From Deltaproteobacteria bacterium (GTDB lineage Bacteria > Myxococcota_A > JAADFL01), in contig JAADFL010000087.1 in assembly GCA_013152945.1 (NCBI GenBank), positions 1 to 64,000 of the forward strand: DNA of 64,000 bases, in the 5' to 3' direction. The stretch's first letter is position 1; every line of letters starts with the position of its first letter. The notes under the pieces are model-generated. The model saw only the letters and a program-made list of their open reading frames with translations, was not told the DNA's origin and made no database searches. Positions 1-64,000 of the stretch are shown piece after piece. The translations under genes and the position numbers were made by a program.

Positions 1-136
1 TCCCTTGGGCGTCGCATGCCACCCGGCCCGCATGATTCCCCTTGTAATCACAAATGTTTCCAAACCTCCCCCTCCACAACCTGGGTCGGGAAGAAAAAGA
101 AAAAGGGGAAAATAAATGTATTGTGTCGATCGATAC

Positions 137-148
137 TTACATATGTAA
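137..148. promoter_or_regulatory. 12-bp perfect palindrome upstream of larA-like gene
   Basis: TTACATATGTAA is a perfect palindrome about 27 bases before the larA-like start and just upstream of its ribosome binding site. It could be an operator, but no regulator gene lies nearby and a 12-mer in AT-rich DNA can arise by chance. The rest of positions 1-174 holds no gene that I can support. Confidence 0.25.
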
Positions 149-174
149 TATCCATATCAAACGAGGAGGCTAAG

Positions 175-1545
175 ATGTCGGAAAAATACTATCATGGGCA
201 CACTGTAGCTTTTCCTTGGGGTGGCTCCATTCTCGAATTCTCCCTGCCCGAAAGCTGGACTGTTCTGGGCGAATTGGAACCGGCCGTCATACCTGAACCC
301 CCGGACTTGTTTGAAGCATGCCGCAAGGCATTGTCGCAACCAATTGCTACAACCAGGCTTGCCGACCGAAACCTGTCCACTGCAAAGGTAACAATAGTAG
401 TAGACGATCATACGCGACCGACTCCTGTGGCGGAATTCTTGCCTGTCATCCTGGAAGAGTTGGAAAAAGCAAACTGCAATGATGCGAATATCTCGTTTCT
501 TCTGGCAAATGGCGTACATAGAAGAACAACCCCGGAGGAAGCAAAACAAAAACTGGGTACCCGTATATTGGATCTCTATGAATGGACATGTCATGATGCA
601 TACGATCCATCCAATCTTGTTGACTTCGGTCGAACAAGCCGGGGCACACCAATCAAGTTGAATCGACGGCTTGTCGAATCAGATTTGGTATTACTTGTAG
701 GCGCCGTAGAACCCCACCTGCTGCTTGGATACGGCGGAGGACTGAAAATGGTGATTCCCGGATGTGCCGGAGCCGACACGATCGCCGCAAACCACCTCCA
801 GGGCGTCGAGCCCGATAGATTCGACTTTGTTGGAGCCACGGCAGAAGACAGTCCGATGCGCCAAGATCTGGAAGAGGGCGCCTTGTTGCCCGGTAATAAG
901 TATTTTATCATAAACACGGTTTTCAACTATAATGGCAGGCCAACGGCCTTCTTTTGCGGCCATCCGTTGGAGGCGCATAGAAAGGCACAGGAATTGGTAC
1001 AAAAAATCAGCATGGTCGAAATACCTCAACCGGCAGACATTGTCTTGGCCAATTCCTTTCCGGGAGACAGTGATCTTCGACAGTCGATAAAGTGTATCGG
1101 CAATTCCCTCTATGCCTCAAAACCCGGCGGGGTATTGTTAGGCACCGTCTTTTGCAAGCATGGTCTTGGTGAAATACCAATACCAAGGATTACATTGCCC
1201 TATCCGTTTCTCAGAAGTCTTGTCAAGGTAATCGGCAAGCATAGAATCATCAAGCTGGTACAAAGAATCAAACGAGGAGAACCTGAAGAGGAGGTGTTCG
1301 TGACGAATTTCGGGCTGAATATGTTGAGACGCAATCACATAGGTCTGTACAGCAAGCACCTTGATGCCGGGTATGGCAGGAAACTTGGACTGGCAATGGT
1401 GTTCAATGAAATCGATTCCTGGCTCTCTTGGGCCAGGAAGAAGGCGAAACAAGACGCCACAATCTGGATTTTTCCACATGGAGGTGTATCTTTCGCAAGA
1501 TTGAGTAAACCGGCAATCGGTTCACAAAACAGGTCCCAACCTTGA
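175..1545 (+). CDS. larA: LarA-family nickel-pincer racemase/epimerase
   Basis: This 456-residue protein belongs to the lactate racemase (DUF2088/LarA) family, cytoplasmic enzymes that racemise 2-hydroxyacids with a nickel-pincer nucleotide covalently bound to a lysine. The motif DDHTRPTP lies near residues 77-84, GVHR near 113-116, and EPHLLLGYGGGLK near 179-191. H115, H181, K191 and H207 match the spacing of H108, H174, K184 and H200 of the characterised enzyme, so the cofactor site looks complete. The start at 175 follows a GAGGAGG ribosome site; the reading frame is open further upstream, but that part looks non-coding. Cofactor-synthesis genes larB, larC and larE are not in this window. 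LarA homologues vary in substrate, so lactate is only one candidate. Confidence 0.85.
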   Translation: MSEKYYHGHTVAFPWGGSILEFSLPESWTVLGELEPAVIPEPPDLFEACRKALSQPIATTRLADRNLSTAKVTIVVDDHTRPTPVAEFLPVILEELEKANCNDANISFLLANGVHRRTTPEEAKQKLGTRILDLYEWTCHDAYDPSNLVDFGRTSRGTPIKLNRRLVESDLVLLVGAVEPHLLLGYGGGLKMVIPGCAGADTIAANHLQGVEPDRFDFVGATAEDSPMRQDLEEGALLPGNKYFIINTVFNYNGRPTAFFCGHPLEAHRKAQELVQKISMVEIPQPADIVLANSFPGDSDLRQSIKCIGNSLYASKPGGVLLGTVFCKHGLGEIPIPRITLPYPFLRSLVKVIGKHRIIKLVQRIKRGEPEEEVFVTNFGLNMLRRNHIGLYSKHLDAGYGRKLGLAMVFNEIDSWLSWARKKAKQDATIWIFPHGGVSFARLSKPAIGSQNRSQP

Positions 1546-1584
1546 CACCATGTTTTCCCTATGGTACGAAGCGGCTTCATGTGT

Positions 1585-1662
1585 GCTGCCGTAGCTCAGC
1601 TGGTTTAGAGCGCCTGACTGTGGATCAGGAGGCCGAGGGTTCGAATCCCCCCGGCAGTACCA
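1585..1662 (+). tRNA. tRNA-His (GTG anticodon), A73 and no encoded G-1
   Basis: The cloverleaf is complete: acceptor stem GCTGCCG/CGGCAGT, D-arm GCTC/GAGC, anticodon stem CCTGA/TCAGG with loop CTGTGGA, T-loop TTCGAAT and encoded CCA. The anticodon is GTG, reading His codons. The discriminator base is A73 (position 1659) and the base before G1 is T. Most bacterial tRNA-His genes carry G-1 paired with C73. The 1:72 pair is G:U and one T-stem pair is A:C. The hisS gene begins 80 bases downstream on the same strand and may be co-transcribed. Confidence 0.95.
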
Positions 1663-1741
1663 TTCTTTCCTTGTATCCGGTATTCTCTCATTGAAAAAAG
1701 AGGTATCCGGATCTAATTACGGGATTCAACCGGAGAAAGAC

Positions 1742-3304
1742 ATGGGTAACGATAGAAAAAGTAAAAGAAAGGGCACAAAGATAAAACACCCGGGATTGGT
1801 GCAACCAAGACTTGTAAGAGGTTTTCGGGATTTGTTCGAGACATCCCTGGAACAGCGTAACAGGATGATCCGAAGAATACAGGAAGTTTACGAATTGTAC
1901 GGATTTACGCCGCTCGAAACACCTGCCCTTGAGCCTGTGGATGTTCTTGGTAAATTTTTACCTGATACCGACACTCCCCAAGAAGGCATATATGCCCTCA
2001 AAGATCCGGACGACGACTCGTGGATTGCCATGCGCTATGACCTGACTGCACCCCTTGCAAGAGTATTTTCCATGAATCGTCAGGTGCTTGGCACACCGTA
2101 CCGGCGTTACCAAATCGGACCGGTTTATAGATACGAAAAAAGGCTCAAGCCAGGCAGGTTAAGGGAGTTCTACCAAGTCGACTTCGACACCGTGGGTGCA
2201 GGTACAATGGCTGCCGACGCCGAGGCGTGCAGTATTCTGGCAGATGCGCTTGAGGCACTGGGTATCTCCAGGGGCGATTACAGGATACGTATCAACAACC
2301 GTAAGCTGTTACAGGGCCTCCTCGAGTCACTGGGCCTTCCCGAGACCGGCGGTAAGACCATCATGGTCAACCAAAAGCCGGTTGAGCAGTCCCTGGTTGT
2401 CATGCGTGCAATGGACAAGCTGGACCAACTCGGCATAGACGGAGTTGTAGAGCTGCTGGGCAAAGGCAGGATGGACCAGTCCGGCGACTATACAGAGGGC
2501 GCCGGGCTGGACCCAGTAACCATCAACCGGTTGGTTGGTTTCCTGGAGTTGGGGCGCGATAGCGATGGCCCCAGGTGCAAGATGCTGACTTCGCTCCAGG
2601 AGATGCTGGGCCAAAGCCCCATGGCGGCCGAGGGGATAGAGGAAATCAGGGAGATCGACCGTATCCTGACGGCTACAGGTTTCGGGCATGACCGGGTCGT
2701 GTTGGATCCCACGGTTGTTCGAGGTATGTCGTATTACACCGGACCTGTATACGAGGCAGAACTGACCTTTGACATCCAGGATAAGAAGACTGGCAAACCG
2801 AGACGTTTCGGCTCGGTCGGCGGCGGCGGAAGGTACGACGGGTTGGTAGAGCGTTTCCTTGGGGAGAGGATACCCGCCACCGGAGCATCGGTGGGCGTGG
2901 ACAGACTGATGGCGGCCCTTGAGTACAGCGGGGCCGGAGCACGGGAAACAACGCCTGGTCCGGTGGTCGTAACCGTTATGGAGCCTTCCAGGCTTCCCGA
3001 TTATGCGCTCATGGCCTCACAGCTACGCTCCGCAGGAATAAGGGCGGAGGTGTATCCATCCAAGGGCGGGATCAAGAAGCAGATGAAGTATGCAGACCGC
3101 CGCAGGGCACCTGTTGCGGTCATTGCAGGCAGTGACGAATTCTCCAGGGATGAGGTGACTCTCAAGGACCTTAAAATGGGCAGGGAACTAAGTTCCAAAA
3201 TCCAGGACCGCGAGGAGTGGCGCAAAGGGCAGCCCGCACAAGTAACCGTGGCCAGGGAGAAACTCGTTCAGCGTGTAAGGGAAATGCTGCAGGCATGGGG
3301 TTGA
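1742..3304 (+). CDS. hisS: Histidyl-tRNA synthetase, alphaproteobacterial-like type
   Basis: This 520-residue class II synthetase charges tRNA-His. Visible signatures are RYDLTAPLAR (about 98-107), the motif 2 stretch from GPVYRYEK to REFYQVDFDTVG (about 126-152), LNNRK-like INNRK, RGMSYYTGPVYEAEL, and GSVGGGGRYDGL before the motif 3 segment GVDRLMAAL; an anticodon-binding domain closes the chain. Canonical bacterial HisRS has RPQxGRxRQFHQ and RGLDYYTGxVFE instead. The LGKFLPD, DTVGA...AADAE and YYTGPVYEAEL features match, as I recall them, the divergent HisRS of most Alphaproteobacteria. The basic N-terminal extension is unusual. ATG 1742 is preceded by GGAG at good spacing; an in-frame TTG at 1691 is less likely. 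Confidence 0.93.
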   Translation: MGNDRKSKRKGTKIKHPGLVQPRLVRGFRDLFETSLEQRNRMIRRIQEVYELYGFTPLETPALEPVDVLGKFLPDTDTPQEGIYALKDPDDDSWIAMRYDLTAPLARVFSMNRQVLGTPYRRYQIGPVYRYEKRLKPGRLREFYQVDFDTVGAGTMAADAEACSILADALEALGISRGDYRIRINNRKLLQGLLESLGLPETGGKTIMVNQKPVEQSLVVMRAMDKLDQLGIDGVVELLGKGRMDQSGDYTEGAGLDPVTINRLVGFLELGRDSDGPRCKMLTSLQEMLGQSPMAAEGIEEIREIDRILTATGFGHDRVVLDPTVVRGMSYYTGPVYEAELTFDIQDKKTGKPRRFGSVGGGGRYDGLVERFLGERIPATGASVGVDRLMAALEYSGAGARETTPGPVVVTVMEPSRLPDYALMASQLRSAGIRAEVYPSKGGIKKQMKYADRRRAPVAVIAGSDEFSRDEVTLKDLKMGRELSSKIQDREEWRKGQPAQVTVAREKLVQRVREMLQAWG

Positions 3305-3346
3305 AGGCTTTTCAACGGCCATGTCAAAGAATCCAGGGAGGCCCGG

Positions 3347-4015
3347 TTGAAGTTCAAGGTTGAAAAAGTCGAGTTTCATATTGGTAAAGTCAACCTGGTG
3401 GGAGATTTATACTTTCCCGAGGATCCCCACAACCTGGGAGCGGTGATTTTACATCCTCATCCGGTTTATGGCGGCGACAGACACAACAATGTCACCACCG
3501 GCATCGCCGAAGGTCTTGCGGACTCCGGCTTTCCGGCACTGACATTCGATTTCAGGGGTGCGGGCGAGAGCAGTGGCATCCATACCGGCGGGGCAGATGA
3601 GGTGGCCGATGTACAGGCCGCCCTGGCCTTGCTCGAGTCAAGGGCTCCAAAGTTGGACCGTACGGCGCTCGTGGGATACTCGTTCGGGGCCTATGTAGCC
3701 TCGCTGGCGATAGAGTCGATGGCTGTAGAATCCGAGCCGGCCGGTACCAACACGTGCTCTCCTTGGGCCGTGGTCTGCGTGGCGCCTCCGGTATCCATGT
3801 TCGACATGAGAGGCTTGCAAGGATTTTTGGGGCCTATGCTCCTCCTTGCAGGTGACATGGACCAGTTCGGTCCGCTCGAGGACGTGACCATGCTAGCGGA
3901 GTATGCCGGAGCCGAGCTGCAGCGGATACAGGGAGGCGATCATTTCCTCCGGGGCAGGGAACCGGATATCGCGCGGCGGATAGTCGATTTTCTGGACAGG
4001 AGCGCGGGACTTTGA
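3347..4015 (+). CDS. Alpha/beta hydrolase of the COG2945 type
   Basis: This 222-residue cytoplasmic protein has the short alpha/beta-hydrolase layout: HPHPVYGG near 36-43 (oxyanion region), DFRGAGESSG near 68-77, the nucleophile elbow GYSFGAY with S112, an acidic residue in AGDMD (D170 or D172) and a late histidine in GGDHF (H199). The HPHP and FRGxGxS signatures fit the predicted alpha/beta hydrolases of COG2945, which are mostly uncharacterised esterases or peptidases. The TTG start at 3347 follows GGAGG at suitable spacing; no ATG fits the conserved N-terminus. It lies 42 bases after hisS and 21 bases before the next gene, so the three probably form one transcript. The substrate cannot be told. 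Confidence 0.75.
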   Translation: MKFKVEKVEFHIGKVNLVGDLYFPEDPHNLGAVILHPHPVYGGDRHNNVTTGIAEGLADSGFPALTFDFRGAGESSGIHTGGADEVADVQAALALLESRAPKLDRTALVGYSFGAYVASLAIESMAVESEPAGTNTCSPWAVVCVAPPVSMFDMRGLQGFLGPMLLLAGDMDQFGPLEDVTMLAEYAGAELQRIQGGDHFLRGREPDIARRIVDFLDRSAGL

Positions 4016-4036
4016 ACCCCGTGCCAAGAGTCTGCC

Positions 4037-4855
4037 ATGCTCCAGTCACTGCTCAATGCATTCGAAACAACCCTGAAAGATCTTTCAGCCCTGTTGTTGT
4101 TGCCCGCATTAATGGGCCTCTTGATTCACCTGGTTGAAACAGCTTCGTACAACATTCAATCCAGGACCTTTGGAAGGTGGTTCACAATCATCTCAACCGG
4201 GTGGCTCGGCGTTCCTGTGCACGAATTCGGTCACATGTTTTTCTGCGTACCGTTCATGCACAGGATTGACGAAGTCCAATTGTTTTCGGTATCAGGCTCA
4301 CAAAAGACACTTGGTTTTGTAAAACACTCTTACAATCCCAAAAACCCAGTAGCTGTCCTCGGCAACCTATTCATCGGGTTCGGGCCCTTGCTGCTGGGAA
4401 GTGCAATCATCTGGCTGTGTTTCAAGCTCGTTGTTCCTGATCTGCTTCATCTGCTTTTGCAAGACGCTTCCTTCACTGATGCCATGTTCTGGACGGTAAG
4501 CTTGCCGGGTATTGCATCCGGCATCGATTTATCGTCCGGCTGGACCTGGTTGTGTCTGTACGTTGTCTTTTGCACCGCATCCCACATGGGGCCAAGCGTA
4601 AGTGATATCAAGAGTGGCCTGTCCGGCGCAGCCGCCCTCTTTTTGCTCGTTTTCGCCTTGAACCTTGCAGCCATGGCGCCGCGACTCGGTTCTCTGAAAA
4701 ACGCCGGTCTGTTGCTTTACCATGCAGGCCGAATCATCTCCATGTTGATGTTGCCCGCAACAACGGCGGCTATCGCCGGTTTTTTGCTCTCCTGGCTGGC
4801 TGCAACAGTCTTTTCGCTGCTCACTGAAAAGGAAATACCCATGCCATGGAGATAA
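4037..4855 (+). CDS. Polytopic membrane protein with HExxH motif, possible intramembrane metalloprotease
   Basis: The 272-residue protein has about six hydrophobic segments. The first two flank VPVHEFGH at residues 60-66 (H62, E63, H66), the zinc-binding HExxH pattern of M50-type intramembrane proteases. A later segment ends in ASHMGPSVSD, whose His or Asp could supply the third metal ligand. A glycine-rich GNLFIGFGPLLLG stretch lies between. The length and pattern suggest a zinc-dependent protease in the inner membrane, but no PDZ domain is present and I cannot name the family. It follows the hydrolase gene by 21 bases and converges on alaS, leaving only 37 bases between stops. Confidence 0.55.
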   Translation: MLQSLLNAFETTLKDLSALLLLPALMGLLIHLVETASYNIQSRTFGRWFTIISTGWLGVPVHEFGHMFFCVPFMHRIDEVQLFSVSGSQKTLGFVKHSYNPKNPVAVLGNLFIGFGPLLLGSAIIWLCFKLVVPDLLHLLLQDASFTDAMFWTVSLPGIASGIDLSSGWTWLCLYVVFCTASHMGPSVSDIKSGLSGAAALFLLVFALNLAAMAPRLGSLKNAGLLLYHAGRIISMLMLPATTAAIAGFLLSWLAATVFSLLTEKEIPMPWR

Positions 4856-4892
4856 GTTCTGTAACGGCTCCATGGTCCATATGTTCAATGCT

Positions 4893-7595
4893 TCATGTCT
4901 TTGTTTTTGATTCGATCAGCTTGCCTACCTCGGAAAGAGCCCGGTCCAACTTGGACGGATCGCTCCCCCCTCCTTGGGCCATATCCGGCCTTCCGCCTCC
5001 CTTACCGCCAACGATCTTGCACAGTTCGCGAATTATTTCTCCGGCATGAACCTTTTCTCCAGCCACATCCCTTGTTGCCATTGCAAGTAGAAACACCCTT
5101 TGTCCGTCAGTACTGCCTGTTACGATCAAGCCGGACCCTATCTTGTCGCGCAACTTGTCACCATATTCACGAAGGCTCTTGGGATCCCTTGCCTCTGACC
5201 TGACCGCCAGGTACTTTATTCCTCCGGCCTCCCCAATCTTGTGTACTGCCATGACCGATGAAATGGCAGCCAGCTTACGCTCCAGCCTCTCCACCTCCTT
5301 CTCCATGAAACGTCTCTCCTGTTTCAGCCTGGTTACGGCTTGTCCCAGGTTGGATGGATCCGTCTTGAGCTTGTATGCAGCATCCCTCAAGGCATCAGCC
5401 CTCTCCTGGTTGCGCCTGACCGCCGGCTCTCCGGCAAGCGCCTCTATTCTGCGTACGCCTGATGCCACCGCCGCCTCCGAGGTTATCGTGAAGCAGCCAA
5501 TATCGCCGGTCCTTGAAACGTGGGTCCCTCCGCATAACTCCCGGGACCCTCCCATTCGAACCAGCCTGACTACATCACCGTACTTTTCCTCGAACAAGGC
5601 AATGGCACCCCTTGCCTTTGCCTCGTCAAATGGCAGGATCTCCGTATCCACTTGTGAGTTTTCCATAATGTACCTGTTGACCAATAGTTCCACATGGTCG
5701 AGTTGCTCCCTCGCAGGAGGGCTGTATTGTGCATAATCAAAACGCAGGCGTTCAGGATCGACTACCGAGCCCTTCTGCCTTACATGTTCTCCCAGCACTT
5801 CCCTCAATGCCCTGTGCAATAAATGAGTCGCACTGTGGTGCCTTCGTATGGCCCATCTCCTGCTCGTGTCAATCTCGAGACTCACGCCGTCACCAACAGA
5901 AACCGTGCCCTTTTCGACCCTGCAGTAGTGCACGAACAGACCGTGCACCGGCCTCTTGGTGTCCAGCACGTTGATTTTGAGGCCCTTTTCTGAAAATATA
6001 GTGCCTGTATCACCCACTTGTCCGCCTGACTCGCCGTAGAACACGGTTTTATCAAGGACTAACTCAACTTCCGCCCCCTGCCCCGCACCCTGCACCGATC
6101 TGTGCTCGGCCTTGCCCGTTGACTCGAGCACAGCCAGGACCGAGGCCCCGCATGCCTGTTGTTCGTAACCGAGGAACTCGGTGTCTCCATGCTCTTTGTG
6201 CACTGCATGGTACATCTCCGAAACAGAATCCTCGCCGATGCCATCGGTGCCGGCCATGGCCCGCTGCTGACCGAGCAGCTTCTCGAAGCCATGTTCATCC
6301 ACTTCGAACCCTCTTTCATCAGCCATGATTCTTGTAAGATCTTCCGGAAATCCATACGTATCCTTCAATGTGAAAACCAATTCACCCGGTATTGTTTTCT
6401 CACCTTGTGCCAAGTTGTCGATCCCTTGATTGAATATCCTGATCCCCCGGACAAGGGTCTGTCTGAACACCCTTTCCTCTCCCTTGGCCACTTCCTCGAT
6501 AAAGCCCTTTTGCTCCACCAGTTCAGGGTAATCCCCGCCCATCTCCTCCACTACCTTCAATGCCACCCTGTACAGGAAGAGTTCATCTATGCCCAACTTG
6601 TGCCCATGACGAATGGCCCTTCTCATGATTCTCCGCAACACGTACCCACGTCCTTCATTCGCTGGCTGAACACCGTCGGCCACAAGAAAGGCGGTTGCCC
6701 TTGCATGGTCTGCTATCACCCTCATTGAAACATCCATCAAGGGATCATCGCCGAGTTTTCTTCCGGAAATACGCTCGGCTTCAAGAATCAATCCGGCAAA
6801 AAGATCCGTGTCATAGTTTGATTCCACGCCCTGCACTGCGGCGGTGCATCTCTCCAGCCCGGCGCCCGTGTCAACGCAGGGAGCGGGCAAGGCCCTTGGC
6901 TCGGCACCCTTCGAGTCGATGTTGAACTGCATGAACACCAGGTTCCACAGCTCCACGAACCTTCCGCAGTCACATGCGGGGCCGCACTCGCTTTCAGGTT
7001 TCCCGAGTCTGCACGGCCCTCCGTGATCCAGGTGTATCTCCGAACAAGGGCCGCATGGGCCGGTCTCGCCCATTGACCAGAAGTTCTCTTTCATACCGTA
7101 ATGGCGTAGACGTTCACTTGCCATTCCCATGTCTTCAAGCCAAATCCTGTCAGCGTCTTCATCAGCAGGGAAAGGCTCTCCATTTTCAGGAGCGAACGTA
7201 GTGACCCATAGCCTGGACGGGTCCAGGCCCAGGCCTTTTTCCTTGGATGTCAGCCATTCCCATCCGAACCTTATCGCTTCTTTCTTGAAATAGTCTCCAA
7301 AGGAAAAATTGCCCAGCATCTCGAAAAACGTGTGGTGCCTCGGAGTTCTGCCCACATTTTCCAGGTCGTTGTGTTTGCCTGAAACCCTCATGCATTTTTG
7401 GGCCGAGGTCGCCCTCTTGTAGGGCCTGACATCCTTGCCGGTAAAGACATCCTTGAACTGGTTCATGCCGGCGTTGGTGAACATCAATGTGGGATCACCG
7501 TGTGGGACCAGGGATGAAGCCCTGACCACCGTGTGTCCATGGTCTTCGAAATATTTCAAAAAAGAACGTCTTATCTCCTTTGCCGACATGCTCAT
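4893..7595 (-). CDS. alaS: Alanyl-tRNA synthetase
   Basis: The 900-residue product attaches alanine to tRNA-Ala and edits mischarged tRNA. The N-terminal class II core opens with IRRSFLKYFEDHGH and includes TNAGMNQFKDVF and FFEMLGNFSFGDYFK. The editing domain carries the zinc-binding HHSATHLLH motif and the CGGTHVSRTGDIG motif. The C-Ala domain ends with a GGKGGGRPD-type stretch. The length is near the usual 870-900. The start at 7595 follows GGAGGG; the frame is open 31 codons further upstream without family similarity. It is divergent from the exported-protein gene at 7821, and the 225 bases between them must hold both promoters, of which I see no convincing one. Confidence 0.97.
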   Translation of the reverse strand: MSMSAKEIRRSFLKYFEDHGHTVVRASSLVPHGDPTLMFTNAGMNQFKDVFTGKDVRPYKRATSAQKCMRVSGKHNDLENVGRTPRHHTFFEMLGNFSFGDYFKKEAIRFGWEWLTSKEKGLGLDPSRLWVTTFAPENGEPFPADEDADRIWLEDMGMASERLRHYGMKENFWSMGETGPCGPCSEIHLDHGGPCRLGKPESECGPACDCGRFVELWNLVFMQFNIDSKGAEPRALPAPCVDTGAGLERCTAAVQGVESNYDTDLFAGLILEAERISGRKLGDDPLMDVSMRVIADHARATAFLVADGVQPANEGRGYVLRRIMRRAIRHGHKLGIDELFLYRVALKVVEEMGGDYPELVEQKGFIEEVAKGEERVFRQTLVRGIRIFNQGIDNLAQGEKTIPGELVFTLKDTYGFPEDLTRIMADERGFEVDEHGFEKLLGQQRAMAGTDGIGEDSVSEMYHAVHKEHGDTEFLGYEQQACGASVLAVLESTGKAEHRSVQGAGQGAEVELVLDKTVFYGESGGQVGDTGTIFSEKGLKINVLDTKRPVHGLFVHYCRVEKGTVSVGDGVSLEIDTSRRWAIRRHHSATHLLHRALREVLGEHVRQKGSVVDPERLRFDYAQYSPPAREQLDHVELLVNRYIMENSQVDTEILPFDEAKARGAIALFEEKYGDVVRLVRMGGSRELCGGTHVSRTGDIGCFTITSEAAVASGVRRIEALAGEPAVRRNQERADALRDAAYKLKTDPSNLGQAVTRLKQERRFMEKEVERLERKLAAISSVMAVHKIGEAGGIKYLAVRSEARDPKSLREYGDKLRDKIGSGLIVTGSTDGQRVFLLAMATRDVAGEKVHAGEIIRELCKIVGGKGGGRPDMAQGGGSDPSKLDRALSEVGKLIESKTKT

Positions 7596-7820
7596 GTTGA
7601 AATCCCTCCGAAATCGGCGCATCCGCTGCGTCGTACATTGAAGAATGATTGGGTACCAAATACACACGGAAGATGTCAAACAATCCAAATCTTATTGGTG
7701 CTCAGCCTCTTCGGCTTAAAAAATTGGCCTCAAGATTCCTTGCCTATCTCGGTTTGAGATTATACATATAATAATCGTTAAGAAGTTCGAGATCGAATAA
7801 CCATGCTCGGGGGTAATCTA

Positions 7821-8744
7821 ATGAAGATCCTGCTCGGCAATGTCATACTCTTTTCCATGAGCCTGCTGATACCCATTCTACTTCCATTGACATTGCACGC
7901 CAAAGCACCTGATAAGACAGAACTACCGGGCCAAGCCTCCAGGGAAAAACCCAGGCTCCTGGTCTTGAAGACAAAAGTGACCGGTGTAGGAAATACAAAG
8001 ACAGTGGATCCGGTTGCCCTGACAAACCTGGTGGGCTCGGTGATAAGCAACACAGGTAAGTACAGGCTGGTCAGTTCCGAGGACATGGTCGCCATGCTGG
8101 ACCAGGAACAGCAAAAACAACTTGCAGGCTGTGATGACGTGTCATGCATGGCTGAAATCGGCGCAGCCATGGGAGCCAGGTTTCTGATTTATTCCAATGT
8201 CGGAAAGGTGGGCGGCGCATACCTGGCCACTGTAAGCCTCATTGATACAAAGGACGGCTCTGTTTCCAACCGGCAAAGTATCACCGTGCAGAACGAAAAA
8301 CGCATACTTGCCGGCATGGAGGTGGCGGCCAAGAGACTCGTGGGCCTCAAGGCCGAACTCCCGCCCCTGGAGCAAGCCGGAAAACCGGCGAATCTCGCAC
8401 CCTGGAAATGGTCAGCCCTGGCAGGTGGTTTACTGATGGCAGCCCTTGGAGGCGCAGGCACGGGGCTTGCCGTATCCAATCGCAACAAGGCGGACGATGC
8501 AGACAAGCAGTCGGACATGGATGACTACAGGGCCAAGGGCGAGACATGGAACAAGGTTGCAATCACCGGTTACGCAGTCGGCGGGGCCTTGCTTGCAACA
8601 TCGGTGGTTTTGTTCGTACTCGATTCGATGAAGGGGACAAAAGGCAAGAGAGAGCCTGGGAAAGTTGATGAAAAGAAAGCCATGCTGCTCGTTTCTCCCA
8701 TGCCCGGACTCGGTTTTTCCTTGAACTTGGTAATGGACTTCTAG
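7821..8744 (+). CDS. Exported protein with two hydrophobic helices, function unknown
   Basis: The 307-residue protein starts with a signal peptide (MKILLG followed by a long hydrophobic stretch ending near LHAKA). The middle, with LLVLKTKVTG, SSEDMVAMLDQ, CDDVSCMAEIGAAMGARFLIYSNV and a following strand, resembles the TolB/CsgG-like N-terminal domain often seen in myxobacterial envelope proteins; the CDDVSC pair could form a disulfide. Two hydrophobic segments follow, around WKWSALAGGLLMAALGGAG and YAVGGALLATSVVLF, separated by a charged loop. The start at 7821 follows GGGGG. It lies 10 bases before the next lipoprotein gene, so the two are likely one unit. No enzymatic function is evident. 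Confidence 0.7.
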   Translation: MKILLGNVILFSMSLLIPILLPLTLHAKAPDKTELPGQASREKPRLLVLKTKVTGVGNTKTVDPVALTNLVGSVISNTGKYRLVSSEDMVAMLDQEQQKQLAGCDDVSCMAEIGAAMGARFLIYSNVGKVGGAYLATVSLIDTKDGSVSNRQSITVQNEKRILAGMEVAAKRLVGLKAELPPLEQAGKPANLAPWKWSALAGGLLMAALGGAGTGLAVSNRNKADDADKQSDMDDYRAKGETWNKVAITGYAVGGALLATSVVLFVLDSMKGTKGKREPGKVDEKKAMLLVSPMPGLGFSLNLVMDF

Positions 8745-8754
8745 GAGGATTCCA

Positions 8755-9954
8755 ATGGGGTCAATCCGTTCGATCCTGCCGGTGATCCCGGTTGTTATGT
8801 TTTTTGGCTCATCCGGCTGCATAAACATGCCCGGCGACAAGGGTGAGCCATGCAACAAGCATCTGTTGTGTGCATCCGGCCTTGTTTGCAACCAGGAAAC
8901 AAAAACATGCGAGGTGCGGCAAAAGTGCAAGGAAGGAGATAAGAAGCAGTGCGGCCAGACCGATCTCGGCGAATGCAGTTATGGGGTGCAGACCTGCACG
9001 GGCGGTACGTGGGGCGAGTGCAAAGGAGCAGTGCTTCCCGTTAAAGAAATCTGTGACGGCAAGGACAACGATTGCAACGGAACACCTGATGACAACAATG
9101 CGGCATCCTCCTGCCAGGCTCCCGCCGACGAATGTTTGAACGGCATTTGCCATGAATCTTCTTCAGTTTCTTGTGGATACTTCATCGGAGATAAGGAAGC
9201 AGGCAGAACCACCGAGATGTGCAAAATCGAGGCCGGCACCTACTACATCGGCCAAGATCCAAAACCAATGAATCTTAATGAAGCAGTATTCATCGACCGC
9301 TTTGAAGTCACAAACCTGAGGTACAAGAAATTCTTCGAGGAAAAGGGCAAGACAGCATCTTTGCTTCCGGATTGCACTCCTGACTACCCCAAGACACCGC
9401 CTTACCGCGATTGGAACACAGAGGCTCCCTATTTTGATGCAGACTTGGGGCAACACCCGGTAATTTGCATAAGCAGGGCCCAGGCGGAATCATTTTGTGC
9501 ATGGGCTGGAAAAAGACTTCCGACAGAACTTGAATGGGAAGCCGCGGCCCGGGGAAAGGGACAAGCAGGTAAGAGAATCTATCCTTGGGGCGATGAAGAT
9601 CCATCCGGCCAGGCCAACTGCAAGGATATCTCCTGCAAGGATACATATCCCAAAGGCACTTGCAATAACATGGTGGATGGCAGGCTGTGCAAGGACACAT
9701 CTCCCGAGGTAACCAGTGGCGCTACACCCGAGCCGGTACTCGAGAGCGGTCATTCACCTTATGATCTGCTCAACATGGCGGGAAACGCAGCTGAATGGGC
9801 AATCAATCCGGAAAACCAGGAACTCGGCGTATTGAGAGGCGGCTCATGGGATGACATGGCCGACAGCATACATGTGTACGACAGGCAGGAGAAACCCATT
9901 ACGACAGCAAACGCCACGACAGGCTTCAGGTGCGCTTATTCTCCAGTTAAATAG
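8755..9954 (+). CDS. Lipoprotein with MopE-type motif and FGE/SUMF1-like domain
   Basis: This 399-residue lipoprotein has a signal peptide ending in the lipobox GSSGC near residue 21. A cysteine-rich segment (about 30-130) contains the CDGKDNDCNGTPDD motif, similar to copper-binding MopE repeats of Myxococcota. From about 150 on it has the formylglycine-generating-enzyme fold: VFIDRFEVTNLRYKKFF, FCAWAGKRLPTELEWEAAARG, YPWGDE, NMAGNAAEW, LRGGSWDD and TGFRC. The two-cysteine active site of true sulfatase-modifying enzymes is not present (after GGSWDD no first Cys is seen), so a binding or structural role is more likely than catalysis. The short 10-base gap to the preceding exported protein suggests that they act together. 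Confidence 0.8.
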   Translation: MGSIRSILPVIPVVMFFGSSGCINMPGDKGEPCNKHLLCASGLVCNQETKTCEVRQKCKEGDKKQCGQTDLGECSYGVQTCTGGTWGECKGAVLPVKEICDGKDNDCNGTPDDNNAASSCQAPADECLNGICHESSSVSCGYFIGDKEAGRTTEMCKIEAGTYYIGQDPKPMNLNEAVFIDRFEVTNLRYKKFFEEKGKTASLLPDCTPDYPKTPPYRDWNTEAPYFDADLGQHPVICISRAQAESFCAWAGKRLPTELEWEAAARGKGQAGKRIYPWGDEDPSGQANCKDISCKDTYPKGTCNNMVDGRLCKDTSPEVTSGATPEPVLESGHSPYDLLNMAGNAAEWAINPENQELGVLRGGSWDDMADSIHVYDRQEKPITTANATTGFRCAYSPVK

Positions 9955-10016
9955 AATATCAGTGGCCCTCTCCCCCGGCCCTAGGCCCGGCCTCTCCCCA
10001 CCCAGGCCCTCTCTCT

Positions 10017-10068
10017 CCCCACCCAGGTTGATTTTCAGGGCACCTAAAATATGCTGTCATTTCATGAA
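10017..10068 (-). repeat. Dispersed repeat, copy A
   Basis: About 52 bases match, on the opposite strand, the segment at 20309-20360 at roughly 90 percent identity by eye. The shared core in the minus-strand sense runs from CATGAAATGAC through GAAAATCAACCTGGGTGGGG. Both copies sit in gene-free spacers next to other low-complexity elements. The identity of the element is unknown. Confidence 0.75.
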
Positions 10069-10096
10069 GTAGGGGAGGTTCGCGAACCGCCCCTAC
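10069..10096. repeat. 28-bp palindrome (GTAGGGG...CCCCTAC)
   Basis: GTAGGGG at the left arm and CCCCTAC at the right flank GGTTCGCGAACC. The element is self-complementary except for one A/G pair. Palindromes of this GTAGGGG type recur in many uncultured bacterial genomes, but I recall no function for them. Confidence 0.7.
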
Positions 10097-10155
10097 GAGA
10101 TTCAATCCTAATAATTTGTATTTTTTTTCACCAGGACCAGGTTGGCTTTCCACCG

Positions 10156-10198
10156 CCCTCACCCCCAAAATCACCCTCTCCCGCAGAGCGGGTGAGGG
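10156..10198. repeat. REP-like hairpin
   Basis: CCCTCACCC and GGGTGAGGG form a perfect 9-bp stem around a 25-base loop containing CCCTCTCCCGC. It looks like the REP-type intergenic repeats common in proteobacterial genomes. No U-tract follows it, so it is not an obvious terminator. Confidence 0.5.
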
Positions 10199-10431
10199 GG
10201 CCGTATTGTGAGCATTTACATTCTCCCGGTTGTGGCTTTTTTGGGGGATTGGTTTTAATTGATTCAATTGGGGACGATTGAATTAAGGGCGATGTCCTTA
10301 TGATGCGGTATGTGTCCATGGCACCAATACCATTGTTACCAACAATTCCGGGGGCAACGCCGCTGGCATTTTTGACATTTTAATTCGGTTATCACAGTGG
10401 TTAGAGTTTAGTGTTGGAAGACCGAATGACT

Positions 10432-11574
10432 CTACCTTATCGTAGTCGGGTCATCATCTCTGACATTCTGGTTTTCGAATTCATCCCAGGTAGAATCGGA
10501 AGTGGCGGCTATTCCCGAATAACGGAGTGCGAAATCATCCGGGTTTGTGCACTGCCTCAATGACTCCTGGTAGCTGATGTAACCGGCCTTCAATAATGCC
10601 ATGAGCGACTGGTCGAATGTTTGCATTCCATAATGGATATGTCCGTCAGCAATAGCGTCGTGAATCTCCTTTGTTCGGTCCTTGTCCTCGATCAACTCCT
10701 TTATCCTTCCTGTTGATATCATTATCTCCACAGCCGGCACCCTTCCCCGGCCGTCGGATCTGGCAACAAGCCTTTGACTCACGACCGACTTGAGCACTGC
10801 CGAAAGCTGGAGCCTCACCTGTTTTTGTTGATGGGGGGGGAATACGGCGATGATCCTCTGCACTGTCTCCGTGGCATCCACCGTATGTAATGTGCTCATG
10901 ACAAGATGCCCGGTTTCAGCAGCCAGCAGAGCGGTCTCGATAGTTTCGAAATCTCTCATTTCACCGACCAGGATAACATCAGGATCTTGTCTCAAAGCGC
11001 TTTTCAGGGCCTGGGCAAAGGACATCGTATCAACGCCCACCTCACGCTGGTTAATTATGGACCTCTTATCGCGTATTAGAAACTCTATCGGGTCTTCTAT
11101 GGTAATTATGTGGCAAGTACGCATGGAATTTATGTGATCGATCATGGAGGCCAGGGTCGTTGATTTTCCTGATCCAGTGGTTCCCGTAACCAGTATGAGC
11201 CCTCTTGGCTCCATTGCAATTTTTTCCAGGATTTTTGGGAGATTCAAGCTATCGAGTGTTCTTATCTTGTGGGGTATGACCCTGAACACAGCTCCGACCG
11301 AACCACGCTGGGTGAACACGTTTACCCTGAATCTGCCCAGGCCGGGGACCCCGTATGCCATGTCGATCTCATTTTGAACCTTGAACCTCTCGCGCTGAAA
11401 ATCGTTCATGATTCCCAGGCACATGCGTGCAACCTCTTCCGGCGGCATCCTCTTGGTGTCTTTGAGGGGTAACAGCGAGCCATCTATTCGAAACATTGGA
11501 GGAAGGCCGGCCTTAAGGTGAATATCCGATGCGCCTCCGACCAGTGCTACTTTCAAGATTTCATTGAGTTCCAT
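10432..11574 (-). CDS. pilT: PilT twitching-motility ATPase
   Basis: This 380-residue protein is the hexameric ATPase that powers type IV pilus retraction. It shows the Walker A motif [10 protein letters not shown], the Asp box EDPIEFLI, Walker B with [23 protein letters not shown], and the His box [15 protein letters not shown]-terminal region follows with [21 protein letters not shown], which includes the AIRNLIRE-equivalent helix zone. The length is slightly above the usual 345-370. ATG 11574 has GGGGAGC upstream and lies inside the end of recA (14-base overlap), so it is probably translationally coupled to recA. No other pilus gene is in the window. Confidence 0.93.
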
Positions 11575-12649
11575 TTTGCTCCCCTGTTTGCCCCTCGGCT
11601 GCATCCTCTCGGCGCAAGAGCCCATGCGCTTCCAACAGACTGTGTTCCAGGTTCTGCATTATCTCACCATTCTCTTCGATAAAGGCCCTGGCCGATTCCC
11701 TTCCCTGTCCAATCCTCTGGTCTCCCATAGAATACCACGAACCGCTTTTTTCTATAAGTCCCGCCTCGACCGCCCTGTCCAGCAAGTCCCCGGCTTTGGA
11801 TATTCCCTTGCCGTAAAGAATGTCGAATTCAACCTCCCTGAAGGGTGGTGCCAGTTTATTCTTGACGACCTTTACCCTGGTTCTGTTTCCCATTACCTCC
11901 TGGCCCTGCTTTATTGCCCCGATACGCCTGATATCCAGCCTTACAGAAGAATAGAATTTCAAGGCATTGCCGCCTGTAGTTGTTTCCGGATTGCCGAACA
12001 TGACTCCGATTTTCATCCGAATCTGGTTGATAAACAATACGCATGTTTTTGACCTTGAAATCGATCCGGTAAGCTTTCGCAATGCCTGGGACATGAGCCT
12101 TGCCTGCAGCCCGACATGGGCATCACCCATTTCCCCTTCGATTTCAGCCTTTGGGACAAGGGCTGCAACAGAGTCCACCACAACCACGTCCACAGCGCCG
12201 GACCGTACGAGTAAATCCGCTATTTCCAGAGCCTGCTCGCCCGTGTCTGGCTGAGAAACCAGTAGCTCGTCGACATTGACACCGAGTTTGGATGCATATT
12301 TGACGTCGAGTGCATGCTCTGCGTCAATAAAGGCGGCAATTCCCCCGGTCTTTTGCGCCTCGGCTATGACGTGCAAGGCCAACGTGGTCTTTCCCGAGGA
12401 TTCCGGGCCGAACACTTCAACAACCCTTCCGCGCGGGATTCCGCCTATCCCCAAGGCTATATCGAGGCCGATACTACCGGTCGGTATTATTTTTATCTGA
12501 CCGGCGAGTGACTGCTGATCGCCCAACTTCATAATTGAGCCTTTGCCGAACTGCCTCTCGATTGCCTGGACCGCCGCCTTCAAGGCACGATCCTTGTCAT
12601 TACCGTTCCTTTCGCGCACGGGTGAAGCCTTGTCTGTCTTGCTTGCCAT
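11561..12649 (-). CDS. recA: Recombinase RecA
   Basis: The 362-residue protein is the DNA strand-exchange and SOS-coprotease ATPase. It has Walker [10 protein letters not shown], the signatures [27 protein letters not shown] and loop L2 with [16 protein letters not shown], and an acidic C-terminus. The N-terminus MASKTDKAS is longer and more polar than in E. coli. A GGAGTTAA ribosome site precedes the start. It is the third gene of a leftward operon: cinA and thpR overlap by 4 bases, recA follows after 26 bases, and pilT overlaps the recA end. No SOS box is visible immediately upstream of recA. Confidence 0.98.
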
Positions 12650-12675
12650 TTAACTCCTCCGAAACCTTGTCCGAA

Positions 12676-13281
12676 TCAAACTCCGGCCAGCGTCATTACA
12701 TCGAGTTCATCATATATGGGGCCTGTTGGTGTCAAGTCGCTCTTGTAAAGTACTATTCTGTCTGCTGTCTGCAATATGCCTTGCCTGCCTTCCCGGAAAT
12801 TTTCGAGCATCACGTCCAGTCCTTGCCTCGGCCCCTTCTTGAACCTTGCAAGTGTCAAGTGAGCCTTGAACGGCCTTTCCTCCCTCTCAAAGCCATGTGC
12901 TTCACATGCCTGCTCGATCAGGCCTGCCAATTCCCGTAAGCGGGACTTACCTTGCCGGGTATCCATAAACAATATCCGGGGACGGTGGGGGGAACCGAAA
13001 AACCCCAAATCCTCCAACCTGAACCTGAACGGGGCAAAATCCTTTACTGATTCTGCAATTGTCTTTACCAACAAAGGCACGGAAACCATCTCCATGTCAC
13101 CCAGGAACTTCAAAGTCATGTGCATCGATTCAGGTTTGACAGGCCTGAATTTTGCGCCCGCTTCTTTAAGAGCCTTTGTCAATTCAAGAGAGAGAGAGCC
13201 CAATTTCTTGCGAGCCGATCCGGACAGAGGCAATGCAATAAATGCCCTGATGATATTGGCATTATCTGCAATATTATTCAT
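12676..13281 (-). CDS. thpR: RNA 2',3'-cyclic phosphodiesterase
   Basis: The 201-residue product belongs to the LigT/ThpR 2H phosphoesterases, which hydrolyse 2',3'-cyclic phosphates. Both catalytic HxTx motifs are present: HMTLKFLGD near residues 53-61 and HLTLARFKKG near 140-150. The N-terminal RAFIALPL is also typical. Its ATG overlaps the cinA stop by ATGA. Placement between cinA and recA is known from several bacteria, where the three are co-transcribed. The size matches the family's usual 180-200 residues. Confidence 0.9.
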   Translation of the reverse strand: MNNIADNANIIRAFIALPLSGSARKKLGSLSLELTKALKEAGAKFRPVKPESMHMTLKFLGDMEMVSVPLLVKTIAESVKDFAPFRFRLEDLGFFGSPHRPRILFMDTRQGKSRLRELAGLIEQACEAHGFEREERPFKAHLTLARFKKGPRQGLDVMLENFREGRQGILQTADRIVLYKSDLTPTGPIYDELDVMTLAGV

Positions 13282-14534
13282 AGAAGCCTCTTTCTAAGCC
13301 TATCGAGTACCACATGGCCTGCCAAAGACTGAATCCAGTGTCTTGGGCCCTTCAAAACCTTGTTATACGTATCTATACCCCATGGCCCTGACATTGAGAA
13401 CCATATTAGACCCACCGGCTTATCGGGCGTGCCTCCTGACGGGCCGGCAATGCCGGTTACGGCCAGTCCGATGTCCGCGCCGAGAACATGTTTTACCCCT
13501 TCTGCCATGGCCGAAGCAGTCTCGGCGCTAACCGCACCATGTATTTCAAGCACCTCCAAAGGCACATTAAGTAATCCTTGTTTCGCTTCGTTGTGGTAAG
13601 CCACAACACAGCCCTTGAACACGCTGGATGCTCCAGGCACCTCTGTAACCAGGGATGCAGCCCTCCCGCCGGTGCAGGATTCGGCCAAGGCGAGAGTTTT
13701 GCCCCGCTCTTTCAACAAGTTAACCAGGGATGTCGCAAAAGGCTTCATATCCCGGCCACAAATGTGATCGCCAAGTTTTTTCTCGATGGCAGCCAGAGCC
13801 TTTTCAGAGTCTGCGCGGACATCTCCCCCCTGTCCGGTCCTGGCCACGACCTTGACGTGGATTACGGGAAATTCCGGAAGAAATCCGAGACTGATCGAAG
13901 GAATCGCCTTTTCCAGTCCATCGAGCCTTTCATAAAGAACAGCCTCGGGCAAGCCGAATACGTCGACAATCTTTGTTTGGACTTTCAGGCCGGCCCGTGA
14001 TGCAAGGTCCGGAGCAACCTCTTGCTCGAACATGTCACTTAATTCTGAAGGGACTCCTGGCAGGAAATATAGCAGCTTGTTATCCATGCCTTCCATCACA
14101 AAACCAGGCGCGGTTCCTTTCCTGTTGTTCAAGATTGCCGCTCCCCTTGGAAGCAGGGCCTGTTTCTTATTTGCATCTCCCAGGCGCATACCAAGATCTT
14201 TCAGAAAAGTTTCGAGCTGTCTGAGCCAACCCTGGTGCAACTCAAGGTCAACCGAAAACGCCATGGCCGCAGCCTCTGCCGTCCTGTCGTCCGATGTCGG
14301 GCCCAGTCCTCCGGATACGATCGTGACTTCGCAGTTCCTTTGTGCAAGTTTCAAGCTATTCGCAATGGCTTCGAGGTTGTCGGGCACCACATGTATTGCT
14401 GTCACCTTGTAACCAAGGGCCTTGAGGGAAGATGCCAGGAAATAGCCGTTCTTGTCTCTAACTTCTCCTGCCAAAAGCTCATCACCCACCAGGATGACCT
14501 GGGCGGTCCCCTCTTTTTTCCCCATTGAAGTCAT
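13278..14534 (-). CDS. cinA: CinA-family protein (competence/damage-inducible)
   Basis: The 418-residue protein has the N-terminal MoaB/MogA-like domain (VILVGDELLAGEVRDKNG, VSGGLGPTSDDRT) with putative ADP-ribose pyrophosphatase activity, and the C-terminal nicotinamide-mononucleotide amidase domain (LALAESCTGGRAASLVTEVPGASSVF, YHNEAKQ, GIAGPSGG). CinA proteins recycle pyridine nucleotides and are often linked with recA. The start at 14534 has GAGGAG about 13 bases upstream; a second in-frame ATG three codons in has no better site. It heads the operon thpR-recA-pilT. The 82 bases upstream show no clear promoter. Confidence 0.93.
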   Translation of the reverse strand: MTSMGKKEGTAQVILVGDELLAGEVRDKNGYFLASSLKALGYKVTAIHVVPDNLEAIANSLKLAQRNCEVTIVSGGLGPTSDDRTAEAAAMAFSVDLELHQGWLRQLETFLKDLGMRLGDANKKQALLPRGAAILNNRKGTAPGFVMEGMDNKLLYFLPGVPSELSDMFEQEVAPDLASRAGLKVQTKIVDVFGLPEAVLYERLDGLEKAIPSISLGFLPEFPVIHVKVVARTGQGGDVRADSEKALAAIEKKLGDHICGRDMKPFATSLVNLLKERGKTLALAESCTGGRAASLVTEVPGASSVFKGCVVAYHNEAKQGLLNVPLEVLEIHGAVSAETASAMAEGVKHVLGADIGLAVTGIAGPSGGTPDKPVGLIWFSMSGPWGIDTYNKVLKGPRHWIQSLAGHVVLDRLRKRLL

Positions 14535-14616
14535 GGCGTGTACACGGCTCCTCTCAAGGGTCTTTTATCGATACATAGCCCAATAGCCTTGCTTGTCAAG
14601 GCTAAGAACTCTGTAT

Positions 14617-16341
14617 TCAACCGGGACAGATTTTTTGCCTACCGATATCACACCGGTGGCAATTTTTCCCCGGTGTACAATTCGCAGACGGCTTTCCCTG
14701 CCGCAATAGGTCCCGTTCCCTTAACAGCACCTCTGTCCCTGTCCCATGGCCCACCCTGTCCCATGGCAGATCAGCAGCCCCGGACCTCTCTGCAAAGGCT
14801 ATCCAGTTCGGATCCAGGCCCAGGGAATTCAATATGGAATCGATGTCGATACCCGACTCCACCGACTGCACCAGGGCGTTTCCTACCTCGCGGGATCCGC
14901 GTGACAACAAGGCTTGCCGGTATACGGATTTCAAGGATTCCGCATTGACCCGAACACCGCCTATCTTGCTCAATGACTTCTTTGCCTGCTTCAGGTACAT
15001 GTTAAGGGTTGCAGGATCTTTCATGCCTGACCACTGGAGTGGCGTTCCCGGCTTTGGTACAAACAGGGAGAGTGAAACATGGGTCATTCCCGTGGAACCT
15101 TTGGAACGGGCAGCTCCCCTTTCTCTTGCCTTGCTGATTTTTTCCACTATATGGACCATGGCATGGATATCGTCATCTTCCTGCCCTGGTAACCCCAATA
15201 TAAAATACAATTTAAGATTCGGTATCCCGGTCTTGCCTGCCATGTAACCGGCATCGACAAGCACTTGGTCTTCCATGTCCTTGTTTATAGCCCGGCGCAG
15301 ATCTTCTCGCCCGACCTCCGGGGCCATGGTCAGCGTGCGAAGCCCATGTTTCGAAAGCTTATCTAGCAATTCCAATGACACCTTGTCCGCCCGCAGGCTC
15401 GAAGGTGAGGCCTTGGCGCCGTTTTTTTCCACCATGTCGATAATTTCTTCAAGCTCGGGATGGTCGGACAAGTCCGATGCGACAAGGCCGACCTTGCCTG
15501 CAAGATCGGAAAGCCTGGCTATTTCCCGTTCCATGTCATCCAGGGGCCAAAACCGTGGAGGCCTGCAAACATAGCCGGAAGCACAGAACCTGCAACCCCT
15601 GACGCAACCCCTGGCCACCTCGATGAGCGCCATGGAGCCAAGTTCCGCATCCGGGCAAAGAACAGTAGTGGCTGCGGGCTGCCCTCCCCCGGTCAATTGA
15701 AACAGGAATTGTCTCGTCACCGAAAAATCGGGGGTAGCGTCGAAAGTGAGCCATCCATCCACCTTTCTGATTGCCTCGATCTTTTGTTCCAGCGAGGCCT
15801 TTGGTTCAATCTCCAGATTGTCCAATGCTCTTGGAACCAGGACTTCGGCGTCGCCCAATCCCACTGCATCGACCATGGACAGGTACGGTTCAGGGTTCAT
15901 GGTCGGAGCCATGCCTCCGGCTACAACAAGAGGATCGTGTTTCCTCCTGTCTTCAGGTCTGGGTGACAAGCCTGCCCTGATAAGAGCCCTGGCCACATTC
16001 CACGCGCCTTCTTCGAATGGAATGGTGAAGGCGATCACATCGAAATCAGACAGGGGCCGGGCAGACTCCACGCTCTTCGGGGTTCCCTTGGATGATATGA
16101 AACATCTCTCTGCAAGGGAACCCGACCTCCCGTTGATGATTCTATATAATACCTGTAAACCGAGGTTCGAAGCACCTGTTCTGTAAGTGCCCGGATAAAC
16201 CAGGACGATATTCAATCCGCATCCGTGATCCTTTTTAATAATTCCTTTTTCAAACCAGCCCATTCCAGCCTGGTTACGATTTGTTCGGGAGTAGCCGCGG
16301 GACAGCCTGCCGTATTTGCGTTTCTTCTTAATGACAGTCAA
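14617..16341 (-). CDS. Radical SAM protein with B12-binding-like N-terminal region
   Basis: This 574-residue protein carries the radical SAM cluster motif ARGCVRGCRFC (CxxxCxxC) in its middle and the downstream motifs of the family (SLRADKVS, MAPEVG, LKLYFILGLPGQEDDD). The N-terminal part (VYPGTYRTGASNLGLQVLYRIIN, AFTIPFEEGAWNVAR, VVAGGMAPTMNPEPYL) resembles cobalamin-binding radical SAM enzymes. It looks like the uncharacterised family often fused to DUF2344, here without that domain. The C-terminus carries CxxxxxCxxC and a final Cys, possibly a metal site. I chose TTG 16341 because AAGGAG lies 5 bases upstream; no in-frame ATG gives the full N-terminus with a ribosome site. Possible roles are RNA or cofactor modification. 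Confidence 0.8.
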   Translation of the reverse strand: MTVIKKKRKYGRLSRGYSRTNRNQAGMGWFEKGIIKKDHGCGLNIVLVYPGTYRTGASNLGLQVLYRIINGRSGSLAERCFISSKGTPKSVESARPLSDFDVIAFTIPFEEGAWNVARALIRAGLSPRPEDRRKHDPLVVAGGMAPTMNPEPYLSMVDAVGLGDAEVLVPRALDNLEIEPKASLEQKIEAIRKVDGWLTFDATPDFSVTRQFLFQLTGGGQPAATTVLCPDAELGSMALIEVARGCVRGCRFCASGYVCRPPRFWPLDDMEREIARLSDLAGKVGLVASDLSDHPELEEIIDMVEKNGAKASPSSLRADKVSLELLDKLSKHGLRTLTMAPEVGREDLRRAINKDMEDQVLVDAGYMAGKTGIPNLKLYFILGLPGQEDDDIHAMVHIVEKISKARERGAARSKGSTGMTHVSLSLFVPKPGTPLQWSGMKDPATLNMYLKQAKKSLSKIGGVRVNAESLKSVYRQALLSRGSREVGNALVQSVESGIDIDSILNSLGLDPNWIAFAERSGAADLPWDRVGHGTGTEVLLRERDLLRQGKPSANCTPGKNCHRCDIGRQKICPG

Positions 16342-16540
16342 AGGTTCTCCTTTTATGACACAGGCCCTTTGCAATAAAATATGTTGTCTCGGGCACAGGC
16401 GCAACCGCATCGTTTTCCGTGTATGCCCATCTTGGTGTCGGCACATGTATCACTGTCTCGATCTCAATTATGGCTTAACTGTCTCATTTCGATTTGAAAC
16501 AATGCATCATGGTCTCCAAACACAATATCCAGGAAATCCT

Positions 16541-16549
16541 ATTATAGCA
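16541..16549 (-). promoter_or_regulatory. Extended -10 element upstream of radical SAM gene
   Basis: On the minus strand TGCTATAAT is a perfect extended -10 sequence, about 195 bases before the radical SAM start. No good -35 box is visible, which is usual for extended -10 promoters. The leader transcribed from here contains no obvious gene. Confidence 0.45.
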
Positions 16550-16578
16550 AACAACAGAGTGAAACAGGCAGAATAGCC

Positions 16579-16712
16579 TCCCCCCAAAGTCCGACCCGGG
16601 CCGAGTCGCTTGGGGGGAAGCCGGTAGGAATTAAGGGAGGTTCAAAGAACGAGGTTACCGGCTTTAAAAGAACCTGAAGCCCTTGTTCAGCCGGTGGAAC
16701 TATTTCCGGCAA
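16579..16712. ncRNA. Candidate structured RNA or leader, three stable hairpins
   Basis: Three stems follow one another in the spacer 16342-16885. TCCCCCCAA/TTGGGGGGA (16579-16587 with 16610-16618) has a 22-base loop containing CGAC/GTCG. AAGCCGGTA/TACCGGCTT (16618-16626 with 16656-16664) is a perfect 9-bp stem. GCCGG/CCGGC extended by CTTG/AAG lies at about 16682-16712. No U-tract follows on either strand, so simple termination is unlikely. It does not match tmRNA, RNase P, SRP or 6S RNA as I know them. The strand is unclear. The flanking parts of this 544-base spacer hold no gene. Confidence 0.35.
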
Positions 16713-16885
16713 GTTAAACTAGCACTAAGCATGCCAAGACGAATCATTCTCATTTTCGAGCCGTTGCCGATAGTTTTTTCCGGTTGGCCTTTTCTATTAG
16801 TCCACGCTCTCTTGTACCATCTCGCTGAGCTCACCTCTTGCCCGGGAGATGGCGAATAGCAAGGATAACCAGAACCGACTTCGTA

Positions 16886-17767
16886 TCAGGCAGCCAGCAA
16901 ATCCTTTGCAGCAGTCCCTGCAGAGAGGTAGGCCTTGATTTTTTTCAGGCCGCTTGCCTCGATTTGCCTCACTCTCTCTCTTGAAATACCCATTTCCTTG
17001 GCCAAGCTGGCCAAGCTGGGTGGTTCGTCGCTCAATACCCGCCTTTGAACCACCATCCTCTCTCTTTCCGGTAACCTTGCCAGTGCAGAATCCACATGTT
17101 GTTTCACAATCCTGTTCTTCTCTTCGGTTGCAAACTTATCTTCAGGAGAGGGATTATCATCTGTCAACATATCCAAGTACGTAGCAGACTTGTCCTCTTT
17201 CAACATCTTTGCATCCAGGGAAAAATCCCTTGCACTCATCTTGAGTTCCATCTCGAAAATATCTTTGTCCTTGATGCCAAGCTTTTCGGCCAAGGCTGCA
17301 ATTTTATCTCCGTGTTCCATGGGCTCGTCCCTGCCTGCATCCAGTTCCCTACTCGCAGGCAAGAGTTTGAAAAACAATTTCCTCTGAGCCCTGGTAGTCC
17401 CTATCTTCACCATGCTCCATGTTTTCATGACGAATGACCGGATCATGGCCTTGATCCACCATACGGCGTACGAGATGAGCCTGTACCCTTTGTGTGGGTT
17501 GAACCTCTTAACCGCCAGCATGAGTCCCATGTTGCCTTCCTGTACAAGATCCGCCAACGGCGCACCGTACCTGGTGAACTCATGTGCAATCTTAACCACG
17601 AATCTCAAATTGGCTGCAACCAGTTTCTGAGCCGCCTTCAGGTCATTGTAGTCGAAATACTTTATTGCCAGCTCTCTTTCTTCTTCACGAGTCAACATGG
17701 GAATCCTGTTGATTTGTTCGACGTACGTATCCAATTCGCCAGCCCTTAATACAAGTGCCTTGCTCAT
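16886..17767 (-). CDS. rpoH: RNA polymerase sigma factor RpoH (sigma-32 type)
   Basis: The 293-residue product is a group 3 sigma factor directing heat-shock transcription. Region 2 is seen in LAIKYFDYNDLKAAQKLVAANLRFVVKIAHEF, with the RpoH-like LVQEGNMGLMLAVKRF and SYAVWWIKAMIRSFV. Region 3/4 follows with a C-terminal helix-turn-helix in SLASLAKEMGISRERVRQIEASGLKKIK. The length is typical for RpoH. The start follows GGGGGTGATGT. A strong sigma-70-like promoter lies about 85 bases upstream (17852-17880), so it is transcribed alone. Confidence 0.93.
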   Translation of the reverse strand: MSKALVLRAGELDTYVEQINRIPMLTREEERELAIKYFDYNDLKAAQKLVAANLRFVVKIAHEFTRYGAPLADLVQEGNMGLMLAVKRFNPHKGYRLISYAVWWIKAMIRSFVMKTWSMVKIGTTRAQRKLFFKLLPASRELDAGRDEPMEHGDKIAALAEKLGIKDKDIFEMELKMSARDFSLDAKMLKEDKSATYLDMLTDDNPSPEDKFATEEKNRIVKQHVDSALARLPERERMVVQRRVLSDEPPSLASLAKEMGISRERVRQIEASGLKKIKAYLSAGTAAKDLLAA

Positions 17768-17851
17768 TACATCACCCCCTTGCCTTTTTCCAACCGCTCT
17801 TTTTTAAACCCCAAGTTAACCATTAGCACTCACCTCTCCCATCTGCTAAAT

Positions 17852-17880
17852 TATATATGCACATTTCGGGCCAATGTCAA
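17852..17880 (-). promoter_or_regulatory. Sigma-70-type promoter of rpoH
   Basis: On the minus strand a perfect TTGACA (17880-17875) is followed after 17 bases by TATATA (17857-17852), with an overlapping TATAAT two bases further on. Transcription would start near 17845, leaving a leader of roughly 78 bases. The spacer 17768-18073 is otherwise AT-rich and holds no gene. Confidence 0.75.
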
Positions 17881-18073
17881 ATTCATCCCATTGCAGAATA
17901 TTATAGAATATCAGTGCATATCAATATATTATTGTTAATTTGCTATTGTTTTTATATATATTCTCATTTATTCTCCATTTTTCTTTGTTTTTGACCGGTA
18001 AAAAAGGCTAACTGTCTGGCACATCTTGTTCATGCGGGTAGAAAAACAACACTTGGCTGTTAAATAGATCTGG

Positions 18074-19105
18074 TTATCCTGCCTGTTGATGTGGTGACAC
18101 GACCGCCTTTTCGAGTGTCAGCAGCGATATCTCCGGATCTACCCGAAACCTAACCAGTGGCTCGACCATTCCAATGCCGCTCGTAATGTGCAACCACGTA
18201 TGCTTTTCCCTTATCAGTCCATGACATCTACGTTTTCCGGCAATCGACGGAACCATGGGTGGTCCCAGAACCGGCAGGGAAATCTGGCCGCCGTGGGTGT
18301 GCCCGGACAATACGAGCAAAGGTTTGTTTTCCACGGTCTCAAGCATGTCCACTATATCAGGGTTGTGCGACAGCAAAATGTAAGGAGAGCCTTTTGGAAC
18401 ACATCCAAGCGCCTTTTGAATATCCGCATCTCCCTCCCAAAGGTCATCGATTCCAACGATGTAAAGTCGGGATCCGTTTATCTTTACACCAACGGATTCA
18501 TTTATAAGCAATTTTATGCCAGCCTGTTTTAGAACCCGGGGTAGTCTCGAACAAAGAGGATCAACCTGGAGATCGTGATTGCCGAGAACTGCGTATGTAT
18601 CGATGCGTTTCGCGATTTTCGACAAGACTTGTCCCAGCTCCTGGATTGGTTCCATGTCGCGATGCAACATGTCGCCGGTTATGGCTATGAATCCAGGTGA
18701 AAGGCTCATGGTCCTGGTGATTGCTTGTTGAAGGAAGCCCGGACCGAGTTCCCGGCAATAGTGAATATCACTCAAATGGACCAACCTGGTCTTATCCAGG
18801 GTTGATGGAAGCCCCGGAATAGGTACGCTGACTTGCACGACCCTCGGCAACTTCGGCGGGAACAGTTTTTTAAAGCCCGGAAAATCGAAAAGCCGTAAAG
18901 CCCCATTCACCAGCATTCGCATGATGGGTCGCATCAATGTGCGGGCAATATGTCCATCATCATCTCCGGGTGAATTGCTCAATGGGTCGAAAGGTTCCCT
19001 TGGCGGATAGCGACGAATATTGTCGATGCGGATCAACGTAGTTCCAAGGTCGAGGTTGATTCGTTCATCACCAGGGTTTGGGCAAATCCTTGGCCGACAC
19101 GGCAT
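18074..19105 (-). CDS. Metallophosphoesterase (YkuE/LpxG-like)
   Basis: The calcineurin-like phosphoesterase motifs are all present in order: HLSDIHY, ITGDML, VLGNHD, SHNPD and LSGHTHGG. The spacing fits the YkuE-like branch whose members act on membrane-bound or lipid phosphodiesters, including UDP-diacylglucosamine hydrolases. The N-terminus is uncertain: the open frame reaches 19156, conserved sequence starts near the PRVVQVSVP stretch, and no start has a clear ribosome site. I chose ATG 19105, which overlaps the preceding gene by 38 bases; a TTG at 19036 is an alternative. It is probably co-transcribed with the upstream PhnD-like gene. Confidence 0.8.
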   Translation of the reverse strand: MPCRPRICPNPGDERINLDLGTTLIRIDNIRRYPPREPFDPLSNSPGDDDGHIARTLMRPIMRMLVNGALRLFDFPGFKKLFPPKLPRVVQVSVPIPGLPSTLDKTRLVHLSDIHYCRELGPGFLQQAITRTMSLSPGFIAITGDMLHRDMEPIQELGQVLSKIAKRIDTYAVLGNHDLQVDPLCSRLPRVLKQAGIKLLINESVGVKINGSRLYIVGIDDLWEGDADIQKALGCVPKGSPYILLSHNPDIVDMLETVENKPLLVLSGHTHGGQISLPVLGPPMVPSIAGKRRCHGLIREKHTWLHITSGIGMVEPLVRFRVDPEISLLTLEKAVVSPHQQAG

Positions 19106-19868
19106 CGAGCCTGTCAAAACCGAAATTTTTGCATATCTTTTTGCCTTTTTCATCATCGCATAATTGGAGCAGAGCTTTGAGCATAGCAGCTTCGTCTTTC
19201 ACAGAATCCCTGTTTTCAAACCCCACGAAAACCGGGTTGGGAACAGGTAGTGTCTTTGCTATAACCGATAACTCGGCAGGCAGCTTGATATCGCCGAGGC
19301 TGTCATAGGCCCGCTCATTGATTACTACTGCATCGATTTTCCCCCGGGCTGCCTTCCTGATGAATCTCAATGTCCTGGTAGTGGACTTGATCTTGAAATC
19401 CCCGGACTTGAACCTGCCTTTTAATGCAAGTTTGAAAAATATTTCCGGCTCGAAAAAGATGTTGCCGGCCAGTGTTTTGCCTTTCAAGTCTTCGAGATTC
19501 GTAAAAGTGCCTTTTTTTGCCATAATATAATAGGGACTGCTCTTTTTATCGTGGACCACGATTTGTGCCAGGGGTTTCATGTGGTAAGTTTTGGCGTTTG
19601 AAAGATATATTCCTATTGAGATCATTGCGTATGCAGGTGAATGTTTCGAAAGATACCCTGCCGCCTTTTCAGGATCGGAAATGAAAACCGGGTCAAGAGC
19701 CTTGCCCCCCAGTTTGCCCTGGAGATAGCCGCAAAAACTTTTCAAGTACGGCATTGCTTCCTCTGCAGTTGCGGGCGCACCGGGCTGAAGCACTGCAAGT
19801 TCCCTCGACTGGCATGGAATCGCCAGGAACAAGATGGATACCACCAGAGCCGACTTTACCTTTTGCAT
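19068..19868 (-). CDS. PhnD-like periplasmic substrate-binding protein
   Basis: The 266-residue product has a signal peptide (MQKVKSALVVSILFLAIPC) and the phosphate/phosphonate-type binding-protein fold: ISIGIYL, IVVHDKKSSPYYIMAKKG, LEDLKGKTLAGN, TRTLRFIRKAARGKIDAVVINERAYDSL and a final VFVGFENRD...KALLQL segment. A perfect AAGGAGG site sets the start at 19868. No permease or ATPase gene is adjacent, so it may serve a distant transporter or act as a sensory or chaperone-like binding protein. Two palindromes lie about 75 to 95 bases upstream (GACACGTGTC at 19944 and CAAGATATCTTG at 19953). Confidence 0.75.
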   Translation of the reverse strand: MQKVKSALVVSILFLAIPCQSRELAVLQPGAPATAEEAMPYLKSFCGYLQGKLGGKALDPVFISDPEKAAGYLSKHSPAYAMISIGIYLSNAKTYHMKPLAQIVVHDKKSSPYYIMAKKGTFTNLEDLKGKTLAGNIFFEPEIFFKLALKGRFKSGDFKIKSTTRTLRFIRKAARGKIDAVVINERAYDSLGDIKLPAELSVIAKTLPVPNPVFVGFENRDSVKDEAAMLKALLQLCDDEKGKKICKNFGFDRLDAVSAKDLPKPW

Positions 19869-20012
19869 GAACAACCTCCTTGTATTCCTGTTGACGATAT
19901 CTTCGGAATAATGATTCATATTGGACTGGTATCCGATGAGCAAGACACGTGTCAAGATATCTTGAATAACAGGCCCCGGTTTATCTGTTGACAGTATCAA
20001 GATCTCTAGAAG

Positions 20013-20078
20013 ATCCCTCCCTCCCGATCCGTCCCTCCCTCCCGGGTTGCTCCTCCCTCCGGTTGCTCCTCCCTCCCG
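20013..20078 (-). repeat. G-quadruplex-type repeat on minus strand
   Basis: The plus strand carries irregular repeats of CCCTCCCTCCC. The minus strand therefore has GGGAGGGAGGGA followed by GGG runs with short loops, which fits the canonical G-quadruplex pattern. The block is also an imperfect tandem repeat with a TTGCTCCTCCCTCC unit. Confidence 0.6.
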
Positions 20079-20308
20079 TGGTTGGTTTTGCCGGGGTCGG
20101 ATATGGCTGTAATATCAATAGGATATAAGGAGCGAAAAATCGGGACCGTGCATGATATGAGTGGCGGCCGGGTTCTCAAGGGGCTGTTTCAGGTGAAAGA
20201 TCTGTCCTGGTACAAGGATCCAACGTGTGGATTGTTGTTTTGTTTGGGTTGAGTATGGTGCGGTTGACCGGTGTTTGTACGCTAATAGGATTTTAGCTGA
20301 TGCGAAAC

Positions 20309-20360
20309 TCCATGAAATGACGGCATATTTAAGATGCCCCGAAAATCAACCTGGGTGGGG
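20309..20360 (+). repeat. Dispersed repeat, copy B
   Basis: Inverted-orientation partner of the repeat at 10017-10068. It shares CATGAAATGAC, GCATATTT and GAAAATCAACCTGGGTGGGG with scattered substitutions. It is immediately followed by the G-rich run at 20353-20375. Confidence 0.75.
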
Positions 20361-20375
20361 TTGGGTGGGGTTGGG
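20353..20375 (+). repeat. G-quadruplex-type run on plus strand
   Basis: Five G-tracts of 3-4 bases separated by one or two T residues (unit GGGTGGGGTT) form a canonical quadruplex motif. It lies about 190 bases upstream of the molybdenum hydroxylase operon, on its coding strand. Confidence 0.6.
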
Positions 20376-20537
20376 TTTGTTGTGGAATTCAGGATTGACC
20401 GGGATCCTTGATTCGTCACCAAGTCAGGTATAGAGTAATATTCAATATTCGGGCCCCGGCCGGTTATCGTTGATCTTCAAGAGCCGTTCCGGCCAGGGAA
20501 AGCGTATAGAGCATTGGTAGAAAATGGTGATTTTAAA

Positions 20538-20571
20538 CTAAAAAATGTATGAAGCTAAAAAATGTATAAAG
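20538..20571 (+). repeat. 17-bp tandem duplication around the operon start codon
   Basis: CTAAAAAATGTATGAAG (20538-20554) is followed directly by the same 17 bases with one mismatch (20555-20571). The second copy contains the ATG of the large hydroxylase subunit; the first copy's ATG is out of frame. No good ribosome site precedes either. Confidence 0.8.
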
Positions 20572-22757
20572 TAATAGGAAGACATCACATTAGAAAGGAT
20601 GGAGCAGCCAAGGTCACTGGAAAGGCAAAGTTTACGGCTGACCTGCATTTTCCAAATTGCCTCTATGCGGCGATTCGGCATTCAGAGCACGCCCATGCCA
20701 GGATAAAAGGTATAGACATCGCACCTGCCTTGCAAATGAACGGCGTTGCCGCAGTGATCACGGGTAATGACTTTCACTCGAACAAGTGGGGTAACGTAAT
20801 ACAGGACATGCCTTTCTTGGCAAATGACAGGGTTCGTTACCTGGGTGATGCCGTGGTTGCGGTTGCAGCCGAGACATTGGAGCTGGCCCGAAACGCCGCC
20901 CAAGCGGTTAGAATCGAATACGAGCCCTTACCCGCTATTTTCGATCCGTCCGAATCACTTGCAGGTGAAGCGCCTCTGCTCGGAGTCAATGATAATACAG
21001 TGGTCCGGCACCATACGAGCACAGGTGATGTACAAAAAAGCGAGTCTGATTCCGACGAGGTTGTGGATCTCTTGTTCGAAACACCTTTCATCGAACATTC
21101 ATACCTGGAACCAGAGGCTGCATGGGCCGTCCCTGATCAAGAAAATGGCGTAACCGTCTATCTTTCGACACAACATCCGTACTCGGCAAGGAGGGCGGTG
21201 GCCCAGGCCCTGGGGCTTGACTTGAACGAGGTAACCATAATCCAGCCGCCGATTGGCGGTGGATTCGGGGGAAAGGACGACAATGCCTCCCTGGTAGCGG
21301 CCCGGGCAGCCATGCTGGCTGCAAAGACAGGCAGGCCTGTGAAACTGGTTCTGACCCGTGAAGAAAGCTTCCTTGAATCGTACAAAAGGCATCCCTACAA
21401 GATGCACTACAGGCTGGGAGCCAGGAAGGACGGTACGTTCACATTTCTGCAGGCCGAGATCATTGCAGATGCTGGTGCGTATGCCTCCATGTCGCCGTTC
21501 GTAACCTGGCGATCGGCTGTCCAGGCTGCCGGTCCATACAGGTTCGACAGTGTATGGGCCGATATGCTGGCGGTTTACACGAACAACACTTACACCGGCG
21601 CAATGCGTGGTTTCGGTTCGCCCCAGGTGTGTTTTGCAGTCGAGAGCGCGGTTGACGAACTCGCAAGCAAATTAAAAATCGATCCTGTTCGCATGAGACT
21701 GAATAACGTATACAGGCAAGGAGATGTAACACCGACCGGACAGGTACTTGGTGGACACGTGGTCTCCCTTACACAGGTCCTTGAGCGGGCCGCCCGAAAG
21801 TCAGGGTGGCCGGGACCGAATACAGGCTCGGACAGGGCGCTCGGCATTGCTTGCAGCTACCGGGGAGTGTCCCTTGGAGCAGAAGGAGCCGACCAGTGTT
21901 ATGCCGTGGTTACGGTAAGTCCGGACGGTAGTGTCGACCTTGCAGTGGGTGTTGCGGAAAACGGCCAGGGACTGAATACGGCAATGGCCCTGATTGCGGC
22001 AGAAGCCCTTGGATGCAATCTTGACCGGGTGAGGGTGCATCCTGCAGGCACCCACATGTGTCCTGACGGAGGGCCTACCGTGGCTTCCCGCGGCACCATA
22101 GCAGGAGGGAACGCGGTCCTCGATGCCGCGCTGAAAATAAGGGCTCAAATGGACAAGGCCGCCCAACGTTTCGATGCAGGCAATGCAACCTTCGAGGAAC
22201 TGGCGGGTGTATGCGACAAGATGAAAGTCGGCTTGTCCGAAGTGGGACACTGGTCTGCGCCGCCCACGTCCTGGGATGGGAAAACCGGGAAGGGGGATGC
22301 GTATTTTACTTGGGTATACGGCTGCCAGGTGGCGGATGTCCGCGTCGACGTCAGGGGCCAAAAAGTAAGGGTAGAACGCGTAACCGCAGTACACGACCTC
22401 GGTAAGGTCATCTATCCGCAGGGAGCCAAGGGCCAGGTGACGGGCGGGGTTGTCATGGGGCTCGGTTATGCATTGATGGAAGATGCTGTTCACGAACAAG
22501 GTCGATTGAAGAGTTACAATTTCGACCGCTACAAGATTCCCAGGACCACGGATGCCCCGGTAATAGATGTCGAATTTATCGAAAATCCCGACAAGGCCGG
22601 CCCGTTCGGAGCCAAATCCCTAGGTGAACCGACATGCGAAATAACCGCACCGGCCATTGCGAACGCGATTGCAAGGGCTGTCGGAGCGAGAGTAGTAAAA
22701 CTTCCGATAACCCCCGAGCGCATCAGACAGGCCATTGCGGGAGGCGACTACAAGTGA
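20562..22757 (+). CDS. Molybdenum hydroxylase large subunit (xanthine dehydrogenase family)
   Basis: This 731-residue protein is the molybdopterin-binding subunit of a xanthine/aldehyde oxidase family enzyme, which hydroxylates N-heterocycles such as purines. It starts with IGRHHIRKDGAAKVTGKAKFTADL and shows GGGFGGKDD, MRGFGSPQV, ENGQGLNTAMALIAAEAL and a late GAKSLGEPTCEITAPAI segment that should carry the catalytic Glu. No FAD subunit is encoded nearby. The neighbours ssnA and ygeY suggest a selenium-dependent molybdenum hydroxylase; selenium there would be a labile ligand, not selenocysteine, and no in-frame TGA is seen. The weak ribosome site and tandem start repeat are unusual. It overlaps the next gene by 4 bases. 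Confidence 0.88.
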   Translation: MYKVIGRHHIRKDGAAKVTGKAKFTADLHFPNCLYAAIRHSEHAHARIKGIDIAPALQMNGVAAVITGNDFHSNKWGNVIQDMPFLANDRVRYLGDAVVAVAAETLELARNAAQAVRIEYEPLPAIFDPSESLAGEAPLLGVNDNTVVRHHTSTGDVQKSESDSDEVVDLLFETPFIEHSYLEPEAAWAVPDQENGVTVYLSTQHPYSARRAVAQALGLDLNEVTIIQPPIGGGFGGKDDNASLVAARAAMLAAKTGRPVKLVLTREESFLESYKRHPYKMHYRLGARKDGTFTFLQAEIIADAGAYASMSPFVTWRSAVQAAGPYRFDSVWADMLAVYTNNTYTGAMRGFGSPQVCFAVESAVDELASKLKIDPVRMRLNNVYRQGDVTPTGQVLGGHVVSLTQVLERAARKSGWPGPNTGSDRALGIACSYRGVSLGAEGADQCYAVVTVSPDGSVDLAVGVAENGQGLNTAMALIAAEALGCNLDRVRVHPAGTHMCPDGGPTVASRGTIAGGNAVLDAALKIRAQMDKAAQRFDAGNATFEELAGVCDKMKVGLSEVGHWSAPPTSWDGKTGKGDAYFTWVYGCQVADVRVDVRGQKVRVERVTAVHDLGKVIYPQGAKGQVTGGVVMGLGYALMEDAVHEQGRLKSYNFDRYKIPRTTDAPVIDVEFIENPDKAGPFGAKSLGEPTCEITAPAIANAIARAVGARVVKLPITPERIRQAIAGGDYK

Positions 22758-23272
22758 TTCTCGATGTGAATATGACCAAGGTACAGGTGAATGATGAAGA
22801 CCTGGACAAGAGTCTCCTGTCATTCTTGAGAGAAAATCTTTTCCTGACAGGCGCCAAGGATGGTTGCGGAAGGGGACTTTGCGGCGCATGCACTGTTCTG
22901 GCCGGCACAAGGGCAGTAAGATCCTGTATCACCCCTGTGCGTAAGGTTGCGAACAAGCGAATTCTCACAATCGAGGGACTTGCGGGCGAAAAAGACATGC
23001 ACCCGCTTCAAAAGGCATTCCTGGAGCATGGCGCGGTTCAATGCGGCTTCTGCACGCCTGGAATGATCATGTCTTCACTGGCATTGCTGTTGAAAAATCC
23101 GGCTCCCGGCCCTGATGAAGTGAAAAAGGCATTGAAAGGCAACCTATGCAGGTGTACCGGTTATCAGCCGATTGTGGAATCAGTGCTGGCTGCAGCCGAA
23201 GAGATTAGGAACAAGAACATCGAAATCATAGGAGGCCGCCCGAAGGCCGGCCGGGAGACGAACCGGAGGTAA
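22754..23272 (+). CDS. Molybdenum hydroxylase 2Fe-2S subunit
   Basis: The 172-residue small subunit carries two [2Fe-2S] clusters that pass electrons from the molybdenum site. The plant-type cluster ligands are in DGCGRGLCGACTVL, with a further Cys in RSCITPV; the second cluster uses QCGFCTPGM and NLCRCTGY. The GTG start overlaps the preceding stop as GTGA and follows GGAGG at a suitable distance; ATG 22772 is an alternative. The C-terminal tail past about residue 155 is basic and not conserved. The lack of a FAD subunit means electrons must leave through another flavoprotein, possibly the dihydroorotate-dehydrogenase-like product two genes downstream. Confidence 0.9.
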   Translation: MILDVNMTKVQVNDEDLDKSLLSFLRENLFLTGAKDGCGRGLCGACTVLAGTRAVRSCITPVRKVANKRILTIEGLAGEKDMHPLQKAFLEHGAVQCGFCTPGMIMSSLALLLKNPAPGPDEVKKALKGNLCRCTGYQPIVESVLAAAEEIRNKNIEIIGGRPKAGRETNRR

Positions 23273-23275
23273 CTC

Positions 23276-24643
23276 GTGCCTGACTTCAGAACAATACGTG
23301 TCCAGGCCCTGTACGACGGGGCCGGCCGTTTCATTTCGCCTTGCGAAATTTTCATACGGGATGGAAAGCTGGAACGAATATTTTCACCAAGGGACGATTC
23401 TGTAGATGCAGAAGCCTTTCGTAGGGAATATGCCCCGGTTGCCGATCAGATCCACGAGCCCTATGGTTTCGCCCTGCCCGGACTCGTCAACTCGCATCAT
23501 CACAGCTATTCCGCGCTGGCAAGAGGTATGCCGCTCCTTGTGCCCCCTGGTGACTTGAAAACCATACTGAAAGATCTGTGGTGGAAATTCGATTCGAAAC
23601 TCGATCTGGAAGATATCTATGTTTCGGCACTGGTGACAGCGGTAGAAGCAATACATGCCGGCTGTACCCTGGTCGTCGATCACCACTCTTCTCCCTTTTC
23701 CGCAAGGGGAAGCCTGAGACAAATCGAAAATGCATTCGAAGAAACAGGCATAAAGAGCGTACTCTGCCTGGAACTCTCGGACAGGAACGGCGACCATGTC
23801 CTTGAACAGGAACTTGAAGAAAGTCTGACCTTTGCCAAGGCACATGTAAACAATCACAACATTCGCGCCATGATGGGACTGCATGCCGGTTTCACATTGT
23901 CCGACAGGACACTCAAAAAAATAGCTGCCCGGAAACCGGGTGACCTGCCGATTCACTTTCATGCAGGAGAACATCAACTGGACCTCGATGATGCAAAAAA
24001 TAAAGGATATGCCGGCCCAATCCAGAGGCTCTCGAATTTCGGCTTGTTGAATTCCAATTCTATTGCGGCTCATTGCATCCACCTTTCCGAACAGGACATG
24101 CAGGTCATGGCCGACTATGGCGTCAAGATCGCCCATTGTCCCGAATCGAACATGAACAATGGTGTAGGTTATCCTTCCATCCAGGACTTTTCCGCAGAAT
24201 CCGTTGTGCTCGGAACCGACGGAATGGGTTCGTCCATGCTCACGTCGGCCAGGGCGGCTTTTCTGCTCAGCCGGGCCGCAAGGGATGCAAGGGACCCGGA
24301 TATGGATAGCGCCGGCCTGGTTCGCGCCATGTTGCTGGACAATCCTTCATCTTTTCTGTCATCCTTGTTCGGAAGGAAAATGGGAGTAATAAAGGAGGGT
24401 GAACCCGCTGATTTCGTAATATTCGATTACAGGCCTTTCACTCCGATCAATCAGGAAAACTGGTTCGGACATGTCTTGTTTGGAATGGCACAAAATCCAA
24501 GGGCTGATTGGGTCTATTCAAACGGCAGAGCTATATTGGCGAACGGCAGGATTACTTCCGTAGACGAGGCATCGGTACTCAAGGAAGCACGTGAGCATGC
24601 GAAACGCATTTGGCCCAAGGTTTTGAAACATGGAGGAGACTGA
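23276..24643 (+). CDS. ssnA: SsnA-like amidohydrolase
   Basis: The 455-residue metal-dependent amidohydrolase resembles E. coli SsnA and the guanine/chlorohydrolase group. The metal site is formed by NSHHHSYS (H74-H76 region), the DHHSSP segment, a His in HAGEH, another in AAHCIHLS, and the Asp of LGTDGMGSSM. The stretch LKTILKDLWWKFD is close to the corresponding part of SsnA. SsnA is linked with selenium-dependent molybdenum hydroxylase loci, where an aminohydrolase of purine-like compounds is a reasonable guess. The GTG start at 23276 follows GGAGGTAACTC. Only 3 bases separate it from the preceding stop and 3 from the next start. Confidence 0.8.
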   Translation: MPDFRTIRVQALYDGAGRFISPCEIFIRDGKLERIFSPRDDSVDAEAFRREYAPVADQIHEPYGFALPGLVNSHHHSYSALARGMPLLVPPGDLKTILKDLWWKFDSKLDLEDIYVSALVTAVEAIHAGCTLVVDHHSSPFSARGSLRQIENAFEETGIKSVLCLELSDRNGDHVLEQELEESLTFAKAHVNNHNIRAMMGLHAGFTLSDRTLKKIAARKPGDLPIHFHAGEHQLDLDDAKNKGYAGPIQRLSNFGLLNSNSIAAHCIHLSEQDMQVMADYGVKIAHCPESNMNNGVGYPSIQDFSAESVVLGTDGMGSSMLTSARAAFLLSRAARDARDPDMDSAGLVRAMLLDNPSSFLSSLFGRKMGVIKEGEPADFVIFDYRPFTPINQENWFGHVLFGMAQNPRADWVYSNGRAILANGRITSVDEASVLKEAREHAKRIWPKVLKHGGD

Positions 24644-24646
24644 TAC

Positions 24647-25564
24647 ATGATTCCAAAGCTGGGAGTCGAGGTCGCCGGCCTCACGCTGAAAAATCCTTTG
24701 ATGCCCGGAAGCGGCCCTCCCGGGGATTCGTTGATGAAATTGAAAAAACTCGAGGACAACCGGGCAGGTTGCCTTGTCACAAAGACTATTTCGACTTCAG
24801 CCGCGCCAAAGACAAGGCCGGTCATGGCCTTTGAAAAAGACTTGTTTTTCAATACCGAAAAATGGTCTACAAAGAGCCTGGAAGAATGGAAAAACAACAT
24901 ACTGCCAGGCCTTTCGGAGCGACGGATACCTCTGGTCGCCTCTGTCGGATATACGCCAAAGGACTTGTCAATAGTGATCCCCGAACTGGACGGCATGGTG
25001 GATGCCTTCGAGATATCTACGCATTACGTGGGAAGCGATGCCTCTTCATTGCTCGATGCAGTGAGACTTGCTTCAACACTGACCGACCATCCCGTGTTTG
25101 TGAAGCTTTCGGCCCATTCCACCGACATCGTAGCATCCGCATTGGCCGCGGAAAAGGGCGGGGCCTCTGCCATAACCGCCATCAATTCGGTCGGCCCAGT
25201 AATCTCCGTAGACGTTGCCAAGGGTGCCAGTAGACTGGGAACCGATTCTCCCTATGCATGGCTCTCGGGCCCGGCAATCAAACCGATTGCGATGAGGGCG
25301 GTCTACGACATTTCCAAGGCAGTGGACATTCCGGTCGTTGCATGCGGCGGAATAACCAATGCATCGGATATTCTGGAATTCTTCATGTCCGGCGCATCTG
25401 CGGTACAAATGTGCACAGCCTTGATCCGGAACGGTCCAAAACACATTTCCAGGGTTTTAAAAGACTTGAGTAACTTGCTCCATGAACATGGTATCGAAAG
25501 ACTCGACGATATCAGGGGGACCTTGATTCCGAGGTACAAAGGCGCGCGGGACGCGCCAAGTTGA
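24647..25564 (+). CDS. Dihydroorotate-dehydrogenase-like flavoprotein
   Basis: The 305-residue TIM-barrel protein shares the flavin-binding frame of class 1 dihydroorotate dehydrogenases and of the PreA part of dihydropyrimidine dehydrogenase: LTLKNPLMPGSG, LVTKTIS, VFVKLSAH, AITAINSVG, IKPIAMRAVYDISKAVDIPVVACGGI and SGASAVQMCTALI. The active-site loop usually reading NxSCPN is instead EISTHYVGSDASSL, with no catalytic Cys/Ser in the family position, so true dihydroorotate oxidation is doubtful. It lies between ssnA and ygeY, where other loci carry YgfK, which also has a related N-terminal barrel. I infer a redox role for the hydroxylase or its product. Confidence 0.75.
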   Translation: MIPKLGVEVAGLTLKNPLMPGSGPPGDSLMKLKKLEDNRAGCLVTKTISTSAAPKTRPVMAFEKDLFFNTEKWSTKSLEEWKNNILPGLSERRIPLVASVGYTPKDLSIVIPELDGMVDAFEISTHYVGSDASSLLDAVRLASTLTDHPVFVKLSAHSTDIVASALAAEKGGASAITAINSVGPVISVDVAKGASRLGTDSPYAWLSGPAIKPIAMRAVYDISKAVDIPVVACGGITNASDILEFFMSGASAVQMCTALIRNGPKHISRVLKDLSNLLHEHGIERLDDIRGTLIPRYKGARDAPS

Positions 25565-25579
25565 AAAAAGGATGAAATT

Positions 25580-26803
25580 ATGGCGAAAAAGACGGTAATC
25601 GTTCAAAACGCCCTTGCATCGAATATCGTGTCAATGGCTGATGCTCTCGAAAAGGATACAACACGAATACTCGCCGACCTGGTTCGCGCCAAGTCCCTGT
25701 CCCGCCGGGAAAAGGATGTAATCGGGGTGATAGTCAGGGAAATGGAACGAATTGGTTTCGACGAAATTATGGTGGATGGCCTTGGAAGTGTCGTGGGACG
25801 AATAGGGAACGGCGAATCCAAGATAGCATTTGATGCACACATCGACACGGTGGACAGCGGAGATCCAGCCCAGTGGAGCACAAACCCTTTCGAACCTGTA
25901 ATCAAGGACAAGAAGATATGGGGACGGGGCACGGTCGATCAAAAGGGCGGAATGGCGTCCATGCTGAGTGCAGCCGATATCATCAAGAAGATGGGCCTTG
26001 CAAAAAACAAGACCATTTATTTCACAGGCACTGTCATGGAAGAGGACTGCGACGGCCTATGCTGGGACTACTTGATCAATGAGCAGGGACTGAAGCCGGA
26101 TCTTGTAGTACTGACCGAACCCACCGACCTGAACATCTATCGCGGCCAGAGAGGCAGAATGGAAATCCGTGTCGGAGTCAAGGGTAAATCCAGCCATGGG
26201 GCAATGCCCGGCCTGGGTGACAATGCAGTTTACAAGGCTTCACGTATCGCACTGAAGATAGAGGATTTGAACAATGAACTTGCGGATGATCCCTTTCTCG
26301 GAAAGGGGACGGTGGTCGTAAGCGAGTTCAAATCATCTTCTCCGTCCCTGTGCGCGGTTCCGGACATGGCATGGTTGCACCTGGACAGGAGGCTCACAAA
26401 GGGAGAAACAAGGGAAATTGCATTAAAGCAAATATTAACAGCAGCCGAACAGTCCGGATACAAGGATGACGTCGAGATATCCATTCCAAGATATAAGGAA
26501 CAGGCCTATACAGGCCTGGAATATCCTACTGAAAAGTATTTTCCATCATGGGTGCTTGAAGAGGACTCACCATGGCTTTTAAAAGCACGTGCAGCTTATG
26601 AACTCGCTCTCGGTAAAAAACCGAAGGTGGGCAGGTGGACGTTCAGCACGAACGGGGTTTCGATTGCAGGTAGACACGACATACCTTGCTTAGGCCTTGG
26701 GCCCGGACAGGAGTCGCTTTCTCACTCTCCGAACGAGGCATGCCCTATAGAACACCTGGTGAAGTCATCGGCCTTCTATGCAGCATTGACAGCAGTGCTG
26801 TAG
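25580..26803 (+). CDS. ygeY: YgeY-like M20-family hydrolase
   Basis: The 407-residue metallohydrolase of the M20/ArgE family has the two-zinc ligands in FDAHIDTVDSGD (H87, D89), GRGTVDQKGG (D120), VMEEDCDG (catalytic E154/E155) and SHSPNEACP. It closely resembles the YgeY family, long labelled selenium-metabolism-linked hydrolase. Its presence beside SsnA and the molybdenum hydroxylase marks the operon as a purine or related nitrogen-compound catabolic locus. The product may hydrolyse an amide released after hydroxylation. It lies 15 bases after the preceding gene with an AAGGA site. No yqeB, yqeC, mocA or ygfK lies in the window. Confidence 0.83.
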   Translation: MAKKTVIVQNALASNIVSMADALEKDTTRILADLVRAKSLSRREKDVIGVIVREMERIGFDEIMVDGLGSVVGRIGNGESKIAFDAHIDTVDSGDPAQWSTNPFEPVIKDKKIWGRGTVDQKGGMASMLSAADIIKKMGLAKNKTIYFTGTVMEEDCDGLCWDYLINEQGLKPDLVVLTEPTDLNIYRGQRGRMEIRVGVKGKSSHGAMPGLGDNAVYKASRIALKIEDLNNELADDPFLGKGTVVVSEFKSSSPSLCAVPDMAWLHLDRRLTKGETREIALKQILTAAEQSGYKDDVEISIPRYKEQAYTGLEYPTEKYFPSWVLEEDSPWLLKARAAYELALGKKPKVGRWTFSTNGVSIAGRHDIPCLGLGPGQESLSHSPNEACPIEHLVKSSAFYAALTAVL

Positions 26804-26921
26804 ACACCTTCGTAAGATACCACAATTAGCCATTATCAATCCGTTTTAGTCCGGTAATATCACTATGGTTCACTTTTTAAAAACAATTTGTTATTATTAA
26901 TATAAAGGTAGCTACTAACTT

Positions 26922-26943
26922 GCCTGGAGTTTTAGGGCCAGGC
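26922..26943 (+). promoter_or_regulatory. Hairpin in the leader of the surface-protein gene
   Basis: GCCTGG (26922-26927) and CCAGGC (26938-26943) form a 6-bp stem with a 10-base loop. It ends just before the GGTGGAG ribosome site of the 26958 gene, so it could influence translation. No strong promoter motif is visible upstream. Confidence 0.35.
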
Positions 26944-26957
26944 GGTGGAGTGATAAC

Positions 26958-29951
26958 ATGGATTATAGTAACAAGGCACTCCTGTCTGCTCTTGCTATTT
27001 GCAGTTTTGCGTTCCTTGGAGGGACTGCGGTAAGAGCCGACGACTACGTGGTATACGCTGACTGGGATCCGCCGGAGGTCGGCGGCAGCGTAACAGGCGC
27101 AAACGGATGGGTCGATTCCAAGGGGCTCATGGGACCGGCGGGCGCCCAGTACGTCATCTTTGCCGACAGTTCATCCGGCTGGATATACCAGGTTAAGACA
27201 ACCGGTGATCCGGACAGGCATCCCAACAATCCGGATGATCCGGGTCCCATGGCGCCGAGGACATTCACTCTGGTTTCATCCCACAGGATGACGAACGACG
27301 GGGTTTCTCCGAACCACCATTGCGCATTCTACATGTCCGACACCGGTATCTACTATGGCTCGAACGACTCCGGCATCCATAGATGGAACTTCAACTGGCA
27401 GTATCTCGGAAAGGTAGTTTCACGCGCTTCCAGCTCAACCGAGAGCCTTGCATACAATCCGGTGACCAAGGAATGGTGGGCCGGCGGCAGAAACCGTACC
27501 ATATACAAGTGGAATGGTTCGAGCTGGGTATCCAAGTTCACGTGCCCGAACCTTGCCGGCAGTCACCATGACGGCATGGAGGTAATCGGGGATTCCCTTT
27601 TCGTGTCTGACATGACTTCAGACTTGATCTACCAGTACAGGCTGGATCCGAAATCGGGCGATCCCATCGATTCGGCAAATAATCCTTACAAGCAGTTCAG
27701 GTATTCTTCCGCACATGATGTGGAAGGCCTTGGTTACGGTCCGAACAACCACATCTGGATCGCAAGCGGATCGAGCAATGTGTACGAAATAGGCGGTGGA
27801 GAGCTGCAACACGAGATCGATCCCGAACAGTGTGATGGTATAGACAACGACGGCAACGGCCTGATCGACGACGGGCTCACCAGGTCCTGCACGACTGCTT
27901 GCGGGAGCGGAACCGAGCACTGTGACAATGGAAAGTGGGTGGGATGTACTGCACAAAAGCCATCGCCTGAACAGTGCAACGGCAAGGACGACAACTGCAA
28001 CGGTCAAATCGACGACGGGCTCACCAGGAATTGCAGCACCATTTGCGGCAGCGGCACGGAACACTGCCAGATGGGTGCATGGGTTGGATGCACGGCACAA
28101 CAGCCAAAACCGGAAGAATGCAATGGAAAAGACGACGACTGCAACGGAACCATCGACGAAAACCTTACGAGAACCTGCGCCACTGCATGCGGCGAAGGGA
28201 CAGAGGTTTGCGACAACGGTACTTGGGTGAACTGCGATGCTCCCAAGCCGCAGGAAGAAATTTGTGACGGCCTGGACAACAATTGTGACGGAACAATAGA
28301 CGAAGGGTGCGGATGTATCGAAGGATCTACGAGGGAGTGCGGCACGGACGAAGGAGAATGTGAGTCCGGCACCCAGACATGCAATGCCCAGGGACAATGG
28401 GGACCATGCGAAGGCGCCATCGGTCCTACAGAAGAAATTTGTGATACCCTGGACAATAATTGCGACGGGCAAGTCGATGAAGGGTGCGATTGCCTGCCTG
28501 GTGATACCAGGGCGTGCGGCGAAGATGAAGGCGCTTGCCAAGCCGGAATCCAGATATGCGACGAGTCGGGACATTTTGGTGATTGTCTGGGAGATGTCGG
28601 CCCGAGCCGCGAGGTATGCGACTGCGCGGACAATGACTGCAACGGAAAAGTAGATGACGGGGATCTTTGCGGCGAGGGCAGCGAGTGCTTTGCGTGTCGT
28701 TGCACCAAACCTTGTTCTTTCGGTGAATGCGCCAACGGCCTGATTTGCGAGAACGGCTATTGTGTACCGCCCAAGTGCAAGACCGACCAGGACTGCGGAA
28801 AAGACAGGAAGTGCTCGAACGGACGCTGTTTCGATTCGTGTGATGTAACTGTTTGTGACCCCGGGTACAAATGCGTTCTCGGCAATTGCGTTACAACTGA
28901 TTGCGGCCTGACAGGCTGCAAACAAGGCCTGGTATGCCTGGATGGCTCATGTCAACCCAATCCCTGCTACAGCGTAACCTGCCCGGAGGGTCAATTCTGC
29001 AGGCACGGCCAGTGCTTCGACTCGTGTGCCGGAATAGATTGCGAAGAAGGCATGATTTGCGTTGATGGTGAGTGTATTCAGGATCCATGTGCAGCTTGTG
29101 ATCCTGACAAAGAAATCTGTTACTCTGGTAAATGCTATCCAAAAGAAAATGACCCCTGTGACCTTGTATCCTGTCCGTCAGGCATGACATGCAATGCAGG
29201 CGAATGTATACAGGATCCCTGTAACGAGGCCAGTTGTCCCAGGGGCGAGGCCTGCAAGAACGGTCAATGCGCTTATGGAGATTTGGACAACGACGGCACT
29301 CCTGACGACCAGGACCCGGACGTGGATGGAGACGGGATACCAAACGAAGAAGATAAGTGCCATGAAAAAGACTGTTCAAGGGATCATGACAACGACGGAA
29401 TAGATGATCCCTATGATCCGGATGATGACAACGACGGTATCCCGGACGGCCTTGATAAGGGTAAAAACGGCGAAGACCTGTCCAGGGACCACGACAATGA
29501 TGGAATAGATGATGACAAGGATGCGGATGACGACAACGACGGTATCGAGGATTCCAAGGACAAGGGACCAAATGGAGAAGATTACTCGCAAGATACTGAC
29601 AACGACGGGTTCCCGGACGCTCAAGATTCCGACGATGACAACGACGGTATCGAGGATTCCAAGGACAAGGGACCAAATGGAGAAGATTACTCGAGAGATA
29701 CGGACAATGACGGTATTAACAATGCCGAAGATTCCGACGATGACAATGACGGAATTCCGGATCAGGATGATCCTTATCCCTTGAAACCGGACAAGGAAGA
29801 AAATGACAATCCCAATAACAACGGATCGAAGGCATCAACCAAATCGTCCGGATGTTCTGCAACCGGAGGCATGGACGCGGCGTGGATTGCCGCGCTCATG
29901 TGGGGCATAGTCCTGCTTTTTGAGAAGAAGAAACGCACGGAGAAAAATTGA
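26958..29951 (+). CDS. Large cysteine-rich surface protein with MopE, TSP3 and MYXO-CTERM-like parts
   Basis: This 997-residue protein starts with a signal peptide (ending near VRADD) and a roughly 270-residue beta-propeller-like region rich in Trp and Gly. Several CDGxDNDCxGxxDDG repeats (about 290-560) resemble the MopE metal-binding motif. A cysteine-rich, EGF-like region follows (about 565-775), then calcium-binding DxDxDG thrombospondin type 3 repeats (about 775-950). The end is KSSGCSATGG, a hydrophobic stretch and a basic tail, matching the MYXO-CTERM pattern used for rhombosortase/myxosortase-type anchoring. The product should sit on the cell surface. TSP3 repeats are partly nucleotide-identical, implying recent expansion. 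The function is unknown; metal or calcium binding and adhesion are plausible. Confidence 0.85.
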   Translation: MDYSNKALLSALAICSFAFLGGTAVRADDYVVYADWDPPEVGGSVTGANGWVDSKGLMGPAGAQYVIFADSSSGWIYQVKTTGDPDRHPNNPDDPGPMAPRTFTLVSSHRMTNDGVSPNHHCAFYMSDTGIYYGSNDSGIHRWNFNWQYLGKVVSRASSSTESLAYNPVTKEWWAGGRNRTIYKWNGSSWVSKFTCPNLAGSHHDGMEVIGDSLFVSDMTSDLIYQYRLDPKSGDPIDSANNPYKQFRYSSAHDVEGLGYGPNNHIWIASGSSNVYEIGGGELQHEIDPEQCDGIDNDGNGLIDDGLTRSCTTACGSGTEHCDNGKWVGCTAQKPSPEQCNGKDDNCNGQIDDGLTRNCSTICGSGTEHCQMGAWVGCTAQQPKPEECNGKDDDCNGTIDENLTRTCATACGEGTEVCDNGTWVNCDAPKPQEEICDGLDNNCDGTIDEGCGCIEGSTRECGTDEGECESGTQTCNAQGQWGPCEGAIGPTEEICDTLDNNCDGQVDEGCDCLPGDTRACGEDEGACQAGIQICDESGHFGDCLGDVGPSREVCDCADNDCNGKVDDGDLCGEGSECFACRCTKPCSFGECANGLICENGYCVPPKCKTDQDCGKDRKCSNGRCFDSCDVTVCDPGYKCVLGNCVTTDCGLTGCKQGLVCLDGSCQPNPCYSVTCPEGQFCRHGQCFDSCAGIDCEEGMICVDGECIQDPCAACDPDKEICYSGKCYPKENDPCDLVSCPSGMTCNAGECIQDPCNEASCPRGEACKNGQCAYGDLDNDGTPDDQDPDVDGDGIPNEEDKCHEKDCSRDHDNDGIDDPYDPDDDNDGIPDGLDKGKNGEDLSRDHDNDGIDDDKDADDDNDGIEDSKDKGPNGEDYSQDTDNDGFPDAQDSDDDNDGIEDSKDKGPNGEDYSRDTDNDGINNAEDSDDDNDGIPDQDDPYPLKPDKEENDNPNNNGSKASTKSSGCSATGGMDAAWIAALMWGIVLLFEKKKRTEKN
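29535..29693 (+). repeat. Tandem 105-bp repeat within the TSP3 region
   Basis: A 54-base block starting AACGACGGTATCGAGG is repeated identically at 29535-29588 and 29640-29693, an offset of 105 bases (35 codons). The in-between part is diverged. This indicates recent duplication inside the calcium-binding region. Confidence 0.8.
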
Positions 29952-30246
29952 TTAGACTACGGGGTCGTTGCCGATAGTTTTTATCAGTATTTAGCTATAT
30001 GGTCGGGGAATCGGAGCGTTTGGCGGGGCGCGACGACAAGGAATACTCCAGGTAGTTCGAGGAGGAACAACGCATTGAGGTGCTTCGAGAGCCGGCGGGA
30101 TACGAAAAATATTGTTGGAAAGGGTTTTGGATCCTGTTGATTCAGGTCGTGATAAAACCCGGTACAGAAAATTAATTTCCTTTGCTTTCAAATGAGAAGT
30201 ATATTCGAAGCAACTTGGGGTTCCGGAGTGATGGCGGGAGATGCCG
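29952..30246. other. 295-bp spacer without a recognisable gene
   Basis: No gene or terminator is evident. Near the left end, CGTTGCCGATAGTTTTT matches a 17-base string at about 16761-16777. The segment 30000-30130 is unremarkable and its open frames are short. Confidence 0.4.
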
Positions 30247-31491
30247 ATGAGAAAGAAAGCAGCCTTTAACGAGGAAAAATATGTTCTGGACCTAATAACC
30301 AGGATTGTACATGAAGCCCCACGGAGGCAACCCACCAGTCCGGACGAGTTGAAGGCATCACAGATCGTCGAAGAAGAATTTCGAAAATTGAGCCTGCAAA
30401 TCAGGGAACACAAGTTTCGCTTCAATGACAACCTGTACGCGAACCTTGCCTTACATTTCGGGCTCGGCAGTTCCGCTACAATGATTTCAGGAATTCTGCC
30501 GGCATTGGCCATGGCGATACATGCCTCGGTAGGATTGTCTTACCTGCTCGAATCGACCAGGAAAGCTTACTTGCTGCGAAAAATTTTTCCTTTCAAGCAA
30601 TCCAGGAATATCATGGGAATACTTCCGGCCAAGGGTCCGGCTGTGCTTCGCATAGTGGTCCTGGCCCATGTGGACGCAGCTTTTACAGGCCTGATGTTCA
30701 AAGAGAGTGTGGTTAAACTAATGAACTCCGCTGATTCGCAGAGTATGGCGTTTTTACACCGCGGGCTTGCCCTGGCTACCTGGACCCAGCTTTCCCTGGC
30801 AGGTTTCGATGCATTGCGTATTTTATTCGGACCATTGACCCTGCCCTTGCGTCCCTTGGAGTACTTTTTAAATCTTCCCGCCCTGATCACCTTTGCTCTC
30901 AATCTCGACTTGTTGGCCAGAAACAAAATTGTTCCCGGTGCAAACGACGACCTGAGCGGTGTAGCAGCCTTGCCTGTGCTGGCTGAACGGTTTGCAGGAA
31001 AAAAACCGGAAAATGTTGAAATCATCTTTACCGCTACAGGTTGCGAAGAGGCGAGCCTCGGAGGCTGTGATTCACTGGTCAGGGACATGGAGGGAACCTG
31101 GAGCAGAAAAGACACGGTATTCGTGGCCCTGGATTGCTTGACTAACGGCAAACTTTACTACCTGCACCCAGAAGGCGAGGTGGTGCCTACCCCTGTGCCG
31201 TCATGGCTGCGTGATACTATCTCGCGACTCGGCGAAAAAGACGGTATTGAGAAAGTCGAGCCCTTCCAGCCCCCGGTAGGCGGATCCGACATCGCGGCGG
31301 TCCTGGCCCGTGGTTACGACGGAGTATGCCTTACATGTGTGCAAGAGGACTTGGGTTCGCCCAGGTACTACCACTTGCCAACGGATTCACCAGAAAACCT
31401 GGACATGAACAGACTGATGCAATCCATTGATTTTGCCGAGCGCCTGATAGAGGGAATTATCGATTATCGCCTTGAAGGAAACAAAAGCTGA
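30247..31491 (+). CDS. M28-like metallopeptidase with hydrophobic insertions
   Basis: This 414-residue protein carries the two-zinc aminopeptidase ligands of family M28: LAHVDAA (His, Asp), GANDDLSGVA (Asp), GCEEASLGG (Glu-Glu, catalytic), GGSDIA (Asp) and YHLPTDSPENLD (His). Unusually, a hydrophobic stretch (about residues 67-103) precedes the first ligand and another long one (about 175-220) sits between the first and second, suggesting attachment to the inner membrane. A GGGAG site lies 6 bases before ATG 30247; ATG 30241 is too close to it. No signal peptide is seen. The MBL hydrolase gene follows after 18 bases. Confidence 0.72.
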   Translation: MRKKAAFNEEKYVLDLITRIVHEAPRRQPTSPDELKASQIVEEEFRKLSLQIREHKFRFNDNLYANLALHFGLGSSATMISGILPALAMAIHASVGLSYLLESTRKAYLLRKIFPFKQSRNIMGILPAKGPAVLRIVVLAHVDAAFTGLMFKESVVKLMNSADSQSMAFLHRGLALATWTQLSLAGFDALRILFGPLTLPLRPLEYFLNLPALITFALNLDLLARNKIVPGANDDLSGVAALPVLAERFAGKKPENVEIIFTATGCEEASLGGCDSLVRDMEGTWSRKDTVFVALDCLTNGKLYYLHPEGEVVPTPVPSWLRDTISRLGEKDGIEKVEPFQPPVGGSDIAAVLARGYDGVCLTCVQEDLGSPRYYHLPTDSPENLDMNRLMQSIDFAERLIEGIIDYRLEGNKS

Positions 31492-31509
31492 AGTTGAACG
31501 GAGTTGAAG

Positions 31510-32370
31510 ATGACTACAACGCTGAAGGCAATCGAAGGCAACATGCAAAAACTTGATGGAGGCTCCATGTACGGCAACTGTCCAAAGGCGCTTTGGGAGA
31601 GGTGGAGCCCTCCGGACGAGTTGAACCGTATTGACCTTGCGTGCAGGGCTATGCTCATCGAGCACGAGTCAGGCAAAAAGATACTTTGTGAAACAGGAAT
31701 AGGTTACTTTTTCCCCGGGAAACTTCGTGACCGGTACGGAGTCAGGGGTGATGGACATGTCCTGCTGGACAACCTGGAAAAGGCCGGAGTCCGTGCAGAG
31801 GAAATCGACGCGGTTATATTGAGCCATCTCCATTTCGATCATGCCGGCGGTCTGCTCCTGCCCTATGAAGAGGGAAAAGAGCCGGCCCTTGCATTTCCAA
31901 GGGCAAGGTTCCTTTTGAGCAGGGAGGCTTTCAAAAGAGCCTCAAATCCCCATACAAGGGACAGGGCCAGTTTTATCCCGGAGTTGCCGGGACTTCTCGA
32001 ATCATCGGGCAGGCTCGATCTGGTCGACTCGAACCATGCTTCATATCTTGACGATGACTTTGAATTCTTCTTCTCCGACGGGCACACTCCAGGCCTGATG
32101 CTTACAAAGGTGAGAACGCAAAATGATACTGTTCTCTTTGTCGGTGACCTGGCGCCGGGCCTGCCATGGGTTCACTTGCCGATAACCATGGGTTACGATC
32201 GGTATCCCGAGCTTTTGGTGAATGAAAAGCAAAATATCTTCTCTCAAGTGCTGGAGCAGGGAGCCAAGCTGTTCTTCACGCACGATCCCAATACAGCCTT
32301 TGCCTTGCTTGAAAGAGATGAAAAAGGCAAGTTCAAGGGAATCCCCCTGGATGCAAAAATCATGTCTTGA
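31510..32370 (+). CDS. Metallo-beta-lactamase-fold hydrolase
   Basis: The 286-residue product has the signature SHLHFDHAGG (HxHxDH), later ligands in SDGHTPG (His) and VGDLAP (Asp) and a final THDPN His. It resembles the MBL-fold lactonase and thioesterase-type proteins lacking a signal peptide. ATG 31510 is placed by CGGAG upstream; an in-frame TTG lies 6 bases earlier. It shares the strand and an 18-base gap with the M28-like gene, suggesting an operon. The substrate is unknown; quorum lactonase activity cannot be inferred from sequence alone. Confidence 0.78.
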   Translation: MTTTLKAIEGNMQKLDGGSMYGNCPKALWERWSPPDELNRIDLACRAMLIEHESGKKILCETGIGYFFPGKLRDRYGVRGDGHVLLDNLEKAGVRAEEIDAVILSHLHFDHAGGLLLPYEEGKEPALAFPRARFLLSREAFKRASNPHTRDRASFIPELPGLLESSGRLDLVDSNHASYLDDDFEFFFSDGHTPGLMLTKVRTQNDTVLFVGDLAPGLPWVHLPITMGYDRYPELLVNEKQNIFSQVLEQGAKLFFTHDPNTAFALLERDEKGKFKGIPLDAKIMS

Positions 32371-32390
32371 AGCGTCCCCATACCATATAG

Positions 32391-32412
32391 GGGCAACTCC
32401 CTGTGGTTGCCC
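32391..32412. terminator. Possible bidirectional hairpin terminator
   Basis: GGGCAAC (32391-32397) pairs with GTTGCCC (32406-32412) around a TCCCTGTG loop. It lies between convergent genes ending at 32370 and 32485, and GAAATTTTA follows on the plus strand, giving a short U-rich tail. It also resembles the GTAGGGGC palindrome class seen at 10069. Confidence 0.4.
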
Positions 32413-32484
32413 GAAATTTTACAGGGGCCAAATTAAGGCATGGCACGCATAAATCAACATGGGCGGGGACGGAGATAGTGCTAT

Positions 32485-34953
32485 TCACCGGTTTCTTGCA
32501 AGCCCGCCTTTTTTGGGAGACAGCACAAGCCTGTGGCTGGAGGAAGACCGGACATCATCGAGATTCATGGGTAGTGTCATGAGTTCGCCCGAGAGCCAAA
32601 GCCTGGTTTGGTCATCATAGTACGGACTCAACACGTGGCCGCTCTCTCCGCCGGTAATGGCCACGTGGACACATGGAGGCTCGTCAGCAAAATCTGTAAT
32701 GATGCGCATGGATGGACCGGCCCGTATCGCCCTGAATGGATGGAGTCCTGCGGATGTCGCGTCGATGCACCAAGGCGAGCCCGGCACCGGGTCGGGTCCC
32801 CTGGAGAATATCTTTCTCAAGATCCAGCCGCCTGCAGCCAGGGGATGTTTTCTCTCAAAGACATGAAACCTGGAATATGACCAATCACTGTCAGGTCCGC
32901 CGGTTCGTTTTACAAGTTTCGAAACACCCTGCCTGAAGGCTCTCTTCAGTATCTCGCGCGCTGTTTCCTTCTTGTCCTTGGTTCTCCGATCATCTACAAG
33001 GACCGAGTCCGGATCCGACAGTTCCTTTTCAAATACCTGCATGATAAGAAACACGTGAGCCCTGTACGAATTGTACAGCGGACCGAGTTCGTCCTCGAAC
33101 ATGGCGCGAAGAGCGTTGTCATAAACAGCAGAAAACACAAGGGCGGCTTCGCTTTCAGGCGAGAAAGTGCCGTCCCAGGATTCGAGGAGTTCGAGTGCCC
33201 TTGTTTCCGCTTCAGATGGTGAGGCAATCGTCTTTGCAGCAGCAATGAATCTTGCAGCCATTTTCAATGCCGCGGGTGACTTTGCGTTCACCTGCATTTC
33301 CTGCATAAACTCGCTTGAGACCTTTTTCTCGTTGGACAGGATGTCCTGTATCCTCTTTGCCCGTATAGGCGGATCGGCCGATGTCGTGATGTCGAACAAG
33401 TACCTATCACCCACGGGCTGTTGATTGGCTATTGCCAGAACATTTGTCACCGGCTCGATTCCCTTTGGAAGTAGAGAAAATGGTATTCGCCCATTCCATT
33501 TGTAACCCGGCAGGAATGCGGGCGCAGGTCCCCTTCCGTCGAATCCCACTCTCTTGGGAATCCACCCGGCCTCGACAAAGCCTATCTTGCTCTTGTCCGC
33601 GTACAGGAAATTTTGCGGCGCAACACCGAAGACCTCCAGGGCCTTTTCAAACTCGTTGAAGTCGGCGGCTTTGTTTACATTGTAAAGAGCCAAGAGTTCA
33701 TTTGTTTCCTCTCGACCTGGCCAGGACAAGGCAAGGCCGTAACCCTTTACCGAATCGGGCAACAAGCCGGATACGAGCACACCTCTTTTGGTGGACAAGA
33801 CCTTTAGTGTCTCTTTTTTCGTTCCTTTTTCGGTCTTGATGGTTATCTGCTCATCATGCTCCTTTACAACATGCCACGTGTTGTCCGGATCAAGGGCGCT
33901 AGGAACACCCGGGCCCGTGGACGACAATTTTTCAAGGAAAAAATCCTGAAAGTCCGCGCCCACGTTGGTCAGGCCCCAGGCTATATGGTCATTTCTGCCG
34001 ATCAATATTGTAGGCGTGCCTGGAATTGCGCCTCCCACAACATTCAGATCATGCGGCGTATGCTGGTGCAACAGGTACCAAAAGGACGGCTGTGTCAGTG
34101 CCAGGTGAGGATCGTTTGCCAGAATAGGTCTCGAGTGCTTTGCAAGGATTCCCGAAACAGCCCAGCTATTGGAGCCTATTGCTGCTATTGCCGCTTCGAG
34201 CCGCTTGGGCGGTCCTGCCTTGGCCAGGGCCTTGCGCAAGTCACCAGGCATCGGCGGAAGCGGCATCAAGGGTCTTAAAGGGGAATCTCGATCTCCGTCC
34301 GCAAGGCGCATGGCGTCGGAGGGTAGCCTTGCCGGAAACAGCCTCGCCGCGATTTTGTCGCCGAGCCTTGCCCGGGCGTAGAGGGAGACAACTTCCAGGC
34401 CTGCTCTCATTCCAAGTGTCCAACCCACCAGCCTTGCAACTGCTATGGAGTGCCATGGCTGCCAGGGCTCGGGCTTGTAACCGATGAGCCTGAACTCTAC
34501 GGGCAAGGTTTTCATCGTCTCCATGCATGCATTAATGCCTTGGCTGAAGGATTGAAGTATCATACGGGTCTTCTTATCCAGCTTGGTTGCAAGTTTTCGG
34601 GCATCCCTGGCAAAACCGATTATCCTGCTCTCCTCGTCCTGTTCAAGTCCGGGTTCGCCGATGATCTCGGACAACTCTCCCAGTGCCGCCCTTCTCATGA
34701 GATCCATTTGAAAAAGCCTGTCCTGTGCCATTACATAGCCTGTGGCAAAATACAGGTCTCTTTCATTTTGCGCCCATATTTGCGGCACTCCATGCATGTT
34801 CCTGTAGATCTGCACGGGTGCCGTGACATCATCCACTTCCAGAAAACCATTGAGTGCCGGCAATCCGCTTTTCAGGAAATGGTATCCCCAAATCCCCCCG
34901 GCAGTAACGCCGGCGCCTATCAACACGGAGATGATGATCAACAGCTTTTTCAT
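32485..34953 (-). CDS. Penicillin acylase family protein (Ntn hydrolase)
   Basis: This 822-residue protein is a penicillin/acyl-homoserine lactone acylase family member, translated as a precursor that cleaves itself at a Ser. An N-terminal hydrophobic segment (residues 3-25) is a signal or anchor. [25 protein letters not shown] is typical, and the beta-chain start GSNSWAVSG gives nucleophile Ser261. Conserved [32 protein letters not shown] and LADANRQPVGD-like IANQQPVGD follow. Its start overlaps the purC stop as ATGA, so it is translationally coupled. The substrate is an amide such as an acyl homoserine lactone or lipopeptide, not determinable here. Confidence 0.85.
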
Positions 34954-35831
34954 AGCGAAAACAGTTTCATAGCCTGTAGATATTTTTTCGAGGTCTTTTC
35001 CACGATATCACCGGGCAGATCGGGCGCCGGGGGCTTCTTGTTCCAATTCAGGCTCAACAGGTAATCCCGCACAAACTGCTTGTCGAAAGAAGGCTGCGGC
35101 CTGCCCGGGATGTAGCCATCCATCGGCCAAAAACGGGAAGAATCGGGTGTAAGAACCTCGTCGATCAGTATCAGCTTATCTCCCAGCAATCCGAATTCAA
35201 ACTTGGTGTCGGCAATGATGATCCCCAGTTTCTCCGCTATTTCGCACGCCATCTCGTATATTGCAAGGGATGTATCCCGAAGTGTAGCAGCCCTTTCATT
35301 TCCCACCAATTCAACCACTTGCTCAAAAGAGATGTTCTCGTCGTGCTCTCCTTGCTCCGCCTTTGTGGAAGGCGTGAAAATAGGCATTTCAAGTTTCTGG
35401 GATTCCACCATTCCGGAAGGAAGCGGTATGCCGCACACCATGCCGCCGGCCCGGTAACTTTTGTACGCTGAACCGGAGAGATAGCCCCTGACAACACACT
35501 CCACAGGCAACGGCGTTGCTTTTTTTACAATAAGGCTTCTTCCCTCAATCTCGGGATGTTTTTTAAGAGCGTCTGGAAATTTTTCAAAATCCGCCTCTAC
35601 AAGGTGGTTATCGATTATGCCGGATGTCTTTTCGAACCAGAACCTCGAGATTTGAGTCAATACCCGTCCCTTTTGGGGGATACCCTGCGGAAGTATGACA
35701 TCAAAGGCCGATATCCTGTCCGTGGCTAAAAGGAGCAGGTTTTCGCCGAGATCGTACATGTCCCTGACCTTGCCTCTTGACAGGAGATTGAAACCGGGCA
35801 GGTTGCTCTCGAGTAATACTTTTGAAACCAT
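34950..35831 (-). CDS. purC: Phosphoribosylaminoimidazole-succinocarboxamide synthase
   Basis: The 293-residue product ligates aspartate to CAIR in purine synthesis. Signatures are [73 protein letters not shown] and [13 protein letters not shown]. The length is that of the longer, about 290-residue branch. I place the start at 35831, the second of two ATG codons, because GAGGAG lies 7 bases before it and the first ATG is too close. The downstream gene encodes a penicillin-acylase family protein with overlapping ATGA; the pairing has no obvious metabolic logic. Confidence 0.96.
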
Positions 35832-35981
35832 AATCATACTCCTCTTTCGACTTTGGTCTTCGTCTCGCTTCGCATCCATGCGAGGGTTACCACAGTACGC
35901 ACGAATATTCCAAGTGTTTCGAAATGATTCAAACTCAACAATCGGTTTACAATCCCTTTGTACTGGCGTATTTTCATGTTC

Positions 35982-36974
35982 ATGATAGAAAACAAACGAA
36001 TTTTCATAACCGGCGGAGCAGGGTTTATAGGCTCAACGGTTGCAGGCAGGCTCCTGGACTCGAACCATGTCTGGATCTACGACAACTTGGATCGCGATTC
36101 CCTCAAGGACCGTGAATTCGCCGGTCATGACCATCTGGAATTGATAGTGGGAGATGTGCTTGACAGAGAGTCATTAAGAAAGGCGATAGCAAGGGTAAGG
36201 CCCACGCACATTATTCACTGTGCGGCAATCGCCGGTATAGACACGGTAATCAGGAAACCGGTCAAGACCATGCAGGTCAATCTTACGGGAACAGGTAATC
36301 TCTTTCTCTCCTTAACAGACATGGACGGCCTCCGGGATATCGAGAGGGTAGTCATATTTTCGACAAGCGAGGTATTCGGCTCACATGCATTTATGTCGGG
36401 CGAGCAGGACAAGGCGGTCATCGGAACCGTGGGCGAGGCTAGGTGGACATATGCCGTGTCCAAGCTTGCGTCGGAACACCTCGCCCTTGCCTATTTCAAA
36501 GAACGGAAAATGCCTGTGGTCGTGTTGAGGCCTTTCAATGTATATGGCCCGGGCCAGATCGGGGAAGGCGCCTTATCAATATTCATAAAGCAGGCTATAC
36601 AAGGAAGAGATCTCGACATTCACGGCAACGGCACGCAGATAAGGGCATGGTGTTACATAGATGACATGATCAGGGGATTGCTCATGGCCCTGGAACATCC
36701 GAAGGCCGTGGGCGAAACCTTCAACATCGGAAATCAGCGGGCGGTCACGACTATATACGGGCTTGCCAACACTGTTGTGCGGGTACTTGGGTCATCTTCG
36801 AAAATTAAATTCGTTACCTGGGACCACGCGGATATCGAGTTGAGGGTCCCGGACGTCAGCAAGGCAAGAGACCTGCTCGGTTTCGAGGCAAAAGTAGGCC
36901 TGGATGAGGGTATTGAAATGACCGCCGGTTATCTTAAGGGGCTTTTGGCTTCACATGGCGGAGGAGGTCGTTGA
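35982..36974 (+). CDS. NAD-dependent sugar epimerase/dehydratase
   Basis: This 330-residue extended short-chain dehydrogenase acts on nucleotide sugars. The N-terminal GGAGFIGS binds NAD; the catalytic motif is YAVSK (from [18 protein letters not shown]) with a preceding [28 protein letters not shown]-like GNGTQIRAW and [10 protein letters not shown] are also typical. It fits UDP-glucose/GlcNAc epimerase or dTDP-type dehydratase groups, and substrate choice is not visible. No good ribosome site was seen, so 35976 and 35982 are both possible starts. It is followed by an acyltransferase and a glycosyltransferase gene with overlapping ends, forming a sugar-modification operon. Confidence 0.82.
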
Positions 36975-37498
36975 GGAAGGCGCCTAAAAGTCATGGAAGC
37001 GGGGATTTCGACCCGGACGATTTCAGACACCTTGGGAAAGATGTCGTAATAGAGCCAGGTGTCATGGTTTTTCATCCCGAAAACATAGAACTCTGTGACA
37101 GGGTATACATCGGCCACAACACGATCTTGAAGGGTTATTTCAAGGGACTTATGAAAATCGGCGCCGGCACGTGGATCGGCCAGCAGTGTTTTATTCACTC
37201 GGCAGGAGGCGTTATTGTCGGCGAGGCCGTTGGCATAGGCCCGGGAGTGAAGATAATAACCAGCGAACACGGTGAACCCGCGCCAGGTGAACCGGTAATA
37301 GGCGCGGACCTTGTCTTCGGTGAGGTTTCAATCGGTGATGGAGCCGATATCGGCGCAGGAGCCATCATCCTTCCGGGAGCAGTGATAGGCAAGCGCGTAA
37401 GAGTGGGGGCAGGGGCTGTCGTAAAGGGCGTTTTTCCTGATGACACGGTAATTGCAGGTATTCCGGCCAAGATAGTGGGCAAAAGAGGACATGGCTGA
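36971..37498 (+). CDS. Hexapeptide-repeat acyltransferase
   Basis: The 175-residue product has left-handed beta-helix repeats from about residue 40 (VMVFHPENIEL, VYIGHNT, GVIVGEAVGIGPGVKI, VSIGDGADIGAGAIILPGAVIGKRVRVGAGAVV) and ends with GIPAKIVGKR, the classic terminal motif of sugar O- and N-acetyltransferases. The TTG start overlaps the preceding TGA and follows GGAGGAGG. It probably acetylates a nucleotide sugar or glycan precursor made by the epimerase encoded just upstream. Confidence 0.85.
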   Translation: MRKAPKSHGSGDFDPDDFRHLGKDVVIEPGVMVFHPENIELCDRVYIGHNTILKGYFKGLMKIGAGTWIGQQCFIHSAGGVIVGEAVGIGPGVKIITSEHGEPAPGEPVIGADLVFGEVSIGDGADIGAGAIILPGAVIGKRVRVGAGAVVKGVFPDDTVIAGIPAKIVGKRGHG

Positions 37499-38285
37499 AC
37501 AGGCCGAACCAGGAGGTCAGGAAAAGGCGCCGACCCTCACGGGACGCCTTCCCGGCATCTCTGTAATAATGTACGCTTACAATGAAGAATATTGCATTGA
37601 AAAGTCAGGATTGGCTGCAATCAGGGACCTTTCAGAAATTACCGGTCATCTCGTATCACGTTTCGAGCTCATTATTGTTGACGACGGCAGCACGGATCGG
37701 ACATCTGAAATCACCCGGGAAATAATAAGGAAGCATCCTGAAGTAATATGTTTGCAACATGAACGCAACAAGGGAGTGGGCGCTGCCTTGAAAACCGGGG
37801 TCGCCCATAGCGGCTTGGACCTTGTTACAGGCATTCCGGCCGACGGGCAGGTGACTGTCCGGGAAGTAGCCCGGTTACTTCCGTCAATATTGAAAGGCCA
37901 TGCCATGGCGGTCGGTTACTTTGAGAGGAGGCGCGAGGTGGATTCCGGTTTCAGGATGTTCTTGAGCAAGGGCCTACGGTTCTACATGAGACTCGCCCTT
38001 GGAACCAGCCAGGCCATGGACGGGCTGTTTGTCTGCAATAAGAGTCTTTTCTCAAGTCTCGGCCCGAAGAGCGACAGCTTCATGCTGAACCTGGAACTGC
38101 CTGTAAGAGCCGTGAAGTCCGGTGTAGATGTCGATTTCCGGCCCATCGGCGTGCATGCTAGGCTTGGCGGAACCTCGAAGATGTTGTCATTAAAGAAGAT
38201 CGCAAAAGTATGGTGGGAAGTATTGGTCCTGGGAGTCGATCTTAGATTGAACAGGCCTCCTTTAAGATCCGGAGCGGTTCGATAG
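37491..38285 (+). CDS. Family 2 glycosyltransferase
   Basis: The 264-residue product has the GT2 nucleotide-sugar-binding start ISVIMYAYNEE, the VDDGSTDRT motif and a central PADGQ segment in place of the usual DxD loop, plus MDGLFVCN near the acceptor region. It is soluble or weakly membrane-attached, near the size of dolichol-phosphate mannose synthase-like enzymes, and probably transfers sugar to a lipid carrier. The start overlaps the acyltransferase gene by 8 bases. The three genes form one unit; the downstream envelope module is separated by 150 bases. Confidence 0.82.
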   Translation: MAEQAEPGGQEKAPTLTGRLPGISVIMYAYNEEYCIEKSGLAAIRDLSEITGHLVSRFELIIVDDGSTDRTSEITREIIRKHPEVICLQHERNKGVGAALKTGVAHSGLDLVTGIPADGQVTVREVARLLPSILKGHAMAVGYFERRREVDSGFRMFLSKGLRFYMRLALGTSQAMDGLFVCNKSLFSSLGPKSDSFMLNLELPVRAVKSGVDVDFRPIGVHARLGGTSKMLSLKKIAKVWWEVLVLGVDLRLNRPPLRSGAVR

Positions 38286-38378
38286 AGCCGTTGTCCGCAT
38301 CCCGCCGGCTGTCGGCGCCTGCTCCAAGGCTATCATGCTTTACAAAGGACTCACCCTGGTGTACTAGAAACAGAAAAA

Positions 38379-38403
38379 GGCCGCCGGTCTGACGGGATCG
38401 GCC
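38379..38403. promoter_or_regulatory. GC-rich hairpin before the barrel-protein gene
   Basis: GGCCG/CGGCC flanks an inner CCG...CGG stem, preceded by AAAAA on the plus strand. On the minus strand that becomes a U-tract, so it would be a terminator for leftward transcription, although no minus-strand gene lies to the right. It may be a leader structure of the 38437 gene. Confidence 0.35.
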
Positions 38404-38436
38404 TGTTCGAAGCCTCTTGGTTTTTGGGAGGGCGAT

Positions 38437-40092
38437 ATGAGGACATTCCGGTTGCTGGTATGGTTGATTGTTTGCATATACGGTGCCGGCACAACTGCAG
38501 CAGACAAGGAATCCCTTGAGAAAAAGGATGAAAGCCAAGCTTCTTACAAGAGAAAATCTATAACCTACCTCGGTATCTTTGGAAAGGCCGACAAGAGGTA
38601 CTTGAACAGGATTGAACGATTTTTGAGGCCTCAACTGGAGATGAAAAGGTTCGATTACAACCATGTCAATCTTTCGGGCAGTTTTACAATTGCGGATTTT
38701 GTCCAGGCTATCAGGAACTATGTCGAACAGAAAAAGCTCGACCGTGCAAAGGCCGAGGGAGAATTTTCAGAAAGGTTCAAGGAGATCAACGTCACATTGA
38801 GTGACGTTGAGAGAATCGCGAATTCAGCCTATTTCTACCAAATAAGAGTTCCCAGGTTGAACTTTCAAAAGAGCACGCTTTCCGAAACTTGGCGCTTTTG
38901 TCTTTCTCCAAACGCAGGAGCCGTTACGTTAGGCATGGCGGCCAAGCTCGGTAAGAAGCAGTCATGTCCTTCTCCGATGGTCGAGGTGTATGTGCCGGTT
39001 ACAAGAGAATTTTGGAAGGTGGACCTGAAAGTTGATGCTGATTTTTTCCATGTCGAGCTCAAGAAACAGGGTAAGGGTTACACAAAAATAGCAACTGCAT
39101 CGACTTTCAGGGAAAACGATGCGGAAAGACCCGTCAGAGTACTTGTGACCATTAATAAAGGCAGGGTGAAACAGAGGAGTTACGAATATACGGAACCGGC
39201 CGAGTCGACCAAGGCAAGGGCCTTCAACGGCATAAATTTTCTGTTCCTTGCAAAGGAATTGCAAAAGCAGGAACGTTCAATACCGGCCTTCAAGCTAAAG
39301 GCTGCTGTCCAGTCTTCGAGTTTCAACGGGGTATTTTTTCCGCTTGGCAAGCGCGAGGGGCTCTGGAAGGACATAGGGTTCTATGTAATGGAGTTCGATA
39401 CAACAGGAAAGAAGCACGAAGTAGGTTACGTGAAGGTAAGGGATATCGGCGACAACAAGAAAAAACCGCCGGAAAACTCTTGGGCCCAAACCATCTACAG
39501 CAGGAATGATTGGAGTTTCGAGGGAGGTGAATTGCTTATGGAGTATCCCCAGGTGGGATACAACGTAATCCTGGCTGCGGGCGTAGCCTCGCTCTATGTT
39601 GACGACAGTAATGTATCGGCAAAGAACGCCATGTTCGGCGCAGGAACCTTTGGTATGGGCCTGGCTCTTCACCTTGTCGGAGAATGGGACCTGGCCGAGT
39701 ATTTGCACATTTCCGAGTTTTACCAGACATTGCACCTCGAGGGAGATATCTATTCCGATATGTACGCCGGATTCATCGGCCTTGGATTTTTGTGGAAGTA
39801 CTATATACACAGGCTGGCACTGGGTTTCGAGGTATATGGCATGTACGGACGCCTTGGCGGCAGTTACGACAGCAATGGCGACGGGACCAAGGACATAGAC
39901 GTAAGTTTCGATGATGACAACAACCATTGTGGCGGCGTGGCGGGTCAGTTGGTAATCGAGATATTCATCACTCCGGATTTCAGCCTAATATTCAGGGGTG
40001 GCGCACGCTTGGTGGGCTCGACTGCACCCGGTATTCCTGCTTATGCCCTGTCAGGGCCGACCGCTCATGCCGGAATTTCCTATACATTCTAG
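38437..40092 (+). CDS. Putative outer-membrane beta-barrel protein
   Basis: The 551-residue protein has a signal peptide (MRTFRLLVWLIVCIYGAGTT). A lysine-rich, unfamiliar soluble region spans about 25-355, and the C-terminal part (about 355-551) has alternating aromatic strands ending in HAGISYTF, whose terminal Phe is the usual outer-membrane assembly signal. No known family was recognised. Spacing to the next genes (73 and 7 bases) and matching orientation suggest that the barrel, the lipoprotein and the M1-like protein work together in the envelope. A GGAGGG site sets the start at 38437. Confidence 0.62.
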   Translation: MRTFRLLVWLIVCIYGAGTTAADKESLEKKDESQASYKRKSITYLGIFGKADKRYLNRIERFLRPQLEMKRFDYNHVNLSGSFTIADFVQAIRNYVEQKKLDRAKAEGEFSERFKEINVTLSDVERIANSAYFYQIRVPRLNFQKSTLSETWRFCLSPNAGAVTLGMAAKLGKKQSCPSPMVEVYVPVTREFWKVDLKVDADFFHVELKKQGKGYTKIATASTFRENDAERPVRVLVTINKGRVKQRSYEYTEPAESTKARAFNGINFLFLAKELQKQERSIPAFKLKAAVQSSSFNGVFFPLGKREGLWKDIGFYVMEFDTTGKKHEVGYVKVRDIGDNKKKPPENSWAQTIYSRNDWSFEGGELLMEYPQVGYNVILAAGVASLYVDDSNVSAKNAMFGAGTFGMGLALHLVGEWDLAEYLHISEFYQTLHLEGDIYSDMYAGFIGLGFLWKYYIHRLALGFEVYGMYGRLGGSYDSNGDGTKDIDVSFDDDNNHCGGVAGQLVIEIFITPDFSLIFRGGARLVGSTAPGIPAYALSGPTAHAGISYTF

Positions 40093-40165
40093 CACAAAGT
40101 GGAATGAATGTAGTGATAGAATTTTATAGTTCTTTAAGAGTGCAACCGGAAAGGGAGGTATAAAC

Positions 40166-41377
40166 ATGCGAAAGAGTATGACCCTATGGAATCCAGGGGT
40201 AGTGCTTATGATATTGGCTGTCAGTTGTGGAGGGGGCCAGAAAAAGGTGTCGGTTCTTCCGAATTCGAGGAGCGCTGTTTATATTGAAGATATCAGCCCG
40301 GACACGGTCCGTATGAAAGGGATCGGCGAAGCGGGAAATTACATTGATGCGATTGTGGATGCAAAGAAAGCCGCAGCTTACCAGGTAGCGCTTTCCCTGC
40401 TGTCCACCCAGGAAGAAAAGCAGCTTTTCGCCCAGCTTGAAGAGAAATTTTTCAAGGGGTTTAAAAGGTATATGGTGGGGCCGGAGGTCGTGCTGTCAAA
40501 GAAAAAATCCCCTGACAGGAGTAAGACAGTAGTCCAGATTCGGATAGATGTATCCAGGAAGAACATACAGGAAGACCTTGTTAACTGGGGTGTTGTGAGA
40601 GAGATGAAACAGCTTGCCGCTGAAGTGGGGAAGCCGGTGCTCATGGTTTGGCCCGAAAAATCCATACGCAAGGCGAAATGGATGAACGCTGCAAGAAACC
40701 ATGTGAACTCATACCTTACAAGCGAAGGATTCGAAATCAAGGATGCCGAGGCTGAACAAAACCTGTCCGAGCTTCAGACAGAAGCGGCGGGAATAGCCGG
40801 TGCAGATGATGATGAGGCTGCGGCCCTGGCTGCGGTCATAGGAGCCGATGTGTATGTGAAGTACGAGGTGATCTTGGATGAAAAGGGTGAGGGAGTAAAG
40901 GGAACAGCTACGGTAAAGGCATATGAAACCACAACCGCGGCCTTGCTTGGCGCACACACTGCTTTCTCACGTACCTACCCAAAAACCGCGGGAGTGGAGG
41001 AGAAATGCGTCATTGAATCATTATCCGATGCGGTCGCAAAAGTCATACAGGATGTGATCAAGAAGTGGAAGGAATATGTGGAAGAGGGACAACCCTACGA
41101 AGTGGCTCTGACCGGGGATTTCCAGGGTCCGGATGGAAGAAAGCTCCAACGCGGCCTGTATGGATTGCTCAAGAGTATTTGTACTTCGGTAAAAACAGAG
41201 ACAGAGACAGAAGGGACACTGAAATACTCGGTTCATTCCAAGCGAGATTCGGAGGATTTCAAGAATGCATTTGAGGAAAGCCTTGAAAAACTTCTCGAAA
41301 AGTTGAAGGGAGAGGCCACGTACAAGCGTGTCATGGCTTCGAGAAAGATAATGATTTATCATATTGGAGAGGAGTGA
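40166..41377 (+). CDS. Lipoprotein of unknown function (DUF6175/FlgT-like)
   Basis: This 403-residue lipoprotein has the lipobox LAVSC (mature N-terminus C21). The following region (DTVRMKGIGEAGNYIDAIVDAKKAAAYQVALSLL...) resembles the LPP20/FlgT-type secreted domain, where repeated alternation with helices occurs, and the middle includes VLMVWPEKS and a TolB-like IGADVYVKYEVILDE segment. The C-terminal half is helical and charged. A GGGAGG site lies 8 bases before the ATG. It precedes the M1-like gene by 7 bases and sits downstream of the barrel gene. The role is unknown; assembly or support of the barrel protein is possible. Confidence 0.55.
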   Translation: MRKSMTLWNPGVVLMILAVSCGGGQKKVSVLPNSRSAVYIEDISPDTVRMKGIGEAGNYIDAIVDAKKAAAYQVALSLLSTQEEKQLFAQLEEKFFKGFKRYMVGPEVVLSKKKSPDRSKTVVQIRIDVSRKNIQEDLVNWGVVREMKQLAAEVGKPVLMVWPEKSIRKAKWMNAARNHVNSYLTSEGFEIKDAEAEQNLSELQTEAAGIAGADDDEAAALAAVIGADVYVKYEVILDEKGEGVKGTATVKAYETTTAALLGAHTAFSRTYPKTAGVEEKCVIESLSDAVAKVIQDVIKKWKEYVEEGQPYEVALTGDFQGPDGRKLQRGLYGLLKSICTSVKTETETEGTLKYSVHSKRDSEDFKNAFEESLEKLLEKLKGEATYKRVMASRKIMIYHIGEE

Positions 41378-41384
41378 CATCCTC

Positions 41385-43637
41385 TTGCAGTCATTTGTGC
41401 CGGGTATTATCTGCTTTGTGCTGTTGTCTGTTCCTTGGCCGTCTCTTGCGCAGGCCAGGGCCGATGTAAAAGAGTACAAGATTGATTTGGATGTAAATCC
41501 CGTAACAGGGGCTCTTGATGGCAAGGCTACCATAAAATGGCAGGCCCGTACAGGCAAGATAGATACGCTGGCCTTTGATCTGGAAGAGCTGAATGTCACT
41601 TCGGCACGGTTTGAAAGGAAAAAAATACACTTCCATGTTTTCGGAGGAAGGCTCAAGCTCTTTTTGGAAACACCGGTATGGGAGGGAGGAACCTTCACTA
41701 CGACCATCCTGTTTCGGGGCGTGAGCCGAAAGGCCTTGTTCCTGGGACGCGATGAAAAAGGGAATCCATATCTGGTGGCAGGCGGCAGGATGGGGTGGAC
41801 CAGGCATTTGTTTCCTTGTAAAGATGAGCCTGATGACAGGGCTAAGTTCACAATCAGGATTACGGTCCCTCCTGGCTTCACGGCTATATCCATTGGAAAA
41901 CTGGAAAAGGTGGAGAACCTTGGTGAAGGCAGGAAAAGGTTTACATGGCGTACGGGTTACGACGTTCCAACGTATGCTTTCGGTATGGCTGTGGGAAAAT
42001 ATGAAAAGATTGAGTATAGCGGGGACGAAAATGAAAAGAGAATCCGTGGCGTGCCCTCTTTGACCGCTTATGTTTTCAAGGGTCATGAGGCATTATCCAG
42101 GGCATTGCTCAAGCGGGTTCGCGAAGATCTGGTTTCCCTCGAAAACCTGCTCGGTGACTTGCCTCAAGATGGATTGAACATCGTACAGACAGGATTGCCG
42201 GGCGCAATGGATGGCGCAGGCCTGTTGCTTCTGGGCAAGGATTTGATTGCCGGAGGCCCTGCCATGTTATTGCCTGTGGCAAAGCAGTGGCTTGGGGTCA
42301 GCATTGGGCCGAGGTACATGTCCGGAATGTGGTTGTTCGACGGCCTGGCTTCCTATCTTTCAGTAATGGTCGAAGCCGGAAGAATCGGACGGCATACTCT
42401 CGACAAGGCCATGGAACGGGTACAAAGGGCCCTGATTCCCGGCCAGGATGAACCTGGAACTGCAAGTGAGCCGAAAAAAAACAGAGATGGTGGAAATGAT
42501 GAAAACTATTGGCTCCTAAAGGGAATGTGGGTGGCTCACATGTTGAGGGGCAGCCTTGGCACTGAAGGGTTCAAAAGTTTTCTCAAGGGATTGGGGGCGA
42601 ATTACAAGGGCAAGGCCTTGTCCAACAAAGATCTCAAAGATTTTGCTTCCAGGTATTTGAAAGATCGAAAAGAATCCCTTGATTGGCTCTTCAAGACTTA
42701 TGTCCTGTCCAAGGGCATTCCAAAGTTGAAGATAACCTGGTGCCACGAGCGTTATGGAATATCAATGGATGTCAATCAAGGCCGTTCAGGAGCGGTTTTA
42801 CAGGGACCGTTGGACCTGGCTCTGATAAGTGGAGACGGTCGTAGAACGTTCAAGAGCATTAGGCTCGAACCAAGGCGCAGGAACCTGTACAAAGTTGGTT
42901 GCGATCAACCTCCTGTATCTGTCTTTGTAGACCCATGGCGAAAGAGGCTGGCTTTGATCGAAGTTTTACCGTGCGACATGCCCGGAACCGGCCATGGAAA
43001 GGTAACAGGGAAACAGAAAACGGGAAAGGACTTCTCGAAGCAAGCAAAGAAGAAAAAAGTTCAATCCAGGAGCGATATAAGGGGATCCGGCAGGGTTTTG
43101 CCGAAAAAACCGAAAAAGAACATAAGGCGAACGGGCAAGGAAAAAGGGACCGTGAACAGGAAAGGTGGAAAGCATGCTGGCTCGAGTAAACAGGCCCCGC
43201 AAAAAGACCGGAAAGCCTTGGAGCAAGCCTCGGGCAATTATGGCAGGAAGACATCAAGTACAGGCAGTGAAGGAGAAAAGACCGGGCATGTACCCGAAGG
43301 AATGGTTACTAAAAACAAGGATAAAACAGCGGATTCAGCAGTACAGAACGATAGGATAAAAAAAAATAAAGAAAAGGTTCCGGGCTTGACCCGTGGGACA
43401 GAGGGAAAGAGCGAGTCTTTTGTAAAAGGAAAAGAGGGCACAAGTCCGGAAAAAGACGCTCCGTCCGACAAGGCAAACAAAGAGGTAAACAAAGAGGTAA
43501 ACAAAGAGGTAAACAAAGAGGTAAACAAAGAGGTAAACAAAGAGGTAAACAAAAGCGTCAAGCCTGTTCAGCAAGAGAAGGACAAAGACCACGGGCCGGG
43601 AAAAATAAAGAAAAAAGGCAAAGGCAAAGATGGTTGA
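41385..43637 (+). CDS. Exported M1-family pseudo-peptidase with lysine-rich tail
   Basis: This 750-residue exported protein has an M1 aminopeptidase N-terminal beta-domain (YKIDLDVNPVTGALDGKATIKW), a CKDEPDDRAKF segment and a gluzincin-like core, but the key motifs are lost. The GAMEN motif reads GAMDGAG, and the HExxH site reads PVAKQWLG, keeping only the QW part of H-E-x-x-H-Q-W and the WLFDGLASYL helix. Catalysis is therefore unlikely. From about residue 540 the chain is a lysine-rich disordered tail ending in six NKEV repeats and KKKGKGKDG. The TTG start at 41385 follows GGAGAGGAG and gives a signal peptide; TTG 41364 is an alternative. Confidence 0.65.
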   Translation: MQSFVPGIICFVLLSVPWPSLAQARADVKEYKIDLDVNPVTGALDGKATIKWQARTGKIDTLAFDLEELNVTSARFERKKIHFHVFGGRLKLFLETPVWEGGTFTTTILFRGVSRKALFLGRDEKGNPYLVAGGRMGWTRHLFPCKDEPDDRAKFTIRITVPPGFTAISIGKLEKVENLGEGRKRFTWRTGYDVPTYAFGMAVGKYEKIEYSGDENEKRIRGVPSLTAYVFKGHEALSRALLKRVREDLVSLENLLGDLPQDGLNIVQTGLPGAMDGAGLLLLGKDLIAGGPAMLLPVAKQWLGVSIGPRYMSGMWLFDGLASYLSVMVEAGRIGRHTLDKAMERVQRALIPGQDEPGTASEPKKNRDGGNDENYWLLKGMWVAHMLRGSLGTEGFKSFLKGLGANYKGKALSNKDLKDFASRYLKDRKESLDWLFKTYVLSKGIPKLKITWCHERYGISMDVNQGRSGAVLQGPLDLALISGDGRRTFKSIRLEPRRRNLYKVGCDQPPVSVFVDPWRKRLALIEVLPCDMPGTGHGKVTGKQKTGKDFSKQAKKKKVQSRSDIRGSGRVLPKKPKKNIRRTGKEKGTVNRKGGKHAGSSKQAPQKDRKALEQASGNYGRKTSSTGSEGEKTGHVPEGMVTKNKDKTADSAVQNDRIKKNKEKVPGLTRGTEGKSESFVKGKEGTSPEKDAPSDKANKEVNKEVNKEVNKEVNKEVNKEVNKSVKPVQQEKDKDHGPGKIKKKGKGKDG
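43475..43546 (+). repeat. Six perfect 12-bp tandem repeats in the M1-like tail
   Basis: The unit AAACAAAGAGGT is repeated six times without a mismatch, encoding NKEV. The array is in frame and is a candidate site for slippage, which would change the tail length by four residues per unit. Confidence 0.9.
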
Positions 43638-43735
43638 CAAAATACGGCAATGCGTTGCCTGATAGGTGCTCGTGTCCGTGTCTATACTATGCGAATACTG
43701 AATACATTATTGGCCCAATCTACTGGACGGGACCA

Positions 43736-44413
43736 CTACTTGTTGTCTTCAGGTACTTCGGGCCGTTTGAAGTAACCTATCTGGGAGTATGGATTCACGG
43801 CAGAGCTGGCGACATTCTTGAGGTGGCTGCTGACCCGCTTGAAGTACCTGGCAGTCAATGCAAGGGCTATTCCTTCTTCGCCGCAGACCTGGGCGTCACG
43901 AAGCAGTTCGGCGGTTATCCCCTCGCAGGTTTCATTCACTACCATGTGGTCCTCCAGGACCTGGTTTGCAGCCTCCTGGTCGTCTTGAAACAACGCCTTT
44001 TCCGCCATTGGAAAGAACTCGTCAACCATGGGATAGAGCTCCCTGAATTTCCTTAAGTACCTCGTATCAGGGAGAGGTTTGGTCAAAAGCTTGGACAAAT
44101 CCAGGATATTTTTTGAGTAGTCTCCTATTCGCTCTATGTCTGTTATAACCTTGAGGTACACCAACTCTCCACCCACCATGTGAGGCTCGGATATGGAAAG
44201 GTGCTCCACCACCTTGCGCCTGACTTCCACTACGAGGAGATTAATCTTTCTGTCCTTTGCATAGAGGTCGAAATCGACCGGGTACCTTTCCAGCAAGGCT
44301 CCCGAGCTGGCAACATATAGGCTGTGACTGAGATCCAGCATCTCCTTGATCTTGGATTCCACTTCCTTCATCACGTCTTGTTTCCGGAGTATGTTCAATA
44401 TGTTGGTAAGCAT
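43736..44413 (-). CDS. PhoU-like phosphate regulator
   Basis: The 225-residue product resembles PhoU: helical, with repeated E/DxxxD-type segments (SEPHMVGGELVYLKVITDIERIGDYSKNI, then ...ALTARYFKRVSSHLKNVASSAVNP), which bind iron clusters. The start at 44413 follows AAGGAGGCGAGG and excludes a longer frame up to 44497. It ends convergently to the M1-like gene and follows the transporter gene by 14 bases. Such PhoU domains often fuse or pair with Na/Pi cotransporters; here they are separate genes. Confidence 0.8.
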   Translation of the reverse strand: MLTNILNILRKQDVMKEVESKIKEMLDLSHSLYVASSGALLERYPVDFDLYAKDRKINLLVVEVRRKVVEHLSISEPHMVGGELVYLKVITDIERIGDYSKNILDLSKLLTKPLPDTRYLRKFRELYPMVDEFFPMAEKALFQDDQEAANQVLEDHMVVNETCEGITAELLRDAQVCGEEGIALALTARYFKRVSSHLKNVASSAVNPYSQIGYFKRPEVPEDNK

Positions 44414-44427
44414 GGAACCTCGCCTCC

Positions 44428-45525
44428 TTAGAAAAACGCTATAAGTATACCTGGAATGACAAAGAAAATTAAGAGCACGTACACAAGGGCCACCCACCTT
44501 CGCTTGGAAACCGCCCTGCCGAGTTTCTTCGCAAGGAATATGGGCAAGCTTTTAAGCGGCAGAAAAACAGTAGTGCCGAACAGGTTGAAGAATAAATGGC
44601 ACAAGGCGATGGTAACAGCCGAGGTCTGGCCGGTGGCAATGGATGCGAGGATCGCTGTTACGGTCGTTCCGATATTGGCGCCCACCATGTAAGGAAACGC
44701 AGCTTCGATCTTGAGTATGCCCACGCCAAGCAATGGAACTATCAAACTGGTCGTAACCGAACTCGACTGCACTATGGATGTCAGAATGAGGCCGATGAGC
44801 AGGGCCCGGCTCGTTCCCGTGAAAAGGTACTTGTCTATCAGGACTTCCATACGCCGGGCCAGTGCGCCGCGCATGATCTTTACCATCCTGGACAAAGAGA
44901 AGATCAGTAGAATCACGGCCAGTATGAACAGTACCGTGGCAAGCACGGTCTTGGTTTGGATCATCTCCATGCCCAGGTGTTGTATGTAGTGCGAAACAGG
45001 TTTTATTATTATCTTGATAGGGCTGTGAAAGGTCGTGGCCTTTACGCCGATGAGCATGGAAGAAACAAATCTCGACGTCTTCTCGATGGGATGAAAAAAC
45101 ACCTCCAGGGGGAGAAAGAGAATTACCGTCAGGAGGTTGAAAATGTCGTGCACAATAGCGCCGGAAAAAGACAATTCGAATTCTTTTTTTCTCCGGATAT
45201 GGCCCATGGATACAAGGGCGTTTGTAACTGTTGTCCCGATATTGGCTCCCATGACAATCGGAATGGCGGACCGAATGCCCAGGGTCCCGGCTGCAACCAT
45301 ACCCACCACAATGGACGTGGTGCTGGACGAACTCTGCATTACACTCGTTGCCAGCAGTCCGATCATCAGACCCAGGATAGGATTGCCGGTGATTGTCAGA
45401 AGGTGCCTCGCAAAATCTTTTCCAAGCAACTTGAATGAATCACCCATCAACTCGATGCAAAGAAAAAAGACATAAAGCGCGGCGAGAAAATATAGGGCCT
45501 TGAGGATTTTTCTGGAAAATTTCAT
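44428..45525 (-). CDS. Na+/phosphate cotransporter family protein (NptA-like)
   Basis: The 365-residue membrane protein has two related halves, each with a QSSS motif (VMQSSSSTTS near residues 63-72 and IVQSSSVTTS) and a repeated GANIGTTVT sequence. These are the signatures of the Na/Pi-cotransporter II family, which imports phosphate or controls its efflux. About eight transmembrane segments are visible. The start follows GGAGGCTGG. It is transcribed before a PhoU-like gene and from a leader with a strong inverted repeat. Phosphate-responsive control is likely but not proven. Confidence 0.88.
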   Translation of the reverse strand: MKFSRKILKALYFLAALYVFFLCIELMGDSFKLLGKDFARHLLTITGNPILGLMIGLLATSVMQSSSSTTSIVVGMVAAGTLGIRSAIPIVMGANIGTTVTNALVSMGHIRRKKEFELSFSGAIVHDIFNLLTVILFLPLEVFFHPIEKTSRFVSSMLIGVKATTFHSPIKIIIKPVSHYIQHLGMEMIQTKTVLATVLFILAVILLIFSLSRMVKIMRGALARRMEVLIDKYLFTGTSRALLIGLILTSIVQSSSVTTSLIVPLLGVGILKIEAAFPYMVGANIGTTVTAILASIATGQTSAVTIALCHLFFNLFGTTVFLPLKSLPIFLAKKLGRAVSKRRWVALVYVLLIFFVIPGILIAFF

Positions 45526-45547
45526 CCAGCCTCCAAATTGCCGTGGT

Positions 45548-45574
45548 CACCCGTAACAAAGGAGTATACGGGTG
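45548..45574 (-). promoter_or_regulatory. Inverted repeat in the nptA-like leader
   Basis: CACCCGTA (45548-45555) and TACGGGTG (45567-45574) form a perfect 8-bp inverted repeat with an 11-base loop, about 23 bases before the transporter start. It could be an operator or a hairpin affecting translation. The spacer to the divergent cyclase gene is 224 bases. Confidence 0.4.
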
Positions 45575-45749
45575 TCAACACAAAATGTCTTTGTTGTGAA
45601 CTACCAAGCTTCTTTTATGAAAGACTATTCCGCAGCAGTCTGGACAGCCCGCGTTTCACCCCTCTCATCATGAAGCACCCATAAGCAATTCTTAAGCCAT
45701 GTATCCTATTATTTACGCAAGGCTCAATCAGTAGTATTCTTTAATCTTG

Positions 45750-46799
45750 ATGAAGAGGAGAAAAACCGACAGGTCCGAACATGGGTCACAATTTCCGCCA
45801 AAAAGGCGAAGCCTGTCCAAGACCACTCACCTTCTGGTTGCTATGGGCGACAAGTTGATGGATGAAAAGAGGCTGGAACAGGCCTTGCATCATGTAGTCA
45901 AGACAGGCGTGCAACTGACCCGGTCCATCCAGGGCACATTGAGGCTCCTTGATGATACCGGGACAAGGCTGCTTACAAGCGCAAGGTTCGGCCCGTCAGT
46001 GCATTCCAGGGGTGCTCCGGCATTCAAGGTCGGTGAGGGGTTTATTGGCTGGGTCGTGGTTCACAACTCTCCGGCCTACATCAATAATGCAAGGAGCGAC
46101 CCCCGATTCGTTCACAGGAAGGGGCAACGCTGGACCCCTACCGGGCTCATGGCCGCCCCACTCGTATCTGCGGACAAATGCATAGGCGTGTTGAGTGTAG
46201 CCAGGAACGACGATAAGCGATACAGCCGGCTCGATTTGGACATTCTCCTGTTAATCGGACAACTCTCGGTTCCACACCTTGAGATAGCCAGGTTGAGGCG
46301 GCTCAACGAGAGCGATCCGTTGACGTTGCTGCACAACCGGAGGCACATCGATACCAGGCTGCCGGCCGAGATTCACAGAGCCAGGCGTTCGGGTAGACCC
46401 CTGTCCGCAGCCATGCTCGACATCGATCACTTCAAGAGGGTAAACGACACCTTTGGTCATGAAGCAGGTGATCAGGTGCTTTGCGCAGTGTCCGACCGCA
46501 TGCGCATGGCGAGCCGGAGCTCTGATATCCTGGCAAGGGTGGGCGGTGAGGAATTCCTGGCGGTGTTTCCTGATACCAATTCCAGGCAGGGAGTAAGAGT
46601 GGCGGAGAGAATCAGGGCCGGCCTATGCTCGTCACCAGTACATACTACAGCCGGGCCGGTTGAGGTTACCATCAGTGCCGGGGTCGCCACCCTGAGAAAG
46701 AGTGACGATGAAAAAAGCCTGATAAGGCGTGCAGACCAGGCCCTCTATGAAGCCAAGAGAAAGGGCAGGAACAAGGTCGTAGTTAGAGCGAGAAACTGA
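45750..46799 (+). CDS. GAF-GGDEF diguanylate cyclase
   Basis: The 349-residue protein has an N-terminal GAF domain (about residues 40-180, with FGPSVHSRG and AAPLVSADKCIGVLSVAR) followed by a GGDEF domain with the active-site motif GGEEF. An inhibitory site RxxD (RSSD) lies the usual short distance before it, so feedback by c-di-GMP is expected. No signal peptide or transmembrane helix is visible, so the sensor is cytoplasmic. No good ribosome site was found; 45750 is the first ATG. The c-di-GMP made could act on motility or surface behaviours, given pilT in the window. Confidence 0.88.
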   Translation: MKRRKTDRSEHGSQFPPKRRSLSKTTHLLVAMGDKLMDEKRLEQALHHVVKTGVQLTRSIQGTLRLLDDTGTRLLTSARFGPSVHSRGAPAFKVGEGFIGWVVVHNSPAYINNARSDPRFVHRKGQRWTPTGLMAAPLVSADKCIGVLSVARNDDKRYSRLDLDILLLIGQLSVPHLEIARLRRLNESDPLTLLHNRRHIDTRLPAEIHRARRSGRPLSAAMLDIDHFKRVNDTFGHEAGDQVLCAVSDRMRMASRSSDILARVGGEEFLAVFPDTNSRQGVRVAERIRAGLCSSPVHTTAGPVEVTISAGVATLRKSDDEKSLIRRADQALYEAKRKGRNKVVVRARN

Positions 46800-46900
46800 A
46801 GCACGATGCAAAAAGATTTTGTTAAGGAACATTGACAGTATGACCATTAACGAATATTCTTGCATAACCTTTTGGGACCATACATGACAAAGGGGGTCAA

Positions 46901-47203
46901 ATGGCGGTCAAGAAACGGGAAGTTTTCAAGAGAAAGGCTGCCGTGCTCAAGGCAATCGCCAACGAGTCCAGGCTCGTAATCATCGACCGCCTCGGCAAAG
47001 GAGAATGCTCTGTGGGTGAACTGACAAGATTGGTGGGCTCGGACCAGTCCACTGTATCCAAGCACCTTGCAATACTTCGCGCCAATGGAATCGTCAACGA
47101 CAGACGGGACAAGAACATGGTGTACTATAGTCTTCAAACACCTTGTGTATTGGATTTCTTTAAATGCACACTCAAGGTCATTCAGGAAAGGCAAAAAATC
47201 TAG
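46901..47203 (+). CDS. ArsR-family winged-helix regulator
   Basis: The 100-residue product is a small winged-helix repressor with the ArsR core LKAIANESRLVIIDRLGKGECSVGELTRLVG and helix-turn-helix SDQSTVSKHLAILRANGIV. Only two cysteines are present (ECSV and PCV...FKC), not the classic CxC sensing motif, so the metal or redox signal is unclear. The start follows AGGGGGTC. The SGNH hydrolase gene begins 4 bases after the stop, suggesting co-expression. Confidence 0.85.
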   Translation: MAVKKREVFKRKAAVLKAIANESRLVIIDRLGKGECSVGELTRLVGSDQSTVSKHLAILRANGIVNDRRDKNMVYYSLQTPCVLDFFKCTLKVIQERQKI

Positions 47204-47207
47204 CGGT

Positions 47208-48305
47208 ATGCGGCGAAATTGCCTTGCTTTTTTCCTGGGAGTTTTCGCCGCATTGGTTCTTGGCGAGCTTGTATGCAGACTGGCAGAGGATCGGCGAATA
47301 TCGCAAGTTCTGATTTTTCCAAGAGGCAATGCAAACTATGAACTAACGCGTCCTGTGCCGGGCGACCTGGTGTACGAATTCGTTCCGGGGCGTTGTTTGA
47401 ACGGCCTTTGCACAAATTCCCTCGGCCTGCGGGACCTTGAAAGAAGGATCGTCAAACCAGGCGGGCTCAAGCGCATACTTTGTGTCGGTGACAGTATTAC
47501 CATGGGTGGTTCCATGGCCGGAAATGTTCCATTGCTCCAGACATGGCCGTTGGTATTGGAGCGGCTGTTGGACAACCCCGACGGGCAGAGAATCGAATCG
47601 TGGAATGCGGGTTTTTCCGGGTACAACCTGGTCCAATATGCGGCTTTCCTTAAACGCCGGGCAAAAAAAATCAAGCCCGATGCCATTATACTCGGCCTGT
47701 GCTTGAACGATCTCTCGGTACATCAGGTCATACATAAATACCGGGATAGGTTCGAAATAGAGTTTCAACATCGCGAACAGGCGGTTGTCTTCGACCTGGG
47801 GCACGGCGCGAATCAGTGGCTGCTCGGGCACAGCGCCATGTGGCGCGTCGTGAACAGGGGGGGCGCATCAATGATGGAGCCAAAATACGGCTTGCTCGAT
47901 CCGGACGGATCGAGAGCGGAAGCAGCTATGAAAAAAATCAAGCATCTTGCCGAAGACATGAATATTCCCTTGTTGGCGCTTATCTTCCCCAGGCTGGACG
48001 ATGAAGGTTACAGTACGCCTGAAACAAACCGCGACCACAGGAGATTGTCTTTGTTGGTGAAGCGCGAGCATGTTCAAGCCGTGGAGCTGTATCACCTGTT
48101 TACACGATATCCTGTTGGAAGTTTGAGAATGGATCCAAGAGACAAGGGCCACCCGAATGCACTCGGTCATTGTCTTGCGGCAATAGGTGCATACCGCAGG
48201 TTGCTTGATATGAAAATACCCTGGATTTCTTCCAAGGAACACAGAGCAGGGGAGTGCGTTGACATACTTGCGCCGGATAATCGATTCTCTTCCTCTTTTT
48301 TTTGA
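47208..48305 (+). CDS. SGNH-fold hydrolase with N-terminal membrane anchor
   Basis: This 365-residue protein starts with a hydrophobic segment (FFLGVFAALVLGEL) as a signal anchor. The SGNH motifs are block I GDSITMGG, block II GFSGYN, block III LCLND and block V DKGHPNALGH, which holds the catalytic Asp and His. Such proteins act as periplasmic or membrane esterases on cell-surface polymers such as alginate or peptidoglycan O-acetyl groups. I used the ATG at 47208; the open frame extends upstream into the regulator gene. The ribosome site is weak. Confidence 0.75.
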   Translation: MRRNCLAFFLGVFAALVLGELVCRLAEDRRISQVLIFPRGNANYELTRPVPGDLVYEFVPGRCLNGLCTNSLGLRDLERRIVKPGGLKRILCVGDSITMGGSMAGNVPLLQTWPLVLERLLDNPDGQRIESWNAGFSGYNLVQYAAFLKRRAKKIKPDAIILGLCLNDLSVHQVIHKYRDRFEIEFQHREQAVVFDLGHGANQWLLGHSAMWRVVNRGGASMMEPKYGLLDPDGSRAEAAMKKIKHLAEDMNIPLLALIFPRLDDEGYSTPETNRDHRRLSLLVKREHVQAVELYHLFTRYPVGSLRMDPRDKGHPNALGHCLAAIGAYRRLLDMKIPWISSKEHRAGECVDILAPDNRFSSSFF

Positions 48306-48412
48306 ATCATAGTTTTCTTTCACTTTTGATTGCCCGCGCAGGCAAGATATGCCATGCTAGCGAATTGCATTGTACAGATACCACGGGACAGTGGAGTAAA
48401 GAGACAATCGAG

Positions 48413-49417
48413 TTGAGCGTAAAACACAATGATCAGATTGCGAACCTGGCAAAACGAGCCAGGATAGTCGCTGCATTGAGGAGATTTCTCGACGACCGGG
48501 GGTACCTTGAGGTTGAGACGCCTTGTATTGTACAGGCACCGGGGCAAGACCCTCACTTGCGTTGTTTCCAGGTATTGGATGCCCGCGGAAATCCGGTGGG
48601 ATATCTTAGGACATCTCCGGAACATGCAGCAAAAAGACTGCTCTCAAGGGGATTCCCCAGGCTTTATGAACTGTCCAAAGTTTTCAGGGATGAGCCCCGC
48701 TCCATGTTCCACCAGCCGGAATTCACCTTGCTGGAATTTTATGGTACAGGCCTTGGAACCAATGAACTTAAGGAAGAAATGACTGCACTTATTAGGGCCG
48801 CAGCCGGTATTACGGCAAGGGATATGAAAATACAAGTGGACGATATCTCCCTGGATTTTTCCGCAAGGCCCCTTACCATCAGCATTGGAGAAATACTGGA
48901 AGAAGAGCTGGGCATAGACTGGAGGTCACACTCGACCGCAGAAGACCTCATGGAGGCCGCCAAACCCCGGGGTATTGACTTCGACGGAATACAGTGGACT
49001 TTCGACCAGGTGTTTTCAAAACTCATGCTGGAGGTAGTGGAGCCATCTCTGCCTTTGGACAGAATGGTCTTTCTCGACGGCTTTCCTGCAAGCCAGGCCT
49101 CTTACGCCAAGCTCCTGGCCACAGACCCGGGAATAGCCGACAGGTTCGAACTCTACATAGGCGGTATAGAATTGGCCAACGCATTTTCCGAATTGAACGA
49201 TCCCGTGGAACAACGCAGGCGTTTCGAAAAATGGATCGAGGAAAGAAGAAACGAGGGGGGGCCGGATTACCCGATCGATGAGGATTTTCTGGATGAACTC
49301 TCGAACATGCCCAATGCTGCCGGAGCAGCCCTGGGTATAGACAGGTTGGTCATGTTGCTTACAGGTAAAAGAGATCTGGTAGAGGTTATTTCCTTTCCCG
49401 CCGGATCAAATGGCTGA
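48413..49417 (+). CDS. epmA: EpmA-like EF-P (R)-beta-lysine ligase
   Basis: The protein resembles the class II LysRS-like paralogue EpmA (GenX/PoxA), which attaches beta-lysine to a conserved Lys of elongation factor P. Motif 2 is FRDEPRSMFHQPEFTLLEFY and motif 3 is GAALGIDRLVMLLTGKRDL; GGIELANAFSELNDP is also typical. The anticodon-binding domain of LysRS is missing. The start is uncertain: I chose TTG 48413, giving 334 residues as usual for EpmA, because the frame extending to 48302 adds a segment without similarity and no clear ribosome site was seen. EF-P and EpmB genes are not in this window. Confidence 0.75.
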   Translation: MSVKHNDQIANLAKRARIVAALRRFLDDRGYLEVETPCIVQAPGQDPHLRCFQVLDARGNPVGYLRTSPEHAAKRLLSRGFPRLYELSKVFRDEPRSMFHQPEFTLLEFYGTGLGTNELKEEMTALIRAAAGITARDMKIQVDDISLDFSARPLTISIGEILEEELGIDWRSHSTAEDLMEAAKPRGIDFDGIQWTFDQVFSKLMLEVVEPSLPLDRMVFLDGFPASQASYAKLLATDPGIADRFELYIGGIELANAFSELNDPVEQRRRFEKWIEERRNEGGPDYPIDEDFLDELSNMPNAAGAALGIDRLVMLLTGKRDLVEVISFPAGSNG

Positions 49418-49431
49418 AATAGGAGGACCTA

Positions 49432-50406
49432 ATGAAGGATTCGAGTCGCAAGTGGTTGGAAGGGTTGATTTCGGTATTAGGTGATGCCTTGTTCGATGCC
49501 ATAGCGCCTCGCTTGACTGAACACGAGCGCAGGATCTCCCGCGAAATCGAAAGGTTAAGGAGAGATATTTCCGCCTTGACGTCTAGGTATGATGGGAACA
49601 GGGCACCACATTCCAAGCCCAAACGATTAGAGGAAAAGAGAGGCGAAACTGCAATAGTTACGCATCATGCGCCTAAAGAATCTCATAAGAAGGCTGACGA
49701 AGTTGTTTTGGGCCACACCCATCCTGTTTCCGTATTACACAAGCCGGCGTACACAGGCGACCGGCCTTTGGCTCCACCTTTGAAATGTAAACAACCCGGG
49801 TGCTGGCGCAATGCGTTCAAGGATGGATACTGCAAGCAGCATTACCAGCAGATCGTACTGAAACCCCTGCAGGATGAACAGGAGAAAAAGAGAAGAGAAA
49901 GCACTATGACAGTGGCCGAATACAAGGAGGTTGAGCGAAGGCTCCTCGAAAAGGCCAAGGAATTGAAAGAAAAGGAAGCAAAGCTCAAAGAGGAGGCAAT
50001 CGGCGGAGCAAAGGCAAAGGAAGGTATCGACGACGTGAAGACTTCTGAAGGAAGTAGTGCGCTATCGCCGGGTGCCGGCCCTCAGCAAACTGAAAAAGAG
50101 ATTAAAATATCCAAAAGGCCGCGTTCCAGTACTACTGCCAAAAAAACGGCAAAACCCAGGGGCAAGGTGAAAACGCCTTCAAAGAAAACACCAAAAGGCA
50201 AAGCCAAAAAAAAGGCCAAGCCTGAAAGTAAGATGAAAACACCTTCGAAGTCTGAGAATAAGATGAAAACGTCTTCGAAGAAGATCCAAAAGGCCAATAC
50301 CAACAAAAAGGCCCCTAAAAAAAACAAGAAAAAAACACCCCGGAAAACTGCGAGGAAACAAAAGCCGGAAGAATCAAAAAAAAGTAATACCCGGGAGAAG
50401 ATTTGA
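49432..50406 (+). CDS. Zinc-knuckle protein with lysine-rich tail, unknown
   Basis: The 324-residue protein has no known family. Residues 1-55 are helical and may form a coiled coil. A CX4CX9CX2H motif at C119, C124, C134 and H137 (within LKCKQPGCWRN...GYCKQHY) is a likely zinc knuckle of the sort found in small nucleic-acid-binding proteins. The middle is charged and helical, and residues from about 220 form a lysine/proline/serine-rich tail of PSKKTPKGKAKKK-like repeats, typical of disordered DNA- or RNA-binding tails. It is 15 bases after epmA with an AGGAGG site, and its stop overlaps the next start. Confidence 0.6.
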   Translation: MKDSSRKWLEGLISVLGDALFDAIAPRLTEHERRISREIERLRRDISALTSRYDGNRAPHSKPKRLEEKRGETAIVTHHAPKESHKKADEVVLGHTHPVSVLHKPAYTGDRPLAPPLKCKQPGCWRNAFKDGYCKQHYQQIVLKPLQDEQEKKRRESTMTVAEYKEVERRLLEKAKELKEKEAKLKEEAIGGAKAKEGIDDVKTSEGSSALSPGAGPQQTEKEIKISKRPRSSTTAKKTAKPRGKVKTPSKKTPKGKAKKKAKPESKMKTPSKSENKMKTSSKKIQKANTNKKAPKKNKKKTPRKTARKQKPEESKKSNTREKI

Positions 50407-51224
50407 AAGACCTTGAGGCAAGGATACGGGAATTCGAAGAGAGGGTCCTGCCTCGCTGGACTGTAAATTTCGATTCTCTTCTGTTTGATGAACTTTCTCT
50501 TGCCGACAATCTGTCGGTATTGAACGTCTTGTCCGGCATGGGTCAAGAGGTAACCGAACTGCTTCAACGATTCGAAGAAAAAACATCCAAAATTCTTGCT
50601 GTCGATCCAAGCCGTGATGCAGTGGAAATGGCGGCCGCTCGCATTGGAGATACGGTTGGAAGCAAGGTCTTCTTCAAAAAAGAAAATATTGAAAAACTTG
50701 GATTTCCAGATGCAAGTTTCGATCTCGTGGTGGCCAATATGGGAATCTTCGACATGAAGAAACATCGTTCTCTTATCAGGGAGATATTGAGAGTGACAAA
50801 GCCCGGAGGACAATTCAGAATCTCTTTTGCCGCAAGGCATTCCCTGCTTGAGTTGATACAGGCATTGACCCTTTCGGCCAGGCGTATGGAGGACGAAGTA
50901 TTTAAGAGCCGTCTGTCCAGTGTCCCCGACCGTTTGCCATATTCCGGGGAAATGGATTATTACCTGGTCATGGCTGGAGCAAAGCATGTCGAAATCAAAC
51001 AGATGAAATTTTCATTGGATTATGACAAAGGAGATGAATTTCTGACATGCCCTATATATCTGTGGTACTTTAAACCTTTTATACTCGAAACAGTAAGGGA
51101 CAAGAAGGTCCTGGCTGAAATGGAAAAGCAGGTAGCGAAACGAATCGACAGACTGTCGGGGGAAGGACATTTCAAGATAGGAATTACCGCTGCAATTGCT
51201 TCAGGTAATCGGGAGGAATTATGA
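50403..51224 (+). CDS. SAM-dependent methyltransferase
   Basis: The 273-residue product has a class I methyltransferase core: NVLSGMGQEVTELL (motif I variant, GMGQE), ILAVDPSRDAVEMA, LGFPDASFDLVVANMGIFD, and EILRVTKPGGQFRISF. The MG.Q variant replaces the usual GxGxG, so cofactor binding may be altered. It resembles the UbiE/Methyltransf_11 type. The TTG start overlaps the previous stop (TTGA) and follows GGGAG. The gene sits in a continuous operon between the zinc-knuckle gene and a lipoprotein gene, but its substrate cannot be told. Confidence 0.7.
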   Translation: MKDLEARIREFEERVLPRWTVNFDSLLFDELSLADNLSVLNVLSGMGQEVTELLQRFEEKTSKILAVDPSRDAVEMAAARIGDTVGSKVFFKKENIEKLGFPDASFDLVVANMGIFDMKKHRSLIREILRVTKPGGQFRISFAARHSLLELIQALTLSARRMEDEVFKSRLSSVPDRLPYSGEMDYYLVMAGAKHVEIKQMKFSLDYDKGDEFLTCPIYLWYFKPFILETVRDKKVLAEMEKQVAKRIDRLSGEGHFKIGITAAIASGNREEL

Positions 51225-52249
51225 GCATACCGAGGTCACTATATTCGATGCTGATTTTCGGAACCCTCTTGCTTGTTCCCTTGGCTTGTTCCAGGTCGAA
51301 ACCTGACGATTCAAAAAAAACAGCAAAGGAAGAACAAAGAGAAACGGCTCTCAAAAAAATAGATCTCGATAGTATTACTTCGCATCCGGTATTGTTAGAC
51401 TCCATTGTTTCACTGAGCCCTTCCGAGGTAAGCAAGAGGCTCGGCACGTACAGGTTTGTCGCAACAACCAGATACGAAGCATCCTTGGGCAAACGAACGC
51501 TGACCCTGAGAGAAAAGGGTGAAATCCTGGTCAGCCGGAAAGGGTCATTTTCCGTGCATGCTGAAAATAACCACCATAGGTCCAGGGATCTCATATTCGT
51601 GAACGGCCTGACTGCGCAGCGTACCTTTTCAGGGCCATGGACCCTCGAACGGGCGAACGGATTCGAAAAAAGGTTCAGGAAAGACGTCTATAGTGCATGG
51701 ACTGTTGCATTTAAAATGTTCAAGGGACATCTCAAGATAATAGACAGTGAAGACACAACCTATGCAAACCGGGATGCCGTTCGACTAAAGCTGGTCCTGG
51801 ACGACAAGGCGAATAACCAGGAAACGGTTTCCACGCTGGGCCAGATTCCACCCCTGACGTCTTCTGACGATGAAAAGGAAGCCTGGAGGCTAAAAAAACT
51901 CACCAAGAAGATGAGAAAAAATATCAAGCGTTACCTATCAGCCAAGGGCTCCATGGTGATAGACAGGAAAACCAAGGTATGCCTCGAGGCTGATTTCGAC
52001 GGACAATATGAAATAGTTCCCGCAATGGACAAAGATGAAAATAAAGACAAAGCCGGGGGAACCAGGGTTGTTCTTATCCATACAAAAGCCCGTATCGATG
52101 AAATCGGAAAGCCGCACCCCATGAACTTGCCTGATGAAACCAAGCCTCCAGCCAGGCGAAAGAAAATAGTCCATGACAGGCTGAACGGCCTTGTTGACAA
52201 ATCCGCCCGCCACCTCGATAAGCAACATGGCAGGGGAGGAGAAAATTGA
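51221..52249 (+). CDS. Lipoprotein of unknown function
   Basis: The 342-residue protein has a signal peptide and the lipobox LVPLAC (mature Cys about residue 23). The rest is lysine/aspartate-rich beta-strand-like sequence with motifs such as RYEASLGKRTLTL, FKGHLKIIDSEDTTYANRDAVRLKL and MVIDRKTKVCLEADFDGQYEI. I do not recognise the family. It overlaps the methyltransferase gene by 4 bases and the rsfS gene by 4, so it is firmly embedded in the operon. Confidence 0.6.
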   Translation: MSIPRSLYSMLIFGTLLLVPLACSRSKPDDSKKTAKEEQRETALKKIDLDSITSHPVLLDSIVSLSPSEVSKRLGTYRFVATTRYEASLGKRTLTLREKGEILVSRKGSFSVHAENNHHRSRDLIFVNGLTAQRTFSGPWTLERANGFEKRFRKDVYSAWTVAFKMFKGHLKIIDSEDTTYANRDAVRLKLVLDDKANNQETVSTLGQIPPLTSSDDEKEAWRLKKLTKKMRKNIKRYLSAKGSMVIDRKTKVCLEADFDGQYEIVPAMDKDENKDKAGGTRVVLIHTKARIDEIGKPHPMNLPDETKPPARRKKIVHDRLNGLVDKSARHLDKQHGRGGEN

Positions 52250-52623
52250 ATAAATCCGGAATGGTCCTGGACAAACAAGTCATGACCTTCGGCCGGCTCG
52301 CTTTGAAGGCAGGCCTTGAAAAGGGCGCTGATGATCCGGTAACCATTCAGGTGACTGGCCTGAGTGACTATACCGACCTTGTAATAATCTTGAGCGCGCG
52401 TTCTGACAGGCAGGTCAAGGCGATTGCAGAAGCAATAAGGTCCGAATTTTCGAAAATCAAAATCAAGCCGATTGGCGTTGAAGGCATGGCTGCAGGTCTT
52501 TGGGTTCTCCTGGATTTCGGTCCGTTGGTTGTGCATGTATTCCATGAGCCGGAAAGGAGATTCTATAACCTGGAAGATCTTTGGCTGGATGCTCCGCGGC
52601 TTGATCTTTCCCAGGCGGAGTGA
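52246..52623 (+). CDS. rsfS: Ribosomal silencing factor RsfS
   Basis: The 125-residue Iojap/RsfS-family protein binds ribosomal protein L14 (uL14) and blocks subunit joining in slow growth. LSDYTDLVIILSARSDRQVKAIAEAI, GLWVLLDFGPLVVHVFHEPERRFYNLEDLW are the family signatures. The TTG start at 52246 follows GGGGAGGAG; it overlaps the lipoprotein stop. RlmH follows 3 bases later, a common arrangement of late ribosome-assembly genes. Confidence 0.93.
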   Translation: MNKSGMVLDKQVMTFGRLALKAGLEKGADDPVTIQVTGLSDYTDLVIILSARSDRQVKAIAEAIRSEFSKIKIKPIGVEGMAAGLWVLLDFGPLVVHVFHEPERRFYNLEDLWLDAPRLDLSQAE

Positions 52624-52626
52624 ATC

Positions 52627-53088
52627 GTGCACGTGAGTCTGCTCACTGTCGGAAGGGCTCGACCTGACTGGATACGCGATGCTTCAAGGGTATACCTTTC
52701 AAGGTTGAACCGTCTACTACCGACAACTGTCAGGGAGGTAAAAAAATCTTCTCTGCCGAATCCATCTAAAGCAGTCGAACAAGAAGGAAAACGGCTTCTA
52801 TCAGGCCTTGCCCGGGAAACGACCCTGCTGGCCATGGACGAAAAGGGCGCCTATTTGAACAGCATGGAATTCTCAAAATTGCTGAATGAACTTCTCCAAA
52901 ATGGAAAACCGATTGTATTCGTGATTGGCGGCGCCTTCGGACTTTCAAGAGAGGTGCTGGATCGAGCAACAAAAATCATCTCACTTTCCAAGTTGACCTT
53001 TCCACATCAGCTTGCAAGGATTGTCTTGCTCGAACAAATATACAGGGGCATGACCATCGTCAGGGGTTTGCCTTACCACCATGTTTGA
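52627..53088 (+). CDS. rlmH: 23S rRNA (pseudouridine1915-N3) methyltransferase RlmH
   Basis: The 153-residue SPOUT methyltransferase modifies pseudouridine 1915 of 23S rRNA. FVIGGAFGLSREVLDRA and LSKLTFPHQLARIVLLEQIYRGMTIVRGLPYHH are diagnostic. The GTG start at 52627 lies 3 bases after rsfS. Length and end match the family. Confidence 0.95.
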   Translation: MHVSLLTVGRARPDWIRDASRVYLSRLNRLLPTTVREVKKSSLPNPSKAVEQEGKRLLSGLARETTLLAMDEKGAYLNSMEFSKLLNELLQNGKPIVFVIGGAFGLSREVLDRATKIISLSKLTFPHQLARIVLLEQIYRGMTIVRGLPYHHV

Positions 53089-53096
53089 GTATTAAA

Positions 53097-53780
53097 ATGA
53101 AAAATACATCCATTGTTTTCCTGAGAGACGGTCTTTCTTTTTTTTTCGATCTCCTATATCCGCCCGTCTGCCTTTCATGTGGTGTCCAGCTTCACTCTAC
53201 TTCTGATATTTTCTGTCCGATATGCAATGAATCACTATCAAGGTGCAATCCCTATTCCATTGTTCCCGTCGCTTCACATCTAACCCGGATAATTTCGATA
53301 TTCGAGCATGGCGGGGCCATGGCCCATGCAATAAATCGGATGAAATACGGTAACGAGCTGTTTGCCGGAGTAAGATTGGCCGACCTTTTCTCAAAAGAAA
53401 TGTCCGAGGAACTCATAAGTAGCAATCTTGTTTCAAGATCCACAACGGTCATTCCCGTGCCTTTACATATCAATAGGTTAAGAAAGCGTGGATTCAATCA
53501 ATCCGCCGTGCTCGCCAAGCCTTTGGCTGTAAGCCTGTCACTCGATTATCGTCCGGGCCTGCTCGATAGGATCATTGATACGAAACACCAGACCGGCCTT
53601 ACCGGGACCGAACGCTCCCGCAACGTCAAGAATGCATTTGCTGCTTCTGCCGTTGTGCCGGAAGATATATTGCTGGTGGATGATGTTTTCACAACCGGTG
53701 CTACAAGTTCGGAATGTGCCCGGGTGCTTTTAAAAAACGGAGCAAAAAATGTATCAGTGGCTACGCTTGACAGGGCATGA
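53097..53780 (+). CDS. ComF-family phosphoribosyltransferase-like protein
   Basis: The roughly 227-residue protein has an N-terminal zinc-binding cysteine cluster (CLSCGVQL, CPICNESL) and a C-terminal phosphoribosyltransferase-type loop VDDVFTTGATSSECARVL. It also shows the RKRGFNQS signature of ComF/GntX proteins, which in some bacteria help DNA uptake or nucleotide reuse. The start is either TTG 53085 (overlapping the rlmH stop) or ATG 53097; I used the ATG. It closes the operon starting at epmA. Confidence 0.85.
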   Translation: MKNTSIVFLRDGLSFFFDLLYPPVCLSCGVQLHSTSDIFCPICNESLSRCNPYSIVPVASHLTRIISIFEHGGAMAHAINRMKYGNELFAGVRLADLFSKEMSEELISSNLVSRSTTVIPVPLHINRLRKRGFNQSAVLAKPLAVSLSLDYRPGLLDRIIDTKHQTGLTGTERSRNVKNAFAASAVVPEDILLVDDVFTTGATSSECARVLLKNGAKNVSVATLDRA

Positions 53781-54259
53781 CCACAAAGTTAATTTTTTAA
53801 TGATTGGATATTATCCTAATCCCTATTTTATTTTACCATTTTAATATCAGATAGTATTCCTCGATGGCATTTCAACCTCTGGTTTGGCTTATTAAGAAAA
53901 TACATTTTCTTTATTATTTTTATTTCTGCCGAGCCTGGCGTTCATGGCACTTCGGTCTTTCGATAACTTCTTATAACTGGGGTCGCCGTCGCTTCAAGTC
54001 CAGATCGCTTGCCTCAACCAGATTGAACAACTTGTCCCGGCCTGTCTTTTATGGGCAAAAAAACTATCATTCAATAGTACTGGAGATTTAGTGTTCAATT
54101 TATATGTTTTTTAGGATTATTGGTATAAAACATCCTCGATAAATAGGTATTTTATCATATAATTTTATTAAATTTTATTAAATTTAATCCCTTTGTTGTT
54201 GACATATATACTAAGCATACTTAACCTGTGATTGTAGTTTTATTTGGGAGGTGTTAACC
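53781..54259. other. 479-bp AT-rich spacer before the H1-like gene
   Basis: No gene is evident; the open frame at 53864-54091 lacks a ribosome site and coding character. The right end holds the putative promoter of the H1-like gene. The AT-rich 54100-54200 stretch contains repeated AATTTTATTAAATTTT. Confidence 0.5.
54199..54227 (+). promoter_or_regulatory. Putative promoter of the H1-like gene
   Basis: A perfect TTGACA at 54199-54204 is followed after 17 bases by TAACCT at 54222-54227, a weak -10 match. The ATG at 54260 has a GGGAGGTG ribosome site, so a short leader would result. Confidence 0.4.
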
Positions 54260-54568
54260 ATGGCAACTGCAAAGAAAAAGAAGACCGTGAAGAAGGCGGC
54301 GAAGAAGAAGGTCGCAAAGAAGAAACCGGCAAAGAAGAAGGTCGCAAAGAAGGTCGCAAAGAAGAAACCGGCAAAGAAGAAAGTAGCAAAGAAGAAAGTC
54401 GCAAAGAAGAAGGTCGCAAAGAAGAAAGTAGCAAAGAAGAAGGTCGCGAAGAAGAAACCGGCAAAGAAGAAAGTAGCAAAGAAGAAAGTCGCAAAGAAGA
54501 AGGTCGCGAAGAAGAAACCGGCAAAGAAGAAAGTAGCAAAGAAGAAGGTCGCAAAGAAGAAAAAATAA
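54260..54568 (+). CDS. Histone-H1-like lysine-rich protein
   Basis: This 102-residue protein is almost wholly built from [10 protein letters not shown] pentads (about 18 copies) after [12 protein letters not shown]. It resembles the histone-H1-like lysine-rich C-terminal tails found in some bacteria, which bind DNA non-specifically and are disordered. The composition is over half lysine. The start follows GGGAGG, and a hairpin terminator lies about 80 bases after the stop. It could act as a nucleoid protein. It stands alone, with its own promoter-like sequence. Confidence 0.8.
54421..54540 (+). repeat. 60-bp tandem duplication in the H1-like gene
   Basis: Positions 54421-54480 and 54481-54540 are identical except for one base. 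Each unit encodes four pentads. The gene is therefore prone to length change by recombination or slippage. Confidence 0.95.
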
Positions 54569-54648
54569 CTGCTTAAGTGCCCCAGCCGGATAAAATAGCA
54601 TGCCTCATTGATCGTAGCAGATTTAAAGCCTGTGGTTTGTTCACGAAT

Positions 54649-54668
54649 AAACCGGGCAGCCGGTTTTT
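54649..54668 (+). terminator. Rho-independent terminator after H1-like gene
   Basis: AACCGG (54650-54655) pairs with CCGGTT (54660-54665) around a GCAG loop, followed by a T-run to 54668. It lies 80 bases after the stop and overlaps the end of the convergent GH2 gene. Confidence 0.7.
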
Positions 54669-57600
54669 ATTTCGATTTACTCGCCGGCATAATTATCTTT
54701 TTTGACCGGTCCACAGTAACTTCCCAGGAGACATCGGGAGTCTTGACTGCATATACTCCAGGCTCCAAACCGGAAAAATGAACCAGGCTGTTTTCACCGG
54801 GCGAGGCTGCACGGGATATTGGAGCGCCAAATCGCCTCTGAAGCTCTATTTCACCTCCAGGCGTAGATTCGATATCAAGATCGAATCTTGGTATCGGAGA
54901 AATGCCGGGCTCATTGTGAAGAAATTCATTTTCATCATTTATAATCAAAAAATCATGCCAATTATGAGAAAGCAGGTTTCCCGCTGCATCCAGTACATCC
55001 AAATCGATATGAACATACATAGGAGATTGCAGATCGCTTTTCCCGTTTCTCATGTTCAACCGGCACACCTGCCTTATTGAATCAGGCTCTATATCCAATT
55101 CCAATTTCCCCTTGAAGACTTGTCGCCTGTCTTCGAAGCCGCCTCCAAGGACGATTATCTCATTTTTCAGAGACTTTGGATTCCAGAATAAGTCCTTGAA
55201 GCCTTCTGCAAAGGAAGAGGGATCGGATCTTAATAAAAACCCTGAACTTTTTTCTTTGACTGTATAAATCAAGAGTGCATCCTTTATTTCGCGGTGTAAA
55301 TCATTTATCAGGAGCACTGGAATATCATCGGCGACTTTGGGATTCATTACCGCATGCCTGTGGGGCACAAAGGCCAGGATAGGCTGGTTGGCCGTGGCGG
55401 CCCACCTGTAGCCGGGCATGGAGCGGCCGTCATCGTCCATTGTGGCCCATGTTACCGATGGCCAATAACTGTTCAAGAGGAAATAATGCGAACTCCCGGT
55501 GGGCGCATAGCGCCTGGCACGCAAGTACTCTATGTTGTATTTCAGGACTAACGCCTGATACATCTGTGATGCAAAAGCCCAGTCGCCAAAACATGAATAG
55601 TCGGATGTTCTTCCAATTCTTGCCGATAGGTAAGGCAGTTGAAGACACCTGTACATCCAAGCCCTTGCCGCATCATCGTTAGTAACGGGCCACATTTTTG
55701 CACCGTGTTCCAAAATGAATTCTTCTGCCTTGAATGGAACAGCCTGGGCCCCGTACTCTATCGGCAATGGAAATTTTGCGCCAAAGATATCCGTATACGA
55801 TCCATTATACCAGCCATAGTAGACCGTCGATTCAGTACCCTCGTTTCCAGTCTTCTGAATCGGCCTGCTACGCTCGATTGATACGGCAGTCTCGTACAGC
55901 TCCTGATCGAGCTCTTTGTTACCCGTCCCATCCATGAGTATAGGCATTTGGTCTGTACTATCGAATATGATATCCGGAACTTTCCTGCCGGTATCCAAGG
56001 GCACATTGAAAGTGAAAAACGGCTCGTCATGCAAAGACCACCACAGAATGCTCGGATGGCTTTCATAGAGCAATAATGCCTCGGCCAGCATGCGTTTCAT
56101 CACGCTCATATTATTCGTCAAGCCGGGATCGCCGCATGCCCGCTTATGATTTGCTACCGAGTATTCCCATACCAGCGTGAATTCCTGAAACACGAGTATG
56201 CCCATTTCGTCGCAAAGCCTGTAGAAGGACCTGGGCTGGAGATGATCCAGAACAATAATGCCGTCCAGGTTGGATTCAATTACCGACTGCAACAATCTTT
56301 GATGCAGTGAATGGCCTGATTCTGCGATGTATATTGTGGGAATCAAATTCGCGCCTCTAATGAACATTCTCTTGCCGTTAACCTTCCACACCATGGCCCT
56401 GCCATGTTTCTTCAGCTCGATTTTGCGAAAGCCTATTTTCTCGCTTGCTTGATCCATGATTCGATCATGACCATGAACCTCGACTTGCAGTTTATATAGT
56501 GAAGGTTTCCCGAGCTCCGGATGGCTTGCCGGCCACCATAGCCTGGGGCTTGGCACCTCCAGTACCACATTCGCAGACCAAGGTCCGGGAGGTACGGAAA
56601 GTCTTAATGCCTTTTGGGAAAAATGCTCGAAGCCGACACCGGACAACCGGATGGCCAATGTCACATCCATTGTTTTCATCGTATGATTGAAAAGATAGGC
56701 GCCGATTACAAGTTTGCCCTTTGAAAAATCATCAGCGACAAGGGGTCTGATTCGTAACCACTCGATCGAAACCTCCCCGGTAATTATCATCTCGACCGGC
56801 TGCACGATACCACCGGTCCCAAGCGACTGGGCTTCTTTTGCTCCAAGGTTTATAGAGCCGGGCCTTGTATCGTGATAATTCAGGATGCCCTTTATCCAAA
56901 TCTTTTCACAAGCCGGAAGGTATCCGTGCTTTTGAGCGGATTCCATGGCATAGTCCCATGGGTTCTGTACCCTTACTGACAAAACGTTTTCTCCGGGTCT
57001 CAACTTGTTGGTGACATCAAAGCTGAACGGATTGAAATATCCTTCGTGTTCACCGGCATTGTCCAGCGTGTTCGAATTCAAATAGACCTTTGCGAAATAA
57101 TCGATTCCGTGAAACAAAAGGTAGGCCCTTTGATTCGGGTCGAGTTTATCCATTGTGAAGCGGCGCCTGTACCACACGGGATAGAACACATTTTTTAATG
57201 CAGGATCCTGACGGCCGTAGTTACCGGGCACATTTAGCCTTTTCCAGGAAGAGTCATCAATATCCATGGAATGAAAACCAAGGCTTTCACCTTTGTCATC
57301 CGGGTCAGGGGATATTGCCCATTTCCCTGACAGATCGATGCATTTCCTGGCCCTGGGGCCAAGGCGGTTTGGAAACGCACAAGGCATAGTCTCGAGATTT
57401 TGGGCAATGGCAAGCGACTCGAACAACGAATTGGGCATGACCGAAAAGTCCGCAACCGCCCTGACGACCAACTCGGACGCCTCGAATCCCGCAGCCTTGG
57501 CGAAAATCCTAACCAATGGTGAATGTGGTGTAAGGATGAATTTCGCCCATGTGCCGTCGAATCCGGTGCGCTTGAGTATTCCTTTACCATCGGCTACCTG

Positions 57601-57690
57601 CACTTGTGCAGCGGCCCCGGGGCTCACCGCGAAACCAATGGATTGTCCAGGGACATAGGTTGAAGAATCCGACTTTAGCAAGGTTTTCAT
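54667..57690 (-). CDS. Glycoside hydrolase family 2 (beta-mannosidase/galactosidase-like)
   Basis: This 1007-residue protein has the GH2 multi-domain layout: sugar-binding jelly roll (SGKWAISPD..., VPGNYGRQD, VWYRRRF, LLFHGIDYFAKVYLN), Ig-like linker and TIM barrel. In the barrel, FIRGANLIPTIY is followed by the acid/base segment WWSLHDEPFF, where the usual N before E is D, and the nucleophile segment PIEYGAQAVP, with E as expected from EYGAQS-type mannosidases. A fourth region ends the chain. No signal peptide is seen, so it works in the cytoplasm. The start at 57690 follows GGAGGG; a longer frame to 57798 lacks such a site. Confidence 0.82.
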   Translation of the reverse strand: MKTLLKSDSSTYVPGQSIGFAVSPGAAAQVQVADGKGILKRTGFDGTWAKFILTPHSPLVRIFAKAAGFEASELVVRAVADFSVMPNSLFESLAIAQNLETMPCAFPNRLGPRARKCIDLSGKWAISPDPDDKGESLGFHSMDIDDSSWKRLNVPGNYGRQDPALKNVFYPVWYRRRFTMDKLDPNQRAYLLFHGIDYFAKVYLNSNTLDNAGEHEGYFNPFSFDVTNKLRPGENVLSVRVQNPWDYAMESAQKHGYLPACEKIWIKGILNYHDTRPGSINLGAKEAQSLGTGGIVQPVEMIITGEVSIEWLRIRPLVADDFSKGKLVIGAYLFNHTMKTMDVTLAIRLSGVGFEHFSQKALRLSVPPGPWSANVVLEVPSPRLWWPASHPELGKPSLYKLQVEVHGHDRIMDQASEKIGFRKIELKKHGRAMVWKVNGKRMFIRGANLIPTIYIAESGHSLHQRLLQSVIESNLDGIIVLDHLQPRSFYRLCDEMGILVFQEFTLVWEYSVANHKRACGDPGLTNNMSVMKRMLAEALLLYESHPSILWWSLHDEPFFTFNVPLDTGRKVPDIIFDSTDQMPILMDGTGNKELDQELYETAVSIERSRPIQKTGNEGTESTVYYGWYNGSYTDIFGAKFPLPIEYGAQAVPFKAEEFILEHGAKMWPVTNDDAARAWMYRCLQLPYLSARIGRTSDYSCFGDWAFASQMYQALVLKYNIEYLRARRYAPTGSSHYFLLNSYWPSVTWATMDDDGRSMPGYRWAATANQPILAFVPHRHAVMNPKVADDIPVLLINDLHREIKDALLIYTVKEKSSGFLLRSDPSSFAEGFKDLFWNPKSLKNEIIVLGGGFEDRRQVFKGKLELDIEPDSIRQVCRLNMRNGKSDLQSPMYVHIDLDVLDAAGNLLSHNWHDFLIINDENEFLHNEPGISPIPRFDLDIESTPGGEIELQRRFGAPISRAASPGENSLVHFSGLEPGVYAVKTPDVSWEVTVDRSKKIIMPASKSK

Positions 57691-57875
57691 GCAGCCCTCC
57701 AAACCCTCGATCAATGGATCAATAATAGTAGCCGGCCATGACAAATACCAACCTCTATTCCGGCTCGACCGGGCTAATTGAGATTCCGGGGTCCTCAATC
57801 ATGCCTTTTACTTTGGATGTGCCTCATGTTTTCAGACTTGATAATACCCTGACTTTAGGCTAAACGCCCAATGCT

Positions 57876-58526
57876 ATGGATGATATAGGGCTACTATCCA
57901 GGTTCCTGTCAGAGCGCCGCAAGGCACGTATCGAGGAGGTACTTTCCAAAAGGACATACAATTTAACCATGGTATTCGAGGAATTGCACGATCCACACAA
58001 CATTGCGGCGGTGATCAGGACCGCCGAGGCTTTTGGAATCCAAAGAGTGTTCATCATCCCGGAAAAGGACGGCAAAACAGGTTTGTCCAGGAAGATTACC
58101 AGGGCCGCGGATAAATGGATCGATATCAGAATACAGGACTCCATTGTTTCATGCTTATCCGAACTGAAAGAGCAGGATTTTTCCATCCTGGTCAGCTCGC
58201 TTGGACCAAAAGCAAAGAGCATCAGGGAATTTTCTTTTAAACGCCGAACAGCCATGGTGCTGGGAAATGAGAAGAACGGCGTGTCGAAGAAGGCCTATGC
58301 AATGGCTGACGGAGTTTTCGTTGTTCCCATGCTTGGTTTCGTAGAATCATTGAATGTTTCCGTCGCTGCAGGCCTGGCCCTGTACCATGCAACAATGGAG
58401 AGAGCCAGGTTGCTCGGGAAAAACGGTGACCTTACCGAGCAGGAAAAGGCGGTTTTGAGACGCAAGTGGTATCGTCAATCAGTCAAGGGAGCGGACATGA
58501 TCCTCGAAAGAATGGCCCGCAAGTGA
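57876..58526 (+). CDS. trmH: tRNA (Gm18) 2'-O-methyltransferase TrmH family
   Basis: The 216-residue SPOUT methyltransferase has the three knot motifs of TrmH: NIAAVIRTAEAFGI near residues 44-57, VLGNEKNGVS, and PMLGFVESLNVSVAAGLALY. The N-terminus LTMVFEELHDPHN resembles E. coli TrmH, which methylates G18 in tRNA. The ATG at 57876 has no strong ribosome site; a nearby out-of-frame ATG at 57871 is ignored. It is divergent from the GH2 gene and convergent with the Rrf2 gene. Confidence 0.88.
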   Translation: MDDIGLLSRFLSERRKARIEEVLSKRTYNLTMVFEELHDPHNIAAVIRTAEAFGIQRVFIIPEKDGKTGLSRKITRAADKWIDIRIQDSIVSCLSELKEQDFSILVSSLGPKAKSIREFSFKRRTAMVLGNEKNGVSKKAYAMADGVFVVPMLGFVESLNVSVAAGLALYHATMERARLLGKNGDLTEQEKAVLRRKWYRQSVKGADMILERMARK

Positions 58527-58536
58527 CTATACGAAT

Positions 58537-58998
58537 CTAACTTTCCAAAGTCCTGGACAACGAGTCCACCCTACTCTCGATTCGCTTCAGGCTTTTTTCG
58601 TTCATCAAGGTTGCCAGGGACAGGTCTTTCAAAGTTACTTCAATCAAAAGGCTCAATAACCTGTAAACCAGTCTGGCGGGGCAATCCTTGTTCTTGTCGC
58701 AAACATCCTCGTCCAGCACGCAGTCCACCAATGCAATTGGACCAATCTCTGCCTTGAGTATGGAAGCCAGGCTTATTTCTCTTGGAGATTTTCCAAGTAC
58801 ATAACCGCCCCCGGGGCCCTTGATTCCCCTTATCAAACCTGCATTCTTGAGTGGAAGAACGATCTGGTCCAGGTACCGTCTCGAAATATCGGTACGTTCC
58901 GCCACGTTTTCCAGTTTTACAGGGGAACCTTTCTTCGAATGCAATCCAATGTCCAAAATCATGCGAAGTGCGTACCTTGCCCTGGTGGAAATCTTCAT
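58537..58998 (-). CDS. Rrf2-family regulator with Fe-S cysteines
   Basis: The 153-residue winged-helix protein has the Rrf2/IscR start MKISTRARYALRMILDIG, helix-turn-helix VAERTDISRRYLDQIVLPLKNAGLI, and three cysteines C93, C100 and C106 at the IscR-like cluster position, so a 2Fe-2S or nitric oxide sensor is plausible. The start follows GGAGG. The hybrid kinase gene lies 32 bases upstream on the same strand, so it may be co-transcribed; no isc or suf genes are present. Confidence 0.88.
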   Translation of the reverse strand: MKISTRARYALRMILDIGLHSKKGSPVKLENVAERTDISRRYLDQIVLPLKNAGLIRGIKGPGGGYVLGKSPREISLASILKAEIGPIALVDCVLDEDVCDKNKDCPARLVYRLLSLLIEVTLKDLSLATLMNEKSLKRIESRVDSLSRTLES

Positions 58999-59030
58999 CG
59001 TACGCCTCCTGCTTCCTCACCAGACGTTAA

Positions 59031-60161
59031 TCACGGCTTTTGCGGAAACTTCGCAATAAAGGTGGCCCCACCGCCCGGGGTGTCTTCGAAAGTCAAAGTT
59101 CCACCATGTGCATTCATTACCTGTTTGCAAATACTCAAGCCCAAACCGGTTCCCTCTTGATCCTTTGTGGAATAGAAAGGTTCAAACAACTTTTCCGCCG
59201 CCTTGTCAGGGATACCTACTCCGTGATCGATAATTCTGTACTCCAGGGTGTCTCCGGTTATCTCTATCCTTACTATTATCTTGGACCCGGCCTCGCTGGC
59301 CTGGGCTGCATTCTTGAGGAGGTTCAGCAGAAGATGATTTACCTGTTGAGAATCAAGTAACCAGCTCTTCAGTTCACCCTTCTCGAACTCAATTTCGATA
59401 TCCCTGAAGGATGGATGGTATCTGCATACTCGAAGCACTTCTTCCACCGGCCCGGCAGGTGATATCCTCGACGGCATGAAAGGCAGTGAAGCACCCCTGG
59501 CAAAATCTCTGATATGTGTGGCCATTCCTCCCAGGGTTTGAACCTGTCTCTCCAGGGCCTTTAAGTCTTGAATCTCGTTTTCCCTGGTTCTTGTCAGCAT
59601 ATTGTTCATTCCCAGAAGGACAACCAGATGGTTGTTCATCTCGTGGGCCATCTCTGCAGCAAACCTGCCTACTGCTGCAAGCTTTTCTCGTTTAATAAGT
59701 TCTTCCTGGGCCTCTTCCAGTTGCCTCGTCTTCTTGAGTAAATCCTTGTTCGTATCAGCCAGGTCGGCGGCCAGCTTGCCTTTACTCGCGCGAAGATCTT
59801 TCCATTCCAAGGCCTGTTTTATGGTAAGCTTCATGTCGTCTATATCCCAGGGCTTGATAATGTAACGGTAGACTCTTCCCTCGTTGATGGCCTTCAACAT
59901 TGCTTCAAAATCCGCATAGGCGGAAAGAATAAGCCGGACTATCTCCGGATATAATTCTTTTACCCTGGTCAAAAGTTCGACGCCGGTCATTCCGGGCATA
60001 CGCTGGTCCGCCACCACCAGTTCGATATTTTCTTTTTCGAGCAATGACAGTGCAGCTTCTCCGGTCTCGGCTAACAGCACATTGTATTCATTTTCCAACA
60101 GCATTGCGATGGGATCCAGGCTGTCTCTCTCGTCGTCTACTAACAAGATGCTGCGTTTCAT
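59031..60161 (-). CDS. Response-regulator histidine kinase hybrid
   Basis: The 376-residue protein begins with a receiver domain (phospho-Asp D52 in VVADQRMPGMTG, IIKPW end) and then, through a coiled coil (about 125-160), a histidine kinase with H173 in AAEMAHEMNNHL and an ATPase domain (LLLNLLKNAAQA, DHGVGIPD, GTGLGLSICK). A REC domain at the N-terminus of a soluble kinase suggests that it receives phosphate from another kinase and passes it on or gates its own activity. No DNA-binding domain is present. It follows the large kinase gene by 131 bases. Confidence 0.88.
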   Translation of the reverse strand: MKRSILLVDDERDSLDPIAMLLENEYNVLLAETGEAALSLLEKENIELVVADQRMPGMTGVELLTRVKELYPEIVRLILSAYADFEAMLKAINEGRVYRYIIKPWDIDDMKLTIKQALEWKDLRASKGKLAADLADTNKDLLKKTRQLEEAQEELIKREKLAAVGRFAAEMAHEMNNHLVVLLGMNNMLTRTRENEIQDLKALERQVQTLGGMATHIRDFARGASLPFMPSRISPAGPVEEVLRVCRYHPSFRDIEIEFEKGELKSWLLDSQQVNHLLLNLLKNAAQASEAGSKIIVRIEITGDTLEYRIIDHGVGIPDKAAEKLFEPFYSTKDQEGTGLGLSICKQVMNAHGGTLTFEDTPGGGATFIAKFPQKP

Positions 60162-60292
60162 AATCCGTGTCTCCCTGGTCTATATATCACGGTTTACTTA
60201 TATAGCTCTTACCCCAATAAGTCTTAACATACAAGCCCTTGGTTATCTGCCAAGGAAACACCGGGTTTGCCTTGACTCTGGAACAACAAGGT

Positions 60293-63200
60293 CTAGGAGG
60301 CAATCGGCAAAACGACACGTATCTTGGTTCCTGCGCCTTGTGAACTCTCCAAATCAATGTCTCCACCCAAATCCTGTACTATCCTTTTACACAAAGACAA
60401 TCCAATCCCCATGCCCTTGCCCGGTTCCTTGGTTGTAAAGAAGAGATCAAAAACTCTTTCCCGGTTCTCCTCGGGTATTCCAGGGCCGTTGTCTTGGACC
60501 AACAAGACAGCCCGGCCGGATTCCGCTCTTGTCGAAACTAAAATCTCGCCGCCTTCTTCAACCGCTTGCAAAGAATTCTCAACCAGGTTTATCACGGTCT
60601 GCCGCAATTCCTCACGCGGTCCCAATACCGTGGCATTGGATCCGATATCCACTACGAGGTTCACTTTTTTATCAGATGAACCGCAAATAAGGTCGGTACT
60701 CGATTTAACCAACTTGTCCCAGTCGATTTTCGACCATTTCCCCTGCATTTTGCCCTGGCTGTATTGCTGTAAGCTGGTCACTACTTGATTTATCCTGGTC
60801 AGTGCCCTCTGTGCCACATTTTCCATCCTTGTCATGTCACTGGATTCTTTATCATCAGCCATATGTCGCACGAGGCTTACAAGCGCCCTGTGAGCGTTTT
60901 GCAACTGGTGAGCTGCATTCCTTAATTCATGAGCCATGCCCGAAAGCAGGGTCTCCAGTGACGCGGCTCGCCTCCTTGCAGCCACCTCGGTTCGGCGAAA
61001 CCTGTTTTTCAGTAGATTTTCAACGCCGGCCAAGAGTTCCTTCTTCTTGAAGGGCTTGCCGATGTACAGATCCGCGCCTGCCTTGTGTCCTTGTATCTTG
61101 TGTTCCGTTTCCTGCCTGGCGGTCAACAACACTACCGGAATATCCTGCAATTTTGGTTCCCGCTTGATTCTTTGACAAAGTTCGATTCCGCTGATCTTCG
61201 GCATCATGATGTCCGCAATGACCAAATCGTGTCTATGCTTTACCAGTAACTCGAGGGCCTTTTCTCCATCCTGGGCCGACCAGACATCGTACTGATCCCG
61301 TAAAATATTGTTCAGGTATTTCAAAATTTGCGGATTGTCGTCTACCACCAGTAATCTTGCGGCCTTGGGCTGGATTCCATCCTGCCTGGGGACCAACCTG
61401 CGTTCTGTTGCTTCCTTCAAATCCAGAAACCGGTATTCCGGCCTGGCCAGTATCTCATCACTCCACTCTTTTAGTTCACTATCTGCCTCCCGCCTGGCCA
61501 TAACCACGGGCTCTTGCCTCACCCTTTTCTCGATACTCTCCTGGGGAACCTGATCGGCCCTCAAGGGCAGCTCTACATCGAATCTGCTTCCCTTGCCGAG
61601 TTCACTCTCTACCGTAATGTTTCCACAGTGTAGTTCAATCAACTCCTTTACCAATGCAAGGCCCAGACCGCTTCCATAGTGCCTCTTTGTACTTGAATCG
61701 TCTACCTGGTGGAACCTGTTGAATACCAGGTCAATCTCATTGTCCGGTATTCCTATTCCAGTATCTTCCACCCCAACAAGCACTGCCCCATGTTCGGCTT
61801 TTTCCTGCACTCTTACTTTAATCGAACCGCCCGGTTCTGTGAATTTAAGGGCATTGGATAAGAGGTTTACGAAAACTTTTTCCAACTTGGTCTCATCTGC
61901 TTCAATGACGATTTCGCCTGTTGCATCACAGGATAAGTCGATATTCTTACGTAACGCCAACGGCCTGGAAAAATCGGATACTTTTCGAACCAAACCGCAG
62001 ACATCAAACAGATCGAGTTTAAGCTTCAGCCTTGCCTCTTCGAGTCTGCTCAAGTCCAATAAGTCGTCTATCAATTTGAGCAGCTTCAAGGCGCTCATAC
62101 GCACACCTTCCAACTGTTCTTTCAATGTGTCGTCCAGGGTTGTGGATGCGTCCTCCAGCATGGATTCCACCGGGACCAGGATTAATGTCAACGGTGTTCG
62201 TAGCTCGTGACTGATGTTTGCAAAAAACCTGCTTTTCAGCTTGTCCAGATCTCTTAACCGTTCATTGGCCTGGGACAGATCCCTGGTTCTTTCATTTACA
62301 CGGCTTTCAAGTTCCCTGGCCAACTTTTCAAGGTCTCTTCTCTGCCTGTCCACGGTTCCAAACAACACCGCATTGGATAATGCAATCGAGCCACGGCTCG
62401 ACAAGAGTTCCAGGTAATCCAGATCTTCCTTGGAATAGGGCCGCAGGTTCTTCTTTTCACCCAAGGTGATATAGCCCAACACACGCCCTGCATGGAAAAG
62501 AACCGAAAAAACACTGCTCCCTGTTTCTTCAAGGAATCTTGCAGCCGCGTCACGTACAATCGCCAATCTTTGATCAGCCGCCATGTGACCTTTTTCAATC
62601 ACTATGCCCATTTTTCCGGCCTTCTCAAGCAAATCAGAGCCGGGACCGTGCGAGTTCAAAGCCGGTTCGGGTATCGTTCCCTTGACCTCAACCGCAAGAG
62701 TTTCCCCGGAATCCGGCAGGTACTCGATTTTTGTCCACTCGGGCATTACACCTTGGTAGATTACGTGGACAAGCCTTTTTACCACCTGCTTTTTGTCCGA
62801 CAGCACGGTCATATCTTTTTCGAATTCGTCCAGCAGGCTTTGCCTGTCGAACGCTCGCCTTAAAAATAACCGGTCCAACCTCGGTTTCACGGTTCGAATG
62901 TACGCATAAAAGACCACGAAAGTCGTCGAAAGGAGCAATACCACCGTAAACCTGCTCATCCCGGTTCCTATGTACGAATAGAGCCAAAGTATTCCATACA
63001 GCGGGGCCATGAAAATGGACAATGCCAGCACCCAGCCCAGGGTTCTATGAACTACTGTACGTATTTCCCACAGACGGTGTTTCACGATTGCATAGGTAAT
63101 AATTAACGGGAATACAGGCAGGAACAGGTGGGGCAGGGTTGCAACAAGGCTTCTGGTATTGAAAACAATTGGAAATACCGAGCCTGTGGTGGAAAAAAAA

Positions 63201-63754
63201 GCAATGCCGATGCCCAACAAGACGTACGCCGCCTGGCTTTTCTTTACGCCTTTTTCCTGCTTGTACGCCCTGATTGCCATGGTCAGCGAAACCGCCCATG
63301 TGTAGAGCAGGTAAAGCAGGTACAAAGGCATAAGCCTGCCCGGAACCGGTGAATTCGCTGAAAATGCCGAAATTTCCACCCCTTTAAACAACTGGTTCGT
63401 GAAAATGAACATGGGAACCAGTATTGCAGCCCAAACAAGGCCAATGTAATTGAGAGCCCTTTGGCCTAGAACAGGATTGCCCAGTACAAAGGTGAATCGC
63501 ATGAAAAAGAAGAGCGCCAGGACTGCACTTGTCATTCCAATCCTGTTGGCCCAAAGTCCTGTGGCCGGATCCCCGGTCAGGGTCGCGACTGCGACAAAGA
63601 GCCCGAACAGCCCTGCAAAAAGGCAGAAAATACTCCACCTTTTTAAAAGAGATGATTCACTCCCCCTCTTTAGAACGACCCCGGACAGCAAGATGAATAT
63701 GGCCCCGGCTATGATATTACTAAGACTGAATACTGCTCTTCCGGCCGGTACCAT
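60293..63754 (-). CDS. Membrane hybrid histidine kinase with two transmitter modules
   Basis: The 1153-residue protein starts with about eight transmembrane segments (residues 10-290), like 7TM/PAS-less sensory kinases. A GAF domain (about 305-470) precedes the first HisKA domain with H516 in NISHELRTP and an ATPase (VNLLSNALKF, DTGIGIPD, GSGLGLALV). A receiver domain (phospho-Asp D848) follows, then a second HisKA-like helix with H942 in SGMAHELRN and another ATPase (INLVENSLQA, DNGPGIPE, GMGIGLSLCK). Two kinases around a receiver in one chain allow an internal phosphorelay. It starts 3 bases after the upstream stop, and the downstream receiver-kinase gene is a likely partner. Confidence 0.88.
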   Translation of the reverse strand: MVPAGRAVFSLSNIIAGAIFILLSGVVLKRGSESSLLKRWSIFCLFAGLFGLFVAVATLTGDPATGLWANRIGMTSAVLALFFFMRFTFVLGNPVLGQRALNYIGLVWAAILVPMFIFTNQLFKGVEISAFSANSPVPGRLMPLYLLYLLYTWAVSLTMAIRAYKQEKGVKKSQAAYVLLGIGIAFFSTTGSVFPIVFNTRSLVATLPHLFLPVFPLIITYAIVKHRLWEIRTVVHRTLGWVLALSIFMAPLYGILWLYSYIGTGMSRFTVVLLLSTTFVVFYAYIRTVKPRLDRLFLRRAFDRQSLLDEFEKDMTVLSDKKQVVKRLVHVIYQGVMPEWTKIEYLPDSGETLAVEVKGTIPEPALNSHGPGSDLLEKAGKMGIVIEKGHMAADQRLAIVRDAAARFLEETGSSVFSVLFHAGRVLGYITLGEKKNLRPYSKEDLDYLELLSSRGSIALSNAVLFGTVDRQRRDLEKLARELESRVNERTRDLSQANERLRDLDKLKSRFFANISHELRTPLTLILVPVESMLEDASTTLDDTLKEQLEGVRMSALKLLKLIDDLLDLSRLEEARLKLKLDLFDVCGLVRKVSDFSRPLALRKNIDLSCDATGEIVIEADETKLEKVFVNLLSNALKFTEPGGSIKVRVQEKAEHGAVLVGVEDTGIGIPDNEIDLVFNRFHQVDDSSTKRHYGSGLGLALVKELIELHCGNITVESELGKGSRFDVELPLRADQVPQESIEKRVRQEPVVMARREADSELKEWSDEILARPEYRFLDLKEATERRLVPRQDGIQPKAARLLVVDDNPQILKYLNNILRDQYDVWSAQDGEKALELLVKHRHDLVIADIMMPKISGIELCQRIKREPKLQDIPVVLLTARQETEHKIQGHKAGADLYIGKPFKKKELLAGVENLLKNRFRRTEVAARRRAASLETLLSGMAHELRNAAHQLQNAHRALVSLVRHMADDKESSDMTRMENVAQRALTRINQVVTSLQQYSQGKMQGKWSKIDWDKLVKSSTDLICGSSDKKVNLVVDIGSNATVLGPREELRQTVINLVENSLQAVEEGGEILVSTRAESGRAVLLVQDNGPGIPEENRERVFDLFFTTKEPGKGMGIGLSLCKRIVQDLGGDIDLESSQGAGTKIRVVLPIAS

Positions 63755-63756
63755 CT

Positions 63757-64000
63757 CTATTGAGTCAACCTTTTGTTCGTCTTTTCAACGAATTTTTCAA
63801 GCTCACCTGCATCCATGACGAAAAACAAGCGTTGCATAAGGTTCCTGAAGGAAGAAAGCTCCATATCCAGCACCTTGGCCAGGGCGACCATCTCGTCGGG
63901 TACATTTATGACCACGCCGGCATCGGAGAGTTCATTCTGGAATCCGGCATTCATACCAGCAAATTCCTTGAACCCGCGACCGTCCAGGAGATATGGAGCC
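63757..64000 (-). CDS. Partial gene at window end, unknown product
   Basis: The minus-strand frame is open from the window end to a stop at 63757 and ends just before the large kinase start. The visible 80 residues (including APYLLDGRGFKEF, DMELSSFRNLMQRLFFVMDAGELEKF) form a helical C-terminus without a motif that I recognise. The true start lies outside the window. It is probably co-transcribed with the kinase. Confidence 0.55.
   Translation of the reverse strand, partial: APYLLDGRGFKEFAGMNAGFQNELSDAGVVINVPDEMVALAKVLDMELSSFRNLMQRLFFVMDAGELEKFVEKTNKRLTQ

Follow-up and report, generated by a model that had tools for sequence, protein, structure and literature searches.

A linked A73-type tRNA-His/histidyl-tRNA synthetase pair in a deltaproteobacterial genome, and evidence from its relatives for transfer of such pairs as a unit

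The rules by which a synthetase identifies its tRNA are hard to change, since the tRNA and the enzyme must change together. A 64,000-nt stretch of DNA from a deltaproteobacterial genome (hereafter, the window) carries a tRNA-His gene that departs from the G-1:C73 form, immediately followed by hisS, the gene for histidyl-tRNA synthetase (HisRS). The locus thus raises the question of which identity rule its histidine pair follows, and of whether tRNA and enzyme changed in place or arrived together.

The histidine pair of the window

ARAGORN detected a single tRNA gene in the window, that for tRNA-His(GTG) (Table 1). Its G1 (1585) stands opposite U72 (1658), the nucleotide at position -1 is T (1584), and A73 (1659) is followed by an encoded CCA (1660-1662). 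The tRNA was 89% identical to one linked tRNA-His of Planctomycetota, as against 62-71% to the C73 tRNA-His of its own phylum. The hisS gene is read in the same direction, 79 nt further on, and no terminator-like site was found on the + strand of the spacer. The best start for hisS was the ATG at 1742, preceded by GGAG at 1732-1735. The encoded HisRS scored 358 bits against TIGR00442 (cut-off 287) and contains both the catalytic and the anticodon-binding domains. In other bacterial HisRSs, a Gln of the motif 2 loop contacts the G-1:C73 pair (PMC3937112). Alignments showed the window loop, RYEKRLKPGRLREF, to be without the Gln of the G-1:C73-reading enzymes and to exceed most A73-type loops by one residue.

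Table 1. Features of the tRNA-His/hisS locus (window coordinates)
Feature	Position	Strand	Basis
tRNA-His(GTG), CCA encoded	1585..1662	+	ARAGORN and sequence reading
U72 and A73, putative identity nucleotides	1658..1659	+	sequence; C. crescentus parallel
Spacer between tRNA-His and hisS, 79 nt	1663..1741	+	sequence, terminator scan
hisS, A73-type histidyl-tRNA synthetase, 520 aa	1742..3304	+	TIGR00442, domains, tree
Motif 2 loop of HisRS, RYEKRLKPGRLR	2129..2164	+	alignments; loop role from PMC3937112

The window genome is a metagenome-assembled genome (MAG) of 4.84 Mb, 94% complete and 0.5% contaminated. It contains 46 tRNAs (RF00005), each typed by ARAGORN, of which one is a tRNA-His; no canonical tRNA-His was found among the 46 of this 94%-complete MAG. 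One HisRS exceeded the TIGR00442 cut-off, the remaining matches being weak, and a second HisRS was not found in the same 94%-complete assembly. The tRNA-His and hisS of the window would be the cell's only histidine-charging pair. A first-pass annotation, made from the window sequence alone, had described a tRNA-His with A73 and no G-1 adjoining hisS, and had named a second hisS or a second, canonical tRNA-His elsewhere in the genome as evidence that would tell against its reading. The unusual tRNA and the adjacency are both borne out, and the genome-wide survey returned one tRNA-His gene, the A73 one, and one hisS.

Other features surround the pair. A homologue of LarA-like nickel-dependent racemases (Lar_N domain) at 16-1545 stops 39 nt before the tRNA-His gene; none of its matches reaches the cut-off of a named subfamily. 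A gene next to the pair weakly matches the model for the myxobacterial motility protein SglT, below the cut-off, which would accord with an affiliation to Myxococcota. A candidate promoter, TTGACA-N17-TACGAA at 1542-1570, was too weak to claim, the promoter and terminator scan being uninformative.

Distribution and identity elements of A73-type pairs

HisRS and tRNA-pattern surveys were performed on 379 genomes of the window's phylum, and 392 Planctomycetota were sampled as well. The tRNA pattern demands an encoded U72-A73-CCA, so that its counts are minimum values; the HisRS survey adds to them. A73-type HisRSs were found in nine of the 379 genomes: that of the window, G006, G144, G255 and G120 (family f7), G035 and G210 (f10), G291 (f16) and G009 (f9). 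Pattern matches in G365 and G312 were discarded, as ARAGORN did not recognize them as tRNAs. The sampled Planctomycetota yielded the same enzyme type in 16 of 392 genomes. The best 80 loci in named genomes comprised ∼73 from Alphaproteobacteria, five from Planctomycetota and two from unclassified bacteria.

Within the phylum, tRNA-His was linked to hisS at eight of the nine A73-type loci and at none of 26 loci of other types (Fisher test, 4e-7, not corrected for kinship). In the window, G291, G035, G210 and G120, the tRNA-His gene immediately precedes hisS and is read in the same direction, while in G006, G144 and G255 (the f7 trio) it lies downstream of hisS and convergent to it; in G009, a tRNA of this type occurs apart from hisS. 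The upstream, same-strand arrangement recurs in Planctomycetota, at four of the 16 loci surveyed, and at two further loci, L176 and L201. Linked tRNA-His genes mostly lie 25-140 nt from the hisS start codon. The recurrence of the same tRNA beside the same HisRS type in other genomes argues that the U72/A73 pattern is not due to chance. No hisS-linked tRNA-His was seen in the ∼73 alphaproteobacterial loci within up to 6 kb (some contigs were shorter), nor any hisS within 1.5 kb of tRNA-His among the alphaproteobacterial tRNA-His loci read. The close HisRS matches listed for plasmids were all alphaproteobacterial, and in the two annotated ones that were checked hisS lay beside hisZ, not beside a tRNA gene; no close HisRS was found in the phages searched. 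In G291, whose genome has 7% contamination, the contig with the A73 pair also carries, a few kb away, a HisRS/HisZ-like frame (L133, 880-3135) that shares 26% identity with the HisRS of the window.

The identity of Caulobacter crescentus tRNA-His resides in A73, U72 and the anticodon (PMC9976931). The histidine pairs of Caulobacter and Escherichia coli do not cross-react, the Caulobacter member being orthogonal to the E. coli pair (PMC3875453). Among the 41 tRNA-His genes read from the A73-type HisRS clade, 40 have A73, one (in G210) has U73 and none has C73. U72 is present in 40 of the 41, a count made after correcting the first base of three tRNAs that ARAGORN had started one earlier; the exception, L201, has C1:G72. 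In relatives with other HisRS types, G-1, G1:C72 and C73 were found in all 16 tRNA-His genes read (for L091, ARAGORN had taken G-1 as the first base). By analogy with the Caulobacter enzyme, the window HisRS should read A73 and U72.

Several individual genes deserve mention. The U73-containing tRNA-His of G210 (L328, 1099-1173) is hisS-linked and carries G at -1; it may be a discriminator variant or a sequence error. In L201 (3197-3271, Planctomycetaceae), the tRNA-His linked to an A73-type hisS retains A73 with C1:G72 in place of G1:U72. T occupies position -1 in 30 of the 41 A73-type tRNA-His genes (33 after correction of the three called one base early), and is commoner there than in other A73 tRNAs (23 of 53; p 0.006). 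U-1 could pair with A73, thus replacing G-1:C73, or could reflect a preference of RNase P. The motif 2 signature PGPGR was rejected as a marker for the A73 type because G057 (L042, L089) breaks the pattern: its HisRS loop, EKPGPGR, is typical of alphaproteobacterial A73 enzymes, yet its tRNA-His has G-1 and C73. The motif 2 loop alone is therefore no sure predictor of the rule.

HisRS phylogeny and exchange of pairs in relatives

In a tree of 61 HisRS sequences, the A73-type enzymes, including that of the window, formed one clade against the other HisRS types (support 99/94). Nested in it was a clade of Alphaproteobacteria plus the f7 trio (support 100/99) that excluded the window HisRS. The latter forms a deep branch that lies outside the alphaproteobacterial clade and is not firmly attached to any other group in this tree. 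AU tests rejected a single clade of all nine phylum members (p 2e-40) and a grouping of the window with the f7 trio (p 1e-10); neither a clade of the window with G291, G035 and G210 (p 0.30) nor the window as sister of Alphaproteobacteria (p 0.22) was rejected. The first-pass annotation had called this HisRS alphaproteobacterial-like, and held that a grouping with the standard enzymes of the phylum would count against this. The enzyme groups apart from those, and the description fits its type; it does not fit its origin, since the alphaproteobacterial subclade excludes the window enzyme.

Three contrasts between members of one genus, as judged by assigned genus codes, were available (G006 versus G350, G144 versus G041, and G035 versus G180). 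In each, one genome has an A73-type pair and the other a different HisRS type with a C73 tRNA, so that both genes differ. The tRNA-His genes of the contrasted congeners are 68-70% identical, while those of the f7 trio are 94.6% identical to the tRNA-His of a Hyphomicrobium whose HisRS (L236) is sister to theirs. This difference indicates that the f7 trio acquired its tRNA along with the enzyme, and not by a few changes to a resident tRNA. To judge from these relationships, the HisRS and tRNA-His of the trio evidently derive from a Hyphomicrobium-like donor.

The edges of the transferred segments could also be inspected. Between G255 and either G006 or G144, nucleotide similarity is confined to hisS and the tRNA gene; between G006 and G144 it extends ∼50-85 bp past the cassette on each side, beyond which the flanks are unrelated. 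The G255 cassette starts right after a histone-deacetylase-like gene, and in G041 the same gene precedes the canonical tRNA-His; gene order in the two genomes is the same upstream of the cassette site and different downstream. The cassette of G255 sits where G041 carries its canonical tRNA-His, which suggests that recombination took place at this locus. The first-pass suggestion that linkage would let both genes move together is thus upheld in the relatives by the congener contrasts, the f7 trio and the cassette edges, and linked co-transfer, in which the resident pair was displaced, is well supported there. In G144 (L158, 2552-3651), two copies of a ∼98-bp segment, which comprises the 3' end of tRNA-His and its flank, enclose an unrelated 0.8-kb insert between hisS and the intact tRNA-His. 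This repeat resembles the footprint of an element that used the tRNA 3' end.

Proposed explanation, alternatives and known systems

To the extent that sequence comparison can establish them, the tRNA form, the HisRS clade, the linkage, the paired replacement and, in relatives, the co-transfer are in evidence. The account that we consider likely as a whole is that the window holds a sole, linked pair that reads A73 and U72, that its clade consists of A73-type pairs, many of which have tRNA-His and hisS side by side, and that in relatives such pairs were transferred as a unit and displaced the resident ones. The window HisRS would read A73, U72 and the anticodon rather than G-1:C73, and tRNA-His and hisS are perhaps carried by one transcript. 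In relatives, the linked cassette has moved as a unit and ousted the G-1:C73 tRNA together with its HisRS, in one of them at the tRNA-His locus itself. Such a pair would be self-sufficient, the incoming enzyme meeting its own tRNA; because it brings its own substrate, it could work on arrival, and the old pair would become dispensable and be lost.

Three explanations that would remove or alter the exchange were weighed. The identity could be canonical after all if a Thg1-type enzyme added G-1 post-transcriptionally. Thg1-like proteins do occur in some bacteria (PMC3701042), but Thg1 (PF04446) was not found in the window genome (G000) or in eight relatives, while the control, Methanosarcina acetivorans, was matched, which renders this idea extremely improbable. 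An assembly or binning artefact, with the contig or the genes coming from another organism, has to be considered given that the phylum members compared are, without exception, draft genomes or MAGs. The tetranucleotide make-up of the window, however, correlates at 0.98 with the pooled contigs of its own genome (controls: 0.76-0.86 for shorter contigs of that genome and 0.01-0.58 for contigs of relatives), so that the 109,730-bp contig does not look foreign; nor did the genome yield any further hisS or tRNA-His, genes on the G255 contig follow the same order as in G041 as far as the tRNA, and the same substitution is seen in several genera. We regard an artefact as very unlikely. Adaptation in place, in which an A73-type HisRS arrived by itself and the resident tRNA-His subsequently turned to A73 and lost G-1, is a model that Ardell and Andersson reportedly published in 2006 for Alphaproteobacteria. 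Against it stand the linkage of the two genes, the resemblance of the whole f7 tRNA to that of the HisRS donor instead of to those of congeners, and the window tRNA, which resembles A73 tRNAs from other phyla more closely than the C73 tRNAs of its phylum; adaptation in place seems improbable here.

Transfer of the linked pair into the window lineage itself is something we infer, as the compared set holds relatives of the window genome at the phylum level only, none of them close, and its HisRS has no firm position in the tree. The pair could instead be an old vertical inheritance from an early ancestor with a linked A73-type pair, most of the phylum having later taken up other HisRS types. The deep branch of the window HisRS, the AU test that retained its clade with G291, G035 and G210, and a cassette G+C (0.55) close to the value for the first 16 kb (0.52-0.53) agree with this; the rarity and patchiness of the A73 type in the phylum, the congeners that differ in both genes and the rejection of the nine members as one clade do not, and vertical descent strikes us as possible though less likely than not. 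A broader version of the transfer account is that A73/U72 pairs are a linked, self-sufficient cassette that repeatedly ousted resident pairs across phyla, and that Alphaproteobacteria, too, first obtained their system as a complete pair from elsewhere, whose genes later came apart, and not by transfer of a lone HisRS followed by tRNA adaptation. This we put forward tentatively, at somewhat less than an even chance.

The A73 rule, first described in Alphaproteobacteria, thus occurs in two further phyla, often as an adjacent pair, and the findings suggest that bacteria can exchange such a basic translational rule as a unit. Congeners in which the complete pair has been exchanged amount to a natural replacement experiment on the overturning of an essential identity rule, and the same contrasts are a test of co-transfer against adaptation in place. 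The genomes also provide natural HisRS/tRNA pairs of a type that, in its Caulobacter representative, is orthogonal to the pair of E. coli (PMC3875453).

Compared with known systems, the window pair resembles that of Alphaproteobacteria (Caulobacter crescentus, RRCH clade) in a tRNA-His with A73 and U72 and without G-1, in a HisRS of the same A73-type clade whose motif 2 loop is without the Gln of G-1:C73 readers, and in being the sole pair in the genome. It differs in phylum, in a HisRS ∼50% identical that falls outside the alphaproteobacterial clade and has a loop one residue longer, and in the adjacency of tRNA-His and hisS, not seen in the ∼73 alphaproteobacterial loci. With the canonical HisRS and G-1:C73 tRNA-His of E. 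coli, Thermus and most relatives in the phylum it shares fold, domains and anticodon, but it lacks G-1 and C73, its motif 2 loop is different, and the similarity of its HisRS to the canonical HisRSs of relatives is weak (E ∼1e-14). The genes for PylRS and tRNA-Pyl are also linked. They, too, form a self-sufficient tRNA/synthetase pair that has spread horizontally (PMC7373986), although PylRS adds an amino acid whereas here an essential pair would be replaced by an equivalent one. The HisRSs of Trypanosoma and Acanthamoeba also charge tRNA-His without G-1 (PMC9976931), as the window enzyme would by analogy; those organisms are eukaryotic, and trypanosomatid HisRS structures match the window HisRS much more weakly in sequence.
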